Below, in pieces: positions 1 through 64,000 of a DNA stretch of 64,000 nucleotides. The notes below the pieces were generated by a model, which saw only the letters and a program-made list of their open reading frames with translations, ran no database searches and had not been told where the DNA came from. The position numbers and the translations under genes were made by a program. Within the stretch, counting starts at the first letter, position 1, and each line of letters starts with the position of its first letter. This DNA comes from Owenia fusiformis (lineage: Eukaryota; Annelida; Polychaeta; Sabellida; Oweniidae), in assembly GCA_903813345.2 (NCBI GenBank), contig CAIIXF020000006.1, forward strand, positions 15,192,348 to 15,256,347, given 5' to 3'.

Positions 1-3000
1 TTGAGGAAGGGAATCGTTGTTTACGAAATGCTCTAGTCATCGTTCGGGCCTATTTTCTTTCAAATGTCTGTTGTTCGCAGAGATACGTATACCAAGTGTA
101 TTCGTGCCGTCTAGATATACGGCAACGGTGGCCCGTACGCGAACTTCAAACGCGTATATCTCGATAACTAATGGTCGGATTTCAATTTGGTTCACTGTTT
201 TTTTAATGCTCGGAAAACTGTCTTTCCGACCAGCTAGTTTTCCTCCGATTCTGACTTCTTAAGGAGGCTCGAGAGGCCGAAATAGCGGAAATGCAGATTT
301 CGACCTAGATTTCGACCTTTGACCCAGATAAGGATTTGACCTAATTTCCGAGCAACTACGCCTAGCCCCCTAACAACGTGTACGAGTAGATTTATCCAAA
401 TATCTCTCGTTGATGAGAACGTGTGGTTAGAAGGATTTTTGCTTTTGCACATACAAAAGCAAAAATCATAATAGGATTTGGCCATACGCGTATAGAGGGA
501 AATGGCTCTACGGACGCTCTGAGGGCCTATAATGGTCGATTAAAGGACGGAGAATCTAGGGAGGTAGTTGGGGAGAATGCCTGGCTCGTGCTTCGCGGAT
601 CCGTCGAGGTCAAAAAATAGTCCTTCAAAAAATAGGCCTTCCAGACGTCTATATAGAGCTTTCGACGTAGATTCGAGCAGCGTACGCGTCGTTCTACATT
701 CCGCAATCGTTAGTTTGAGGAAGGGAATCGTTGTTTACGAAATGCTCTAGTCATCGTTCGGGCCTATTTTCTTTCAAATGTCTGTTGTTCGCAGAGATAC
801 GTATACCAAGTGTATTCGTGCCGTCTAGATATACGGCAACGGTGGCCCGTACGCGAACTTCAAACGCGTATATCTCGATAACTAATGGTCGGATTTCAAT
901 TTGGTTCACTGTTTTTTTAATGCTCGGAAAACTGTCTTTCCGACCAGCTAGTTTTCCTCCGATTCTGACTTCTTAAGGAGGCTCGAGAGGCCGAAATAGC
1001 GGAAATGCAGATTTCGACCTAGATTTCGACCTTTGACCCAGATAAGGATTTGACCTAATTTCCGAGCAACTACGCCTAGCCCCCTAACAACGTGTACGAG
1101 TAGATTTATCCAAATATCTCTCGTTGATGAGAACGTGTGGTTAGAAGGATTTTTGCTTTTGCACATACAAAAGCAAAAATCATAATAGGATTTGGCCATA
1201 CGCGTATAGAGGGAAATGGCTCTACGGACGCTCTGAGGGCCTATAATGGTCGATTAAAGGACGGAGAATCTAGGGAGGTAGTTGGGGAGAATGCCTGGCT
1301 CGTGCTTCGCGGATCCGTCGAGGTCAAAAAATAGTCCTTCAAAAAATAGGCCTTCCAGACGTCTATATAGAGCTTTCGACGTAGATTCGAGCAGCGTACG
1401 CGTCGTTCTACATTCCGCAATCGTTAGTTTGAGGAAGGGAATCGTTGTTTACGAAATGCTCTAGTCATCGTTCGGGCCTATTTTCTTTCAAATGTCTGTT
1501 GTTCGCAGAGATACGTATACCAAGTGTATTCGTGCCGTCTAGATATACGGCAACGGTGGCCCGTACGCGAACTTCAAACGCGTATATCTCGATAACTAAT
1601 GGTCGGATTTCAATTTGGTTCACTGTTTTTTTAATGCTCGGAAAACTGTCTTTCCGACCAGCTAGTTTTCCTCCGATTCTGACTTCTTAAGGAGGCTCGA
1701 GAGGCCGAAATAGCGGAAATGCAGATTTCGACCTAGATTTCGACCTTTGACCCAGATAAGGATTTGACCTAATTTCCGAGCAACTACGCCTAGCCCCCTA
1801 ACAACGTGTACGAGTAGATTTATCCAAATATCTCTCGTTGATGAGAACGTGTGGTTAGAAGGATTTTTGCTTTTGCACATACAAAAGCAAAAATCATAAT
1901 AGGATTTGGCCATACGCGTATAGAGGGAAATGGCTCTACGGACGCTCTGAGGGCCTATAATGGTCGATTAAAGGACGGAGAATCTAGGGAGGTAGTTGGG
2001 GAGAATGCCTGGCTCGTGCTTCGCGGATCCGTCGAGGTCAAAAAATAGTCCTTCAAAAAATAGGCCTTCCAGACGTCTATATAGAGCTTTCGACGTAGAT
2101 TCGAGCAGCGTACGCGTCGTTCTACATTCCGCAATCGTTAGTTTGAGGAAGGGAATCGTTGTTTACGAAATGCTCTAGTCATCGTTCGGGCCTATTTTCT
2201 TTCAAATGTCTGTTGTTCGCAGAGATACGTATACCAAGTGTATTCGTGCCGTCTAGATATACGGCAACGGTGGCCCGTACGCGAACTTCAAACGCGTATA
2301 TCTCGATAACTAATGGTCGGATTTCAATTTGGTTCACTGTTTTTTTAATGCTCGGAAAACTGTCTTTCCGACCAGCTAGTTTTCCTCCGATTCTGACTTC
2401 TTAAGGAGGCTCGAGAGGCCGAAATAGCGGAAATGCAGATTTCGACCTAGATTTCGACCTTTGACCCAGATAAGGATTTGACCTAATTTCCGAGCAACTA
2501 CGCCTAGCCCCCTAACAACGTGTACGAGTAGATTTATCCAAATATCTCTCGTTGATGAGAACGTGTGGTTAGAAGGATTTTTGCTTTTGCACATACAAAA
2601 GCAAAAATCATAATAGGATTTGGCCATACGCGTATAGAGGGAAATGGCTCTACGGACGCTCTGAGGGCCTATAATGGTCGATTAAAGGACGGAGAATCTA
2701 GGGAGGTAGTTGGGGAGAATGCCTGGCTCGTGCTTCGCGGATCCGTCGAGGTCAAAAAATAGTCCTTCAAAAAATAGGCCTTCCAGACGTCTATATAGAG
2801 CTTTCGACGTAGATTCGAGCAGCGTACGCGTCGTTCTACATTCCGCAATCGTTAGTTTGAGGAAGGGAATCGTTGTTTACGAAATGCTCTAGTCATCGTT
2901 CGGGCCTATTTTCTTTCAAATGTCTGTTGTTCGCAGAGATACGTATACCAAGTGTATTCGTGCCGTCTAGATATACGGCAACGGTGGCCCGTACGCGAAC

Positions 3001-6000
3001 TTCAAACGCGTATATCTCGATAACTAATGGTCGGATTTCAATTTGGTTCACTGTTTTTTTAATGCTCGGAAAACTGTCTTTCCGACCAGCTAGTTTTCCT
3101 CCGATTCTGACTTCTTAAGGAGGCTCGAGAGGCCGAAATAGCGGAAATGCAGATTTCGACCTAGATTTCGACCTTTGACCCAGATAAGGATTTGACCTAA
3201 TTTCCGAGCAACTACGCCTAGCCCCCTAACAACGTGTACGAGTAGATTTATCCAAATATCTCTCGTTGATGAGAACGTGTGGTTAGAAGGATTTTTGCTT
3301 TTGCACATACAAAAGCAAAAATCATAATAGGATTTGGCCATACGCGTATAGAGGGAAATGGCTCTACGGACGCTCTGAGGGCCTATAATGGTCGATTAAA
3401 GGACGGAGAATCTAGGGAGGTAGTTGGGGAGAATGCCTGGCTCGTGCTTCGCGGATCCGTCGAGGTCAAAAAATAGTCCTTCAAAAAATAGGCCTTCCAG
3501 ACGTCTATATAGAGCTTTCGACGTAGATTCGAGCAGCGTACGCGTCGTTCTACATTCCGCAATCGTTAGTTTGAGGAAGGGAATCGTTGTTTACGAAATG
3601 CTCTAGTCATCGTTCGGGCCTATTTTCTTTCAAATGTCTGTTGTTCGCAGAGATACGTATACCAAGTGTATTCGTGCCGTCTAGATATACGGCAACGGTG
3701 GCCCGTACGCGAACTTCAAACGCGTATATCTCGATAACTAATGGTCGGATTTCAATTTGGTTCACTGTTTTTTTAATGCTCGGAAAACTGTCTTTCCGAC
3801 CAGCTAGTTTTCCTCCGATTCTGACTTCTTAAGGAGGCTCGAGAGGCCGAAATAGCGGAAATGCAGATTTCGACCTAGATTTCGACCTTTGACCCAGATA
3901 AGGATTTGACCTAATTTCCGAGCAACTACGCCTAGCCCCCTAACAACGTGTACGAGTAGATTTATCCAAATATCTCTCGTTGATGAGAACGTGTGGTTAG
4001 AAGGATTTTTGCTTTTGCACATACAAAAGCAAAAATCATAATAGGATTTGGCCATACGCGTATAGAGGGAAATGGCTCTACGGACGCTCTGAGGGCCTAT
4101 AATGGTCGATTAAAGGACGGAGAATCTAGGGAGGTAGTTGGGGAGAATGCCTGGCTCGTGCTTCGCGGATCCGTCGAGGTCAAAAAATAGTCCTTCAAAA
4201 AATAGGCCTTCCAGACGTCTATATAGAGCTTTCGACGTAGATTCGAGCAGCGTACGCGTCGTTCTACATTCCGCAATCGTTAGTTTGAGGAAGGGAATCG
4301 TTGTTTACGAAATGCTCTAGTCATCGTTCGGGCCTATTTTCTTTCAAATGTCTGTTGTTCGCAGAGATACGTATACCAAGTGTATTCGTGCCGTCTAGAT
4401 ATACGGCAACGGTGGCCCGTACGCGAACTTCAAACGCGTATATCTCGATAACTAATGGTCGGATTTCAATTTGGTTCACTGTTTTTTTAATGCTCGGAAA
4501 ACTGTCTTTCCGACCAGCTAGTTTTCCTCCGATTCTGACTTCTTAAGGAGGCTCGAGAGGCCGAAATAGCGGAAATGCAGATTTCGACCTAGATTTCGAC
4601 CTTTGACCCAGATAAGGATTTGACCTAATTTCCGAGCAACTACGCCTAGCCCCCTAACAACGTGTACGAGTAGATTTATCCAAATATCTCTCGTTGATGA
4701 GAACGTGTGGTTAGAAGGATTTTTGCTTTTGCACATACAAAAGCAAAAATCATAATAGGATTTGGCCATACGCGTATAGAGGGAAATGGCTCTACGGACG
4801 CTCTGAGGGCCTATAATGGTCGATTAAAGGACGGAGAATCTAGGGAGGTAGTTGGGGAGAATGCCTGGCTCGTGCTTCGCGGATCCGTCGAGGTCAAAAA
4901 ATAGTCCTTCAAAAAATAGGCCTTCCAGACGTCTATATAGAGCTTTCGACGTAGATTCGAGCAGCGTACGCGTCGTTCTACATTCCGCAATCGTTAGTTT
5001 GAGGAAGGGAATCGTTGTTTACGAAATGCTCTAGTCATCGTTCGGGCCTATTTTCTTTCAAATGTCTGTTGTTCGCAGAGATACGTATACCAAGTGTATT
5101 CGTGCCGTCTAGATATACGGCAACGGTGGCCCGTACGCGAACTTCAAACGCGTATATCTCGATAACTAATGGTCGGATTTCAATTTGGTTCACTGTTTTT
5201 TTAATGCTCGGAAAACTGTCTTTCCGACCAGCTAGTTTTCCTCCGATTCTGACTTCTTAAGGAGGCTCGAGAGGCCGAAATAGCGGAAATGCAGATTTCG
5301 ACCTAGATTTCGACCTTTGACCCAGATAAGGATTTGACCTAATTTCCGAGCAACTACGCCTAGCCCCCTAACAACGTGTACGAGTAGATTTATCCAAATA
5401 TCTCTCGTTGATGAGAACGTGTGGTTAGAAGGATTTTTGCTTTTGCACATACAAAAGCAAAAATCATAATAGGATTTGGCCATACGCGTATAGAGGGAAA
5501 TGGCTCTACGGACGCTCTGAGGGCCTATAATGGTCGATTAAAGGACGGAGAATCTAGGGAGGTAGTTGGGGAGAATGCCTGGCTCGTGCTTCGCGGATCC
5601 GTCGAGGTCAAAAAATAGTCCTTCAAAAAATAGGCCTTCCAGACGTCTATATAGAGCTTTCGACGTAGATTCGAGCAGCGTACGCGTCGTTCTACATTCC
5701 GCAATCGTTAGTTTGAGGAAGGGAATCGTTGTTTACGAAATGCTCTAGTCATCGTTCGGGCCTATTTTCTTTCAAATGTCTGTTGTTCGCAGAGATACGT
5801 ATACCAAGTGTATTCGTGCCGTCTAGATATACGGCAACGGTGGCCCGTACGCGAACTTCAAACGCGTATATCTCGATAACTAATGGTCGGATTTCAATTT
5901 GGTTCACTGTTTTTTTAATGCTCGGAAAACTGTCTTTCCGACCAGCTAGTTTTCCTCCGATTCTGACTTCTTAAGGAGGCTCGAGAGGCCGAAATAGCGG

Positions 6001-6893
6001 AAATGCAGATTTCGACCTAGATTTCGACCTTTGACCCAGATAAGGATTTGACCTAATTTCCGAGCAACTACGCCTAGCCCCCTAACAACGTGTACGAGTA
6101 GATTTATCCAAATATCTCTCGTTGATGAGAACGTGTGGTTAGAAGGATTTTTGCTTTTGCACATACAAAAGCAAAAATCATAATAGGATTTGGCCATACG
6201 CGTATAGAGGGAAATGGCTCTACGGACGCTCTGAGGGCCTATAATGGTCGATTAAAGGACGGAGAATCTAGGGAGGTAGTTGGGGAGAATGCCTGGCTCG
6301 TGCTTCGCGGATCCGTCGAGGTCAAAAAATAGTCCTTCAAAAAATAGGCCTTCCAGACGTCTATATAGAGCTTTCGACGTAGATTCGAGCAGCGTACGCG
6401 TCGTTCTACATTCCGCAATCGTTAGTTTGAGGAAGGGAATCGTTGTTTACGAAATGCTCTAGTCATCGTTCGGGCCTATTTTCTTTCAAATGTCTGTTGT
6501 TCGCAGAGATACGTATACCAAGTGTATTCGTGCCGTCTAGATATACGGCAACGGTGGCCCGTACGCGAACTTCAAACGCGTATATCTCGATAACTAATGG
6601 TCGGATTTCAATTTGGTTCACTGTTTTTTTAATGCTCGGAAAACTGTCTTTCCGACCAGCTAGTTTTCCTCCGATTCTGACTTCTTAAGGAGGCTCGAGA
6701 GGCCGAAATAGCGGAAATGCAGATTTCGACCTAGATTTCGACCTTTGACCCAGATAAGGATTTGACCTAATTTCCGAGCAACTACGCCTAGCCCCCTAAC
6801 AACGTGTACGAGTAGATTTATCCAAATATCTCTCGTTGATGAGAACGTGTGGTTAGAAGGATTTTTGCTTTTGCACATACAAAAGCAAAAATC
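1..6893. repeat. 714-bp satellite array, about 9.65 copies
   Basis: Head-to-tail copies with a period of 714 bases (landmarks at 17, 731, 1445 and on to 6443) that look identical by eye. The array already runs at base 1, so its left end is outside the window. The unit is richer in G+C and CpG than flanking DNA. It contains short reading frames of 60-83 codons on both strands that repeat with each copy; they have no recognisable domain, overlap each other and are treated as chance frames. Each unit holds a perfect hairpin (434-467 in the first copy). The identity implies recent homogenisation or amplification. Confidence 0.97.
6860..6893. repeat. Hairpin at the right edge of the satellite
   Basis: Perfect inverted repeat with 14-base arms (6860-6873 and 6880-6893) and a 6-base loop. 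It is present in every 714-bp unit, but here homology to the unit stops at, or one base after, the end of the second arm. A ten-base-arm palindrome (6904-6913 with 6916-6925) follows almost at once. Confidence 0.9.
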
Positions 6894-6925
6894 ACTAGAC
6901 ATGTAAATTGAACAAGTTCAATTTA

Positions 6926-9310
6926 AGACTCCAGATTTAATTCTTTTTTTAAGCTGAGTCATCCAGAATACTTGTAAGCTGAGTCATCCAGAATAAGCTG
7001 ATCGAGTCAGCTAGAATTTAGACATTTAGACAACTCTCCATTTTTTATCTTCGACTCCATTGGCTTAACATGGGGATATCATCATATCGACTTTTCGAGA
7101 CTTCAAACCGCTATAACTATCTAACCAGAAGTTAGATTGTATTTTGGTTTAAAGATTCGGACTCCTGAGAAAATTCTACCCTTAATTCATAACTCATACA
7201 TTAAATTTGGAGATTTTTTTATTTTGACCTACTTTTTGGACACCATATCTCAAAAGTGGGTCAAAATACTTTCTGACGGCAAAAGGCTATCACTATAAGC
7301 ACACTCTTTGCTACCTGTATACAAAATTTCGAAGCAAATCATTAAAGTGTAATGTCAGAATCGCAAAAATAAGGAAAATTATGAATTTGCCCTAGATTTT
7401 GACCTTGGCATTTTGGTGTCCAAATTTTAAAGCTAGATAGCCTTCGAGGTCCCCTTCTTTTAAAGGCTTTCAGAATGTTAAGCTGTACTCAGTCTATATC
7501 TGGTATTTTAGACTTCAAAAAAATCTTTTTCCCTATTGACATAACATGGGGCACCAAATTTAGCAATTTTTGAGCTTTCAAACGCTATAACTTTCAAACA
7601 GAAAATCGGATCGAAATTTGGTTTGCAGATTCAGATTCCTCAGAAAATTCTATCCTTATTTCATAACTCATATGCTAAATTCGGAGAACTTTTATTTTGA
7701 CCTACTTTTCGGACACCATATCTCAAAAGTGGGTCAAAATACTCTCTGACGGCAAAAGGCTAACACTATTAGCACACTCTTTGCTACCTGTATACAAAAT
7801 TTTGAAGCAAATCCTAAAAGTGTAGTGCCAGAATCGCAAAAATAAGGAAAAACTATGAATTTGACCTAGATTTTGACCTAGGCATTTTGGTGTCCAAATA
7901 TTGAAACTAGGTAGCTTTTGAGGTCCCCTTCTTTTATAGGAATTCATTATCTTAAGCTGTACTCAATCTATATCTCGTATTTTACACTTCAAAAAAATCT
8001 TTTTTCCTTGACTTTCTATCAGGATAACATCAGATCGATTTTTCTCGAAATTTCAAAACGCCATAACTTTCAAACCGGAAGTCGGATCGAAATTTGATTT
8101 AAAGATTCGGATTCCTGACAAAATTCTACCCCTTATTCATAACTCATACGTTAAATTTGGCGAATTTTTATTTTGACCTACTTTTAGGACACGCCATAAC
8201 TTTGGAACTGGAAGTCGGATCAACATTTGGTTTGCAGATTCGGATTCCTGAGAAAATTCTACTCTTAATTCATAACTCATACGTAAAATTTGGAGAATTT
8301 TTTATTTTGACCTACTTTTCGGACACCATATCTCAAAAGTGGGTCAAAATACTCTCTGACGGCAAAAGGCTAACACTATAAGCTCACTCTTTGCTACCTG
8401 TATACAAAATTTCGAAGCAAATCCTAAAAGTGTAGTGCCAGAATCGCAAAAATAAGGAAAAACTATGTATTTGACCTAGATTTTGACCTAGGGATTTTGG
8501 TGTCCAAATTTTAAAGCTAGTTAGCCTTCGAGGTCCCCTTCTTTTATAGACTTTCAGAATCTTAAGCTGTACTCAGTCTTTATCTGGTATTTTACACTTC
8601 AAAAAAATCTTTTTTCTCATTGACATAACATGGGGCACCAAAATTAGCGATTTTTGAGCTTTCAAAACGCCATAACTTCCCAACGAAAAGTCGGATTGAA
8701 ATTTGGTTTGCAGATTCGGATTCCTGAGAAAATTCTACCCTTAATTCATAACTCATAAGTTAAATTATGAGAAATTTTTATTTTGACCTACTTTACGGAC
8801 ACCATATCTCAAAAGTGGGTCAAAATACTTTCTGACGGCAAAAGGCTCTCACTATTAGCACACTCTTTGCTACCTGTATACAAAATTTTGAAGCAAATCC
8901 TAAAAGTGTAGTGCCAGAATCGCAAAAATAAGGAAAAACTATGAATTTGACCTAGATTTTGACCTAGGCATTCTGGTGTCCAAATTTCGAAGCTATGTAG
9001 CTTTTGAGGTCCCCTTCTTTTATAGGCATTGAATATGTTAAACTGAACTCAGTCTATATCTTGTATTTTACACTTCGAAAAAGCCTTTTTTCCCATTGAC
9101 TTAACATGGGCACCAAATTTAGCGATTTTTGAGATTTCAAAACGCTATAACTTCCGAACCGGAAGTCGGATCAAAATTTTGTTTGCAGATTCGGATTCCT
9201 GAGATAATTCTACACTAATTTGATAATTCACACGTTGAATTTGGAGAATTTTTTATGTTCTGACCTACTTTTCGGACGCCATATCTCAAAATCGGTAAGA
9301 GTAATCAAAA
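6926..9310. repeat. Degenerate ~475-bp tandem repeat region
   Basis: Five diverged units anchored by a motif containing GGACACCATATCTC at about 7238, 7711, 8321, 8797 and, as GGACGCC, 9274. Spacings are about 473, 610, 476 and 477; the long interval holds an extra partial unit near 8050-8190. The left edge starts with AGACTCCAGAT (6926-6936), which recurs in inverted form at the right side (9608-9685), so the region may be one element with short inverted ends. A 20-base direct repeat lies at about 6951-6996. No gene is visible. Confidence 0.85.
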
Positions 9311-9420
9311 AACGGTTTGCCTTACGGAATTAGCTTTTTTTCTAAGGAACATGATGAAAAAAACCCGGAGCGAAAATACCAAAGGACGACTGAGAAAACT
9401 TGTGAAATAGCAAAAAGAGA

Positions 9421-9550
9421 CGATTTGACCTAGTTCTTGACCTTTGACCTAGATAAACATTTGACCTAATTTCCCAGAAACTAGAACTCATTACCTAGTT
9501 GACTATGTTAGCAGATTTTAGGAAGTCCCTCTAGTTGCTGAGAAAACGCG
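9421..9550. repeat. Segment related to the 714-bp satellite
   Basis: About 130 bases resembling the middle of the 714-bp unit (about 1010-1135): the same succession of TTGACCT/TTCGACCT motifs, then a TTTGACCTAATTTC block, then a GCTGAGAAAACG-like end. It is diverged and more AT-rich, which suggests an older relative of the homogenised satellite. Confidence 0.6.
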
Positions 9551-9561
9551 GAAAGAAAGAA

Positions 9562-9590
9562 AAATAATAATAATAATAATAATAATAAGA
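9562..9590. repeat. (AAT)n microsatellite
   Basis: Seven to eight consecutive AAT triplets between the repeat region and the paired hairpins. Confidence 0.9.
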
Positions 9591-9607
9591 AAACTGGCAA
9601 AAGCAAT

Positions 9608-9685
9608 AGACTCCAGATGAAATCTGGAGTCTAATAAGAAGAATACTGGCAAAAACAATAGACTCCAGATTGACATCTGGAGTCT
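9608..9685. repeat. Two tandem hairpins of AGACTCCAGAT
   Basis: Two perfect 11-base-arm hairpins: 9608-9618 with 9622-9632 (3-base loop) and 9660-9670 with 9675-9685 (4-base loop). They lie in a direct repeat of about 52 bases that also includes an ACTGGCAAAARCAATAG-type spacer. The same 11-mer stands at 6926. Confidence 0.9.
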
Positions 9686-9930
9686 AATAAATTAAGTGAT
9701 CTTTGGCAAAATTGTCTCTTATTCAAATGAATAAATCAGCATTGTACATTTTGAACTTTTCAGATATCATGATTTTAGATTAATTTCACAATTCATTTAA
9801 TTCTTGTTTTAATATTAGAAAATCAAGGTGAGATCTGATTTCACTTAGCATCATTATGGGCACATATAAAAATGTCTACCCTAAATACTTTTAAAATATG
9901 AACAAAAAAGATGAAATTCAAAGGAATTGA

Positions 9931-10075
9931 CAGTAAAACCTGTTGTAGTGAACGCCTCTACTCTAGTCAACATCTGTCCCTAGTGAACACTGTTGACTTC
10001 TGTTAAAATCCCTATGTTGTGAACACCTATATACAGTGAACACTCAGGACTCAAAAGGTGTTCACTATACACATT
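9931..10075. mobile_element. Probable pogo/Tigger-like MITE
   Basis: Begins with a CAGTAAAACC-type terminus followed by TGTAGTGAACGCC. It contains several GTGAACAC copies and ends with the inverse GGTGTTCACTATAC. Known pogo-like elements have similar termini. No transposase frame is present. Limits are approximate. Confidence 0.4.
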
Positions 10076-10192
10076 TTTATAATAATCTTTTTTCTAGGTT
10101 TTAGTGTACCTGTTATATTTAAAAATGTGTTTCATGATTGTAAATCATGAATTCATCTACTCAATATTAATCAATCAGTTTTATATTTCCAG

Positions 10193-10662
10193 AACTTCAT
10201 AGCAAACATAAAAGGGACACCACAGAACTTCAAACAAAATCCAGACAAAAACGCGAAGCATTTATACCTGCTGGGCTCGTCGCTGGAGTTATTAAAATGT
10301 GTGATCGTCATTCATTTTGGTGCAATCACCACATCTTTAGAATCACTGATGAAATCACAGATAGAACTGTTCAAATCTCAACCGGAACTACTTCTTCACA
10401 TGCGAGAGAAATCCGTAGTACAGACATTATCAACAGAAATGATCCAATTAATACTCATGCTGACAATATTGCTTCTGCAGACATTGTAAAATCAAGACGA
10501 CGGAGATTCGTTGTTCACGGTATGGTTATGGGAATCATTCGTATGTGTAGAAGGCACCCCCAGAGATGTAGTCGAAAGAGAATTGAGATTCTTGACACTT
10601 TTACTGGGCGAAGAACTGAGGTTCGATCGTCGCATGGGCGGACGACTGCATCTGAATATTGA
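10193..10662 (+). CDS. 3' exon of a secreted-peptide-like precursor with two CX6C modules (partial)
   Basis: An acceptor (TATATTTCCAG) ends at 10192. The open frame then enters with two bases of a split codon and runs 155 codons to TGA at 10660-10662. The protein has two matching modules. Module 1 follows KSRQKR and reads F-I-P-A-G-L-V-A-G-V-I-K-M-C-x-R-H-x3-C; module 2 follows KSRRRR and reads F-V-V-H-G-M-V-M-G-I-I-R-M-C-x-R-H-x3-C. Both continue with an I-x-D-x2-T-x-R segment. About 13 of 36 aligned residues are identical, with many conservative changes, while the DNA is clearly diverged; this argues for selection on this frame. Basic cleavage-type sites and paired cysteines fit a prohormone, but no signal peptide is visible; upstream exons must lie beyond the satellite or outside the window. 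The family is not recognised. A Leu-rich frame over the same bases (10193-10489) is the main alternative. Confidence 0.55.
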
Positions 10663-12542
10663 AACAAAAATGTTGTAATACATGCATGGTGCAGCTAATA
10701 ATGGTTTACAGTAAAACCATCTTTGGGAATGACCTTTACAAATTTTCCCATAGTGATATAATAGTGAGCTAAAGAACTGCCAAATACTCATGATGGAAGA
10801 TTTAGATCCAATGTGAGTCTTGACTGTGGGCCAAAAACTGAATGCTTCTTTAGACAAAATAGTTTTAGTTTTCTGTATGTTTCAGAAAATTCTTTTGATA
10901 TCCTATATAAGAAGTAAATGTGTTAACACCCTGTGATAGATTTGCCAAGAATTTCAGTATTTCTATTCAAAAATCTAGCATCAGATCTGAGTGCATTTTT
11001 TTTGTTATTATTTGTAGTTAGGCCAACTTCAGTACAGGTGACATTAAGATATAGTACTTGACAACATAAGTTGAGCAAGCAGCCTCTTATGAACTTTCAA
11101 TAGTGATATTGCCAAATATATTTTTGAGTTGAAAGTTACTGTAACTGTACATCATACTACTCACATACTGCTCAGATTTTCTTAATGCATTTATTACATT
11201 TGCATTTCTATGATTGCATTCTATCTCAATACTAAGATTTGACATAAGTACCTCACTCTATTCACCATAATAGACTTTTGTAACCACTAAGTAGAATAAC
11301 ATGATCTTAAAGAGTAATATAGTTTTGTACCAAATCCCCAAGAAGGGAATAGGAATTGAACAAGGTCACTGAAATCATTTTATTTATTCTACTGAAAAGC
11401 TATTATTTTAAGCATTATTCTGTAGGTTGTAATTTTCGATGACAGATCTCTAAATGTATATATTCTATACTGAATGTTGAAAAGTACATTGCTGAGGAAG
11501 CAAATAGTCTTGCTTCAGATATTAAGCTGACTGATAGAAGGGCATTTTGTGATATATTTTAAACCTAAATGTTTTGAACATTTATACATGTACTCCTACA
11601 TTATGTTAAGTTATTAGTTAAGAGCCTTATCGTATACTTATTGCATTTAATTTGTCTTGTGTATGATGATTACAAGCGCTAGAGAGGATTATAAAATGTC
11701 GCAAATTATTTGCATGTTTTTGAGGGAAAATCTGTACCTTCGTTGACCTGAGCTTATAAAATATGAAAAAAAACAGTTTCTAATTTCCTTCTTATTGCTT
11801 GTAAAAATATGATGTGCAGAGACTGTATGTTTTCGGGCTTATATGTAGACTTGCATCAAGTTGTTTCAGAGTAACTCATTGCCCATTTTCTTGAATAGCT
11901 TCAGAATGTTGTGTAATCTAAATGTAATATGTTAAAGCCTGGCTTGTGCATTCTGAATTAGACTAGCCATTAATCCATTTTGTTTACATATATTATAAAA
12001 CCCTGTTAAAATAGGAATGGCACTACATGGCAAGTCTAAAATTTTCCGAATATGCATAACAATTTTTATTTAAAACTTATCTGTAGCAATACTTGCTAGA
12101 ATAGTCATGTATTTGAAATGTGTTCACCATTAAAAATTGATGTTCATATATTTTACATATATTGAAATACAGTTACAATTTTTTGAAGAAAATTACTACA
12201 ACTTTTCTGTGACTATATATATATTTTATTTTTAAGTTCATTTATTCATTCTTCATACAAAACACAGCAAATTCTAAAAGAAAAGCTTTACAAGGCAAAA
12301 GGACCTTCTGATATGCCTAAAATGAGAATTGTTGAATGAAGTTGATTTGATTCAATTATTCAACACCACTGGATTTCCAGATAGACATGATAGATAGATA
12401 AATCGTTGCAGTCTCAAAAACTTTGTCATTTAAACAAAAATCTTTTGCATCCCTTAAATCATCTTTGTTTATGTCATTTGAAGGTTTGGCACATATTGTT
12501 AATTGTTTGTTCTAGAGTTTGACCATTATTTGTTCATCTTCA
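10663..12542. other. AT-rich stretch without genes
   Basis: Follows the stop codon of the 10193-10662 exon and could hold its 3' untranslated region. No long frame, splice-consistent exon or repeat family was seen on either strand. Confidence 0.5.
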
Positions 12543-13500
12543 TCACAGAATCATTGGCATCCGAATCATACATGTGATCCTCTCCCCATCCATCAATGAG
12601 GTGCATATATCTTTCCCAGCTACATGTTGCGAAGTTGAAGTGGTAATCGCTGCTACATCATGTGTTGAAATAGAATCAGTGTTTGTGAGTTTGGAATATT
12701 TTTCATTTTCGCATTGTGTTGATTTGTTGTCAGATTGGTTCTTGATGTTGACACTGCAACCTCTGTGTTTTTTATCCAAATTGTTTGTTTTAGTGGCAAC
12801 ATGTTGCACTTTTATTTCAGTTGCACTTGATTGGTGTCTTTTTTGTTTCACATCTGTTTGCATCCCAACATTCACTTTTTTATTGTGTCCCCAGGATTCC
12901 GCAATTGCAATATTGAAGTAAATCCACTGTCATGGTCACCCTCAGTTTCATTGTCATTGTTTACAATTTCACTGTTTCCATTAGTTCTGTTTTTAAACAA
13001 GTCTCTATTTAGTACAGGCGTAACAGGTGTTGACTGTTCATATAATCCTAATTCATTTTGTTCATGGTGTTTAGGTTCACTCAATAGTTTTTTTGTTAGA
13101 GTTGTAATCACTAATCCTATTTGCATCTCTTTTAAGTCTACTTGGTGACTTGGTACTGGTTTGTGACCTTGGGTTGCCAAAATGGTGTGCTTTATATTCC
13201 AATGTAATAGTAGTTCCATTGTTTGCTGAATTTATCTTGTATCCTCCTAGAATGTACCCTTGTTCCTGTAACTCACGATCAGATGCTCAACTATCTTAGG
13301 AATCATTGTTTCTTTTTATTTTCTGTAATGTTCAATATATTTCACTGATTTTTACCTTTTTTCCCGAGCACTTTTTTTCCCTTGTTTCTTTGTTGCTTGA
13401 CCTTGTGATGCCTTTTCTGTGACTATATTTTCTGGGCACATTCTGTCTTTCAGAATTCTTTTAGAATTGAAGAATTGATATAGACTCAATCTGGTCCATA
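12543..13500 (-). pseudogene. Broken coding remnants, unidentified
   Basis: Several open stretches of plausible, polar amino-acid composition follow one another on the minus strand in different frames: about 13378-13470 (Lys-rich, possible donor at its end), about 13105-13290, 12872-13219 and 12543-12875. The last two meet at an A-run near 12872-12880, where a one-base shift would join them. The splice phases I tried between the first two do not fit. This looks like a decaying gene or a low-quality locus. I do not recognise the product; translated search is needed. Confidence 0.3.
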
Positions 13501-13995
13501 TTCATTGCCAGTGAATAGTTTTAAATTGTTGCTTGATTTATACTACACTTACAAAAAAACATACATGTATGCCCTATTTAGGTCAGTGATAATTAATTAG
13601 AAAACAATAACTCCATGAGATAGGAAATCACAATGAACAAAATATATGTCTGTGTTCTCAAAACATGTTTAGCCATTTTGGAGAGATATGTACACAACCA
13701 TATTACATATGGATTTTCCAACTAAAATTGAACAAAGCAATCTACCAACATCCCAGAATTATGAAGCCATTTCAATTTATAATCATTTTTATACTAATTA
13801 CATAAAATAATATTTTATTCACCCTTGTAAATTCTTACATAGTTTCTCAAGTGTAATTTCTTGCAAAGGAGTGTTTCATGGGTAGTAATCTTTATAAGAC
13901 TCTCTTGGCCCAAGAATTAATTGCTACCTTGCTTTATTTGAAGAGGTACAGCATTGCGTATTGTCACCTTCAGACAAAGTCCAAAGCGCAAGGAA

Positions 13996-14105
13996 TTAAC
14001 ATGCAAAATGTCACTACCTGCCATTTGTCACATACGCCAAACACTATCCCCAAACAAGATGGAGACTAACAATATATCATCACTTCTGTTTGTGACATCA
14101 AAATA
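13996..14105. mobile_element. Small MITE (ATTAACATG family), copy 1
   Basis: Begins ATTAACATGCAAAATGTCA and ends near TTTGTGACATCA. A close relative lies at 17342-17475 and a longer relative at 57058-57715. No coding capacity. Confidence 0.5.
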
Positions 14106-16285
14106 AGACACTGATAAATATTGCATTTTGAAATATAATTTACCCAGCATGCCCAAATCTAAACAGGTATACATGTTTACGTGATTGAATATATCACTTT
14201 CAATGTGTCAAAAAATAAGAAAACATTGATATAAATATATCTGCACATTCAGACATTCTGTATATGAACAAACAATTTTCAAGTTTTAGAGTTTGATTTT
14301 AAATTTCATTGTCTTAGGGCATCTTGCTTATCTCTCCCCTGTACCCAAAGATGTAATTATGTCCACCCTTCGCACACATTATTTCTTGGAAGGTGACAAC
14401 TAATCCAAAACTCACAATTTGTTTAGATTTGATTGGGTTGGACTCCCTACTCAGTCTTAGGTAGTAACATATTCAAAGCAAAAACACAAAAATATGTTTA
14501 TCTTATGTTTATTTATAAAAATATTTCTACTGTCTTCTATGGTATATCCAACTTAAATATTAATAAGGTCAGAAGAACAGAAACTAAACATGAATATGCA
14601 GTCTCACATTCTCTAAAGTTGAATCTTATACTAAGATTATTAATGCTACAAAATTGTCTACAGTATAATATACATAATGATTTGTTTAGTTACATGTATT
14701 TAAAAATATCAGGCTTTCCTAAAATTAAGTACTAACTAAAATGGTCTAGGTGGAACATGAGAATCAGGTGGACCAAAATAGGACTCGAATTCTTACCTCT
14801 GGTGAGTTGCTAGTATTTTCCACTAAAATTATTCTCTATATCTCCTTCTCAAGTTCCAAGATTCTACATACAAGACTACAAACTAATAATACTGTAACAT
14901 GTTGAAATTATACAAAATACATGAACTAAAATGTTGTCATTTTCTGCATTTCTCCTACCCCGCCCACAACTCCTTCAAACACAAGTATTGTGAATAGTGA
15001 TAATTGAGGGGTGTGTGGCCATGCTAAAAAAAGATTGCCAATGGTAAAATATTTTTTACAGCTCAGCAGTGTTCCAATATTCTACATTATGAACTTCTAC
15101 AGAGAACTGATTCTAATACTAATAAGAAATGTCTAGAGACATTTAACTAAACTAACTATACTATAATTTACAAAAAGCCACTCGGGCTCAGGCTAGGGTA
15201 ATATCATGTATAGCAATATCCCATATTTTTGTTCTATTAGATTAGTCTAGCTACAAGCCCCTGTCACCTCCCACCACTACACAACTCTCAACGATTGGTG
15301 AAGTAGATGAGGGAGAGGAGAAGAGACTCGAAGCAAGACTACAAATTCTATTTTTGAATCACATAATGACGTCCATGAATATGATATGATAGTATGTATT
15401 ATAAGTACTATGTATTTTATGTTATGTAAAGTGGGTGTTCGAGATGATAATGCTGATGATTTATTTACCTGAGCCTAAAAATGTGAGAACTAAATGTCTG
15501 TTTAATACTAGTCTTAAAATAATTATATATTTGACTAGATTATTTTATAGTCTACACTATTCACTTTAATACTAAAATCTAACTAAATTAACTTTCTAAC
15601 AAAATTTTTGACAGAAGATTATTAGGACATAAAAACATTTTTTCATAAAAGTCCTGTATGTATCTAGTAATAATAGAAAGTTGTCAAATAGCCCGTCAAA
15701 TACACTGTCTTAACTCAAGCAATGTCAATATACTGCAATTTAAGATAGCACCTTCATTGGCATTATTTCCATTATTTATTTGGCAATTTTACACAGTAGT
15801 GAGAATTTGAAATGATTGCTTGTATGATTGTGTAACAGATCATATTTAACTTTCACCAGGAAGGGCTCTTGTTAGAGGAGCTCTAATTTAAGGGGGACTT
15901 TATTAATTTTACAGGTGAGTTTGAAATGGATCAAAATTTTGCTTATTTTACCCAAAAATGCCCATTTTGACCAAGATCATGCCATAAAAGGTAGGTTAAA
16001 ATCAATGGAGCTTGCATGAGCCCCAACAGGCTAAAGCCACGTGTAATGCCTCTTTTACATAATGTAACCTGACTGTTTTCTAGATGTCTGATTGGTCTAC
16101 AGATAGCAACTTGTTACAACAATCTGAGCAAAGAAACAAGTTCTATGATGTAAGTTAAGAGTTTCCTTATGAAAAACTCTCTATTACAACTTTACCCTTC
16201 ATTGTGGACTACTTGAAACATTGTGCATTCACAGTAAATGTATACCAATAGTTAAGTTATAAGCAATAGGTGTTTTCTCAGTATG
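14106..16285. other. Gene-poor DNA downstream of the minus-strand gene
   Basis: Starts with a fragment (about 14109-14170) related to the element at 25273-26700. The rest shows no convincing gene. The part next to 16286 may be 3' untranslated sequence of the minus-strand gene; a possible AATAAA on the minus strand lies at 15775-15780. Confidence 0.4.
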
Positions 16286-19200
16286 TTATCTAGGATCACT
16301 AGGTTTGTTCAATCTGGGTATAGTAGCAACTCCTCTGCCCTGGCCAACTAGTTGTGGTCTAGGAAGTCCTGGGGGTCTGTTTCCCACCCCAGGGAGAACT
16401 CCAGCCCCACCCAATGGCTGACCACGTCCAAGACCAATCCCACCCATATTCTGAGTTAGAAGACAGTTCAGTAGCATCTGATTTTGCTTAATCATTTGAT
16501 CCTGAGTCATGGTGGGAACCAGTGCTTGGGCTGACAGCAGTGGTTGCTGACCAGCTGCCTGGCCCAATAACTGTTGGTTCTGTAGCAGTTGGGCATTCAG
16601 GAGTCCAGGGTTAGTAGCAGCTTGGATCACTGATGGTGTCAGTTGACCAGTTAGTCCTGCCGCTGTGCTACCCTGTAGCAATGTTTGGTTCTGTTGATTC
16701 AGCAGTTGTTGATTTAAAAGCATTTGTTGTAACAATAGTTGCTGTTGTGCAGCATTTGATGCTACACCTCCAGTAAGGAGATTCAACCCTGGGAGTCCCC
16801 CTGTACTAGCCTGAGCCCCAAGGCCAGAATCCTGACCCACAGGATCTTGAGCTTCTTTGGTATCCTGAACAGTGGAGGCTTGCATTGGGGCTACTATATT
16901 GGTCTTAATTGAGCTATGAGGAGATGCAGGGATAGAGTCGGCCTCATCTGAGTATTGAACACTAGGGGTCACTGCAGCTGTCTTAGTAGGACGTGGTGGA
17001 CTAGAAATTTGTGTCTCCATGACACGCTGGATCAGTTCTTCCTGCTCAGTGGGTTTGTGCTTCTGGTTATTTGGGTGATCTGTAACAAAGTTATTGTAAC
17101 ATGAAATGGTATGTGCTTTCCCTGTAGTATACTCCTGTGACAGAGTTAGTCTTCAACATATCACCGTAGCAGGTAAAGCATTACTGTAGTCTCAGCTTTA
17201 ACCTAAGATGGCTAAAAAGATGGCTAACCTGATAGGTTCCATTGGGCATATTGATTGATAAATAAAACCATGTGCCTTGAAATAATATCAAAAAGACTCT
17301 CAATCTGCATAATTAACAAATAGGAACAAAGCATGCATTATATTAACATGCAAAATGTCACTACCTGCCATTTGTTACAGACGCAAAATGCTGACTGCCT
17401 TACAATGTCCACAAAAACATTGGAGACTATAATAATAATATGACACCACTTGTGATGGTGACATAAAAATGGGATTATTCATCAGATTTTGACTTTTTAT
17501 TTTCCCACAACTTTGTCTATCTGAGACACTGCCATGGGAGTTTGTCTTTGTATTACTATTTATACATGTTTACCTTTTAAAGTATATAGGTCTTGTAAAT
17601 ATTTTAATATCTCTACATTTACAAATTAAACTAGAAAATACTAAAGTTGTCCAGCATTGACAATTTTTTCTATAATGGGTAGCACTGCTGCAAGATTTAC
17701 ATAGCCTCCCTCAAAAAGTAATCTATTCTGTGAGCCAAGTGTTATGATTCAAGAATTTGACAATTTGAAACTAGAAAAACAGCAACTCCACGGAGTAGCA
17801 AATCCCACCGAACAAAACATATTATGCTTATTATAGCTAGTGTAAATGTTGAAATGTTTGTGCACTTTGTGATAGAAGCATGAAATTTGGCACAAAGTTA
17901 GTTTATACCATTGTGAACTAGGCATCATCATATAAAATTTGAACCAAATCCGTTCACTGGTATATGAGTTATCAAAGATTACGTTTTTACAAATATGGGC
18001 CGCCATCTTGAAATTCAGCCGCCATCTTGAAAATTAATTCTTGAACAGAGCTACTGTGTCCCTAGGCATAATCATATAAAATTTCAACCAAATCTGTTCA
18101 CTGGTATTTGAGTTATCAAAGATTACGTTTTTTACGAAAAATTGCCGCCATTTTGAAATTAAGCCGCCATCTTGAAAATGTTTTGTCGAACATAGCTACT
18201 GTGTCCCTAAGCATCATCATATAAAATTTGAACCAAATCTGTTCACTTGTATTTGAGTTATCAAAGATTACATATTTTTATGAAAAATGGCTGCCATTTT
18301 AAAATAAAGCCGCCATCTTGAAAATCTCTTTTTGTGCGAAACTCCTTTTTCCCTAGGCATCAGCATATAAAATTTGAACCAAATCCGTTCACTGGTATAT
18401 GAGTTACCAAAGATTACGTTTTTTATTTTAACGAATATGGGTCGCCATCTTGAAATTCAGCCGCCATCTTGAAAATTATTTCTTGAACAGAGCTACTGTG
18501 TCCCTAGGCATAATCATATAAAATTTCAACCAAATCTGTTCACTGGTATTTGAGTTATCAAAGATTACTTTTTTTACGAAAAATTGCCGCCATTTTGAAA
18601 TTAAGCGGCCATCTTGAAAATGTTTTGTCGAACATAGCTACTGTGTCCCTAAGCATCATCATATAAAATTTGAACCAAATCCGTTCACTGGTATTTGAGT
18701 TATCAAAGATTACATATTTTTACGAAAAATGGCCGCCATTTTGAAATTAAGTGGCCATCTTGAAAATCTCTTTTTGTGCGAAACTCCTTTGTCCCTAGGC
18801 ATCAGCATATAAAATTTGAACCAAATCCGTCAACTTGTATTTGAGTTATCAACGATTACATTTTTTTACGAAAAATGGCGGCCATTTTGAATTGAGCGGC
18901 CATATTGAAAATTCCTTCTCGAGCAGAGGTCCTACACTCATAAGGCATAAACCTATAAAATTTGAACCAAATCCGTCAACCGGTATTAAGTTATCGCCCG
19001 GACACACGGACAAACGAACGGACGGACGGACAGACGGACGGACGGACGGACGGAAGGAAGGAAGGACGGACGGACGGCTTCTCTATATCCCCCTCGAACT
19101 TCGTTCGGTTGGATAAGTAGTGTAGCACAGGGCATAAACCCCTGTCACCATCATTTCAATAGTACCATTTTCAGGCAAGTCAATAAATCACTGGGGGCAT

Positions 19201-22200
19201 ATCAGGGTTTGTGTAATTTATTTTATCTTGTGCCTCATTTGTTTCAGCACCTACCATTTTCTTCATGTGCTTTGATTCTCTTCCTGATGCTTGTCATTTC
19301 ATGCTCTACATGATTCAGTTCATTCACGTCTGTCTTAGAATTACCACTCATCATCTCACGGATGATACGCTCCCTGGAATATGATATACATGTACAACAT
19401 TCATATAGGATACAGATTACAGAACATGCACTCAGAGTTTATTCAGACAAAAAATATGTGTATAATATTTTCCAAAGGATAAGGTGGAGTAAGATGGATA
19501 TTCCTGTGTGCCCCAAACCCAGGAGATAGCAGGACAGATACAGAAAATATCCATCCCACTCCCAGATGTTGAGACATGTTATCAAGCTAGAAACTCAGTA
19601 GGTATATGGGATATATTCAATTTTTATCATTTAGTTATACTATTTAGTATAAGAGCGGTCATCTTCAACAATGCCTATAAAAATGATCTACTTATATTTA
19701 TTAAGATTAAGAATATCCAACATATACAGGGTGGGCCAAAAAACAAATACCTAAGTTTAAAGATGAATATCCTCTATTAGCGGAATCAATTGGTGAATGA
19801 TCTTGCGTTTTCATACTAAAGTTTGTTTTTGAGTTTTTTCTTATAGTTTTATGTATTTAAAGATATTTAAGAGACAGGGCCCTTTTTCTAAAGCCCTTTT
19901 TAGAAAAATAATTGAGATTACACAGGATACCTGTTATTTCTGCTTTTTAACACAATTTTAATAGAAAATTCAAATTCCAAACTCCTTTTGTCACTATAAT
20001 TCACCAATGGAGAATGGGAATTGAGCAACCAAACTTGGCACAAAATTAGATCCTAGGATAAACTCTAATCTTAGGGCTTTGATTTTTTGTGATATCATAT
20101 ATTTGCCTAGCAACCACCTAAAATAACAGAGTTTACATTATAAATCCACTTAATATATGCTAGGATGCTATAAGAACATTACAAAAAAGTATTCTTATCC
20201 TAAAATACAACAATTTTAACATATTTACAGAAGTGACATCACCATGTTACATGGCAACAACATGGCAACAGGTTACAATGCCCATTTTGACATTTGCAGA
20301 CCATATATATATTATATGTTCACTGCTTTTAGATCTCCTCCACATTATTTCTTGACATATAGCAAATGTATTGATGCAGTTTTGTCTGACCATTTTCCTT
20401 AGCAACGGCTTGAAATAAAGGTTAAATTTGCCTAGCAACGACCCAGCAACATCTTAAAATAGCAATGTTTCTCATAAGAATTTCACTATATATCCACTAT
20501 ATGTACTTGAGGAAAATCAATATATATATGTCTTTTGTAATTTATAAAGCTTTATAGTTACTCACTTAAAAATCTTTAGTCTCTTGTGTAAAGCATGATG
20601 GGACATTTCTTGTCTTATGTATATCAAATTGCAATTCATGTTTCAGTTCTGAGATAAAAACGAAATATTCATCACATTGATACTTGATACATTTTCAGCA
20701 TTGATACCCCTAAGATAATACTTTATTTTGGTTAATTGCTACAATTTCCTTTGCATTTGCATACTAGTAGTTCCGATGCAGTAGAATGCACCATGGCATT
20801 TGCAGTTCTCTTTGCAGTCACATTTGGTAAAACTTGAAACTTTGAAATTAATGACTTGTATGTTTCAGCAAAGCCCAGATAGGATTTTAAGCTTTTAACA
20901 AGTATAACCTTGACCTAATGATTTAATCAGTAAAATATGGTGTCTTGATTTAAAATCTATATGCTAGTATTTTGAACACACCCTGCTGGGATACATAAAC
21001 CCCATATGCTGGGTTCAGTGGAATATTACTGTCCAAATGCGGAAAATTAACAATGTCATGAGGCATACATATATATATTTTTGCATGTGTCTCATGGCGT
21101 CGGAAAAAGTTGCAGGACATTTATCTTGTGATAGCCTTAGCCTGTGCCTCTGAGCTACAGATTGAGGTCTATGTAGCATTTTCAAAGTGCAAAACGTATC
21201 GCTACATTCCAGTTCATGAGATTGCTAGAGCACTACGACCACAAAGATCATGTGCGATGCCAATGTTCCACGCCCATACTGGAACTGATACCACATCTGG
21301 ACTTTACCATCAGAGCAAGGTGACAGTTTTCAAGCAATGGAACTTATGTAATGATCTAACAGGTGTCCTTTTGACTCTAGCAGATTGCCCATCAACCGTA
21401 ACAATAGAAGTTATGGGCACAATTGAGAGGTTCATTATCCTGGTTTACCAGCCTACAAACAGTGAGACAAATCTCAATACCACGCGTAGGCACATGTTCA
21501 CTCATGACAGATAGATCCCGATAGAATACCTCCAACATGCAATGCAGCACTCTATCATGTCATGCGAGCAGCTCTCCAAGGAGCACATGTATGGGGCCAA
21601 TGGTATATAGTGGATCCAGTTCTTCCTTCACCAAACCTATGGGGATAGTTTAGGAGCGCATCAGGATTGTGCGTACCCAGATGGACAATACTGTTGCGAG
21701 CATCCGAGGCATGTAAAGTCATAATTAAATGTGGATGGCTGGATGCACCAAATGTGACTGCAAATGAAACTGCAAATGCCATGGTGCATTCTACTGCACC
21801 GAAACTATGCAACTGCAAAGGAAATTGTAGCAATTAACCCAAAAAAGTATTATCTTAGGGGTATCAATGCTGAAAATGTAACAAGGATAAATACGATGAA
21901 TATTTTGTGTTCACTTTATCTCAGAACTTAAACATGAATTGCAGGACTTTTACAATTTGATAAACATAAGACAAGAAATGTCCCATCATGCTTTACATAA
22001 GAGACTACAGATTTTTTTGAGTGTGCAGCACAATGTAGATATTAACTTTCTTCAAGTACATAATAGTGGATATATAGTAAGATTTTCTTTATGAGAAACA
22101 TTGCTATTTTAAGCTGTTGCTAGGTCATTGCTAGGCAAATTTAGCCATTATTTCAAGCCGTTGCTAGGGAAAATGGTCAGGCATAACTGCATCATTTATG

Positions 22201-25200
22201 CTTAAATACAATTTCTGTATGTTAAGAAATAATGTGGAAGGGATCCAAAAGCATACAAGTGAGTATATAGTAGGAATATGTTGTGCAAATGTCAAAATGG
22301 GCATTGCAACCTGTTGCCATGTTGTTGCTATGCAACATCGTGATGTCACTTTTGAAAATATGTTTGAATTGTTGTATTTGAGAATAAGAAGACTTTTTGT
22401 AATGGTCTTATAGCATCCTAGCATATATTAAATTGTATTGTAAAATATGTTATTTTAGATGGTTGCTATGTGGTTGCTAGGCAAATATATGATTTCACAA
22501 AAGATCAAACCTCTCAGATTAGAGCTTATCTTAGGGTGCAACTTTGTGCCAAGTTTGGTTGCTCAACTTCCATTCTCCATTGGTGAATTATAGTGAGATA
22601 AGGAGTTTGAAATTTGAATTTTCTGTTAACATTGTGTTAAAAAGCAGTAATAATGGGTATCATCTGTAATCTCAATTATTTTTCTAAAAAGGGCTTTAGA
22701 AAAAGGGCCCTGTCTCTAAAATGTCTTGAAATACATAGAACAATAAGAAAAAACTCCAAAACAAACTTTAGTATGAAAACGCAAGGTCCCTATGGGGGCC
22801 TTGCACCAATTGATTCCACTATATATATGTTAAATCATGCCATGGATTCTATATGATTTTAAAGATAAATAAGTTTCTAACAATATGACACCATCCAATA
22901 GAAAAAACAAATTTTTCATTTCTCTTGAGTTAGAGGCTAGAATTAACACCAGGGTGTCATGAGGGACCAAGAAATTACTCAATACATGCAGATTTCCATA
23001 TTGTGGAGAATGGAGGGAAATTTGAACTTTGGCCTTCAAAAGAGGCACATTTATACAAGTTGAGAGCAAAATTCACTTATAAATACTATTATCTCTTTAA
23101 TTAAATATTAATTGTATGATACTTTTAAGTAAATTTATATTTATCCAGTCAAGTATATTGAGTGCAGCTGTGATTGAAATATTGAGGGAAAAGGGAATTT
23201 TCATTTTTTGATTTTTAGTCACTCATAATGCCTTGGTGTTCATTTTAGCCTCTACCTCAAGAACACAAAAGAATCACATGGTGTCATAATGTTAGGAAAT
23301 GATTTATCTTTAAAATGATATATAAAACATGGCATGGTTTAAGATAAACCCAATATAAACATTCATCTTAGGTACTGCTTTTTGGCTCACCCTGTAATTA
23401 CAATGCACAAGATTTTCAAAATTCTGTACAAAGAGATTAGATTTACCGTTTGAACTGTAGGGATCTGAGTGTAAGATGTAGGCCCTCAAGGTCCAGTTCA
23501 AAGTCTGCCTCCTCACTTGTGGTGTCAAAGACCTCCTCACCCTAAAAACAAAATATGAAAGTAATTTATAGTCATTGTGATTATGGTCATCATTGGATTT
23601 CCAACCTTGATTGGCTTGTGCGTACATTGTTTTAACTGAAAACATGTAGGAGTTTAATTAAAATGAAGGATTGAACCCCCTTCTCTTCTTTATGTTGGAG
23701 CATTAACATTAGTGAATATCACGGTGCTCAAGTCTAAACAATGGAAATTGTTCCGGACGTGTTTTTCAAACGATTTAAACAAAGGATGAGTCTGGGAATG
23801 AGTCTGGGTATCGACTTAGAAAATATTGAAAACTGTAATGTCTGAAAAACCAACTCAATCACACATATTATTAAACTTCAATATCTTATCCTTCTTCTGA
23901 GATTACAAAAATATCAATTTGTATCACAATTGATGAAGAATATTGGCATCAAAGACAGTGCATATCACTTTGTCAAAAATGAAAAAAATCAATGGCAAAT
24001 ATTAAATAAATGAATTATTTATACAAAAAGTTCGAAACATATCCTCCAAAACATTGGTTACTTTCTTTGTATAGCCATTGAATGGTATTTCTGGATAAGT
24101 GAATTGGTGTTTATCTGGGTAATCAAGGGATTATAGTCACTCAAAGTTACTGAGCATCCAGTTTTGAGACTTCAGTTGTGTTGGTGAAGTTACACATATT
24201 TCAGTCTAATTCATGCTGAGCACAACATTTTGGTTTCAATTTTATAATCTCCATACATGACCCTGATGATGAAGAGTCAGAATCAGTCGAAAAACCTAAA
24301 CCGGAAAACTGTGCTCATTGTGAAAACTAAAAGTGAAGCAACTTTTTTTCTGATATTCCTTACATCAAATGGCAGCCATCTTGTTTTTCCCCCTTCAAAT
24401 TAAACTGGCGGGAAATTCAAAAATTTGAAAATTTTTTATTATCCTTAAATATATTTCAAAAATTTGATTTTCTTTTTAATTCTTCTTGGGTCTTAAGTTA
24501 TTTCTTCTTTGTATGTCATACATGTTGCCATTAGTGGTCTTTTCTATGACAATGACTATTTTTTGGTTTGTTAAGATACTTATTCTGGCTCTCAGCAGGA
24601 GGTTAATTATGCATCAAAACTTGTGAAAAAGTAAATATACTTATCAAATATAACTAGGACAGTAATAAAAATCATATTTCACATACATTTGACTGAGGGA
24701 CCAAAAGGGCATATACCCGGACACATCCTTTAAAATTCTCAGGAAATCAACTTTCAGATATGATAAATGAATAAAGAAATGTATAATTCAAAAGATGGCA
24801 TGCATTACAATACCACAGTGGTTCAATATTGAAGAGAGAATATGTATAACATATGGAATAAAAGTAATTGTTTACTCTTCTGTACGGAAGTAGACTTCAG
24901 TTTCTACCACAAAATTGTTTTATTAAAGTCTATAATTCCATGTTTACCTTCCAGTAAGGCTCTTCTGGGTCAAAATCATTGACATTCTGCAATATAGCTT
25001 GCCTCAGAGTCATTGAAGGGTGATTAAATGCTTCTAGGATTGTAGGAATACTGGAGCAAAAACCAAACATTTTTCATTAGTTTTCAATATGTCAAAATGT
25101 TAAACATGTATTTAAAAATTCAAATCCTGGAAAGCCTTTATGAATAATGCAAAAATGAACAAAATTGACTCTTCCGTCTTTATCTTGTATATAACTGTAA

Positions 25201-27475
25201 CAAAGGACATTTATTGAATTAAATTTGTCACATTTGTGCATATTAATGAATAACAAGACACACAGTGATAAATATCGCACTTTGAAGAGCAAACTGGCCA
25301 CCATGCAATTTACCCAGCATGGCCAAAACCTAATCAGACCTTGGCACTAGTCTGCTCTTGCATCTGTAAACATTTCAAGTTGACAAGGTTAGCAGTTTTC
25401 CTGCAATTTTGATGACAAGAATTTATTTGTAGTCTTGAACTTTAAGAAAATTTAGATAACATTGTTTGTGACCTAATTTGATGACCTTCGACCTTGAAAA
25501 TTTCACTTTTTCAGACCTCAGTAGGTGTTTTGTAATTAAGCTGCCCTAAATTGAAATCCAAAATATCAATTTAGAAAATCAACTTTTTGACCTTTTCAAG
25601 GTCACTGAAGGTCAACGAAAGGTCAAATCTGAAATCTAAGGTCAGATTTGAACTTCTGAGAACTTGTAGATGTTTTTAATAAAAAAATTTGGTCAATTTG
25701 GAGCAAGTTGAAAAATTCAAAATGGCCGCCAAATTGAAAAATTCAAAATGGCCACCATGTAATTCAGCCAGCATACCCAAAACCAAATCAGATCTTGGCA
25801 ATAGTCTGCTCTTGCATCTGTAAAAATTTCAAGTTGAACGGATAAGTGGTTTTCCTGGAATTTTGATAACAACATTTGTTGAAAAATTCAAAATGGCCGC
25901 CACGTAGTTTACCCAGCATGCCCTAAACCTAATCAGATCTTGGCACTGGTCTGCTATTGCATGTGTAAAAATTTCAAGTTGAACAGGTTAGCGGTTTTCT
26001 TGGAATTTTGATGACAAGAATTGATTTGTAGTCTCAAACTTTGAGAAACTTGGATAACATCATTTGTGACCTAGTTTAATGACCTTGACCTTGAAAATTT
26101 CACTTTTTCAGACCTCAGTAGGTGTTTTGTAATTAAGCTGACCTAAATTGAAATCCAAAATATCAATTTAGAAAATCAACTTTTTTGACCTTTTCAAGGT
26201 CACTGAAGGTGAATGAAAGGTCAAATCTGAAATCTAAGGTCAGATTTGAACTTCTGAGAACTTGTAGATGTTTTTGAAAAAAAAATTTGGTCAATTTGGA
26301 GCAAGTTGAAAAATTCAAAATGGCCACCAAATTGAAAAATTCAAAATGGCCACCATGTAATTCAGCCAGCATACCCAAAACCTAATCAGATCTTGGCAAT
26401 AGTCTGCTCTTGCATCTGTAAAAATTTCAAGTTGAACGGATAAGTGGTTTTCCTGGAATTTTGATGACAAGATTTGTTGAAAAAAATTCAAAATGGCCAC
26501 CACGTAGTTTACCCAGCATGCCCTTAACCTAATCAGATCTTGGTATTAGTCTGCTCTTGCATCTGTAAAAATTTCAAGTTGAACAGGTAAGCAGTTATCC
26601 TGGAAATTTGATGACAAGATTTGGTTTATGTCCCAACCGCCCGCCCGCCCGCCCAATAGCACAAGACAACGACAATATAGCAATTTTTCAAAGTGCGATA
26701 AAAACATATTTTACTGGTTTTAGATGCCCTCATAAAATGTGATCATAGCTGACCTAAAGTAACTAAATAACACTTCGATGGGGTAGAGTGTAACATGTGA
26801 CCCAATATTACATTGTACTTCCATTGGGTAGAGAGTGACATGTGACCCAATACTACATTGTACTTACACTTCCATGGGGTAGAGTGTGACATACGACCCA
26901 ATATTACATTGTACATGTACTCACACTTCTATGGGGTAGAGTGTGACATTGTACTTACACTTCCATCGGGTAGAGAGTGACATGTGACCTGACACTATCT
27001 CCTTCAACCAGACCTGGAACCTCATAACTGGAAATAAAACAAAACATTATGAAAATAGCAACTTGTCTATTGATCTTGAGAGTTTCTAAAAATGCAATTG
27101 TAACATTCGAGAAGACATTGAATTAATCTTAGAGTTTATTTGATGATGTTTTGAACTGTACTTTTGAAATACAGTAGTTCTGATTTATTAAAGGGTGTCT
27201 ATGGACTGCACCTCTTCACAAATTGTACATAAAATTCCTGTTAATTGGTACATCCCTTAGGAAGTCAAAGTCTCTTCATCTAATGCTTTAAACAAAATTC
27301 ATTCCCCAAGAGATGAGACTGATATCCAAATTCTCCTAATAGCATATAAACTACATGTATAAACATACTAAAGTCATATATGCAGTTGTACTTACTGCAT
27401 TAGTTCTTGGAACAGTTCTGGATTGCTGTTTCTAAACACGACAGTATTGGGAACCTCAAGTTTCTTTTTCCTCAG
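16286..27475 (-). CDS. Multi-exon gene, unknown family, Gln/Leu-rich C-terminus (5' end not found)
   Basis: Six exons with GT-AG junctions and matching phases, in transcription order: 27396-27475, 26959-27027, 24948-25050, 23447-23541, 19255-19373, 16286-17079. Together they encode about 419 residues ending at a TAA (16286-16288). The first five exons encode a charged, helix-prone region with phrases such as KLEVPNTVVFRN, DFDPEEPYWKGEEVFD and ELNHVEHEMTSIRKR. The last exon (263 codons) begins with a polar stretch, has a Ser/Pro/Thr-rich part, then a long Gln/Leu/Asn-rich tract, and ends Gly/Pro-rich. Such tracts occur in transcription or RNA-related scaffold proteins, but that is only an analogy. 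The first exon seen opens in phase 0 without a start ATG, so more exons lie to the right of 27475; I did not find them. Introns are full of repeats. Confidence 0.8.
17342..17475. mobile_element. Small MITE (ATTAACATG family), copy 2
   Basis: Left end matches the element at 13996 almost exactly over its first 35 bases. The right end carries TGATGGTGACATAA, as in the copy at 57058-57715. It lies in the last intron of the minus-strand gene. Confidence 0.55.
17802..19114. mobile_element. Element with ATCCCACCGAAC termini and a ~146-bp internal array
   Basis: Left terminus ATCCCACCGAAC (17802-17813) and right terminus GTTCGGTTGGAT (19103-19114) are inverted copies with one mismatch. Between them are about eight units of about 146 bases, each with GCCGCCATCTTGAAA-type sequence and an ATATAAAATTTGAACCAAATC block. 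Three-unit groups repeat (about 18000 and about 18430). A (GGAC)n tract at about 19013-19074 sits just inside the right end. No transposase frame. Related copy at 41179-42035 and fragments at 53262 and 61025. Confidence 0.75.
19727..23394. mobile_element. 3.7-kb foldback element with mariner-like ends
   Basis: Both ends read CAGGGTG(G/A)GCCAAAAA inward and are flanked by TA, the usual target of Tc1/mariner elements. About 1.05-kb inverted arms (about 19781-20828 and 21749-22820) surround a spacer holding a decayed reading frame. The arms contain GGGCCCT blocks and a GTTGCTAGG/CCTAGCAAC series. It is inserted in the last two introns' region and would swallow exon 5 of the minus-strand gene only if misplaced; exon 5 (19255-19373) lies outside it. 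Confidence 0.75.
21110..21840 (+). pseudogene. Decayed transposon-type ORF inside the foldback
   Basis: An open stretch at 21110-21514 contains FHAHTGTDTTSGLYHQSK followed by a Trp-containing block. This resembles FHA(L/F)TGCDT motifs I recall from large uncharacterised proteins common in marine invertebrate genomes. Coding-like sequence continues past the stop in shifted frames with a HVWGQWY-like block, a PRWTILLRASEAC-like block and a Cys-rich tail (CGW then CNCKGNC). Several stops and shifts break it. The tail is also present, inverted, in the left arm near 20776-20828. Family name is uncertain. Confidence 0.5.
25273..26700. mobile_element. 1.4-kb element with 14-bp perfect inverted termini
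   Basis: Termini TATCGCACTTTGAA (25273-25286) and its exact inverse (26687-26700). Inside are two direct copies of about 600 bases (offset about 597, for example 25564 and 26161) with repeated AAATGGCCGCCA, TTACCCAGCATGCC and AAGGTCA motifs. Near the right end is a CCGCCCGCCCGCCCGCCC run (about 26636-26655), so the other strand is a short G-rich tract. No coding capacity. It lies in an intron of the minus-strand gene. Confidence 0.75.
26770..26958 (-). repeat. Tandem copies of an exon end and its splice donor
   Basis: Four imperfect units of about 50-60 bases, each resembling the last 30 or so bases of exon 26959-27027 plus the following donor. On the minus strand the exon end reads ACCCGATGGAAGT then GTAAGT. 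The unit at about 26861 keeps GTAAGT and the one near 26919 has GTGAGT, while the other two have changed donor bases. Reading past the true donor meets an in-frame TAA at once. Confidence 0.75.
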
Positions 27476-27839
27476 CTGAAATTAGAAATCTAATGTCAGT
27501 ACCTTAATCTAAATACATGATATTGATATTAGTCAAAGAGCTGTCAAGTTTCAACTGTTGACTCCGACTAGAATCAAAAAAGTGAAATGATAGATTTTTT
27601 CTATATCCTATACAAACAGGCAATACATATTTGTTTCAGTGTTAACTTAAATCAAGGTTTTAAATTATTAAAATTAAACAGGCAATGCGCTTATTTTTGA
27701 AGGAATTAAAAAGGACAAAATATTATTTGAGACATGTCACTCACACAGCCAATCAAATATGATAAAAACTTTAATTTGGGTCAATACAGAAGTGAAAAAA
27801 AAATTACTCGCATAGAAAACAGCATTTGAAGTTCAGAGA

Positions 27840-29610
27840 CCAAAAGAAGTTTATTTTTATTTTTTATTAATTTATTGCAATCACTTTTAGATCAGTGGCA
27901 CATAGTTAAACTAGTGCAGCAGTTAAACATACAATACATGTGTACAAGTACAATTCTAAAGCAGAGCTTAAAACATTTGCGCAATAAGACATAAAAACAA
28001 AACTAAAACATTTGCAATACATTAAATTGTTGGTGCTACATATATGTTTTTGATAAAATACTTTGAGCATGCATCAAAAATATAACCTTGTTCTTGACCC
28101 AAGATAGCAGAGGCCGCATCCCCAAGCACCCATTCTAAACCATTATTGGGAATACATGTCTTAAAATAATTATAAATGTGTGGAAGTCTATTCTCAATGC
28201 TATTATAAAATATAAACCTTTCCTCTTTAAACTTTGGGCAGGTAAAAATCGATGTTCAGGAGTTTCTTTACAGCTCATATTACAAAAAGAACACATTCCA
28301 TCACTTATACCCCATCTCTCAAGATCAATGGCGAGACCAAAGCATCTTGATCTGGCCTTGAATTTAAGTTTTTGAGCATAGAAGTCAAAATCAAATCAGT
28401 TTTAAGGTATTTTTCCATAAGTGTGTTTCTTTTAATATTACTATATACTGTAAGTGACTTTTTCTGGTTTATCGAGTCAAAAAATGTATTGCGTAACAAA
28501 TCATTAGATATTTTCAAATATGACGAGTACCAATCTGTGTCCTCTCTGTACATTACATCGTCTAAACCATGGTTGGTCAAAATATCTTTAATGCTAGAAA
28601 AATAAGACCAGGTGGCTGTATTTCCCTTTTTAAAGTCCTCAAACATATAATTGAAAATATTCTTGTGGAGCCCTGCTTTAAGAGAGCTCTTTAAGTAGAT
28701 AAAATAGTCAATTTTTCTTTTTTCTATGACATTACATATAGGCCTCCATCCCAAGTCACCGAACAGGGCCTCCTTAGCAGGATTACACTTGAGTTGTAAT
28801 AGCGATTTTCCTATCTTATATTGAAAGGTAGCTAGTGTTTTGCAATTTGATTTGTTCAATACGAAGGTACTACAACCATGCAAAATTGCAGGTACAAACA
28901 TTGAATTATATATAGTATCACCAAAGCTTATGCGCTTTGCATTACAGTGTTTACTCAGAGTTGAACACAACATGCCTTGCATGCGTTTAGCTTTTGGCTT
29001 AAGGAAGGCATCTATGTGATAGGTGTCCTTTAATGTCCTATCAAAGTAGACCCCCAGATATTTATGGTTTTGAACTTCAGTTAGTTGAAGATCACCAAGA
29101 TGCCAAATTTTTTCTTTATTGATGCGCTTACCTATCACCATTACTTTTGACTTTTTTGGGCTATATTTAACGCCCCATTTTAGTGAAAATTTATTTGCAA
29201 TTTGCAACATTTTGTTCAATTCCCCTTCAGATTCTGCCATAAGGACGATATCATCTGCAAAAAGCAGAGCAGGGACATTTCCATTATTAAAAGGTATTCC
29301 TGTGTTTTCTGAATGTAGCATCTCAATTAATTCTGTCATTATGAAGGAAAAAAGCATAGGGGATAAACAGCAGCCCTGTTTCAGGCCTGTGGGAGCACTA
29401 TACCAGTCACTCTCAGGGTTGTTACCTGTGATTGGAGTGTCATTTTCAAAATTCAGATTTTTCATAAGTTCATTATCAAAATTACCACTTTTCACAAAGT
29501 GTATGTTTTTAAATAACTCTTGGACTAAAAGATGGCGTATAATTGAAAATCCTTTCAAAAATGAATGGACAATTAATGCAAACAACAATGCCATCTTTCT
29601 ATGGCATTGC
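27840..29610 (-). mobile_element. 5'-truncated non-LTR retrotransposon (LINE)
   Basis: Carries the reverse transcriptase part of a LINE on the minus strand, followed by about 450 bases of 3' sequence ending near an A/T-rich stretch at 27850. Endonuclease and the N-terminal part of the transcriptase are absent, the usual result of incomplete target-primed reverse transcription. It lies immediately upstream of the first visible exon of the minus-strand gene. Ends are approximate. Confidence 0.85.
28305..29594 (-). pseudogene. LINE reverse transcriptase fragment
   Basis: A 429-codon open frame with GLKQGCCLSPMLFSF and the catalytic FADDIVLMAES (the FADD form of YXDD), then the thumb region with KYLGVYFDRTLK. 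Near 28370-28380 the frame shifts: another frame continues with a QKLKFKARSRCFGLAIDLERW-like sequence and then CSFCNMSCKETPEH, the Cys/His end typical of such proteins. The copy is therefore truncated at the 5' side and frameshifted near the 3' side. Confidence 0.85.
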
Positions 29611-29799
29611 TAAAAACTTGGCATCTATAAATTGATAGATCAAAAAAAAATTTCATGATCGAGTGTCAACTCTGATGTGGTCTGTTTGAGCTGTTTTTGA
29701 TGTCAAATGAAAGATCAGGTACTTATTAATCCATTGGAAATACTATGAAAAACAAAAGTGAGACTTCATTTACGCACTTCGCCCCTTTAATGTTTTCAG

Positions 29800-30190
29800 T
29801 ATTTAAAGAGAGAATCAGATATAGCGAGCAGGCCAACAAAAAATTGTTTCGATTTTAGAATATTTCTGGCTCATGTCATTCCTTGTCATGTCAATTTTCT
29901 AAAAATCCTCAAAGTGCACACTTTATTTCAGGAAAACTAGACATTTTTACGATAATGTATCATTTTTCAATTAGAATGGTTACCATTCTTATTATTTGGG
30001 AGAATTTAAACATTTTTCACCTATTTTCGCACTTTGAATCCATGATAACTTCACCAATTTTTAACATATCATGAATCTTTTGGGTGATATTGTATTTGAG
30101 ATTGTAAGGAATAGATTGGTACGTCAATTGTACATATTGCTTGTAATTTTGTCACCTCTATAGATCTGATTCTGCCTTTAATGAGTCATC
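29800..30190. repeat. Interspersed repeat, copy 1
   Basis: About 380 bases beginning AAAGAGAGAATCAGATATAGCGAGCAGGCC and ending near GATCTGATTCTGCC. An inverted copy is at about 38465-38830, inside intron 3 of sulfotransferase gene A, and a short piece at about 47222-47252. No coding potential. Confidence 0.7.
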
Positions 30191-31860
30191 TGTGTAAAGA
30201 TGGGATGTAGAATTACACCTGCCTCTTAAACCCTCACATGTTCAATCTGTATACCAAGTTTCAATGAACAGATAAACTCTTTGGATAAGATCAAAGACTT
30301 TTTGAATGACTTTCACAGTTAAAGTTCCACGAACGCTCTAATACCATAATTCTGAATAAACTAACAATCTCTCTAAAACAGGGGGGGGGGGGTGATGCTT
30401 TATATAGCAGAATACATTTATATTGATTTCGTCTATTTTATCATTTGCTATTGGAGTTGAAGTGTAAAAAGGTTAAAAACTTGAAACGTCAAAATTTGAA
30501 CTTATGATTATTTGTGCTGCCATTTTTTTGCAGTCTGCCCAGTCTTGTCATATACATTTTATCAGAACATCATCTCCAGACAATGATCAGCTATTCATAT
30601 TGTGTGTTAAAAATTGATTTATTTTTAGGCTTATCATGTTGCATGTATATGTTCTACATTAATAATTGTGATTTACTCGTACTGGTTGTGCGTGTCACAC
30701 AATCAGGCCAGATTTCAATGCCCTAGACTAGACTTAAGTTCACCTTTAACTATAGTTTATGAGTCAAGGTTGCAAGTTAAGTTGTAAAATACAAACATTA
30801 AAATGTGTATGGTCTAACGCAGCATACAAGTAGTACAATGCCCCTCATACATGCTAACAGTTAAACCTTTGTATTCTGTGATTATGTGATATGTTAACTA
30901 TGACATACATGTATTAACATGACAAAATGTCACCATTTGTAATTTTATGTTATTTTCTTATTCCATATTTCAAGTACAGTCCACCTTCAAATGGTTATTT
31001 AATTGTAACAATTTCTTTCTGCCGACTCTAAAACCTAGCACTGGATTTCAAGCAGCAGCCATAAAATGCAATAGACTAGACATAATCTTGATTTACGTCA
31101 TTAAATATTCAAAATTCGAAAATTGTTTATCAACTTTGAAAATTAAATTTTTTCAGGTTGCTTCCCCATAGACCCAATGTTACAAAATCACAAAAAGTGA
31201 AATATCTTTTCTTGTATTGGACAGATAACATTTTCTTTTACTGGACATATTTCAATTTGCATAACTATAAGATACATCAGGGAAAATTGAACCACTAAAA
31301 CAAATGTAATTTAAGTTAAAGGGAACTTTCTGCTATACCCGCCATGCTATCTGACCCGAACGAGCCACCTGGTGGTGAAACTGGTAAATACCTACTCGCA
31401 TCTGCGTTATTAAACAATATCACACTTCTTTTTCTATGGTAATATAACAGGGTGTCCTAAAACTTCATGCTCTCTTGGCCAGATAGGGATTATATTAATA
31501 CAGTATACGTATATCCATATTCATTGCTACTATAAAATAAATAATAAAAAATAGACACACTGTCTATATTATAGCAAAGAGCATCGGAGGGTTTGGTGAA
31601 AAACTTGTTTCCATTACGATGTGACATCACGCGTACTGGTGATATAAGCTATTCTTACAAACACAATCAGGTTTTGGAAAGCACTAATTGATGTGTCGTC
31701 AAATGTGACCAGATTTCAGTAGTTGCGACTAACATTTGAAATCTAGTGGTCCTCATTGTGAGTACACTATGTGAAGCATAATTTATAGTTTCCAGGAACT
31801 GGAAGTAGATTACCGAAAGTGAAATTTTCAAAATGTATGTGATTTTTCTATCAGAATCCA
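30190..31860. other. Intergenic DNA without recognised genes
   Basis: Contains a run of ten or more G (about 30381-30391) and a MITE-like fragment at about 30918. No exon with matching splice phase could be assigned to the minus-strand gene here, though its missing 5' exons may lie in this interval. Confidence 0.4.
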
Positions 31861-33515
31861 TTGAATCGACCTTAAGGTGCCATGGAAGTTAGCAGGAAAT
31901 GACAAATCAAAAAGTGGCAAAACCATGCTTGATTTTGAAAAATGTTTGAACCAAGATAACAGAGTTCTGTTTGGACCTCCAGTCAGTTTAACTTCCACTT
32001 TAACTATTCCACTTATCCTTTACATGACCGGGAACACAATGGAAATGGTCAGAATGACCATAAACATGATGAAATAACCTTTTCAGCCCTCTGAAAATGT
32101 GACTGAAAAATAGCTAAGAGTAAGTGCTCAGGAAAGGTCACTGAACAGAATCTTTTGACCTTTCAGAAAATGCGCCCAATACATTGCTCTAAATGATACA
32201 ATTTTAGAAAATTTGAAAAAAATGTCAAAAAATGAATCAGTTCTAGATTTTCATACTAAGAATCATCCTTGAAAATTTGAAATTGATCTACCAAACGGTT
32301 CACCTGAAAACGCGTAGACAAGACTTTACAGACAAGAATTTAGGACAGAAAATCCAAAATGGCTGCCTTGACATTTACCCAGAATGCCAAAAAACTAATC
32401 AAATTTAGATTTTTATACTAAGAATCATCCCTGAAAATTCGAAATTGATCTACCAAACGGTTCACCAAAAAACGCGTAGACAAGACTTTACAGGCAAGAT
32501 TTTAAGACAGAAAATCCAAAATGGCTGCCTTGACATTTATCCAGAATGCCAAAAACTAATCAGATCTAGATTTTCATATTAAGAATCATCCCTGAAAATT
32601 TGAAATTGATCTAACAAATGGTCCACCTGGAAATGCTTAGACAAGACTTTACAGACAAGATTTTAGGACGGAAAATCCAAAATGGCTGCCTTGACATTTA
32701 CCCAGAACGCCAAAGAACTAATCATATCTAAATTTTCAAACGGTTCACCTGGAAATGCGTAGACAAGACTTTACAGACAAGATTTTAGGATGGAAAATCC
32801 AAAATGCCTGCCTTGACATTTACCCAGAATGCCAAAAAACTAATCAGATCTAGATTATTATACTGATATCATCCCTGAAAATTTGAAATTGATCTACCAA
32901 ACGGTTCACCTGAAAACGCGTAGACAAGACTTTACAGACAAGATTTTAGGACGGAAAAAACCAAAATGGCCGACAATAAAAAAGTGATTATGAGTTCCTG
33001 CTGATTTCCTTTTACAAAATTATCACATATAACTACTGTTAACAATAACATAAGCTTTTACAACAAAGTACACCTGAAATTATTTATAAAGCTACTAAAT
33101 AGTTAAAGTATGAAAACTCAAAAACACCATTCAATATGATACAAACTTTTCTTAAGACATTCAAAATGGCTGACATGACTGAGCTAACAGGTCCAAAACC
33201 TAATCAGATGTAGAATGAAGTGAGCTGAACAAGATGTTAAAGTTTTAAAAGCAACTGTGAAGCCGTTTTTCTTAAAGTTTGCAGACAAGGATTTTAGCAT
33301 TTGACCTCAAAATGGCCGACAGGAAGTAGCTATTGACTTAATTTTTTTTCATCCACATCTGTAGGCGCTCACAAGTTATTCCTGAAAATTTGAAGGTGAT
33401 ACCTGTAGCGGTTTTGGAGAAAACTGCCGGACGTACGGACGGAGAGACAGACAGACAAACAGACGGACGCGCCTAGGACGACAATATGGCCCCACACTAT
33501 GTGGTGGGGACATAA
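31860..33515. repeat. Composite repeat with ~165-190-bp tandem units
   Basis: The left part (31870-32200) is related to the arms of the foldback at 37001-37872. The middle (about 32270-32990) has about five units, each with AAAATCCAAAATGGCTGCC, ACCCAGAATGCCAAA and GACAAGACTTTACAGACAAG. The right end has a GACGGACGG-like run and CCCCACACTATGTGGTGGGG, a palindromic end seen in other families here. Confidence 0.65.
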
Positions 33516-33733
33516 AAAAATTATCAGTATAGTCTTTAGCTGCAGATACAAATCTACAAAGTTTCCCACACAAAGTTCTGTGGCTCTTTCTTTACAGTTG
33601 TTTTAGTTCTTCCTCCTCAGAAATAAAATGTACCATTTCTGTACCACCCTGTAAATGTGTTGGACTTTCATTCAGTAAGTGGAATTATGAATATGGTGCA
33701 GTGACTTGGCTATAGCAACTACACTTGAGCAGC

Positions 33734-36700
33734 ATGGCAGACATCTCGGCTGATGAAATATTTGGTGAAATCTTCAATATCAAAGGAAAACCTATAATAC
33801 ATAAGGATGGGCTAGGGGCACCATTCCCTGTACATAACATAGATGAATTCATCTACCCACAATATATGAGATCAAACGTCCATGAGGAAATGAAAACATT
33901 TGATGTCAGGGATGACGATATTTGGTTCTTCTCATTTCCAAGATCAGGTAAGTAATAAAGTATTACCATGTTAGCATATAGCACTGTCCCCTCAGTTTTA
34001 TGCCAAAAAATCTCAAATTATGCGATTTTCATTTTGTTGAATTATGCAAAAATATGTGATCGATTTAACACAAGAAATTGAATGAAATGATGGCTTTAAG
34101 AATAAAGCTACCATTAATAGCTATTGTTTTGAAATGATATGACATATAATCTCGTGATATATATAACTGAACAAGACACAGCATACATGTAGGTGCAGAG
34201 AGATAAACTGCCGGATCCGGATCGTTGTCCGCAAAATACAACCCATCGCTGAGATTCCGCTAAAAAGTTTTGAAATATAATCTCTTTTGATTTTGTCATT
34301 ATTTTGATAAGGAACTGTTCCAGTAACACATATTTATTCCAGGTTAATCTATAAATCAATGGCTGAGTTGGCATTTATTGCAAGTAAGTGGGGATTTTTG
34401 TCTTTTATGCAACTCTATGCGCTTGTGTGTGGATTATGCGGGCCAAGGTAAAATATGCGGAATTATGCTGCGGGCGCGTAATCGCATAAAACTGAGGGGA
34501 CAGATAGCAGTGAGGGACAATGTCAGAATTAAGTTCTCAAGTGTCACCTTATCTACTTCAGATCTTGAAATGTATTCAAACTCAATCAACTCAGTCAGGG
34601 TTCTACCAATTTTCTTTACTCAATTAAAGTGCCACAGGCCTAGACGTTTAAGTTTTAATTTAGGAATAAAGACTGAGATTCATTTTCATGCATTTTGCTT
34701 ATTTTTTTGATCTACAAAAACCAATACACTATAAAATGTTTCATCGTCTATAAGATTACACTTAAAAAACATTTCCTCATTTTCAAAGATATAATCTATG
34801 GATTAACACCCAGGTATTTTTATTTTTCAAACTTCAGAGGACTGGGAACCATTGGTAATCAAAGCTTTTGAATAAGATAAATGCAGTTTTTAGTAGGGAC
34901 ATAATATGTGGTGGGAACATAAAAAGTAACTAAACCCAATTTTTTAGTTTGTATAATGTCTATAGGTCATGTTATATCTCATAAACGTTAGTAAAAATCT
35001 TATTTATAAGCACTCCAAACCTTAACGTCCATCTACTAGGTTAATATGTTACTGTAGTTTCTGGAACTATAACTTTGTCCAACTGATTATATGTACAAAT
35101 GTATGTTGTACAGGGTGTTTCATATGTATGCACCCCTCTAAACTCATATATATAACATTGCCACCTTGTCATGTTATATACCATTCTGTTTATTGTGGAA
35201 AGTTACATAAGATTGCAAAGTTTCGGAATCAAAGGGTGTACCCGAAAACGGGTTATTGAGAGAGCAATTTCTGGTCATTTTGAGGGCAATTTAAGGTACA
35301 AAATTAGTTTCCGTATTGCACATTTCTAGCATTTGTCATCGTGGCAGAGTTCAGTCCACATGTCTGTGACATATATGCACAAAGATATACTGCCAGGATT
35401 CATACAGTGGCTTATAAGGAGGTCAGGAACCATGATACCGCCTTTATCACTAATAATGAGCTTTGGACAAAGGGAACAGATCACTGGACTGGGTCCAAAA
35501 ATGCTCATAGGGTGCTTATAAATGACCCCGTTCCCGCATAATTTGGTACATTGTATCTTTCTTCAGTGACATTCCTTGATTCTGAAACTTTGCAATCCTA
35601 TGTAACTTTCCATAAGGAACAAATGATATATAGCATGATAAGGTGGCAATGCTATATGTATGAGTTTAGAGGGGGTGCACACATTTGTAAGCAAAAATGG
35701 TCAATAAAAATGAAGATGGACTGATGGTCCTCACAATTTCTAATTCATATTACAATCAAATATCAATTATGCAACAGATCAAAACAGTTTTGATTTCGCA
35801 TAAACACACCGAAACATCCTAACAACGGTAAAGTAAGATACCATTGTCACAAATGGCAGCCACAAGGGCGTATTCTATTTGATTTTCATTAACTGCATGT
35901 TTAATATTATACAACTTTTGTTGTACCATGTATCATTGTCTCTATTTATTTTATGAAATTCAGCTTCCGTTGACATTGACGATATGAAAGATTGTATATT
36001 GTAGCAATTCACGACCACATATTATCAAACTTGGGATTTCATATTATACGCCCTCACAAGAGCTTAATACATGCAAAGAATAAACAATGCGTTAATAATA
36101 AGGTCCGATGAACTGAGAACCAAGTGATTAAAGAGTTGAAGTGACGGTTACGTCCACCCTTTTTTGACAACAGTATCTGTCTTTACCATTGTCAGGGTGT
36201 TCAGGTGTGATATAGCAATTTAGCAAATGAGACAATCATTGTCCTACAGTGCACTTTGTTATAATATTGTGTTAAACCAACAAGCTGCCTTTATATGTGT
36301 TTAATGTCTGCACAAATACATAATATTTTCATTATCATTCTTGTAAACACTTAGGTCAGCACTGGACCTGGAATATTGTATACAGGCTAACCCATGATCT
36401 AAAAGAGGCCCCTAAGGGTATGGAGGAGTACTGTATGCCAGAGCTAGTACCAAATGATATCATCAATTCTGTACCTTCCCCCAGAATCATCAGGACACAC
36501 CAGCTACCAAATACTATTCCACCGGCAGTATGGAAGTAAGCTGACAAAATGATTTTAATTTCTGAATGAAATGTTTAATGTTAAATGCATAATGCAATTT
36601 TAACCACCGACAGTATGGAAGTAAGCTGACAAAATGATTTTAATTTCTGAATGAAATGTTTAGTGCACAATTGGGGCTTTGTTAAAAAGCTACTTCTATA

Positions 36701-39700
36701 TATATGAAATAATAAATAAATGCTTGGTATTTTAGCCAAATCTTGCATATTTTGTATATAATGTTATATTACATATGATAATATTTGACATACATTAATG
36801 AGAGAGAAGGCATTGTGTGTAAAAATAATGCATTTATGTACAAACTACAAACTTTACTTAACAATAAATGACAAAACAGGAAGTGACAAAACATGTGGCA
36901 TTTTTTAGACATTTTTTGAACAAAGATAACAGAGTTCTGTTTTGACCTCCAGACAATTCAAATAGTTCCACATATCATTTACAGGACCAGGATCACAATG
37001 TTAAAGTTAATTCTGCTCATGGTTTAATTACGACTCTTAAGTTTGAAATTAGGCTTAATGTGCCGTGGAACTTAACAGGAAATGACAAAACAGGAAGTGA
37101 CAAAACATGGGCTTTTTTAGACAGTTTTTAAACAAAGATAACAGAGTTCTGTTTTGACCTCCAGTCAATTCAAATAGTTCCACATATCATTTACAGGACC
37201 AGGATCACAATGTACATGGTCAGAATGACTCTAAAAATGATGAAATAACTTTTTCAGCCCCCTGAAAATGTGAACGGAAAGTAGCTAATAGTAGGAGCTT
37301 GTGGAAAGGTCACTGATCAGAATCTTTTGAAATTTTCAGAAAATGTGCCCCGTATATTGCTCTAAATAATACAATCTTTAAAAAAGTGACATCATTCGTA
37401 GAAAAAGCAAAAATATGAAAAAACTGAATTGAAATGCCATCTATTTTCCTTTTTATGATCGCCATTTTTGTTTCAGACAATTTTCTAAAATTTCGAACAT
37501 TTTATCAGTTAGAGCAATATATTGGGTACATTTTCTGGAAAATTCAAAAGATTCTGATCAGTGACCTTTCCTGAGGGGCTACTTTTAGCTATTATTTAGT
37601 CACATTTTCAGAGGGCTGAAAAAGTTATTTCATCAAGTTTAGGGCCATTCTGACCATGTACATTGTGATCCTGGTCCTGTATTGATATGTGGAACTATTT
37701 GAATTGACTGGAGGTCAAAACAGAACTCTGTTATCTTTGTTTAAAAACTGTCTAAAAAAAGCCCATGTTTTGTCACTTCCTGTTTTGTCATTTCCTGTTA
37801 AGTTCCACGGCACATTAAGCCTAATTTCAAACTTAAGAGTCGTAATTAAACCATGAGCAAAATTAACTTTAACTTTTGAACTATATTTTGGATTTAAAAT
37901 TCTGGCTGTTATGCACATGAATATAATGAGTGATTTAGTTGTTAATGATATCAATATTAAATGGTTCGTAATTAATGATGTGGACTTATTTGATCTATGG
38001 CAACTGCACTTCGGCCATAGCTTCCCAAAATCGAGAGAAATATGGAGCACAAAATATAGGGATAAGCAGTGCGATATAGATTTTCTATGATTTTGTGAAG
38101 CTATAGCTGCCGTAGAGCAAATGTGACCAAGGCTTAAAACTCGCCATGGTTTCATACATTTTTACATAACATGCCTCTTTTCTAAATTGTTCACATCAAA
38201 AATTGTATATATATTAGCAATGTTTAGGTAAAGTATCACTGCAAATTGACAATCTACCCACTCAGCTGAATGTACTTAAATGTTATTGAAAATTCCAGTA
38301 AGTGCAAGGCAATTAACATTGTGCGTCATCCAAAAGATGCAGCATACAGTTTCTTCAAGCATGAATCAGTAGCGTATGTATATGGATATGATGGGACATG
38401 GGAAGGTTACATGCCTATGTGGTTGAAAGGAGAAAGTAAGACAGGCAGTATTTTTTAAACATTGTTTAAAGGCAGCATCAGATCTATATGGGTGACAAAA
38501 TTTCAAGCAATTTTTATAATTGACCTACCAATTTATTCCTTACAATATCAAATACAATATCTCCCAAAAGATTCACAATATGTTATAAATTGGTGAAGTT
38601 ATGAATGATTCAAAGTGCAAAAATAGGTGGAAAATGTTTAAATTCTCCCAAATAATAGAAAAAATAATACATTACTGTAAAAATCTTTAGTTTTCCTTGA
38701 ATAAAGTATGCACTTTTGTGATTTTTAGAAAAGAGACATGACAAGGAATGACATGAGCCAAAAATATTCTAAAATTGAGACAATTTTGTTTAGCCTGCTT
38801 GGTATATCTGATTCTCTCTTTAAATAATGATTTCCTTTATTCATAGTATGACCTCTATTTGTAATGTTGTAACCTTCTAACTCACATCTTCATTTACTCA
38901 ACTCCCGACAGTCGAGGATGTCTTAAGTGAAATAAAATAATAAACAATACAAAATGCAAATTGTTATTTCAATGTTTCATAAAAAATCCTTTATTAAGGA
39001 GATCAAAGTCATCAAATTATTGCTATCTCTGAACCGGGTCATACTGATAATCCTAATGTATATATGTTATAGTAGCATGGAATGATTGGTTCAAGCATGT
39101 ACAAGCATACACAAAATTAAGGGAAAGCGTTGACATGCTATTCCTCACTTATGAAGGAATCAAAGAGGTCAGTAAAACATTTTATGTTACAATATACATG
39201 GTGTCCAGGAAATTTCTTAAAATTAAGAGTATTTGTATCTTTACAACCTGTACACCCTGTATATTTCTGGTTGTTCAAAAGTTTGCAAAAGATGATGATC
39301 ATACATCCCTGGAAATGGGATTTGGGCTCACATTGATCAACATGTTAGTCGCATCAACAATATCTAATATAAGACTTAATATTGTGAGGTATCTCTACAA
39401 GAGAGTTCATATAAATGGGTTTCACAACAAAAGCAACTTCATGTTTCTCTTTTTAAATGTTGACCCTTCTGACTAAGGATACACTTGGTACAATAAAGAA
39501 GATAGCTGAGTACATAGGCGTGAGTTGGAGTGAAGAAGATTACCAGCGTATGGTTGATGAAACACATATTGATGTCATACAAAAACGTAATAAAGAATAT
39601 GATGACATGTCCAAAGGTGGACGAGGGGCTGATGTGATGTTCAGAAAAGGTTTGATATACTTTCGAAACATTTGATTCATCAGAAAATATTTGACGATAC

Positions 39701-40215
39701 TGTATGCTGCAAAATACATATTCTTCAAATAACAGTACTGACTCATCTACACTTTGAGTTGATTGAATTTGCATTCAGTAACATGTAAACATTTCTTTTT
39801 TATATATGATAAACTATTTATTTCATGACATTTAGACCATATGGATCGTATGTCAAAGGTACATAAAGTAATCCTAAAACAAAGTATGAATATTACTAAT
39901 GTAAATAGTTTTTTGATTGATCAACATAAAGCAATTGTTGTTCTACTGACAAAACATTAACATCCCCAAATTTGACCCAGCAATTCTTTAGTCATCTAAG
40001 AAATTGCCCTCTTATCATTATCATATTCTTATGATAATGGATTTGTCTTTCCCGTTAAGCATTGGCCCAACAAAATTGATTATTTTCTTATTTCAGGGAA
40101 GGTGGGTGCGTGGAAACAACACTTCACTGTAGCACAGAATGAGCTGTTTAATAAAGTTTACAAGGAACGGATGAAGGGATTTCCATTTATCTATGATGAC
40201 TTGCTGGACTCATAA
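33734..40215 (+). CDS. Cytosolic sulfotransferase A (SULT family), complete
   Basis: Six exons with canonical borders: 33734-33947, 36355-36535, 38299-38435, 39073-39167, 39478-39649, 40097-40215 (918 bases, 305 aa, TAA). It transfers the sulfonate of PAPS to a hydroxyl or amine of a small acceptor, which cannot be told from sequence. Family landmarks: 5'-phosphosulfate loop F-P-R-S-G-Q-H-W at 68-75, catalytic His in RTHQLP (His120), RHPKD at 141-145 with Ser149 for the 3'-phosphate, FRKG at 264-267, and a dimer motif K-x3-T-V-x3-E at 273-282. No signal peptide or membrane segment, so cytosolic. Length is normal for SULTs (about 285-305). The ATG at 33734 matches starts of genes B, C and D (MAD/MAE). 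Unusual: QH replaces the common TT after PRSG. Introns 1-3 hold several repeats. Confidence 0.93.
35111..35691. mobile_element. Foldback MITE in intron 1 of gene A
   Basis: Inverted arms of roughly 130-150 bases: left from CAGGGTGTTTCATATGTATG (35111), right ending near 35691. Both contain ATTGCCACCTTGTCATG-type and AAGTTACATAAGATTGCAAAG-type blocks in opposite orientation. The centre has only chance frames. Confidence 0.7.
37001..37872. mobile_element. Large foldback repeat in intron 2 of gene A
   Basis: Arms of about 370 bases (37001-37372 and 37505-37872) are near-perfect inverse copies, separated by about 130 bases. A partial direct copy precedes it at about 36866-37000. The same family occurs at 31870-32200. 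The transcript would form a long hairpin within the intron. Confidence 0.8.
38465..38830. repeat. Interspersed repeat, copy 2 (inverted)
   Basis: Inverse copy of the element at 29800-30190, in intron 3 of gene A, ending near AGATTCTCTCTTTAAA-type sequence. Confidence 0.65.
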
Positions 40216-41178
40216 AACTAGATAACATAGTACTGCATCATTAATGCTTTAATGCATTTGAATCAAAAGAGATGACCATACATGTATTTCTTATCACTTT
40301 TGTAAAGGCATGTGCCATTAGGAAAGTTCAAATTAGAGACTACAGCCATTGAGCTTGAATTGAATTTGAAATATTTTAAAATGGACTTATCTAGGAAGAT
40401 CAACATCATAAGTATCCAAGATAAGTGTCCAATATGTATTTAAATGAGAATTGATAATATTTCAGGATAATATTGCAAGCAACAATTTTAAGACTCTTGT
40501 GTCCATTTTTGGAACCGTCATAACTTACTATTTGGTCACAAAACATACTTATGCTTATATATCTGACCAAAAACAGAAGATGTGACTCATTCAGTTTTCA
40601 TCCAGTATTTTTCCTTATCCATCTCGAAGCCGTTTAAATGCAACAATATTTTAAAGAAATATAAATTACAATGGTGTATGCACCTTGCACAATGCTGTAA
40701 TGTATCTCTCTGATATACTATTTTTAAGATGTCCATCTGGTTCCAATGTGGCAAAACAAAAATCACTGTTAAATTGAAACTCAGAATTTACGGCCCTGTT
40801 AACCTTACTCATTTAAATATGACTTTTATTATTTATAAATATAATAATGCCACTTTGTGATCAATCCTTTAATTGATTGCTGCATCTTCTGTGGATACAT
40901 GATTGAAATCCTGCATGCACTACATAAAAGGTTATAGCCAAAGATATGGACTTTTTAGGACGACACTCTACATGTATTTACCAATAATTTATCACAATCA
41001 CTTATTTACCAGAATATATTTCATATACGAAACTTTGTTTTTCATTTCAATCCTTAAAAAGGATCAGGTTGTCCAAAAGTACAATTAGAGAAACCCCTCT
41101 GGTATTTTTGTGTTATATTATGGAAAACAAGTATTTCTATCGACTTACCAATGTTTTGGCAACGCCAAAGCGTAGCGA
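40216..41178. other. Downstream flank of gene A
   Basis: Probably begins with the 3' untranslated region of gene A. No further gene seen; ends at the left terminus of the next repeat element. Confidence 0.4.
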
Positions 41179-42035
41179 ATCCCATCGAACAGTCATGGCT
41201 GGCATATTTACAAACAAAGAATATAGCACAAATGGCAGCCATTTTTCAAAATGGCCACCTTCTAACATTAGACAGTGTCATCAGACAGTGTGCCATGCTT
41301 ATAGTATTCACATACCAAATATGAACAAAATCACTCCACTACTTTTCGAGTTATAGTAAAATATGTTAAAATGGCGGCCATTTTGAAAAATGGCCACCTT
41401 CTACCAAAAGTGTCATTAGACAGTGTGCCATGCTTATAGTATTCACATACCAAATATGAACAAATCGCTCCACTACTTTTCGAATTATAGTAAAATATGT
41501 TAAAATGGTGGCCATTTTGAAAAATGGCGGCCATTTTTCAAAACAGCTGCCTTCTACCAAAAGTGTTATTAGACAGTGTGCCATGCTTATAGTATTCACA
41601 TACCAAATGTGAACAAAATCGCTCCACTACTTTTCAAATTACAGCAAAAATCGTAAAATAACGAGTAAAGGTCGCCATTTTTCAAGATGGCTGCCATGTG
41701 CTTCTTTAATATCTACATTTCTAGCTTTATTAATGTCCTATATAATTTTTTTACATTTAAAACATTCCTATAACAGTTTTACATATTGCACCTAAATTAC
41801 TGAAAAATCGGCACTAAAATGGCCACCATTTTTAAATGAGCAGCCATTTTGAAAATCGGCTTTCGAGCAGAACTTCCACCCACATAGAGTATATGTGTAC
41901 AAAATATGAACAAAATCGGGCTAACGGTATTTGAGTTATTGCCCGGACGGACGGACAGACGGACGGACGGACGTACTGACGGTACGGACGGACGGAGGCG
42001 TTCCCTATATCCCTCCGAACTTCGTTCGATGGGAT
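41179..42035. mobile_element. Element with ATCCCATCGAAC termini and ~150-bp units
   Basis: Perfect 12-base inverted termini: ATCCCATCGAAC at 41179-41190 and GTTCGATGGGAT at 42024-42035. Inside are three to four units of about 130-160 bases with ATGGCCACCTTCTACC and ACAGTGTGCCATGCTTATAG, and a GGACGG tract at about 41943-41996 just inside the right end. Same architecture as 17802-19114. Confidence 0.8.
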
Positions 42036-42100
42036 AATAAAAGAAGCGTACTTATATTACTTTTTTACAATATTATTATGGTTATAAAATATGCTGTTAT

Positions 42101-42186
42101 CGTATGGCGCAGTAGGTAGCGCGTCAGACTCTTTTCATCCTGTTGTTTTGTCCAAAGGTGGGGGGGTTCGATTCCCGGCGTGGGCA
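42101..42186 (+). mobile_element. tRNA-derived SINE head or tRNA pseudogene
   Basis: Has a perfect A-box (TGGCGCAGTAGG, about 42104-42115) and B-box (GGTTCGATTCC, 42165-42175) of an RNA polymerase III promoter, with GCGTCAGACTC after the A-box as in Met-type tRNAs. The acceptor ends do not pair and the anticodon stem is broken, so not a working tRNA. A T-rich tail follows. Confidence 0.6.
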
Positions 42187-42189
42187 ATG

Positions 42190-43176
42190 TTTTTTCTTTT
42201 TTCTTTTTTCAATGACAACACATTTTTATCCTTTGGGAATGTTATTTTGATTGCTTTAAAGGGTTTTACAATATAAATAATCTAAAAAAAATTGTATGTT
42301 GTTTAAGACTTATTGTGTTCTAGACATTTGTTTTATCTTTGGTTGTCCTGTTGCTTTTCTCAATATATTGGTAAAACTGTGCTCATGATTTGGTCTCAAA
42401 ATATATCTAAGGTATATATGATGTTATATGAGCAGATATATTAGGACATTACTGGTTGTCCTGGAGAAAAATCCGGGCGATCTGATCCCTTTAAAGTATT
42501 TTCAGATTTGACATCAACCAGATCATGGAGCAGTATACATGTAAATCTGAATTTGACATCAACTGATGGAGTTTGTAAATCCATTTAATTAAGTTTCAAA
42601 TCTTCACTTCCAGGCATGCTAAACTACTAAGTAATACTAAAAGTTAAAAATCCATATTTATTGGGTTGTAGAATCTATTTAATTAGGTTTTGAGTCTTGA
42701 AATATAAGAATTTTCACTTTATATTTGAAATATACACATTTCTCAAAATGGCCATCAGCCATTGTTGCCAACTTTTAGTTTTATGCTACTCTAGATCTGT
42801 AGCTACCCCAAGGATTTCATCTATATAGACTACACACATTGATAATGTTGATGAAAAGTGACATTTCAGCTTGAGAACATAGTACTACGCTACAAGTAAA
42901 AAAAATGATATACATGCTCTTGGGACTGGAGGAAAGTTTCCTTGTTCACAGGTTTTCCTTATAAAGAGAGGCCGCACTTTCAGTAAACTCAAGCTTATCG
43001 AATAAGCATGTTTTTACATATATGGGCATTGATTGATTGTACCAATGCCGACCCCATACTTGGTTGCTTGACCTTGTTGTGACATCTTAGAAGATGTATG
43101 AAGGTCTCCCACCTCCCTCCATTGGCTGAGGGTGAGAATGTTGATTTTAGCTGCTGCTGTTGGCATCTGATGATGT
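42190..43176. other. Intergenic DNA without genes
   Basis: A short GTTCACAGGTTTTCC motif at about 42945 also appears in the minisatellite at 52705-52905. Nothing else recognised. Confidence 0.35.
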
Positions 43177-43459
43177 CTACACAGCAAATATTTCCCAAGG
43201 TTGAATCAATGTTGATGGCAAATCAGGGTTGATTCAAGCTTGATATCAAGCTTGATTCAACATTGAAAAACCTCAATGCTGAATCAACCTTAAAATCAAG
43301 CTTGATTAAACATTGATATTCTCAAGCTTGAATCAAGCCTGAAAAATCAACACTGAATCAAGCTTGAGATTTTCAAGCCAAAATCTACAATGAATCAAGC
43401 ATGAATCAATGTTGATTTTCTCAAGCTTGATTTTTTCAGGCTTATTCAAGCTTGAGGAC

Positions 43460-43685
43460 ATATTTCAGATTTTTTCAACTTTATTTTCAAATTTTTTTCA
43501 AACTTTTTTTTTCAAATTTTTTTTTCGAAGTTTTGCAATTTTTTTCAAAATCTTTTTTCAACTTTTTTTCCAAAAATTTTTTTTCAATTTTTTTTCGAAT
43601 TTTTGCACTTTTTTCAAAATCTTTTTTCAGCTTTTTTTCCAAAAATTTTTTCAATTTGTTTTTCAAATTAAAAAAAAAAATTAAC
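43460..43685. repeat. T-rich low-complexity tract
   Basis: Runs of T broken by CAAA, CAAC and CGAA. Phe-rich frames in it on the plus strand and Lys-rich ones on the minus strand are artefacts of composition. Confidence 0.9.
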
Positions 43686-43799
43686 ATTTCTTTTCAATAA
43701 CCTGATGCGGGATATGCTCGGAAGCCAGGGAATATGGCGGGAGATATGGAGGTTCTGGATATGGAAACCTCAAAATCAGGATTACAGTATATCTACACT

Positions 43800-43995
43800 G
43801 CCAAAATAACTCCACGCTAAATCAGCGCTAATCTTTTTTGGCGCTAATTTAGCGCCGAATTGGTACAAATAATGTTTGTGTGGAATTAGCGCTAATAAAT
43901 CAGTACCAAATCAGTACAAACCTCAGTTAGTGCGAAATCAGCACTAACTTAGCAGTGCTTATTTAGTGCTAAGTTAGTGCTGATTTAGCACTAAC
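43800..43995. repeat. Subterminal TTAGCGCTAA / TTAGTGCTAA cluster
   Basis: A dozen or so short near-palindromic motifs in about 190 bases, such as AGCGCTAA, TTAGCGCC, TTAGTGCTGATTTAGC. Such clusters are often transposase binding sites near element ends; that role is inferred. Confidence 0.6.
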
Positions 43996-44204
43996 AAAAC
44001 TTATATTTTTTCTGACTATTATTACAGTATTATTGATTGAATTAAGCAATATTGATATTACTTATTTAGAGTTTGAAATATTTTATTATAAATAACATTC
44101 ATTATTGTGATTTCTTCATTGAGTTTGACATCTTAGGGAAATCCCTGGGAAATCCCCTTGAACTTTTGACCTATGACGTCACACATTCTATGACTCATAC
44201 AGGA

Positions 44205-44511
44205 ACAAGGAGGATTGGCTCCCAGGATCGAAACTCGATATTTTCCAACAATGAAAACGTCGAAATGTCGTTATTTTCTGAAATTAAAACCGACTATAAA
44301 TTCAAAATAAACAGTTCAAAAGATTCGAACCAATATCTCGATCATTTCTTGTGAGTTTTGGAATTTTTCGTTTGGAAATAAGACCAAAATTCACGATTTA
44401 AATGTTGAAGTGAACAAAATGGCGGCTGTTTGAATTCGAATTTTGTATTACGACATACCCATATATGGGACAGAATATCGGTGGTGCACTCTGGGAGCCA
44501 ATCCTCCTTGT
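44205..44511. repeat. 21-base inverted repeat flanking a possible 5' region
   Basis: Arms at 44205-44225 and 44491-44511 are exact inverses (core GGAGGATTGGCTCCC). Between them lie ordinary sequence and an AAAATGGCGGC start-like motif whose frame stops after a few codons. Confidence 0.7.
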
Positions 44512-45158
44512 ACAGGAAGTTTGAGAAGCCACATATTTTGAATTTTGATTTCTGTGCCAGTCTCTGCCATCTGTCTGCAATTTTCACTTGTAAGTATATA
44601 TTTGATTGTTTTGTTATGAATAAATGAGCATATGTTAGGTGCACCTATTATATAGAAGACTTTCAAATACCAGATAGGCTCTATGGGATAGGCTAGGGTG
44701 AAATTCAAAGATAGATCTAAAAATAAATTCAGGAGAAATTGAAAAAAAATTTCAAAGTCACTGAAAGTCTTGTCTTAAAAGTCCAGGGCATAGGCTAGTT
44801 CTTTGGAGTTTTAAAAAAGATATTTATAATCTGCAATGCATAACATTTTCTGAATGAAGCCAGACATGGGCCAAAATCCTGGCCAAAATGTAATTTCTGA
44901 GTGATATTTCTAGGCTACCTTTTTATTTTATAGACTTGATGTTGGCATTGGTCAGATGTTGGCATATCATGAGGAGTGAAGGCAGTGAAGAATACAATAA
45001 TTACATAATCAATGGATGGAGGGCCATGTATCAGCAATGTGGAATGCAACCGGGAATAGCTATTTAGGCTAAGTGCGTAGAGTAAACGTTTTACAGTTTT
45101 ATGAAATCTAGGCTAATAATAATTTATTTTGCTTATTCAGCGTATCGTTGGAATCGTG

Positions 45159-45560
45159 CCCCCATGTCATATCACCATGTTCATTTCACATCACCATGTT
45201 CCCATGTTATATCACCATGTTCATTTCATATCACGATGTTCCCATGTTAGATCACAATGTTCATGTCATATCACCATGCTCCCATGTTATATCACCATGT
45301 TCATGTCATATCACCATGATCCCATGTTATATCACCATGTTCATTTCATATCACCATGTACCCTTTTATATCACCACGTTCATTTCATATCACCATGTTC
45401 CCATGTTATGTCACCATGTTCATTTCATATTACCTGCTCCCATGTTATGTCACCATGTTCATTTCATATTACCTGCTCCCATGTTATATCACCATGTTTG
45501 TTTTATATCATCATGCCCCAATGTTATATCACCATTCATTTCATCATGCTACCATGTTCA
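45159..45560. repeat. Minisatellite of ~20/40-bp units
   Basis: Alternating ATATCACCATGTTCATTTC and ATATCACCATGTTCCCATGTT half-units, about ten 40-base units. Frames through it translate to His/Met/Ser repeats and are not counted as genes. Confidence 0.9.
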
Positions 45561-45906
45561 TAACCTTATTATGCCCTCATGTCATATCACCAATTCAACA
45601 TGTTAATAGCCTATGCTTCCTCACAGGGCTATAATGAAATTGTAAATATGTCAACCCTAACTATGACAAAATAATCTAGCATTATATATTAACTTTTGGC
45701 CCCTGTTAAAATATTATAAACAATTTGTGTATGCAAACTGAATTCTCTGTTCAAAGATATTATTTCGAACTTTAATTTACATTAACTATTATGGTAAGCA
45801 AATCTGCCAATGTTCATAGAAAACTATATTTTCAGGTAACTGTTATCAGTTATAACAACAAAAAGCTTGTGGGGGTGGAGCAAAAACCCAAAAGGATGGT
45901 TAAACT

Positions 45907-47125
45907 ATGAACAACTTTCACGAGGTATGTATTGATTTATCAAATTAATTGATTAATTCACAATTAAGATGCACCAAAAGGGCAAGCATATGCAGGGTAA
46001 AACATTACTACACCTAAGAAGAGCTGTATTTAGTAACATTCCAACTGGCACCTCTTCAGAAGAGGATGTGCAGCAATGCCTCATGGCAATGGTGAGTATT
46101 ATAGCATTGGAAAATACAATTATTAGAACAGGTTCAATGATGCAGTCGTGTTTTTAATCTATATTTGCAATGGAACATCCATTCTTATTGACATTCTCAG
46201 GATTTATTCTGGAGACAATTTCCAACTTGTAAATTAAATATTGTATCAAAATTCATAATCTTATGATTTTGATAGCTTTTTTTAAAAACACTTCAGTGTC
46301 AATAAAATACAGTTTTCCATGTTGGAAATTGCCTCCAGAATGAATCTTAAAAATTTCAAGAAGAATAGTTGTTCCATTGAAGTTATCTGGGGTACTATAC
46401 ACTATACAGCCTAAAGGTGATCTAGTTAATATATCCATTGAAGAATCAGTTAATTAACAATGAACATTTAACAATAATTTGAAAAGTAGGCCTAATGTGA
46501 AATAACTTCTTTGAATGTGTCAACAAATGTAAAGATAGACATTGAGAGCGTGGAAGCATTCACTTTCCTTTTCTGAATGGTGCATACAAAGGGCATTTTG
46601 AATATGGAATCAAATACTTCTTTCAGAGGAAGGCAACAGATATGTCCCAATTATGGGAAAGTGTAGAAGGCAACAAAGGCCTAAAGGATTCAACATCCTT
46701 CTTTGAGGATGTCAAAGGATTTGCTCAACGGTAAGTGTAAATGGGCAATATGGACTTTTTAAACTTATTTAATTTACACACTTCTAATAAATACAACTTT
46801 TGTAATTCCTATATATGGTGCCCTATATGCCAGCAATCTTACTCCAATGGTAATAGAATTCAAAATTATTGAACTTGATAAATATTATTTTTTTTACCTT
46901 TGAAGTCTACACATTGAGTCAAAAGTAATAAAGATAACATGATAAGTAATAATAATAGAAGGCTTATGCATAATTTTGTAATAATATTGGTAAAGAATAT
47001 TATACTTACAGTGTATTAATGTATAGGACATTCATAATTCCAGTTACCACACAAGATGGGAGGACCTTAAAAAGATCCAAACAGAAGCCATCGCGATGAC
47101 AAATGCAAGGACTTCAGACGAATAG
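45907..47125 (+). CDS. Small spliced gene inside the 4.6-kb element, 108 aa, unknown
   Basis: Four exons: 45907-45924, 45969-46091, 46627-46730, 47044-47125, with donors GTATGT, GTGAGT, GTAAGT, AG acceptors and consistent phases (0, 0, 2), giving 109 codons ending in TAG. The first intron is only 44 bases. The ATG at 45907 follows an in-frame TAA, which supports it as start, though 45969 also begins with ATG. The product is basic and helical at the start (LLHLRRAVFSNIPTG), acidic in the middle (FFEDVKGFAQR), and ends with YHTRWEDLKKIQTEA, faintly like a SANT/Myb or coiled helix. No known domain assigned. An AATAAA follows at 47316-47321. Position within inverted termini suggests an accessory gene of the element or captured cargo. 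Confidence 0.6.
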
Positions 47126-47315
47126 ACAGTAGTATATCCTTCTGTGCTGCAACTTTGACAATATTATAGAGACTGCTGATCATTTCCGAAACAAATGTGT
47201 TCCTTTGTTACACAAATACTTAAAGAGAGAATCGCAGAGATAGCGAGCAGGCCAAATAGATATACTATTCTAGTAGTACTTACATACTAAATTCAATGTA
47301 AATAAGTTATGGGAA

Positions 47316-47321
47316 AATAAA
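47316..47321 (+). terminator. Polyadenylation signal of the 45907-47125 gene
   Basis: AATAAA about 190 bases after the stop codon, inside the same element. Confidence 0.45.
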
Positions 47322-47793
47322 TATAATATATATTTCGATAAAATTGTGTGTTTATTATGTTTTTGAATAAAAAAAACATAGAATTAGCATTAAACATCTT
47401 CTAACTTAATTAGCTTGTTTCAAGCTTGATTTATTATTAAATCAGTCCTTAATTTAGTATTAATCCTAAACCTTTATTAAGCTTACTTTAAGCTTGATTG
47501 ATCATTAATTCAACCATAATTTTACCCAAAATATCATCAACCTTGATTTAGCATTAATATCCTCAGCCTTGATTAAGCTTATTTTAAGCTTGATTTAACA
47601 TTGATTTAGCCTTGATTTACCCAAAATATTCTCAACCTTGATTTAGCATTGATTTTTTCAAGCCTGAATCAAGCTTGATTCAGCACTGAAATAACCCTTG
47701 GGCAAATATTGCTTTTTCAATGCTTGAGAAGATCAATGTTGAATCAAGGTTGATTTTTTGTTAAATCAACATTGAGAAATGTTTGCTGTGTAG

Positions 47794-49607
47794 TTGATGT
47801 AATTATTGATATGATGTGTAGAGATATGTTGCTGAGAACTGAATTTCAAGTTTAATTGACCCCATTTTATATCATTGATAATCTAGAAGTTTGGATCAGT
47901 AAAAGATTTAAGAAAACATGACATATGAACTTATCTGTTATCTCCATAAAACAATTGTGTCAGTCCCTAGATTATCAACAACTGATTTGATGTTATTAGA
48001 TTCATTAGAAGGAAGAATTAGTGATAATAAGTAGCAAATAGATTAGTACAAGTTTTAAAATATATCAGGGTAATTAACAGTGGGTTTGATGCTACATTCT
48101 GTAAACAATGGCTTATCTTAATCTCAATCATCACAGGTAGGGATCAAATCCCCCGCTTTGTGTAGATACTGCTATTAATAATACAGGCTTTTGCACATTC
48201 GAGTAGAAATACCGCACATTCGAGTAGAAATCACTTACAGGTAGGTCATAAAACTGCATCTAAATCACAATTTACAATAATTATCCTGTCTGTTTATGTT
48301 ATATTAAATTGAATCACATATTTACTTACCCTTTTCACAAATGGTCGACATTAGCTTATCTCAAGTTTCTTCATAAATGGGCGCACAGTTGGGAATAATC
48401 TTTAAAAAATCTCTTGTGGCCAGCTGTTTTGGTAAATCTCTGGTTTGTATTACTTCCCCCGTGTACCACATATAATTGAAATCCTGCCATGAATCCTCAA
48501 GATAATATCCTTGGTTTCGTTCATATAATATTTTTTCCCATTTGACGATCGCGATCAACACAGTTTGACAAGATATTCCACATTTAATTTGTAACAGTTC
48601 CACAGTACATGTATTGATATCACACTTTATCAGAGTTCATTTGCTGGCATATGTTAAAGTACAACTTTATTGTAACAGTTTGCAATATGCAGACAGGGAA
48701 ACCTTGTAATGATACCTTTTTGATTCTTAAGCCAGACTATTATGAAGGGTAAAAGATGGTCAGTAGAAGAAAATCTGTAAAATGAAAATGGTATAAATTT
48801 AAACGAAAGAGACTAAAACAAGACAAAAAAAAAGAGGTCCTACTTTGGTTGACAAGAGAAAACCAGTGAACATGGTCAACAACTGAACAAAATGACCTAT
48901 GGAGGTGTTCAGTGGTTTACACCATTCCAATGAAACCTAGCCTTGTTCAAAGTCTGTATTACTTTTTAATATACAATGTATCTTGATCTTTAGTCATAAT
49001 CATATATGTAATCAAGATCAAGTTAAGTAAATAAGACCGACTTGGAGCAAGGTTAAGGTTGAAATATCCTTACTCATGATCATTATTTATGTCTTGTTGG
49101 AATGACTGAAAGGGAGTTCTATTAAAAAGCTGTTTGTTTTTTCAATGGTATAGATCAGAACCATATTTGGATGAAATTCTTTAATTTGCACACATAATCA
49201 TAACAGTAAATGGGAAAATACAATGTAGTTGGAATTATTTCCTGCAGCTGTCATGTGATTAGGTAGTTGTTATTTGGCTCAGGAACATAAATGAGGTGAT
49301 GTTTTTGCACTCTAACCAATCAAGACAGCAGATATTTTGATTTTCCTGGACTTTTTGTTGAGATTTTTACGACACGAAGGTGAGATGTTCCGCTTCATTT
49401 TACTCCCTGGATTTTACTGCAATTCTTTGAAAATCGATGGGGTGCGATTTGAGAAATGCTAATCTGAACTTTGGCAATTTAACATAGATCTGAATGGAAG
49501 AAAAGTAAGGAGAGGTCTACCAAACATACTTAAACCGAAATACAAATAATGTGCATAGTCCAAAAACGTGAACTGCGGATTTTGACAGAAACTGTAAAGC
49601 CGAAACA
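47794..49607. other. Intergenic DNA with weak ORFs
   Basis: Holds a short direct repeat of GCACATTCGAGTAGAAAT (about 48195-48230) and the minus-strand frame listed separately. Otherwise nothing recognised. Confidence 0.35.
48361..48603 (-). CDS. Possible exon or ORF, unidentified
   Basis: Open frame of about 80 codons (open a little further upstream to near 48640) ending in TGA. Composition is protein-like with Trp, Cys and Tyr, for example YYLEDSWQDFNYMWYTGE. No good ATG or acceptor was found, no domain recognised, and it may be a terminal exon or chance. Confidence 0.2.
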   Translation of the reverse strand: MELLQIKCGISCQTVLIAIVKWEKILYERNQGYYLEDSWQDFNYMWYTGEVIQTRDLPKQLATRDFLKIIPNCAPIYEET

Positions 49608-49799
49608 ATGCTGGTTTATCTCGTATATATTGTCGCGTTCCAGACTTTCGCTGATAGTCTGGAAGCGATGAGTAATTTTCTACCTTATACTTCTTGGTGG
49701 GCCTGGTCCTGGTTTGGTGGACTGGATGAAACGACAGTCACAAATGGCTTCAAATTTAATACATATATTTTAACACACACTAACTATACAAGAAAATAA
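49608..49799 (+). CDS. Possible signal-peptide exon, unidentified
   Basis: Frame starting MLVYLVYIVAFQTFADS, a hydrophobic leader followed by a likely cleavage region, then a Trp-rich stretch (SWWAWSWFGG). It ends after 63 codons or may splice before the end; no clear donor or partner exon was found. It lies just before a large minisatellite. Confidence 0.2.
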   Translation: MLVYLVYIVAFQTFADSLEAMSNFLPYTSWWAWSWFGGLDETTVTNGFKFNTYILTHTNYTRK

Positions 49800-49829
49800 C
49801 ACAGTTTAATGTTCATAGCTTAAAATGTC

Positions 49830-51420
49830 ACTTTAAAATTCTCTTTATAAGCTTGGCAGTGGCCCTTTCTGCTTTCTTACTGCTCTTAAGCTCTTTGCTC
49901 GGCTCCTCTGCCTCTTTGTTCAGCTACTATGGCTCCTGTGGCTCTTTAGCTTTTTGTTCGACTCTTCTGGCTCCTTAGCTCTTTGCCCGGCTCTTCTGGC
50001 TCTTTAGCCTGGCTTAGCTCCTTTGGCTCTTTATGGCTCCTATGGCCCATAAACTTGGCTCAGCTCCTATGGCTCGTTAGCTCTTTCCTGGCTCCTCTGG
50101 CTCTTGAGCTTGGCTCCTCTGGCTCCTGAACGTGGCCCCTCTGGCTCTTCATTCAGCTCTTTGGCTCTTAAGCCTGGCTCCTCTGGCTCTTGAGCTTGGC
50201 TCCTCTGGCTCCTGAACTTGGCTCCTCTGGCTCTTTGTTCAGCTCTTTGGCTCTTTAGCCTAGCTCCTCTGGCTCTTGAACTTGGCTCCTTCGGCTCCTC
50301 GTTCAGCTCCTTGGCTCTTTAGCCTGGCTCTCTGGCTCTTGAGCTTAGCTCCTCTGGCTCCTGAACTTAGCTCTTCTGGCTCTTCCTTCAGCTCTTTGGC
50401 TCTTTAGCCTGACTCCTCTGGCTCTTAAGCTTGGCTCCTTTAGCTCCTGAACTTGGTTCCTCTGGCTCCTCGTTCAGCTCTTTGGCTCTTTTAGCATGGC
50501 TCCTCTGCCCTTGAGCTTGGCTACTCTGGCTCCTGAACTTGGCTCCTCTGGCTCTTTGTTCAGCTCTATGGCTCTTTAGCCTGGCTCCTCTGGTTCCTGA
50601 ACATGGCTCTTCTGGCTCTTCGTTCAGCTCTTTGGCTCTTTAGCCTGGCTCCTCTGGCTCCTGAACGTGGCTCCTGAACGTGGCTCCTCTGGCTCTTCGT
50701 TCAGCTCTTTGGCTCTTTAGCCTGACTCCTCTGGCTCCTGAACGTGGCTCCTCTGGCTCTTCGTTCAGCTTCTTGGTTCTTTAGCTTGGCTCCTCTGGCT
50801 CTTGAACTTGGCTCGTCTGGCTCTTCGTTCAGCTCTTTGGCTCTTTAGCCTGGCTCCTCTGGCTCTTGAACTTGGCTCCTCTTGCTCTTTGTTCAGCTCT
50901 TTGGCTCTTTAGCCTGGCTCCTCTGGCTCTTGAGCTTGGCTCCTTTGGCTCCTGAACGTGGCTCCTCTGGCTCTTGAACTTGGCTCCTCTTCTTACTGGG
51001 AAGGCTCCTAGCTGCTCGTTGCTCTAGTAGTCTTCCTGGAACTATTTATCGTCAGTGGTGAAACCGAACTGACAAAATAGTTTACCGTGACTCTTTACTT
51101 GTCTCTTCTGGCTCTTTAGCCTTGCTCTGCCTCTATGGCTCTTGAGTTTTCTGGGGAGGCTCCTCACTGCTCGATGCGATGGAAGTCTTCCTGGAACTAT
51201 CTCTGTCAGTGGTGAAACCAACTGACAAAATAGTTCACTGTGACTCTTTACTTGACTCTTCTGGCTCCTGAACTTGGCTCCTCTGGCTCTTTAGCCTTGC
51301 TCTGCCTCTATGGCTCTTGAGTTTTCTGGGGAGGCTCCTCACTGCTCGATGCGATGGAAGTCTTCCTGGAACTATCTCTGTCATTGGTGAGACCGAACTG
51401 ACAAAATAGTTCACTGTGTT
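49830..51420. repeat. GGCTCCTCT minisatellite with a compound 3' part
   Basis: Built from about 21-base modules such as TTGGCTCCTCTGGCTC and GTTCAGCTCTTTGGCTCTTTAG, arranged in blocks of about 64-87 bases. From about 51000, three longer units of about 165 bases add CACTGCTCGATGCGATGGAAG and CTGACAAAATAGTTCACTG. The bottom strand would read as Glu/Pro/Ser repeats, but no long open frame survives. Confidence 0.9.
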
Positions 51421-51648
51421 GGGAAGTTCTCAATTTCACCTAACGATAATGCAAGGTTGCTTCCAGGTTGTTCCTTGCTGCTTCCCCTAGGAAAGCACTG
51501 AACTGTGAAAAATTCTTGACAACACTTTAGGCAATCAATGACACAGTGTTGCTTTGCATTAAATCCGACAAATATCTCACTTTAGAAAGTCTGGGACACA
51601 AAATGGCGACACACGATAAATCTTAATACCCGTTGAATTATAACTACA

Positions 51649-51762
51649 GTCAGTCAGAGGCATCCCAGTAGCATGCTGGCCATAAAATTACAAATTCTGG
51701 TTCTCATGAAATTAAAAATTATAGTCAGTTAGAGGCATCTAGTAGCATGCTGGCCATAAAAT
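51649..51762. repeat. Direct duplication of about 45 bases
   Basis: Two copies of CAGTTAGAGGCATC..AGTAGCATGCTGGCC, starting near 51650 and 51725. Confidence 0.7.
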
Positions 51763-52265
51763 CAAATTACAAAAAGGAAAAATCTCACCCGAATAATGCT
51801 TCTTTCTCTAAGTTGCCAAAAATTCAGGTTTTCTCTGTTGTTTCTCCTTCAAGAACTTCCTGGTGCGTCTTCCCGTTTTATCATTCGTTATTAATCCCGA
51901 ATCCTTGGCAGATGGCTACTCTAAAGTGTGATAAATGTGGATTTTCTTCCAACCTTTAATTCACGCTGCTTCCTTCAAGATGGTGACCTTCGTTCTCCTC
52001 AGGTGATGGCATGAGTCATAGGCACAGGTGAACACATTTTGAAATCAGGGGCACTGCATTGCAGCAATTGAGGGGAATCCCCTTCCTGTCTTGGAATACC
52101 CACTTGTGAGCAGGGGTTTCCCTATCCCTTGCATAAATGGACTAATAAACATAAAACTGCACCAGTGGGAAAATTAAAAAGGATAAACACAAAAAATGAA
52201 ATTTTCCCACAATATTCTCAAACGTTTAGTTATTTAAACAGTAAAAAAAACAATCAAATTTTACG

Positions 52266-52565
52266 TTGGGCAAGGTGTGGGGATATGAAAGTGACCGAAA
52301 ATCCAGGAAAAACATACTTAACTGGAACAGTGGATGTAAGGGGGTAATTTGTGTGCTGACATATATAAGTACCCTTAAAAACATAGATGATATGATACAC
52401 ATTCCGCTAACTGAATATACTATAACGAAAACCCTTAGGTTGGAAGACTTACAAGACAGAGCATCCGTTTTCGAAAATGCTGTTGATTATCTACTTGAAG
52501 GAGCGGTAACCTGTACTGAAAACAGCAGTCAAAACGCAAATGTGGGATTTGATCCCTACCTGTGA
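52266..52565 (+). CDS. Open frame, possibly a former exon, unidentified
   Basis: About 99 codons with a protein-like segment (RLEDLQDRASVFENAVDYL) and a Cys/Asn-containing end. No splice signals or domain assigned. A GGGATTTGATCCCTACCTGTGAT sequence at its end is found inverted near 48135, so at least the 3' part is repetitive. Confidence 0.2.
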   Translation: MGKVWGYESDRKSRKNILNWNSGCKGVICVLTYISTLKNIDDMIHIPLTEYTITKTLRLEDLQDRASVFENAVDYLLEGAVTCTENSSQNANVGFDPYL

Positions 52566-52704
52566 TCATATTAATCAAAGCTTTTTAGAATCAGATATTG
52601 GCTTAAGACTTTCACACCTCAGAAAAGTAATGGAATATACAGTGTCACCAATACACCATATTCCTTGTTCACTGGTGAATTTTTATAATTTGCCCCAAAA
52701 TTGT

Positions 52705-52905
52705 GTTCCTTGTTCCCTGTTCACAGGTTTTCCCTACAGAGAGGGTCGATTAACATGCAAGTCAATGGAAAAATATTTGGTTCTTCTGAAAAGCATTCCC
52801 TGTTCACAGGTTTTCCCTACAGAGAGGGTTGGTTAGCATGTAAGTCAATGGAAAAATATTTGGTTCTTTTGAAAAGCGTTCCTTGTTCATAGGTTTTCCC
52901 TACAG
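52705..52905. repeat. Minisatellite, ~2.5 units of ~93 bp
   Basis: Units contain CCCTGTTCACAGGTTTTCCC, TACAGAGAGGGT and ATTTGGTTCTTCTGAAAAG. It lies about 120 bases upstream of the gene B start, so any remaining promoter would be next to it. Confidence 0.85.
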
Positions 52906-53759
52906 AGAGATATTCCATCGGACAGGTTCTACTGTATTACACTTACATGTGACATTCACGCATAAGCTTATATCTAGGACTACATGTTTTAGTTTGTACT
53001 TTAAGTCTACATGTTCTTTGGTTCATAATGGCAGATAAAATAGATGATGCTAGTAGAATATTTGATGACATTTTTACCATTAAAGGAACACCAACAGTAA
53101 ACAAAGATGATCTGGGGGTACCATTTCCTGTTCATAATGTAGATGGATTCATTTATCCACAGTTTATAAAGCCAACAATACATGATCACATGAAAGATTT
53201 GGAAGTAAGAGATGATGATATTTGGTTTTTCTCATATCCAAGGTCAGGTAAGACTATAAACCATGGAGTAGCAAATCCCAAAGAACAAATTATTCATGAA
53301 TCTGAAGAATGTCATACCATATAATCATATTTCAGTTTAAGTATTACATAGCCATTCTTTAATCGATGTAATCGTGATGTTTTTTGTATAGCCAAGATTA
53401 GTCTGAACTGTGAAAGACTATAGGGCTAAATTACATTGGGGACCATCTCAAAAGGAGTAGAAAATGAAAGAAACTAAGACTTAAGAATATTGACTTATGG
53501 ATATAAAACTGATATCAAAGGAGATCAAAAATACTGACCTAGATATTGCTGATATAATACTAACAGTGCTGAAGTAAACCTTCGAGGTGAGAGAATAAGA
53601 AGTTAGCACGATAAAAATCACTTTGTATCTAACATACTGATTCTGTACCTTCAAAACCAAATGAATGAATAAATTCTACTTATCAAGTATATATACGAAG
53701 TGCTGAAAATGATCTTATGTGATATGAGGCATAAGGTAGTTTTTGTGTTGAGAATTATT

Positions 53760-53982
53760 TCCTTTGACCAGCCAGATCATGTCAATAACCGGTAAATTTT
53801 GCCTTCCTAAACTTGTAATGACCCGAGGGCGCCCCAGGGGAATGACTAACTTATGAGCATAGTGTAACAAGCCAGATAAAAAAATTGAAAGAAAGTGTGC
53901 TAAATTCAATGCCCCGTGTGGGAATCAAACCTAGGACCCTTGGACCCAAAGTCTGATGCTCTACCGACTGAGCTATAAAGGC
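53760..53982 (-). mobile_element. tRNA-derived SINE
   Basis: On the minus strand the head has a perfect A-box (TAGCTCAGTCGG, 53964-53975) and a B-box with one change (GGTTTGATTCC, 53921-53931). Acceptor ends do not pair, so it is not a working tRNA. An unrelated body with CATTCCCCTGGGGCGCCCTC follows, ending near 53760. It lies in intron 1 of gene B. Confidence 0.75.
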
Positions 53983-54574
53983 TTAAGCCACTATAGCTGG
54001 GCCGTAGTAGCAACTTGCTATCAAGGGTCATTACACTTTCGTTTGATAGGATAATAAATAGTACCGAGGGTATTGTGCTCCTTCATACAACTACATGTAC
54101 TCTTTACATTGACATGGCTTTTTACAATGTCACAAGGTGACACAAGGTTTCTTTCTATATTGATGTTGAACAAAAATAATTTAAAATGGGAATCCTATCA
54201 ACAGAGGATTTGACAGACAGAGGTTTTAAAACGTGCCACTATTTTGGGCTGACTGAGAGACAGATGGACAAATCAATGTTAACTAAAATGGCCAAAAATA
54301 AAAAAGACGGATATAATCTTTTGCCAATATTTTGTAACAAATTATTTCATACAACTACTCTTTACAGTGACATGGCTTTTTACAATGCAGGCAATTATTT
54401 GTAAAGCTAGGAAATGAGCCAAAAGTGAATTTCGCGAGACAAAAATGGCGACCATTTTGAAAGTAGGCGAGCTTTTGAACCAGGAGTCATAGGGGAGTTT
54501 TCTATATTGATGTTGAACAAAGATAACCTAGAACAGGAATCTTATTGACAGAGGTTTTTTAAACGGGCCAATTG

Positions 54575-54630
54575 TTGACAGACAGACAGACGGATGGACA
54601 GACGGACAGACTGAGAGACAGACGGACAAG
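54575..54630. repeat. (GACA/GACG)n microsatellite
   Basis: Imperfect GACAGACAGACGGATGGACAG-type run in intron 1 of gene B; probably the tail of an AATGGCGACC-type repeat family. Confidence 0.7.
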
Positions 54631-56603
54631 TGAGTGATTGCAATATGAGCCAATAAAAAGTAAAAGACAATGAATTTTCATAGTTAATGTTGTACTATAT
54701 AGGTAATCACTGGACTTGGAATATTGTATACAGGTTAACCCATGATTTACAAGAGCCTCCTGAGGGTATGGAGGAGTTTTGTATGCCTGAGATAGTTACA
54801 CATGATGTCATAAGTTCTGTGCCTTCTCCAAGAGTTATCAGAACACACCAGCTACCAAGTTCAATTCCACAGACAGTATGAAGGTAAGCAAACTAAATAC
54901 ATACATGATTAGATTATATGACATGGCATTCGTTAATGAAAATCTCATTCTTATGTTGGCTTAAATTATAACTAACTGAGTTATTTAAATTCTTTCTTCA
55001 AGGAAATTTATTTTATTTGATGAAAGTGGTAGTTATGAATCACAACTACATTCTATTAATACTAAATTACTATTAATTTTATGGAGGCCCTGTTTTGACC
55101 ATTAAGAAGCCTATTTCAGTTACTGGAACATAGAGCTATAATATAGAGTAACATAAAACTGACTGCTATATTATTTAATGTTCCAGTAAAAAATGTAAGG
55201 CAATCAACATTGTGCGTCACCCGAAGGATGAAGCATACAGTTTCTTTAAACACCAATCAACTTTACTCGCTTATGGCTATAATGGCACGTGGGAAGGGTA
55301 CTTTACCTGCCTATGTGGCTGAAAGGAGAAGGTAAAGATGATAAAATGCAAGAGTATTAGGTGGTTGTTTGTGGTAACATTTCTGAATAAGAATTATACA
55401 TGTAGCTGTTCAAACATGATAAATATCCTCTGGACATTTGGCAACGAATATTCTTACACTTTTAGTACCATGGGATAATTGGTTCAAGCATGTACAAGAA
55501 TACAAGAAACTAGCTGAAAGTGTTGACATGCTATTCCTCACTTATGAAGAAACAAGAAAGGTCAGTAAACAAAAGTTATGTTCAGCAATTTCAAAATATA
55601 TACTTTTGATAAAAAAGACAAAAACAAATGTAAAGTAATATATTCAAAGGGGAAACAGAAAATAACTTCCTATTAAGGTCACATTTTAAACTCCCTTTTT
55701 GCCTAAATAACTATAAGACATCTCTACATTTTAAATCTTCAATACCTTTCATATTTAATTTGATCTTTTTAAGAGAAACAAATGGTATTTTTGTATCCTA
55801 TAATTAACATCCAATTCACAATTGGATACACTAGGAACCATAAAGAAGATAGCTGAGTACATAGGTGTGAGTTGGAGTGAAGAAGATTACCAGCGTATGG
55901 TTGATGAAACACATATTGATGTCATACAATCAAGAAATCATGAATATGATAGATATTCAAGAGATGGACGAGGAGCAGATATGATGTTCAGAAAAGGTAG
56001 GAACAGGGACTGAGACTGTCGACTGAAACTGTCAGGTTTAATGTTCATTATACCTTTTGACTCATCACTTTAACACTATCATGAATGTACTTTTAAAGCT
56101 TCTAGATTGAAGTCTGTAATAGTATTGAAGACAGAAACGGCTTGATCATACTGGTAAGTGAATTTACCCTATCGCCCAATCATTTTTTCGAGTTGCCAGA
56201 GAATTTCATGAAAAAGTAGGATGTGCATTTATTAGGGTATGTGTGTCTCTATTAGAGAGAATACGGTAAATGAAATACTTTGTAACATTTTTTGAGGATT
56301 TGGGAGTTGAAATTAGTCATATCTTTAAGTGTTTGATTCAGACAAGTTTCCAAGAACTAAAGCAAATTCATTTTGATATGAGAGATCAGAATTCCAATTC
56401 TTAAATTCTGATTTATCAATTTCACCTGATTCATTTAAAAAAACTAAAACCTCACCATAGAGTAATGTGTATTGTATTTTTCAGGGCAAGTAGGAGCATG
56501 GAAGCAACATTTTACTGTAGCAAAGAGTGAGCTGTTTAATAAAGTCTACAAAGAACATATGAAGGGAATGCCATTTGTCTATGATGACTTGCTAGACACA
56601 TAG

Positions 56604-57057
56604 GCAGTCTTTCACTTTCAGTGTTTCACTTATTAAGCCTATAAAAACAACATTGATAGTTTAAAGACTATAAAATAGATAAAGGCGATTTTTTACAGGA
56701 AGCGATAACTTTACATGGCAAGAAATTTCACATGTATACAGTACATGTAAATGACACTTATGACATTGATGGTAAACAGATGTGATATCAGCAATAACAT
56801 TTGAGTACACAAGGAAAATAAAATTCATGATTCTGTTAAGTTTATCATCTAAAGTCAATGTAGAATGTAGATTGATTGAGAAATCCAAGCAAAGACAACT
56901 GATACAAAGACTCATCTATTTTTCTATTTGTGTTAGGAATTTGAATGTTAGAAATAAAATATATACTCCATAAGAATTCCACATACAACTTGTGCCAAAA
57001 ACTCAGAATAGTGGCCAATACCCCAATACCTCTGTGTGCAGTTTAATGCTCAGACAA
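56604..57057. other. Between gene B and the next MITE
   Basis: Former 3' flank of gene B with an AATAAA at about 56817-56822. No gene seen. Confidence 0.4.
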
Positions 57058-57715
57058 GGCATTAACATGACAAAATGTCATCATCTAGTTGCTCACAATA
57101 TTATGAGTTCAATTTTTTGTCAGATTTGAATGGTTTTGAAAAATGGTCAATTTGAGGCAATTTAAAAAATACCTTTTTGACCTGTTTAACCTTCAGAAGG
57201 TCAAGTGATCAGTTTAAAAATCAGTTTTCAATTTCTGAAAACTTGTAGATGACTTTGAAAAAAAAGTGGTCAATTTGAAGCAAGTTGAAAAAAACCTTTT
57301 TGACCTTGTGAAGGTCATTGAAGGTCGAATCCCATATCTAAAGTGAGATTTAAACTTCTGAGAACTTGTGCAACATATGCCCATTAGCAGCATGTTTTAC
57401 AGTGTATGTTATATCTGAAATTATGAAATAAATTGAATTGAATTGTAGATGATTTTGAAAAAAATTGGCCAAATATGAAGCAAGTTAAAAAACACCTTTT
57501 TGACCTTTTTTGACCTTAAGAATGTCATTGAAGGTCAAATTGAAGGTGAACTTTTGTACATGATTTTGAAAAAGATTGAAGTCAGTCAACAGTATTTGTG
57601 AAGTTACTGGAAGTTGTAAGAATTTGTTACAGACGCCAACCGCCAACTGCCGATCGCCAACCGCCATCACAAAAACAGAGACCATAACAATATGTCATCA
57701 CTTTTTGGTGGTGAC
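57058..57715. mobile_element. Longer ATTAACATG-family MITE
   Basis: Begins CATTAACATGACAAAATGTCA and ends with ATGTCATCACTTTTTGGTGGTGACATAA, as in the copies at 13996 and 17342. Its inside is made of GACCTTTTGAAGGTCATTGAAGGTC-like segments shared with 25273-26700. A GCCAACCGCCAACTGCCGATCGCC-like run precedes the right end. No coding capacity. Confidence 0.6.
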
Positions 57716-57898
57716 ATAATTAAACCATATTGGAGTTGAAAACCTCTCCAATGATATACATGAACAGTGATTTAGGATATTTAAACAGTCAGTCAACAAA
57801 TATTCTCCTCAGAATTTCATGTTTAGAAGATTAAGGTCAAAGATCATTTGTGTCAGATAATGTTACCACTGTATTTCACTGCCTAAGTGTATTTTATA

Positions 57899-60822
57899 AT
57901 GGCAGAACTTAACTATGCAGATTGTGGAATATCTGATGATATAGGAGCAACTAAAGGAAAGCCTACAATTAGCAAAGATAATCTGGGAATTCCATTCCCT
58001 GTGCACAAAATAGATGGATACATTTACCCACAGTTCATTAGACCAACAATTCATGGTGACATGAACAACTTTGATGTTAGGGCAGATGATATATGGTTGT
58101 TTTCATATCCGAGATCAGGTAATTAATGAAGAACAATGTCATAAATGTACTTTCAAAATCAAAAGAAATATTGTATGCCAGATGCCAGGTCCACTGATAC
58201 ACAATCTACAAAAGTTAAATCATATACAGTACATATTGCATTGCTAGATTCTTACTGTTCATGTATATCAACATAATGTGCTAAACAGTAAGTTACTTAA
58301 GTAAGTTTATATTAGTCTTGGTTTGGAGAGCAAAGTTCATCAGTCTACTGAACGTTACACCTGCTCTTGACAATTTTGATATTTTTACATATTGTAGATT
58401 TAAATGTCCTCTTTTGAACATCCATAATTTAATTTGGGTGTTATTTCTATAAAATATGATGAAGACTAATGAACTTCATTCTCCAAACCGAGACTTGTCT
58501 TTTATTGAAGGTCTACTGCATTTACGCCTGCTTCGGACAATTTTGATATTTTTACATATTGCAGATTTAAATGTTTTCTTTTGAATATTCATAATTTAAT
58601 TTAGGTGTTATTTCTATACTTTTCATGAAAAAATTATTATTACAGTAGACTGTTCTCTAAACCGAGACTAGTCCTTTGAATCAAGTTTGAGAAGTTCATT
58701 GAAGGTCAAATCTAAAGTCAGATTTGAACTTCTGAGGTATCATTTTGTTATCTTACTTTTAATGAATCACTTAGGTCAACACTGGATATGGAATATTATA
58801 TATGGGCTGACCCATGATTTACAAGAGGCCCCTAAGGGTATGGAGGAGTTTTGTATGCCAGAGTTGATTACACATGATATCATAAGTTCTGTGCCTTCTC
58901 CCAGAATCATCAGAACACACCAGTTGCCGAGTTCTCTCCCACAGACAGTATGGGAGTAAGCAAACTAAATTATTCTATTTTGGTACTCAAATCATTCAAT
59001 ATGGAATTATTTATTCAATAGTTGCTTTTAAAGGTTCACTGTGTCAGTTGAAGTTAACACTCACTTTTTGTTTCCGACATCTAACTTCAATGTTATTCAA
59101 TATTCCAGCAAAACTTGCAAGACAATCAACATTGTGCGTCACCCAAAAGATGTAGCATATAGTTTCTTTAAACATCAATCAACGGCACTCACATATGGTT
59201 ATAATGGCACATGGGAAGGCTACCTGCCTATGTGGTTGAGAGGAGAAGGTAATATATACATGTATAATAATATATAAAGGGCCACCAATTTTCTAATGAG
59301 CAGCCTTATTGGGCAAGTTGTTAAAAAGAATGTATATCATGCTTCAAAATCACAATGGTGAAACTCTTCAAATTGTTAACGAAAATGGTAAAACGGTTAA
59401 TATGTATGGATCTGTTTCAGTAACAAAATTTAGCAGCCTCAGAGGTAAAATTTTACTTTTTCCACAATTTCATGAGGTGTAGGCATAATCTTCAGAGCTT
59501 TTGGCACAAACTTGTACTAAACTCAATACGATTCCTCACTTTTGCTACACAAACAGAACGTCAGAAAACGTTAACATCCGCACTTTTAACCATTCCATTT
59601 ATGAAAACATTTTTGTTCCCTTTTGACTGACAAAGGATGATCTTATATTTATAGTGGCATGGAATGATTGGTTCAAACATGTACAAGAGTACAGGAAACA
59701 AGGCGAAAATTGCAACATGTTATTCCTTACTTATGAAGAAGTCAAAAGGGTCAGTATTAAGCTAATTGTATTTTCAAATTAATATTCTAAAAGCTTCTTA
59801 GCAATAGTTAGATGGATGTACACTATGTCCCCTAATCCGCTGGATCAATTGAGAATTCTTAATTTTAGTTGATAGTTTATTGAGATTTTTATGTGTCATA
59901 TACAAATTTCAAGAATGATCTTAGCTTTGGAAAATAAATATTTGTATTACGGAATTATAGGACATAGCCATGTCATCCGGCACCAAAAGCCAAGGGTAGG
60001 AAAAGTGAGGACCTAGAGTCCGTAAGAAAACCAAATGCCGATAAAGGATAAAGATATGATCCAAAATATATGATCCAACAATACACTGTGCCTCGCACCA
60101 ATGAGCTGCCATACTTCACTAGCAACATTGGTCAGAATATTCAGGTTACAGGCAAACCACAAAAACCATCAATTACATTTTGAACCTATTGATCACAGTT
60201 GCTATATTTTCAGGATACACTTGGTTCCATAAGGAAGATAGCAGAGTATTTAGGTGTAAGTTGGAGTGAAGAGGATTACAACAAAATAGTTGGTGAAACA
60301 CATATTGATGTCATGAAATCACGAAATGAAGGACATGATAGATATGCAAGGGATGGACGAGGGGAAGATGTCATGTTCAGAAAAGGTTTGATAATAAATA
60401 TAACTTTACATTTACAAGATGACACAGAAGATGCCACCCACATAATGTTGCATAACTTTTTTGACAGTTTTATGTTTTAAAATACTGGGAAATTAACAAT
60501 AAAAAAATGGCCACTTTCATTTTGAAAGCAGAGGCCATTTTCAAAATCAGAACTTGTACTCTCATGGAAATAAGTGAATAAAATTAAACAATATAGAGCG
60601 ATACTCAATAGGATAATAATACTGCAACAATTTGAAAAGATTTTAGGCATCTAAACGTATAATCTCTATATAATATACAGGTTTACTAATTGTTATGTTT
60701 CAGGGGAAGTTGGTGAATGGAAACAACACTTCACTGTGGCACAAAATGAGTTATTCAATAAAGTATACAAAGAACGAATGGAGGGGATGTCATTTGTCTA
60801 TGATGACTTGCTAGACTCCTAG
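57899..60822 (+). CDS. Cytosolic sulfotransferase C (SULT family), complete
   Basis: Six exons: 57899-58118, 58775-58955, 59109-59248, 59655-59749, 60214-60385, 60704-60822 (927 bases, 308 aa, TAG). Splice borders are canonical and phases equal those of gene A. Compared with A it has two more codons in exon 1 and one more in exon 3, features shared with B. Landmarks: PSB loop Y-P-R-S-G-Q-H-W at 70-77, catalytic His122 in RTHQLP, RHPKD at 144-148, FRKG at 267-270 and the dimer motif at 276-285. PAPS-dependent sulfonation in the cytosol is expected; the acceptor is unknown. The ATG at 57899 aligns with the starts of A, B and D. Exon 1 has [11 protein letters not shown] where the others have FDDIFTIKG, a small divergence in the substrate-facing N-terminus. 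Intron 1 contains a duplication of about 170 bases (58361-58620). Confidence 0.93.
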
Positions 60823-60922
60823 TTCTAGTCTTCAATTTTATATCAATGGGCAACAAAAATATATACTTTTTGTATATCAAGAAAAAATTACTCTATGTCT
60901 GGAACTAAACAAAGTGGTGTTT

Positions 60923-60928
60923 AATAAA
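60923..60928 (+). terminator. Polyadenylation signal of gene C
   Basis: AATAAA about 100 bases after the TAG stop. Confidence 0.55.
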
Positions 60929-61024
60929 ATAAGTAATTCTATGATATCTATATTCTTCTGTGCAGTTGTTATTTTTCATCAATAAATCAGTAGTATTCTA
61001 AACATTTCAGTTAAATTTCATAAG

Positions 61025-61225
61025 TATTATGCCATTTTGAATTTAGTGGCCAGCCTTTTTGGAAATTCCTTCTCAAGCAAAGTTCATGTACCCATAAGGC
61101 ATTGAGCTTATAGAATTTGAAAACATATGTCAACCAGTACTTCAGTTATTGCCAGGATAGACATATGAATGGATGGATGGCTCCTCTCTTCTTTCTCTCT
61201 AACTTCATTCAGTTTGATAACTTTT
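61025..61225. mobile_element. Fragment of the ATCCCA/GTTCGG element family
   Basis: Matches the right part of 17802-19114: AAATTCCTTCTCAAGCAAAG, CCCATAAGGCATTGAG and a degenerate GGATGG run with CTTCATTCAGTTTGATAA as a decayed right terminus. Confidence 0.55.
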
Positions 61226-61454
61226 ATTTCTAACAGCTGTACAGGCTCACAGTAGAACATCAATTGGATGTCAATACTTCAGGTTTGAATCATCAACTTA
61301 TGATATACAAGTGTAGCATACCTAATGTGGGTAAGCTGACCTCACAGTGTCACTGCATGTTTTTGATAATATTCTGTCAAATTGTACATTTATAATAAGC
61401 TGTGTAACACTCAGGTTGATAAACAAGTGTTAACTCTTTGACTATTCTATTGCA

Positions 61455-62620
61455 TCGCATAGTACATGTATGTGTTATTCAGGGACTTGCCGCATTGCAT
61501 AGTACATGTATGTGTTATTCAGTGACTTGCCGCATTGCATAGTACATGTATGTGTTATTCAGTTACTTGCCACATTGCATAATACATGTACATGCTATTC
61601 AGTGACTTGCCATGTGGCATAGTAAATGTAAATGTTATTCACTGACTTGGCATATCGCATAGTACATGTATTTATCGTATGATCTGTAAAACGAAGCCTT
61701 CTGATTGGTCGATTTTTGTGCTGTACCAATCTGTATTGCTAATGATACTGTCCCCATTAATCATCTCTATTGCAATACAGAAAATATTGGTTCGGAGGGG
61801 ACATTCTCAGTAAGTACAGAGGATCACATGATAAATCGTTATTGAATGATTTGAAGTGCAATACAGGATATATTCTCCTCTCAATATTCTGTACTGGCAC
61901 TCGACTTTGTCTCGTTCCAAAATGGAATTTCTCGAGCAGAATATATCCTGTATTGCACTTCAAATCATTCAATAACTTATAGTGTTATTCAGTGACTTAC
62001 CACATTGCATAGTACATGCAGATGTTATTCAGTGACTTGCCATATTGCATCGTACATGTATTTATCGTATGATCTGCAGAACGAAGCCTTCTGATTGGTC
62101 AATTCTTGTGCTGTACCAATCTGTATTGCTAATGATACTGTCCCCATTAATCATCTCTATTTGCAATACAGAAAATATTGGTTCGGAGGAGACATTCTCA
62201 GTAAGTACAGAGGATCACATGATAAATCGTTATTGAATGATTTGAAGTGCAATACAGGATATATTCTGCTCTCAATATTTTATACTGGCACTCGACTTTG
62301 TCTCGTTCCAATACAGAATTTCTCGAGCAGAATATATCCTGTATTGCACTTCAAATCATTCAATAACTTATAGTGTTATTCAGTGACTTGCCACATTGCA
62401 TAGTACATGTACATGTTATTCAGTGAATTGCCACATTGCATAGTACATGTACATGTTATTCAATGAATTGCCACATTGCATAGTACATGTACATGTTATT
62501 CAATGAACTGCTACATTGCACAGTACATGTACATGTTATTCAATGAATTGCCACATTGCATAGTACATGTACATGTTATTCAATGAATTGCCACATTGTA
62601 TAGTACATGTACATGTTATT
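61455..62620. repeat. 40-bp minisatellite with a duplicated foldback insert
   Basis: Units of 40 bases (AGTACATGTATGTGTTATTC then AGTGACTTGCCGCATTGCAT). Two foldback inserts of about 300 bases interrupt it: one at about 61681-61980 (arms 61839-61876 and 61938-61975, 38 bases, perfect) and one at about 62070-62370 (arms 62230-62267 and 62329-62366). The inserts and the intervening units form a repeat of about 390 bases. Confidence 0.9.
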
Positions 62621-62684
62621 GTGCTGCACTACTCGGTTGTGCTGTTTTATTTGTTTATATTATCTTATAATATACTCATATATA

Positions 62685-63814
62685 CAGGGTGGGCCAAAAA
62701 AAACCAATACCCAACTTCGAATCAGGATAAAAATAGTTACATTCAATATGGTACATTGACTTACATACCATTTTAAAGGTAATACAATCTCAAACAATTT
62801 GGTATATAACACTGTATCATGAAATCAATAGTAACGTTTTATTATACTTATTTGGAAGGTTGGGTCGCTATTTAAGGTCTCCAGAATTTAGGGAGAAAAT
62901 AGTAAATCTGCAGAATTATGTTAATTTTTTATCTATAGAATATCATTCTTTTGTTAGGTGAATACATGCTTGGATATTGATATTTGCATCATTGTGTGAC
63001 TTAATTTATTGTTTATGAATTTCAGTGTTGTTTAATAACATTTTACACTTTATTTATTTAGACAATTTTCACAGTTGCTCAATATACCCCCACCCCCTCC
63101 CCTATGCATCAACAATAAGCTTCAAGTGGTAGCGCAATCTATCAATAGCCTTATTGAGAGATTTCTGTTGCAATTCATTTCAGCACTTTAGGATTCTGTT
63201 TCAGCTCATCAAAGCTGTTTATTGGATGCTTTTGATTGTACCATTTCCTCGAGATGGCTCCATGTATGGTAATCAAACACATTACATGTAGCATCGGGGC
63301 TGTTGGGTGGCCAAGCATCGAGATCAATCAAATTGATACCTTGTTTGCAAAGGAATGCCAATGTCTCCTGAGATCTATGGTACGGGGCTATATCTTGTTG
63401 GAAAATAAAATTCTCGTCATATATACGTTTAATGTCTTTTAACAGACCCCCTTTGAGTACTTATTGATAATAAACAACACTAAAATTCATAAATAAACAA
63501 TAAGTTTAGTCACACAATATGCAAATATACAAGCATTTATTCACCTAACAAAATGATATTCTATAAATAAAAAATTAACATTATTCCGCAGATTTACTAT
63601 TTTCTCCCTAAAATCTGGATACCATAAATACCGACCCGGCCTCCCAAATAAGCATAATAAAACTTTAATATTGATTTCATGACATAGTGTTATATACCAA
63701 ATTGTTCGAAAATGGATTACCTTTAAAATGATATATAAATCAATGTATCATATTGAACATAGCTATTTTCAGTCTGATTTAAAGTTGGGTATTGGTTTTT
63801 TTTGGCCCACCCTG
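62685..63814. mobile_element. Mariner/Tc1-like element with long inverted repeats
   Basis: Ends CAGGGTGGGCCAAAAAAAA (62685 on) and the inverse ending at 63814, both next to TA. Inverted arms extend about 355 bases each (about 62685-63045 and 63460-63814), and a decayed transposase lies between on the minus strand. Confidence 0.85.
63110..63450 (-). pseudogene. Decayed mariner-type transposase
   Basis: Minus-strand translation gives FQQDIAPYHRSQETLAFL, then in a shifted frame LDAWPPNSPDA, then NSFDELKQNPKVLK. These match the second Asp and the WPxNSPDxNPIE block of IS630/mariner DDE/D transposases. Stops and shifts break it, and the N-terminal half is missing. Confidence 0.8.
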
Positions 63815-63920
63815 TATATTATGAAAATGTCATTAATTCAACAGACAGAGGGTTAAAAAGTTCAATAAAACATATACCCCATGAGTGCCATATGTGATTC
63901 ATGATAGAAGTTAAGTCATA

Positions 63921-64000
63921 ATGGCAGACAAAAACTATGCAGCTGGTGGCATATATGATGATATACTGACCATCAAAGGAACACCAACAATTAACAAAGA
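63921..64000 (+). CDS. Sulfotransferase D, first exon (cut by window end)
   Basis: ATG at 63921 followed by MADKNYAAGGIYDDILTIKG, then TPTINK, closely matching the starts of genes B and C. The exon continues past the window, so integrity cannot be judged. It stands 107 bases after the mariner element, leaving little space for an undisturbed upstream promoter. Confidence 0.85.
   Translation, partial: MADKNYAAGGIYDDILTIKGTPTINK

Follow-up and report, generated by a model that had tools for sequence, protein, structure and literature searches.

A candidate terminal exon at 10193-10662 (+) in the annelid Owenia fusiformis, which encodes two modules of ~37 residues each carrying a single CX6C cysteine pair, raises the question of what kind of product it specifies, and whether that product belongs to any known family of peptides. 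We examined it within a window (the whole stretch of DNA analysed, 64,000 nucleotides, C6:15192348-15256347) and searched 498 Mb of the genome in 525 contigs. An initial annotation had proposed that one frame holds the motif F-x3-G-x-V-x-G-(V/I)-I-(K/R)-M-C-x-R-H-x3-C in two modules, both directly behind basic runs, and this holds to the letter: exact pattern matching in frame gave FIPAGLVAGVIKMCDRHSFWC (10261-10323) after KSRQKR and FVVHGMVMGIIRMCRRHPQRC (10507-10569) after KSRRRR, and both sites are present in the translation (Table 1).

Table 1. Features of the two-module exon and its surroundings (window positions).
Feature	Position	Strand	Basis or remark
Tandem arrays within the presumed 30-kb intron	1..9291	.	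714-bp units to 6894; older ~475-bp units 7095-9291
3' splice site of a phase-1 intron (pyrimidine-rich tract + AG)	10173..10192	+	Sequence; score 7.3
Terminal coding exon	10193..10662	+	Split codon (its final two bases), then 155 codons and TGA; frame backed by conservation of both modules
Basic site KHKR	10204..10215	+	Translation
Furin/convertase-type site RQKR, ahead of module 1	10243..10254	+	Preceding KSR common to module 2
Module 1, 37 residues	10261..10371	+	Cys codons 10300-10302 and 10321-10323
Furin/convertase-type site RRRR, ahead of module 2	10495..10506	+	Translation
Module 2, 37 residues	10507..10617	+	Cys codons 10546-10548 and 10567-10569

The modules resemble each other as proteins while their DNA has diverged, much as the annotation had described. 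Aligned without gaps they are identical at 14 of 37 residues (the earlier count was about 13 of 36), and the local alignment score between the module parts, 93, was reached by none of 5000 shuffles (mean 24.8, SD 4.6, maximum 60). At the DNA level, codon positions 1, 2 and 3 agree at 17/37, 22/37 and 10/37 sites respectively (positions 1 + 2 vs. 3, Fisher p = 0.008); third positions are thus saturated, and a different codon is used at 10 of the 14 identical residues. Similarity so far above that of shuffled sequences, combined with saturated third positions, argues for conservation at the protein level, as would be seen, here within one species, in a mature peptide under selection. We read the pair as an old duplication retained at the protein level. 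The annotation had taken the unit to be a CX6C peptide, and while that pair is found in both modules, four further positions are shared past the second cysteine (I-x-D-x-x-T-x-R), the last of them 14 residues on, so that the conserved unit exceeds a CX6C peptide. By this measure of internal similarity, the stop-to-stop open frames of at least 100 aa in the window include two with a higher score, which overlap each other and belong to a short tandem DNA repeat (within 45112-45606); the exon's alternative, Leu-rich frame scores 24 and has no internal repeat.

No named family in Pfam or NCBIfam matched above cut-off, nor did any PDB sequence, in keeping with the annotation's failure to place the modules. 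Pfam returned no family for the exon at E ≤ 5 or for the joined precursor (below) and each module at E ≤ 10, and PDB sequences gave no match to the exon at E ≤ 10; a three-row profile drew a single PDB sequence (E = 5.8). The bacterial NCBIfam model NF047524 (LIC_10461 domain) reached 20.6 bits against the precursor (E = 4.5e-4; curated cut-off 60 bits) and 15.7 bits against the first half of the exon (E = 0.015), the modules alone giving no match; a whole-genome search with this model listed one other place and missed the module exon, and given that miss and the distance from the cut-off we judge the match to be chance. A TrbC_conju match to module 2's half of the exon (E = 0.14) was set aside as noise, and the Leu-rich frame gave two sub-threshold Pfam matches to membrane proteins (E = 0.014 and 0.018). 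AlphaFold2, run on the two-module alignment (two sequences), predicted a helix, a helix and a two-strand hairpin (mean pLDDT 69, pTM 0.39), and a single-sequence model placed the same elements in the same order in both modules (mean pLDDT 51). A Foldseek search of the PDB gave 212 matches at E ≤ 10, the best at E = 0.72; the helix-helix-hairpin fold is thus only a suggestion of the models. In the article text covered by the literature search nothing matched the module motif strings, and there was no matching description among the papers listed or in the available passages of PMC3890597, PMC8398477, PMC8557429, PMC7737342, PMC8786951, PMC12343078, PMC10880339 or PMC9977687. The last of these reports, in the passages available, an O. 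fusiformis assembly of 505.8 Mb with 12 chromosome-scale scaffolds and 26,966 gene models (PMC9977687), a set that may already contain this gene, unnamed.

A signal-peptide-like exon with a compatible splice phase lies ~30 kb upstream of the modules, outside the window (C6:15172406-15172517; MSLLPLAMLILVLLDFIMMIVAAPISHRKSLSTMITK). By a simple heuristic (not SignalP) its hydrophobic core has a mean hydropathy of 3.05; TTTCAG stands two bases ahead of its ATG, its phase-1 donor (score 11.2) ranks first among the 1397 GTs of the intervening 30 kb, and it matches only itself in the genome. On a simple consensus score, 32 of the 1793 other AGs in 30 kb rank above the acceptor at 10192, and from phase and splice scores we infer that the two exons are joined. 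The scan that found the upstream exon, covering 40 kb upstream of the window and its first 10 kb on the same strand, returned 20 hydrophobic ATG starts, four of which, at three places, had a phase-1 donor scoring at least 5. None of 40 simulated 50-kb sequences (first-order) yielded a candidate with donor ≥ 11 and hydropathy ≥ 2.9, thresholds set after the real candidate had been seen, and two of the 40 gave any candidate with donor ≥ 9. No internal exon (30-450 bases, phase 1 at both ends, both splice scores ≥ 6) was found between the two.

Read in frame, the two exons give a 193-residue precursor in which a signal peptide is followed by a spacer to KHKR (KR 44-45), a short peptide to RQKR (55-58), module 1, a linker of ~40 residues, RRRR (139-142), module 2, SRKR downstream of its cysteines (RK 165-166), GRR near its end (RR 177-178) and a short tail. 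Basic convertase sites thus flank the peptides, though a further RR (157-158) sits between the two cysteines of module 2. The annotation's proposal of the C-terminal part of a multi-peptide precursor gains from module similarity, from the basic sites before both modules and from the phase-compatible signal-peptide-like exon 30 kb away, and on these grounds we incline, by a little more than an even balance, to the view that the modules lie on the final exon of a genuine gene for a secreted precursor of ~193 residues, which would release two paralogous one-disulfide peptides, most likely extracellular signals.

Several features count against this. The exon's codon-usage score (-0.04) is below those of all 13 true-frame control chunks (-0.029 to 0.091), in a test trained on 12 receptor loci that is without power here, true-frame and shifted 155-codon chunks overlapping and the frames being indistinguishable. 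There is no AATAAA between the stop codon and 14000, where a single ATTAAA occurs at 12129; the presumed intron is 30 kb long and filled with repeats; and a first-pass scan of the rest of the window gave other, weaker phase-1 signal-peptide-like exons (donors 9.1 and 9.7). A GRR amidation-type site is found in module 2 only, with none in module 1, and cutting at the RR in the loop of module 2 would break the proposed ring peptide.

The repeats of the presumed intron include the satellite array that the annotation had placed beside the exon, which is real: on C6 it comprises 11 full 714-bp copies, all 100% identical, two of them before the window. The unit occurs at no fewer than four places (C6, window 1-6894; C10; C11; C497) among 33 matches listed, with 4 of 169 candidates scored, and all four of the arrays listed have 468 as the unit position at which they begin and end, which would fit movement of the entire array as a single element. 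At 9563-9690 an (AAT)n run stands beside two 52-bp repeats containing ACTCCAGAT...ATCTGGAGT, and strings resembling their translation recur around -6004 and -1893, upstream of the window, so that the feature may border an element of the same kind. Elsewhere in the window, a 434-codon frame at 28305-29609 (-) matches PF00078 (reverse transcriptase domain) at E = 5.9e-18 and probably belongs to a LINE-type element, and a 288-codon Gln-rich open frame at 16286-17152 (-) has no Pfam match. The haemoglobin-linker domain PF16915, which is typical of annelids, matches at three places on C6, one of them with an internal stop, and so points to an annelid rather than to a mollusc.

If the precursor is made as we propose, the signal peptide on the upstream exon would direct it into the secretory pathway, by analogy with known prohormones, and furin or prohormone convertases would cut after RQKR and RRRR to release peptides beginning EAFIPAG and FVVHGMV. 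Each, with one disulfide, would begin as a hydrophobic helix, continue into the CX6C loop and end in a tail of two strands. The GRR of module 2 is a possible amidation and cleavage site; were it used, and SRKR and the loop RR left uncut, the second peptide would be C-terminally amidated and 33 residues long, while the first has no such site. The two would then signal, as peptide hormones or neuropeptides, via putative receptors. Candidate receptors are plentiful in the genome, with at least 152 matches to 7tm_1 (147 of 1173 candidates scored) spread over every contig from C1 to C12 and a few small contigs, none of them linked to the gene.

Strong matches to the module exon were confined to its own locus in the genome. 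The best candidate for a relative is a stretch on C8 (L003:1478-1581; GVIKMCSKGCFWCNH), a putative paralogous exon that encodes four cysteines and follows a good phase-1 acceptor (20 of 1570 other AGs score higher). Within it, VINGVIKMCSKGCFWCNHPI is identical to LVAGVIKMCDRHSFWCNHHI of module 1 at 12 of 20 residues, retaining the G-x-I-x-M-C-x6-C that both modules have and the N-H of module 1. Its E-values are 2.2 with the full exon as query, 0.068 with module 1 and 0.016 in the reciprocal search; with module 2 it was not listed at E ≤ 10, and a reversed-module control search (n = 1) gave no matches. The 31 kb upstream of it held no phase-1 signal-peptide-like exon, no linking exon was convincing among 19 candidates (best 15 of 19; several resemble retroelement frames), and Pfam gave for its peptide hGDE_N alone (E = 0.18). 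Whether the stretch is a diverged paralogous exon, and hence a third copy of the CX6C core, we judge to be close to an even matter. Also on C8, a signal-peptide-like exon at 11021882 has a strong phase-2 donor (10.7) and is paired with no following exon. Weak places on C7 (E = 1.96) and C3 (E = 2.94) were taken as chance. A scan of genome_contigs produced 82 pattern matches that led to one locus (L021), on a Desulfobacteraceae MAG contig, with E = 7e-8 among candidates only; the match is antisense to a 500-residue frame, presumably an acyl-CoA synthetase, and is without both cysteines, and we regard it as chance rather than as a relative or as mussel-host DNA. The scan of viral_contigs (90 pattern matches) gave no relatives.

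Other products could be made from the same exon. The chief rival keeps a secreted and processed precursor but makes its products membrane-active host-defence peptides with a hydrophobic helix and a cationic disulfide loop, because module 2 starts with a hydrophobic stretch and becomes strongly cationic around its Cys pair (MCRRHPQRCSRKR); furin-type sites would also suit secretion outside the nervous system. In the 'Rana box' antimicrobial peptides of frogs a hydrophobic helix likewise precedes a disulfide loop, but there the loop is C-terminal, whereas here it is followed by the conserved I-x-D-x-x-T-x-R tail, which such peptides would not need. Module 1, moreover, is barely cationic (MCDRHSFWCNHH), and the exon, precursor and modules are all without a Pfam match. 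Signalling is favoured because both copies have retained their protein sequence, even in a tail for which no role at a membrane is obvious, and we consider defence unlikely, though worth keeping in view. Less probable still, in our judgement, is a secreted protein that is never cut, its basic runs staying intact and its two small domains serving in binding or structure. A conserved unit of ~37 residues with a predicted helix and hairpin does look more like a domain than like a short peptide, and on this reading the loop RR of module 2 would simply be surface charge; against this, module 1 is immediately preceded by RQKR and module 2 by RRRR, and the linker from one module to the next falls below pLDDT 50 in the single-sequence model.

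The remaining explanations ask whether there is a new product at all. A chance open frame or a decayed gene would fit the length of the exon, which is unremarkable (the window has other frames of 120-174 aa in which no gene is known), and codon usage gives the frame no support; yet the modules resemble each other in protein but not at third positions, the frame is unbroken and there is a signal-peptide-like exon of matching phase, and we think this reading quite improbable. A diverged gene of the allatostatin-C/somatostatin type, the least credible of all, would account for the six residues between the cysteines, a spacing shared with allatostatin C as described in passages of PMC8786951. The same passages describe a single disulfide peptide per gene, against two modules here, and an Aplysia peptide that ends C-Y, one residue past the second cysteine, where conservation in Owenia reaches 14 residues beyond it (PMC8786951); Pfam, again, finds no match. 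An orphan secreted two-peptide precursor, ordinary in kind and new in sequence within the searches made, thus appears the most likely identity of the gene. That it founds an undescribed family of peptide hormones (helix, CX6C loop, conserved beta-hairpin tail), with each precursor of this early-branching annelid carrying two ligands and a diverged paralogue lying on another chromosome, is a more tentative proposal, which we hold to be possible but would not expect to stand as a whole.

The gene may encode a previously undescribed hormone or defence peptide and, if it is a hormone precursor, it offers a ready pair of ligands for testing on the orphan receptors of an annelid whose clade is, in the passages available, sister to all other annelids (PMC10880339). 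Among annelids it has likely company in the Platynereis-specific Cys-containing proneuropeptides (such as WLD, SHM and RNT), likewise orphan precursors with cysteines, as far as their descriptions in passages of PMC3890597 allow them to be likened. A close parallel in layout comes from multi-ligand hormone precursors such as that of oyster eclosion hormone, which according to passages of PMC8398477 carries two ligands of 24% identity with a dibasic site between them; the proposed Owenia precursor is alike in its signal peptide, its basic sites and its two diverged disulfide ligands. Eclosion hormones differ in having six cysteines (PMC8398477), where the Owenia modules have two each and no Pfam match. 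A prohormone with several ligands is an ordinary kind of system, and what would be new in Owenia lies in the sequence.
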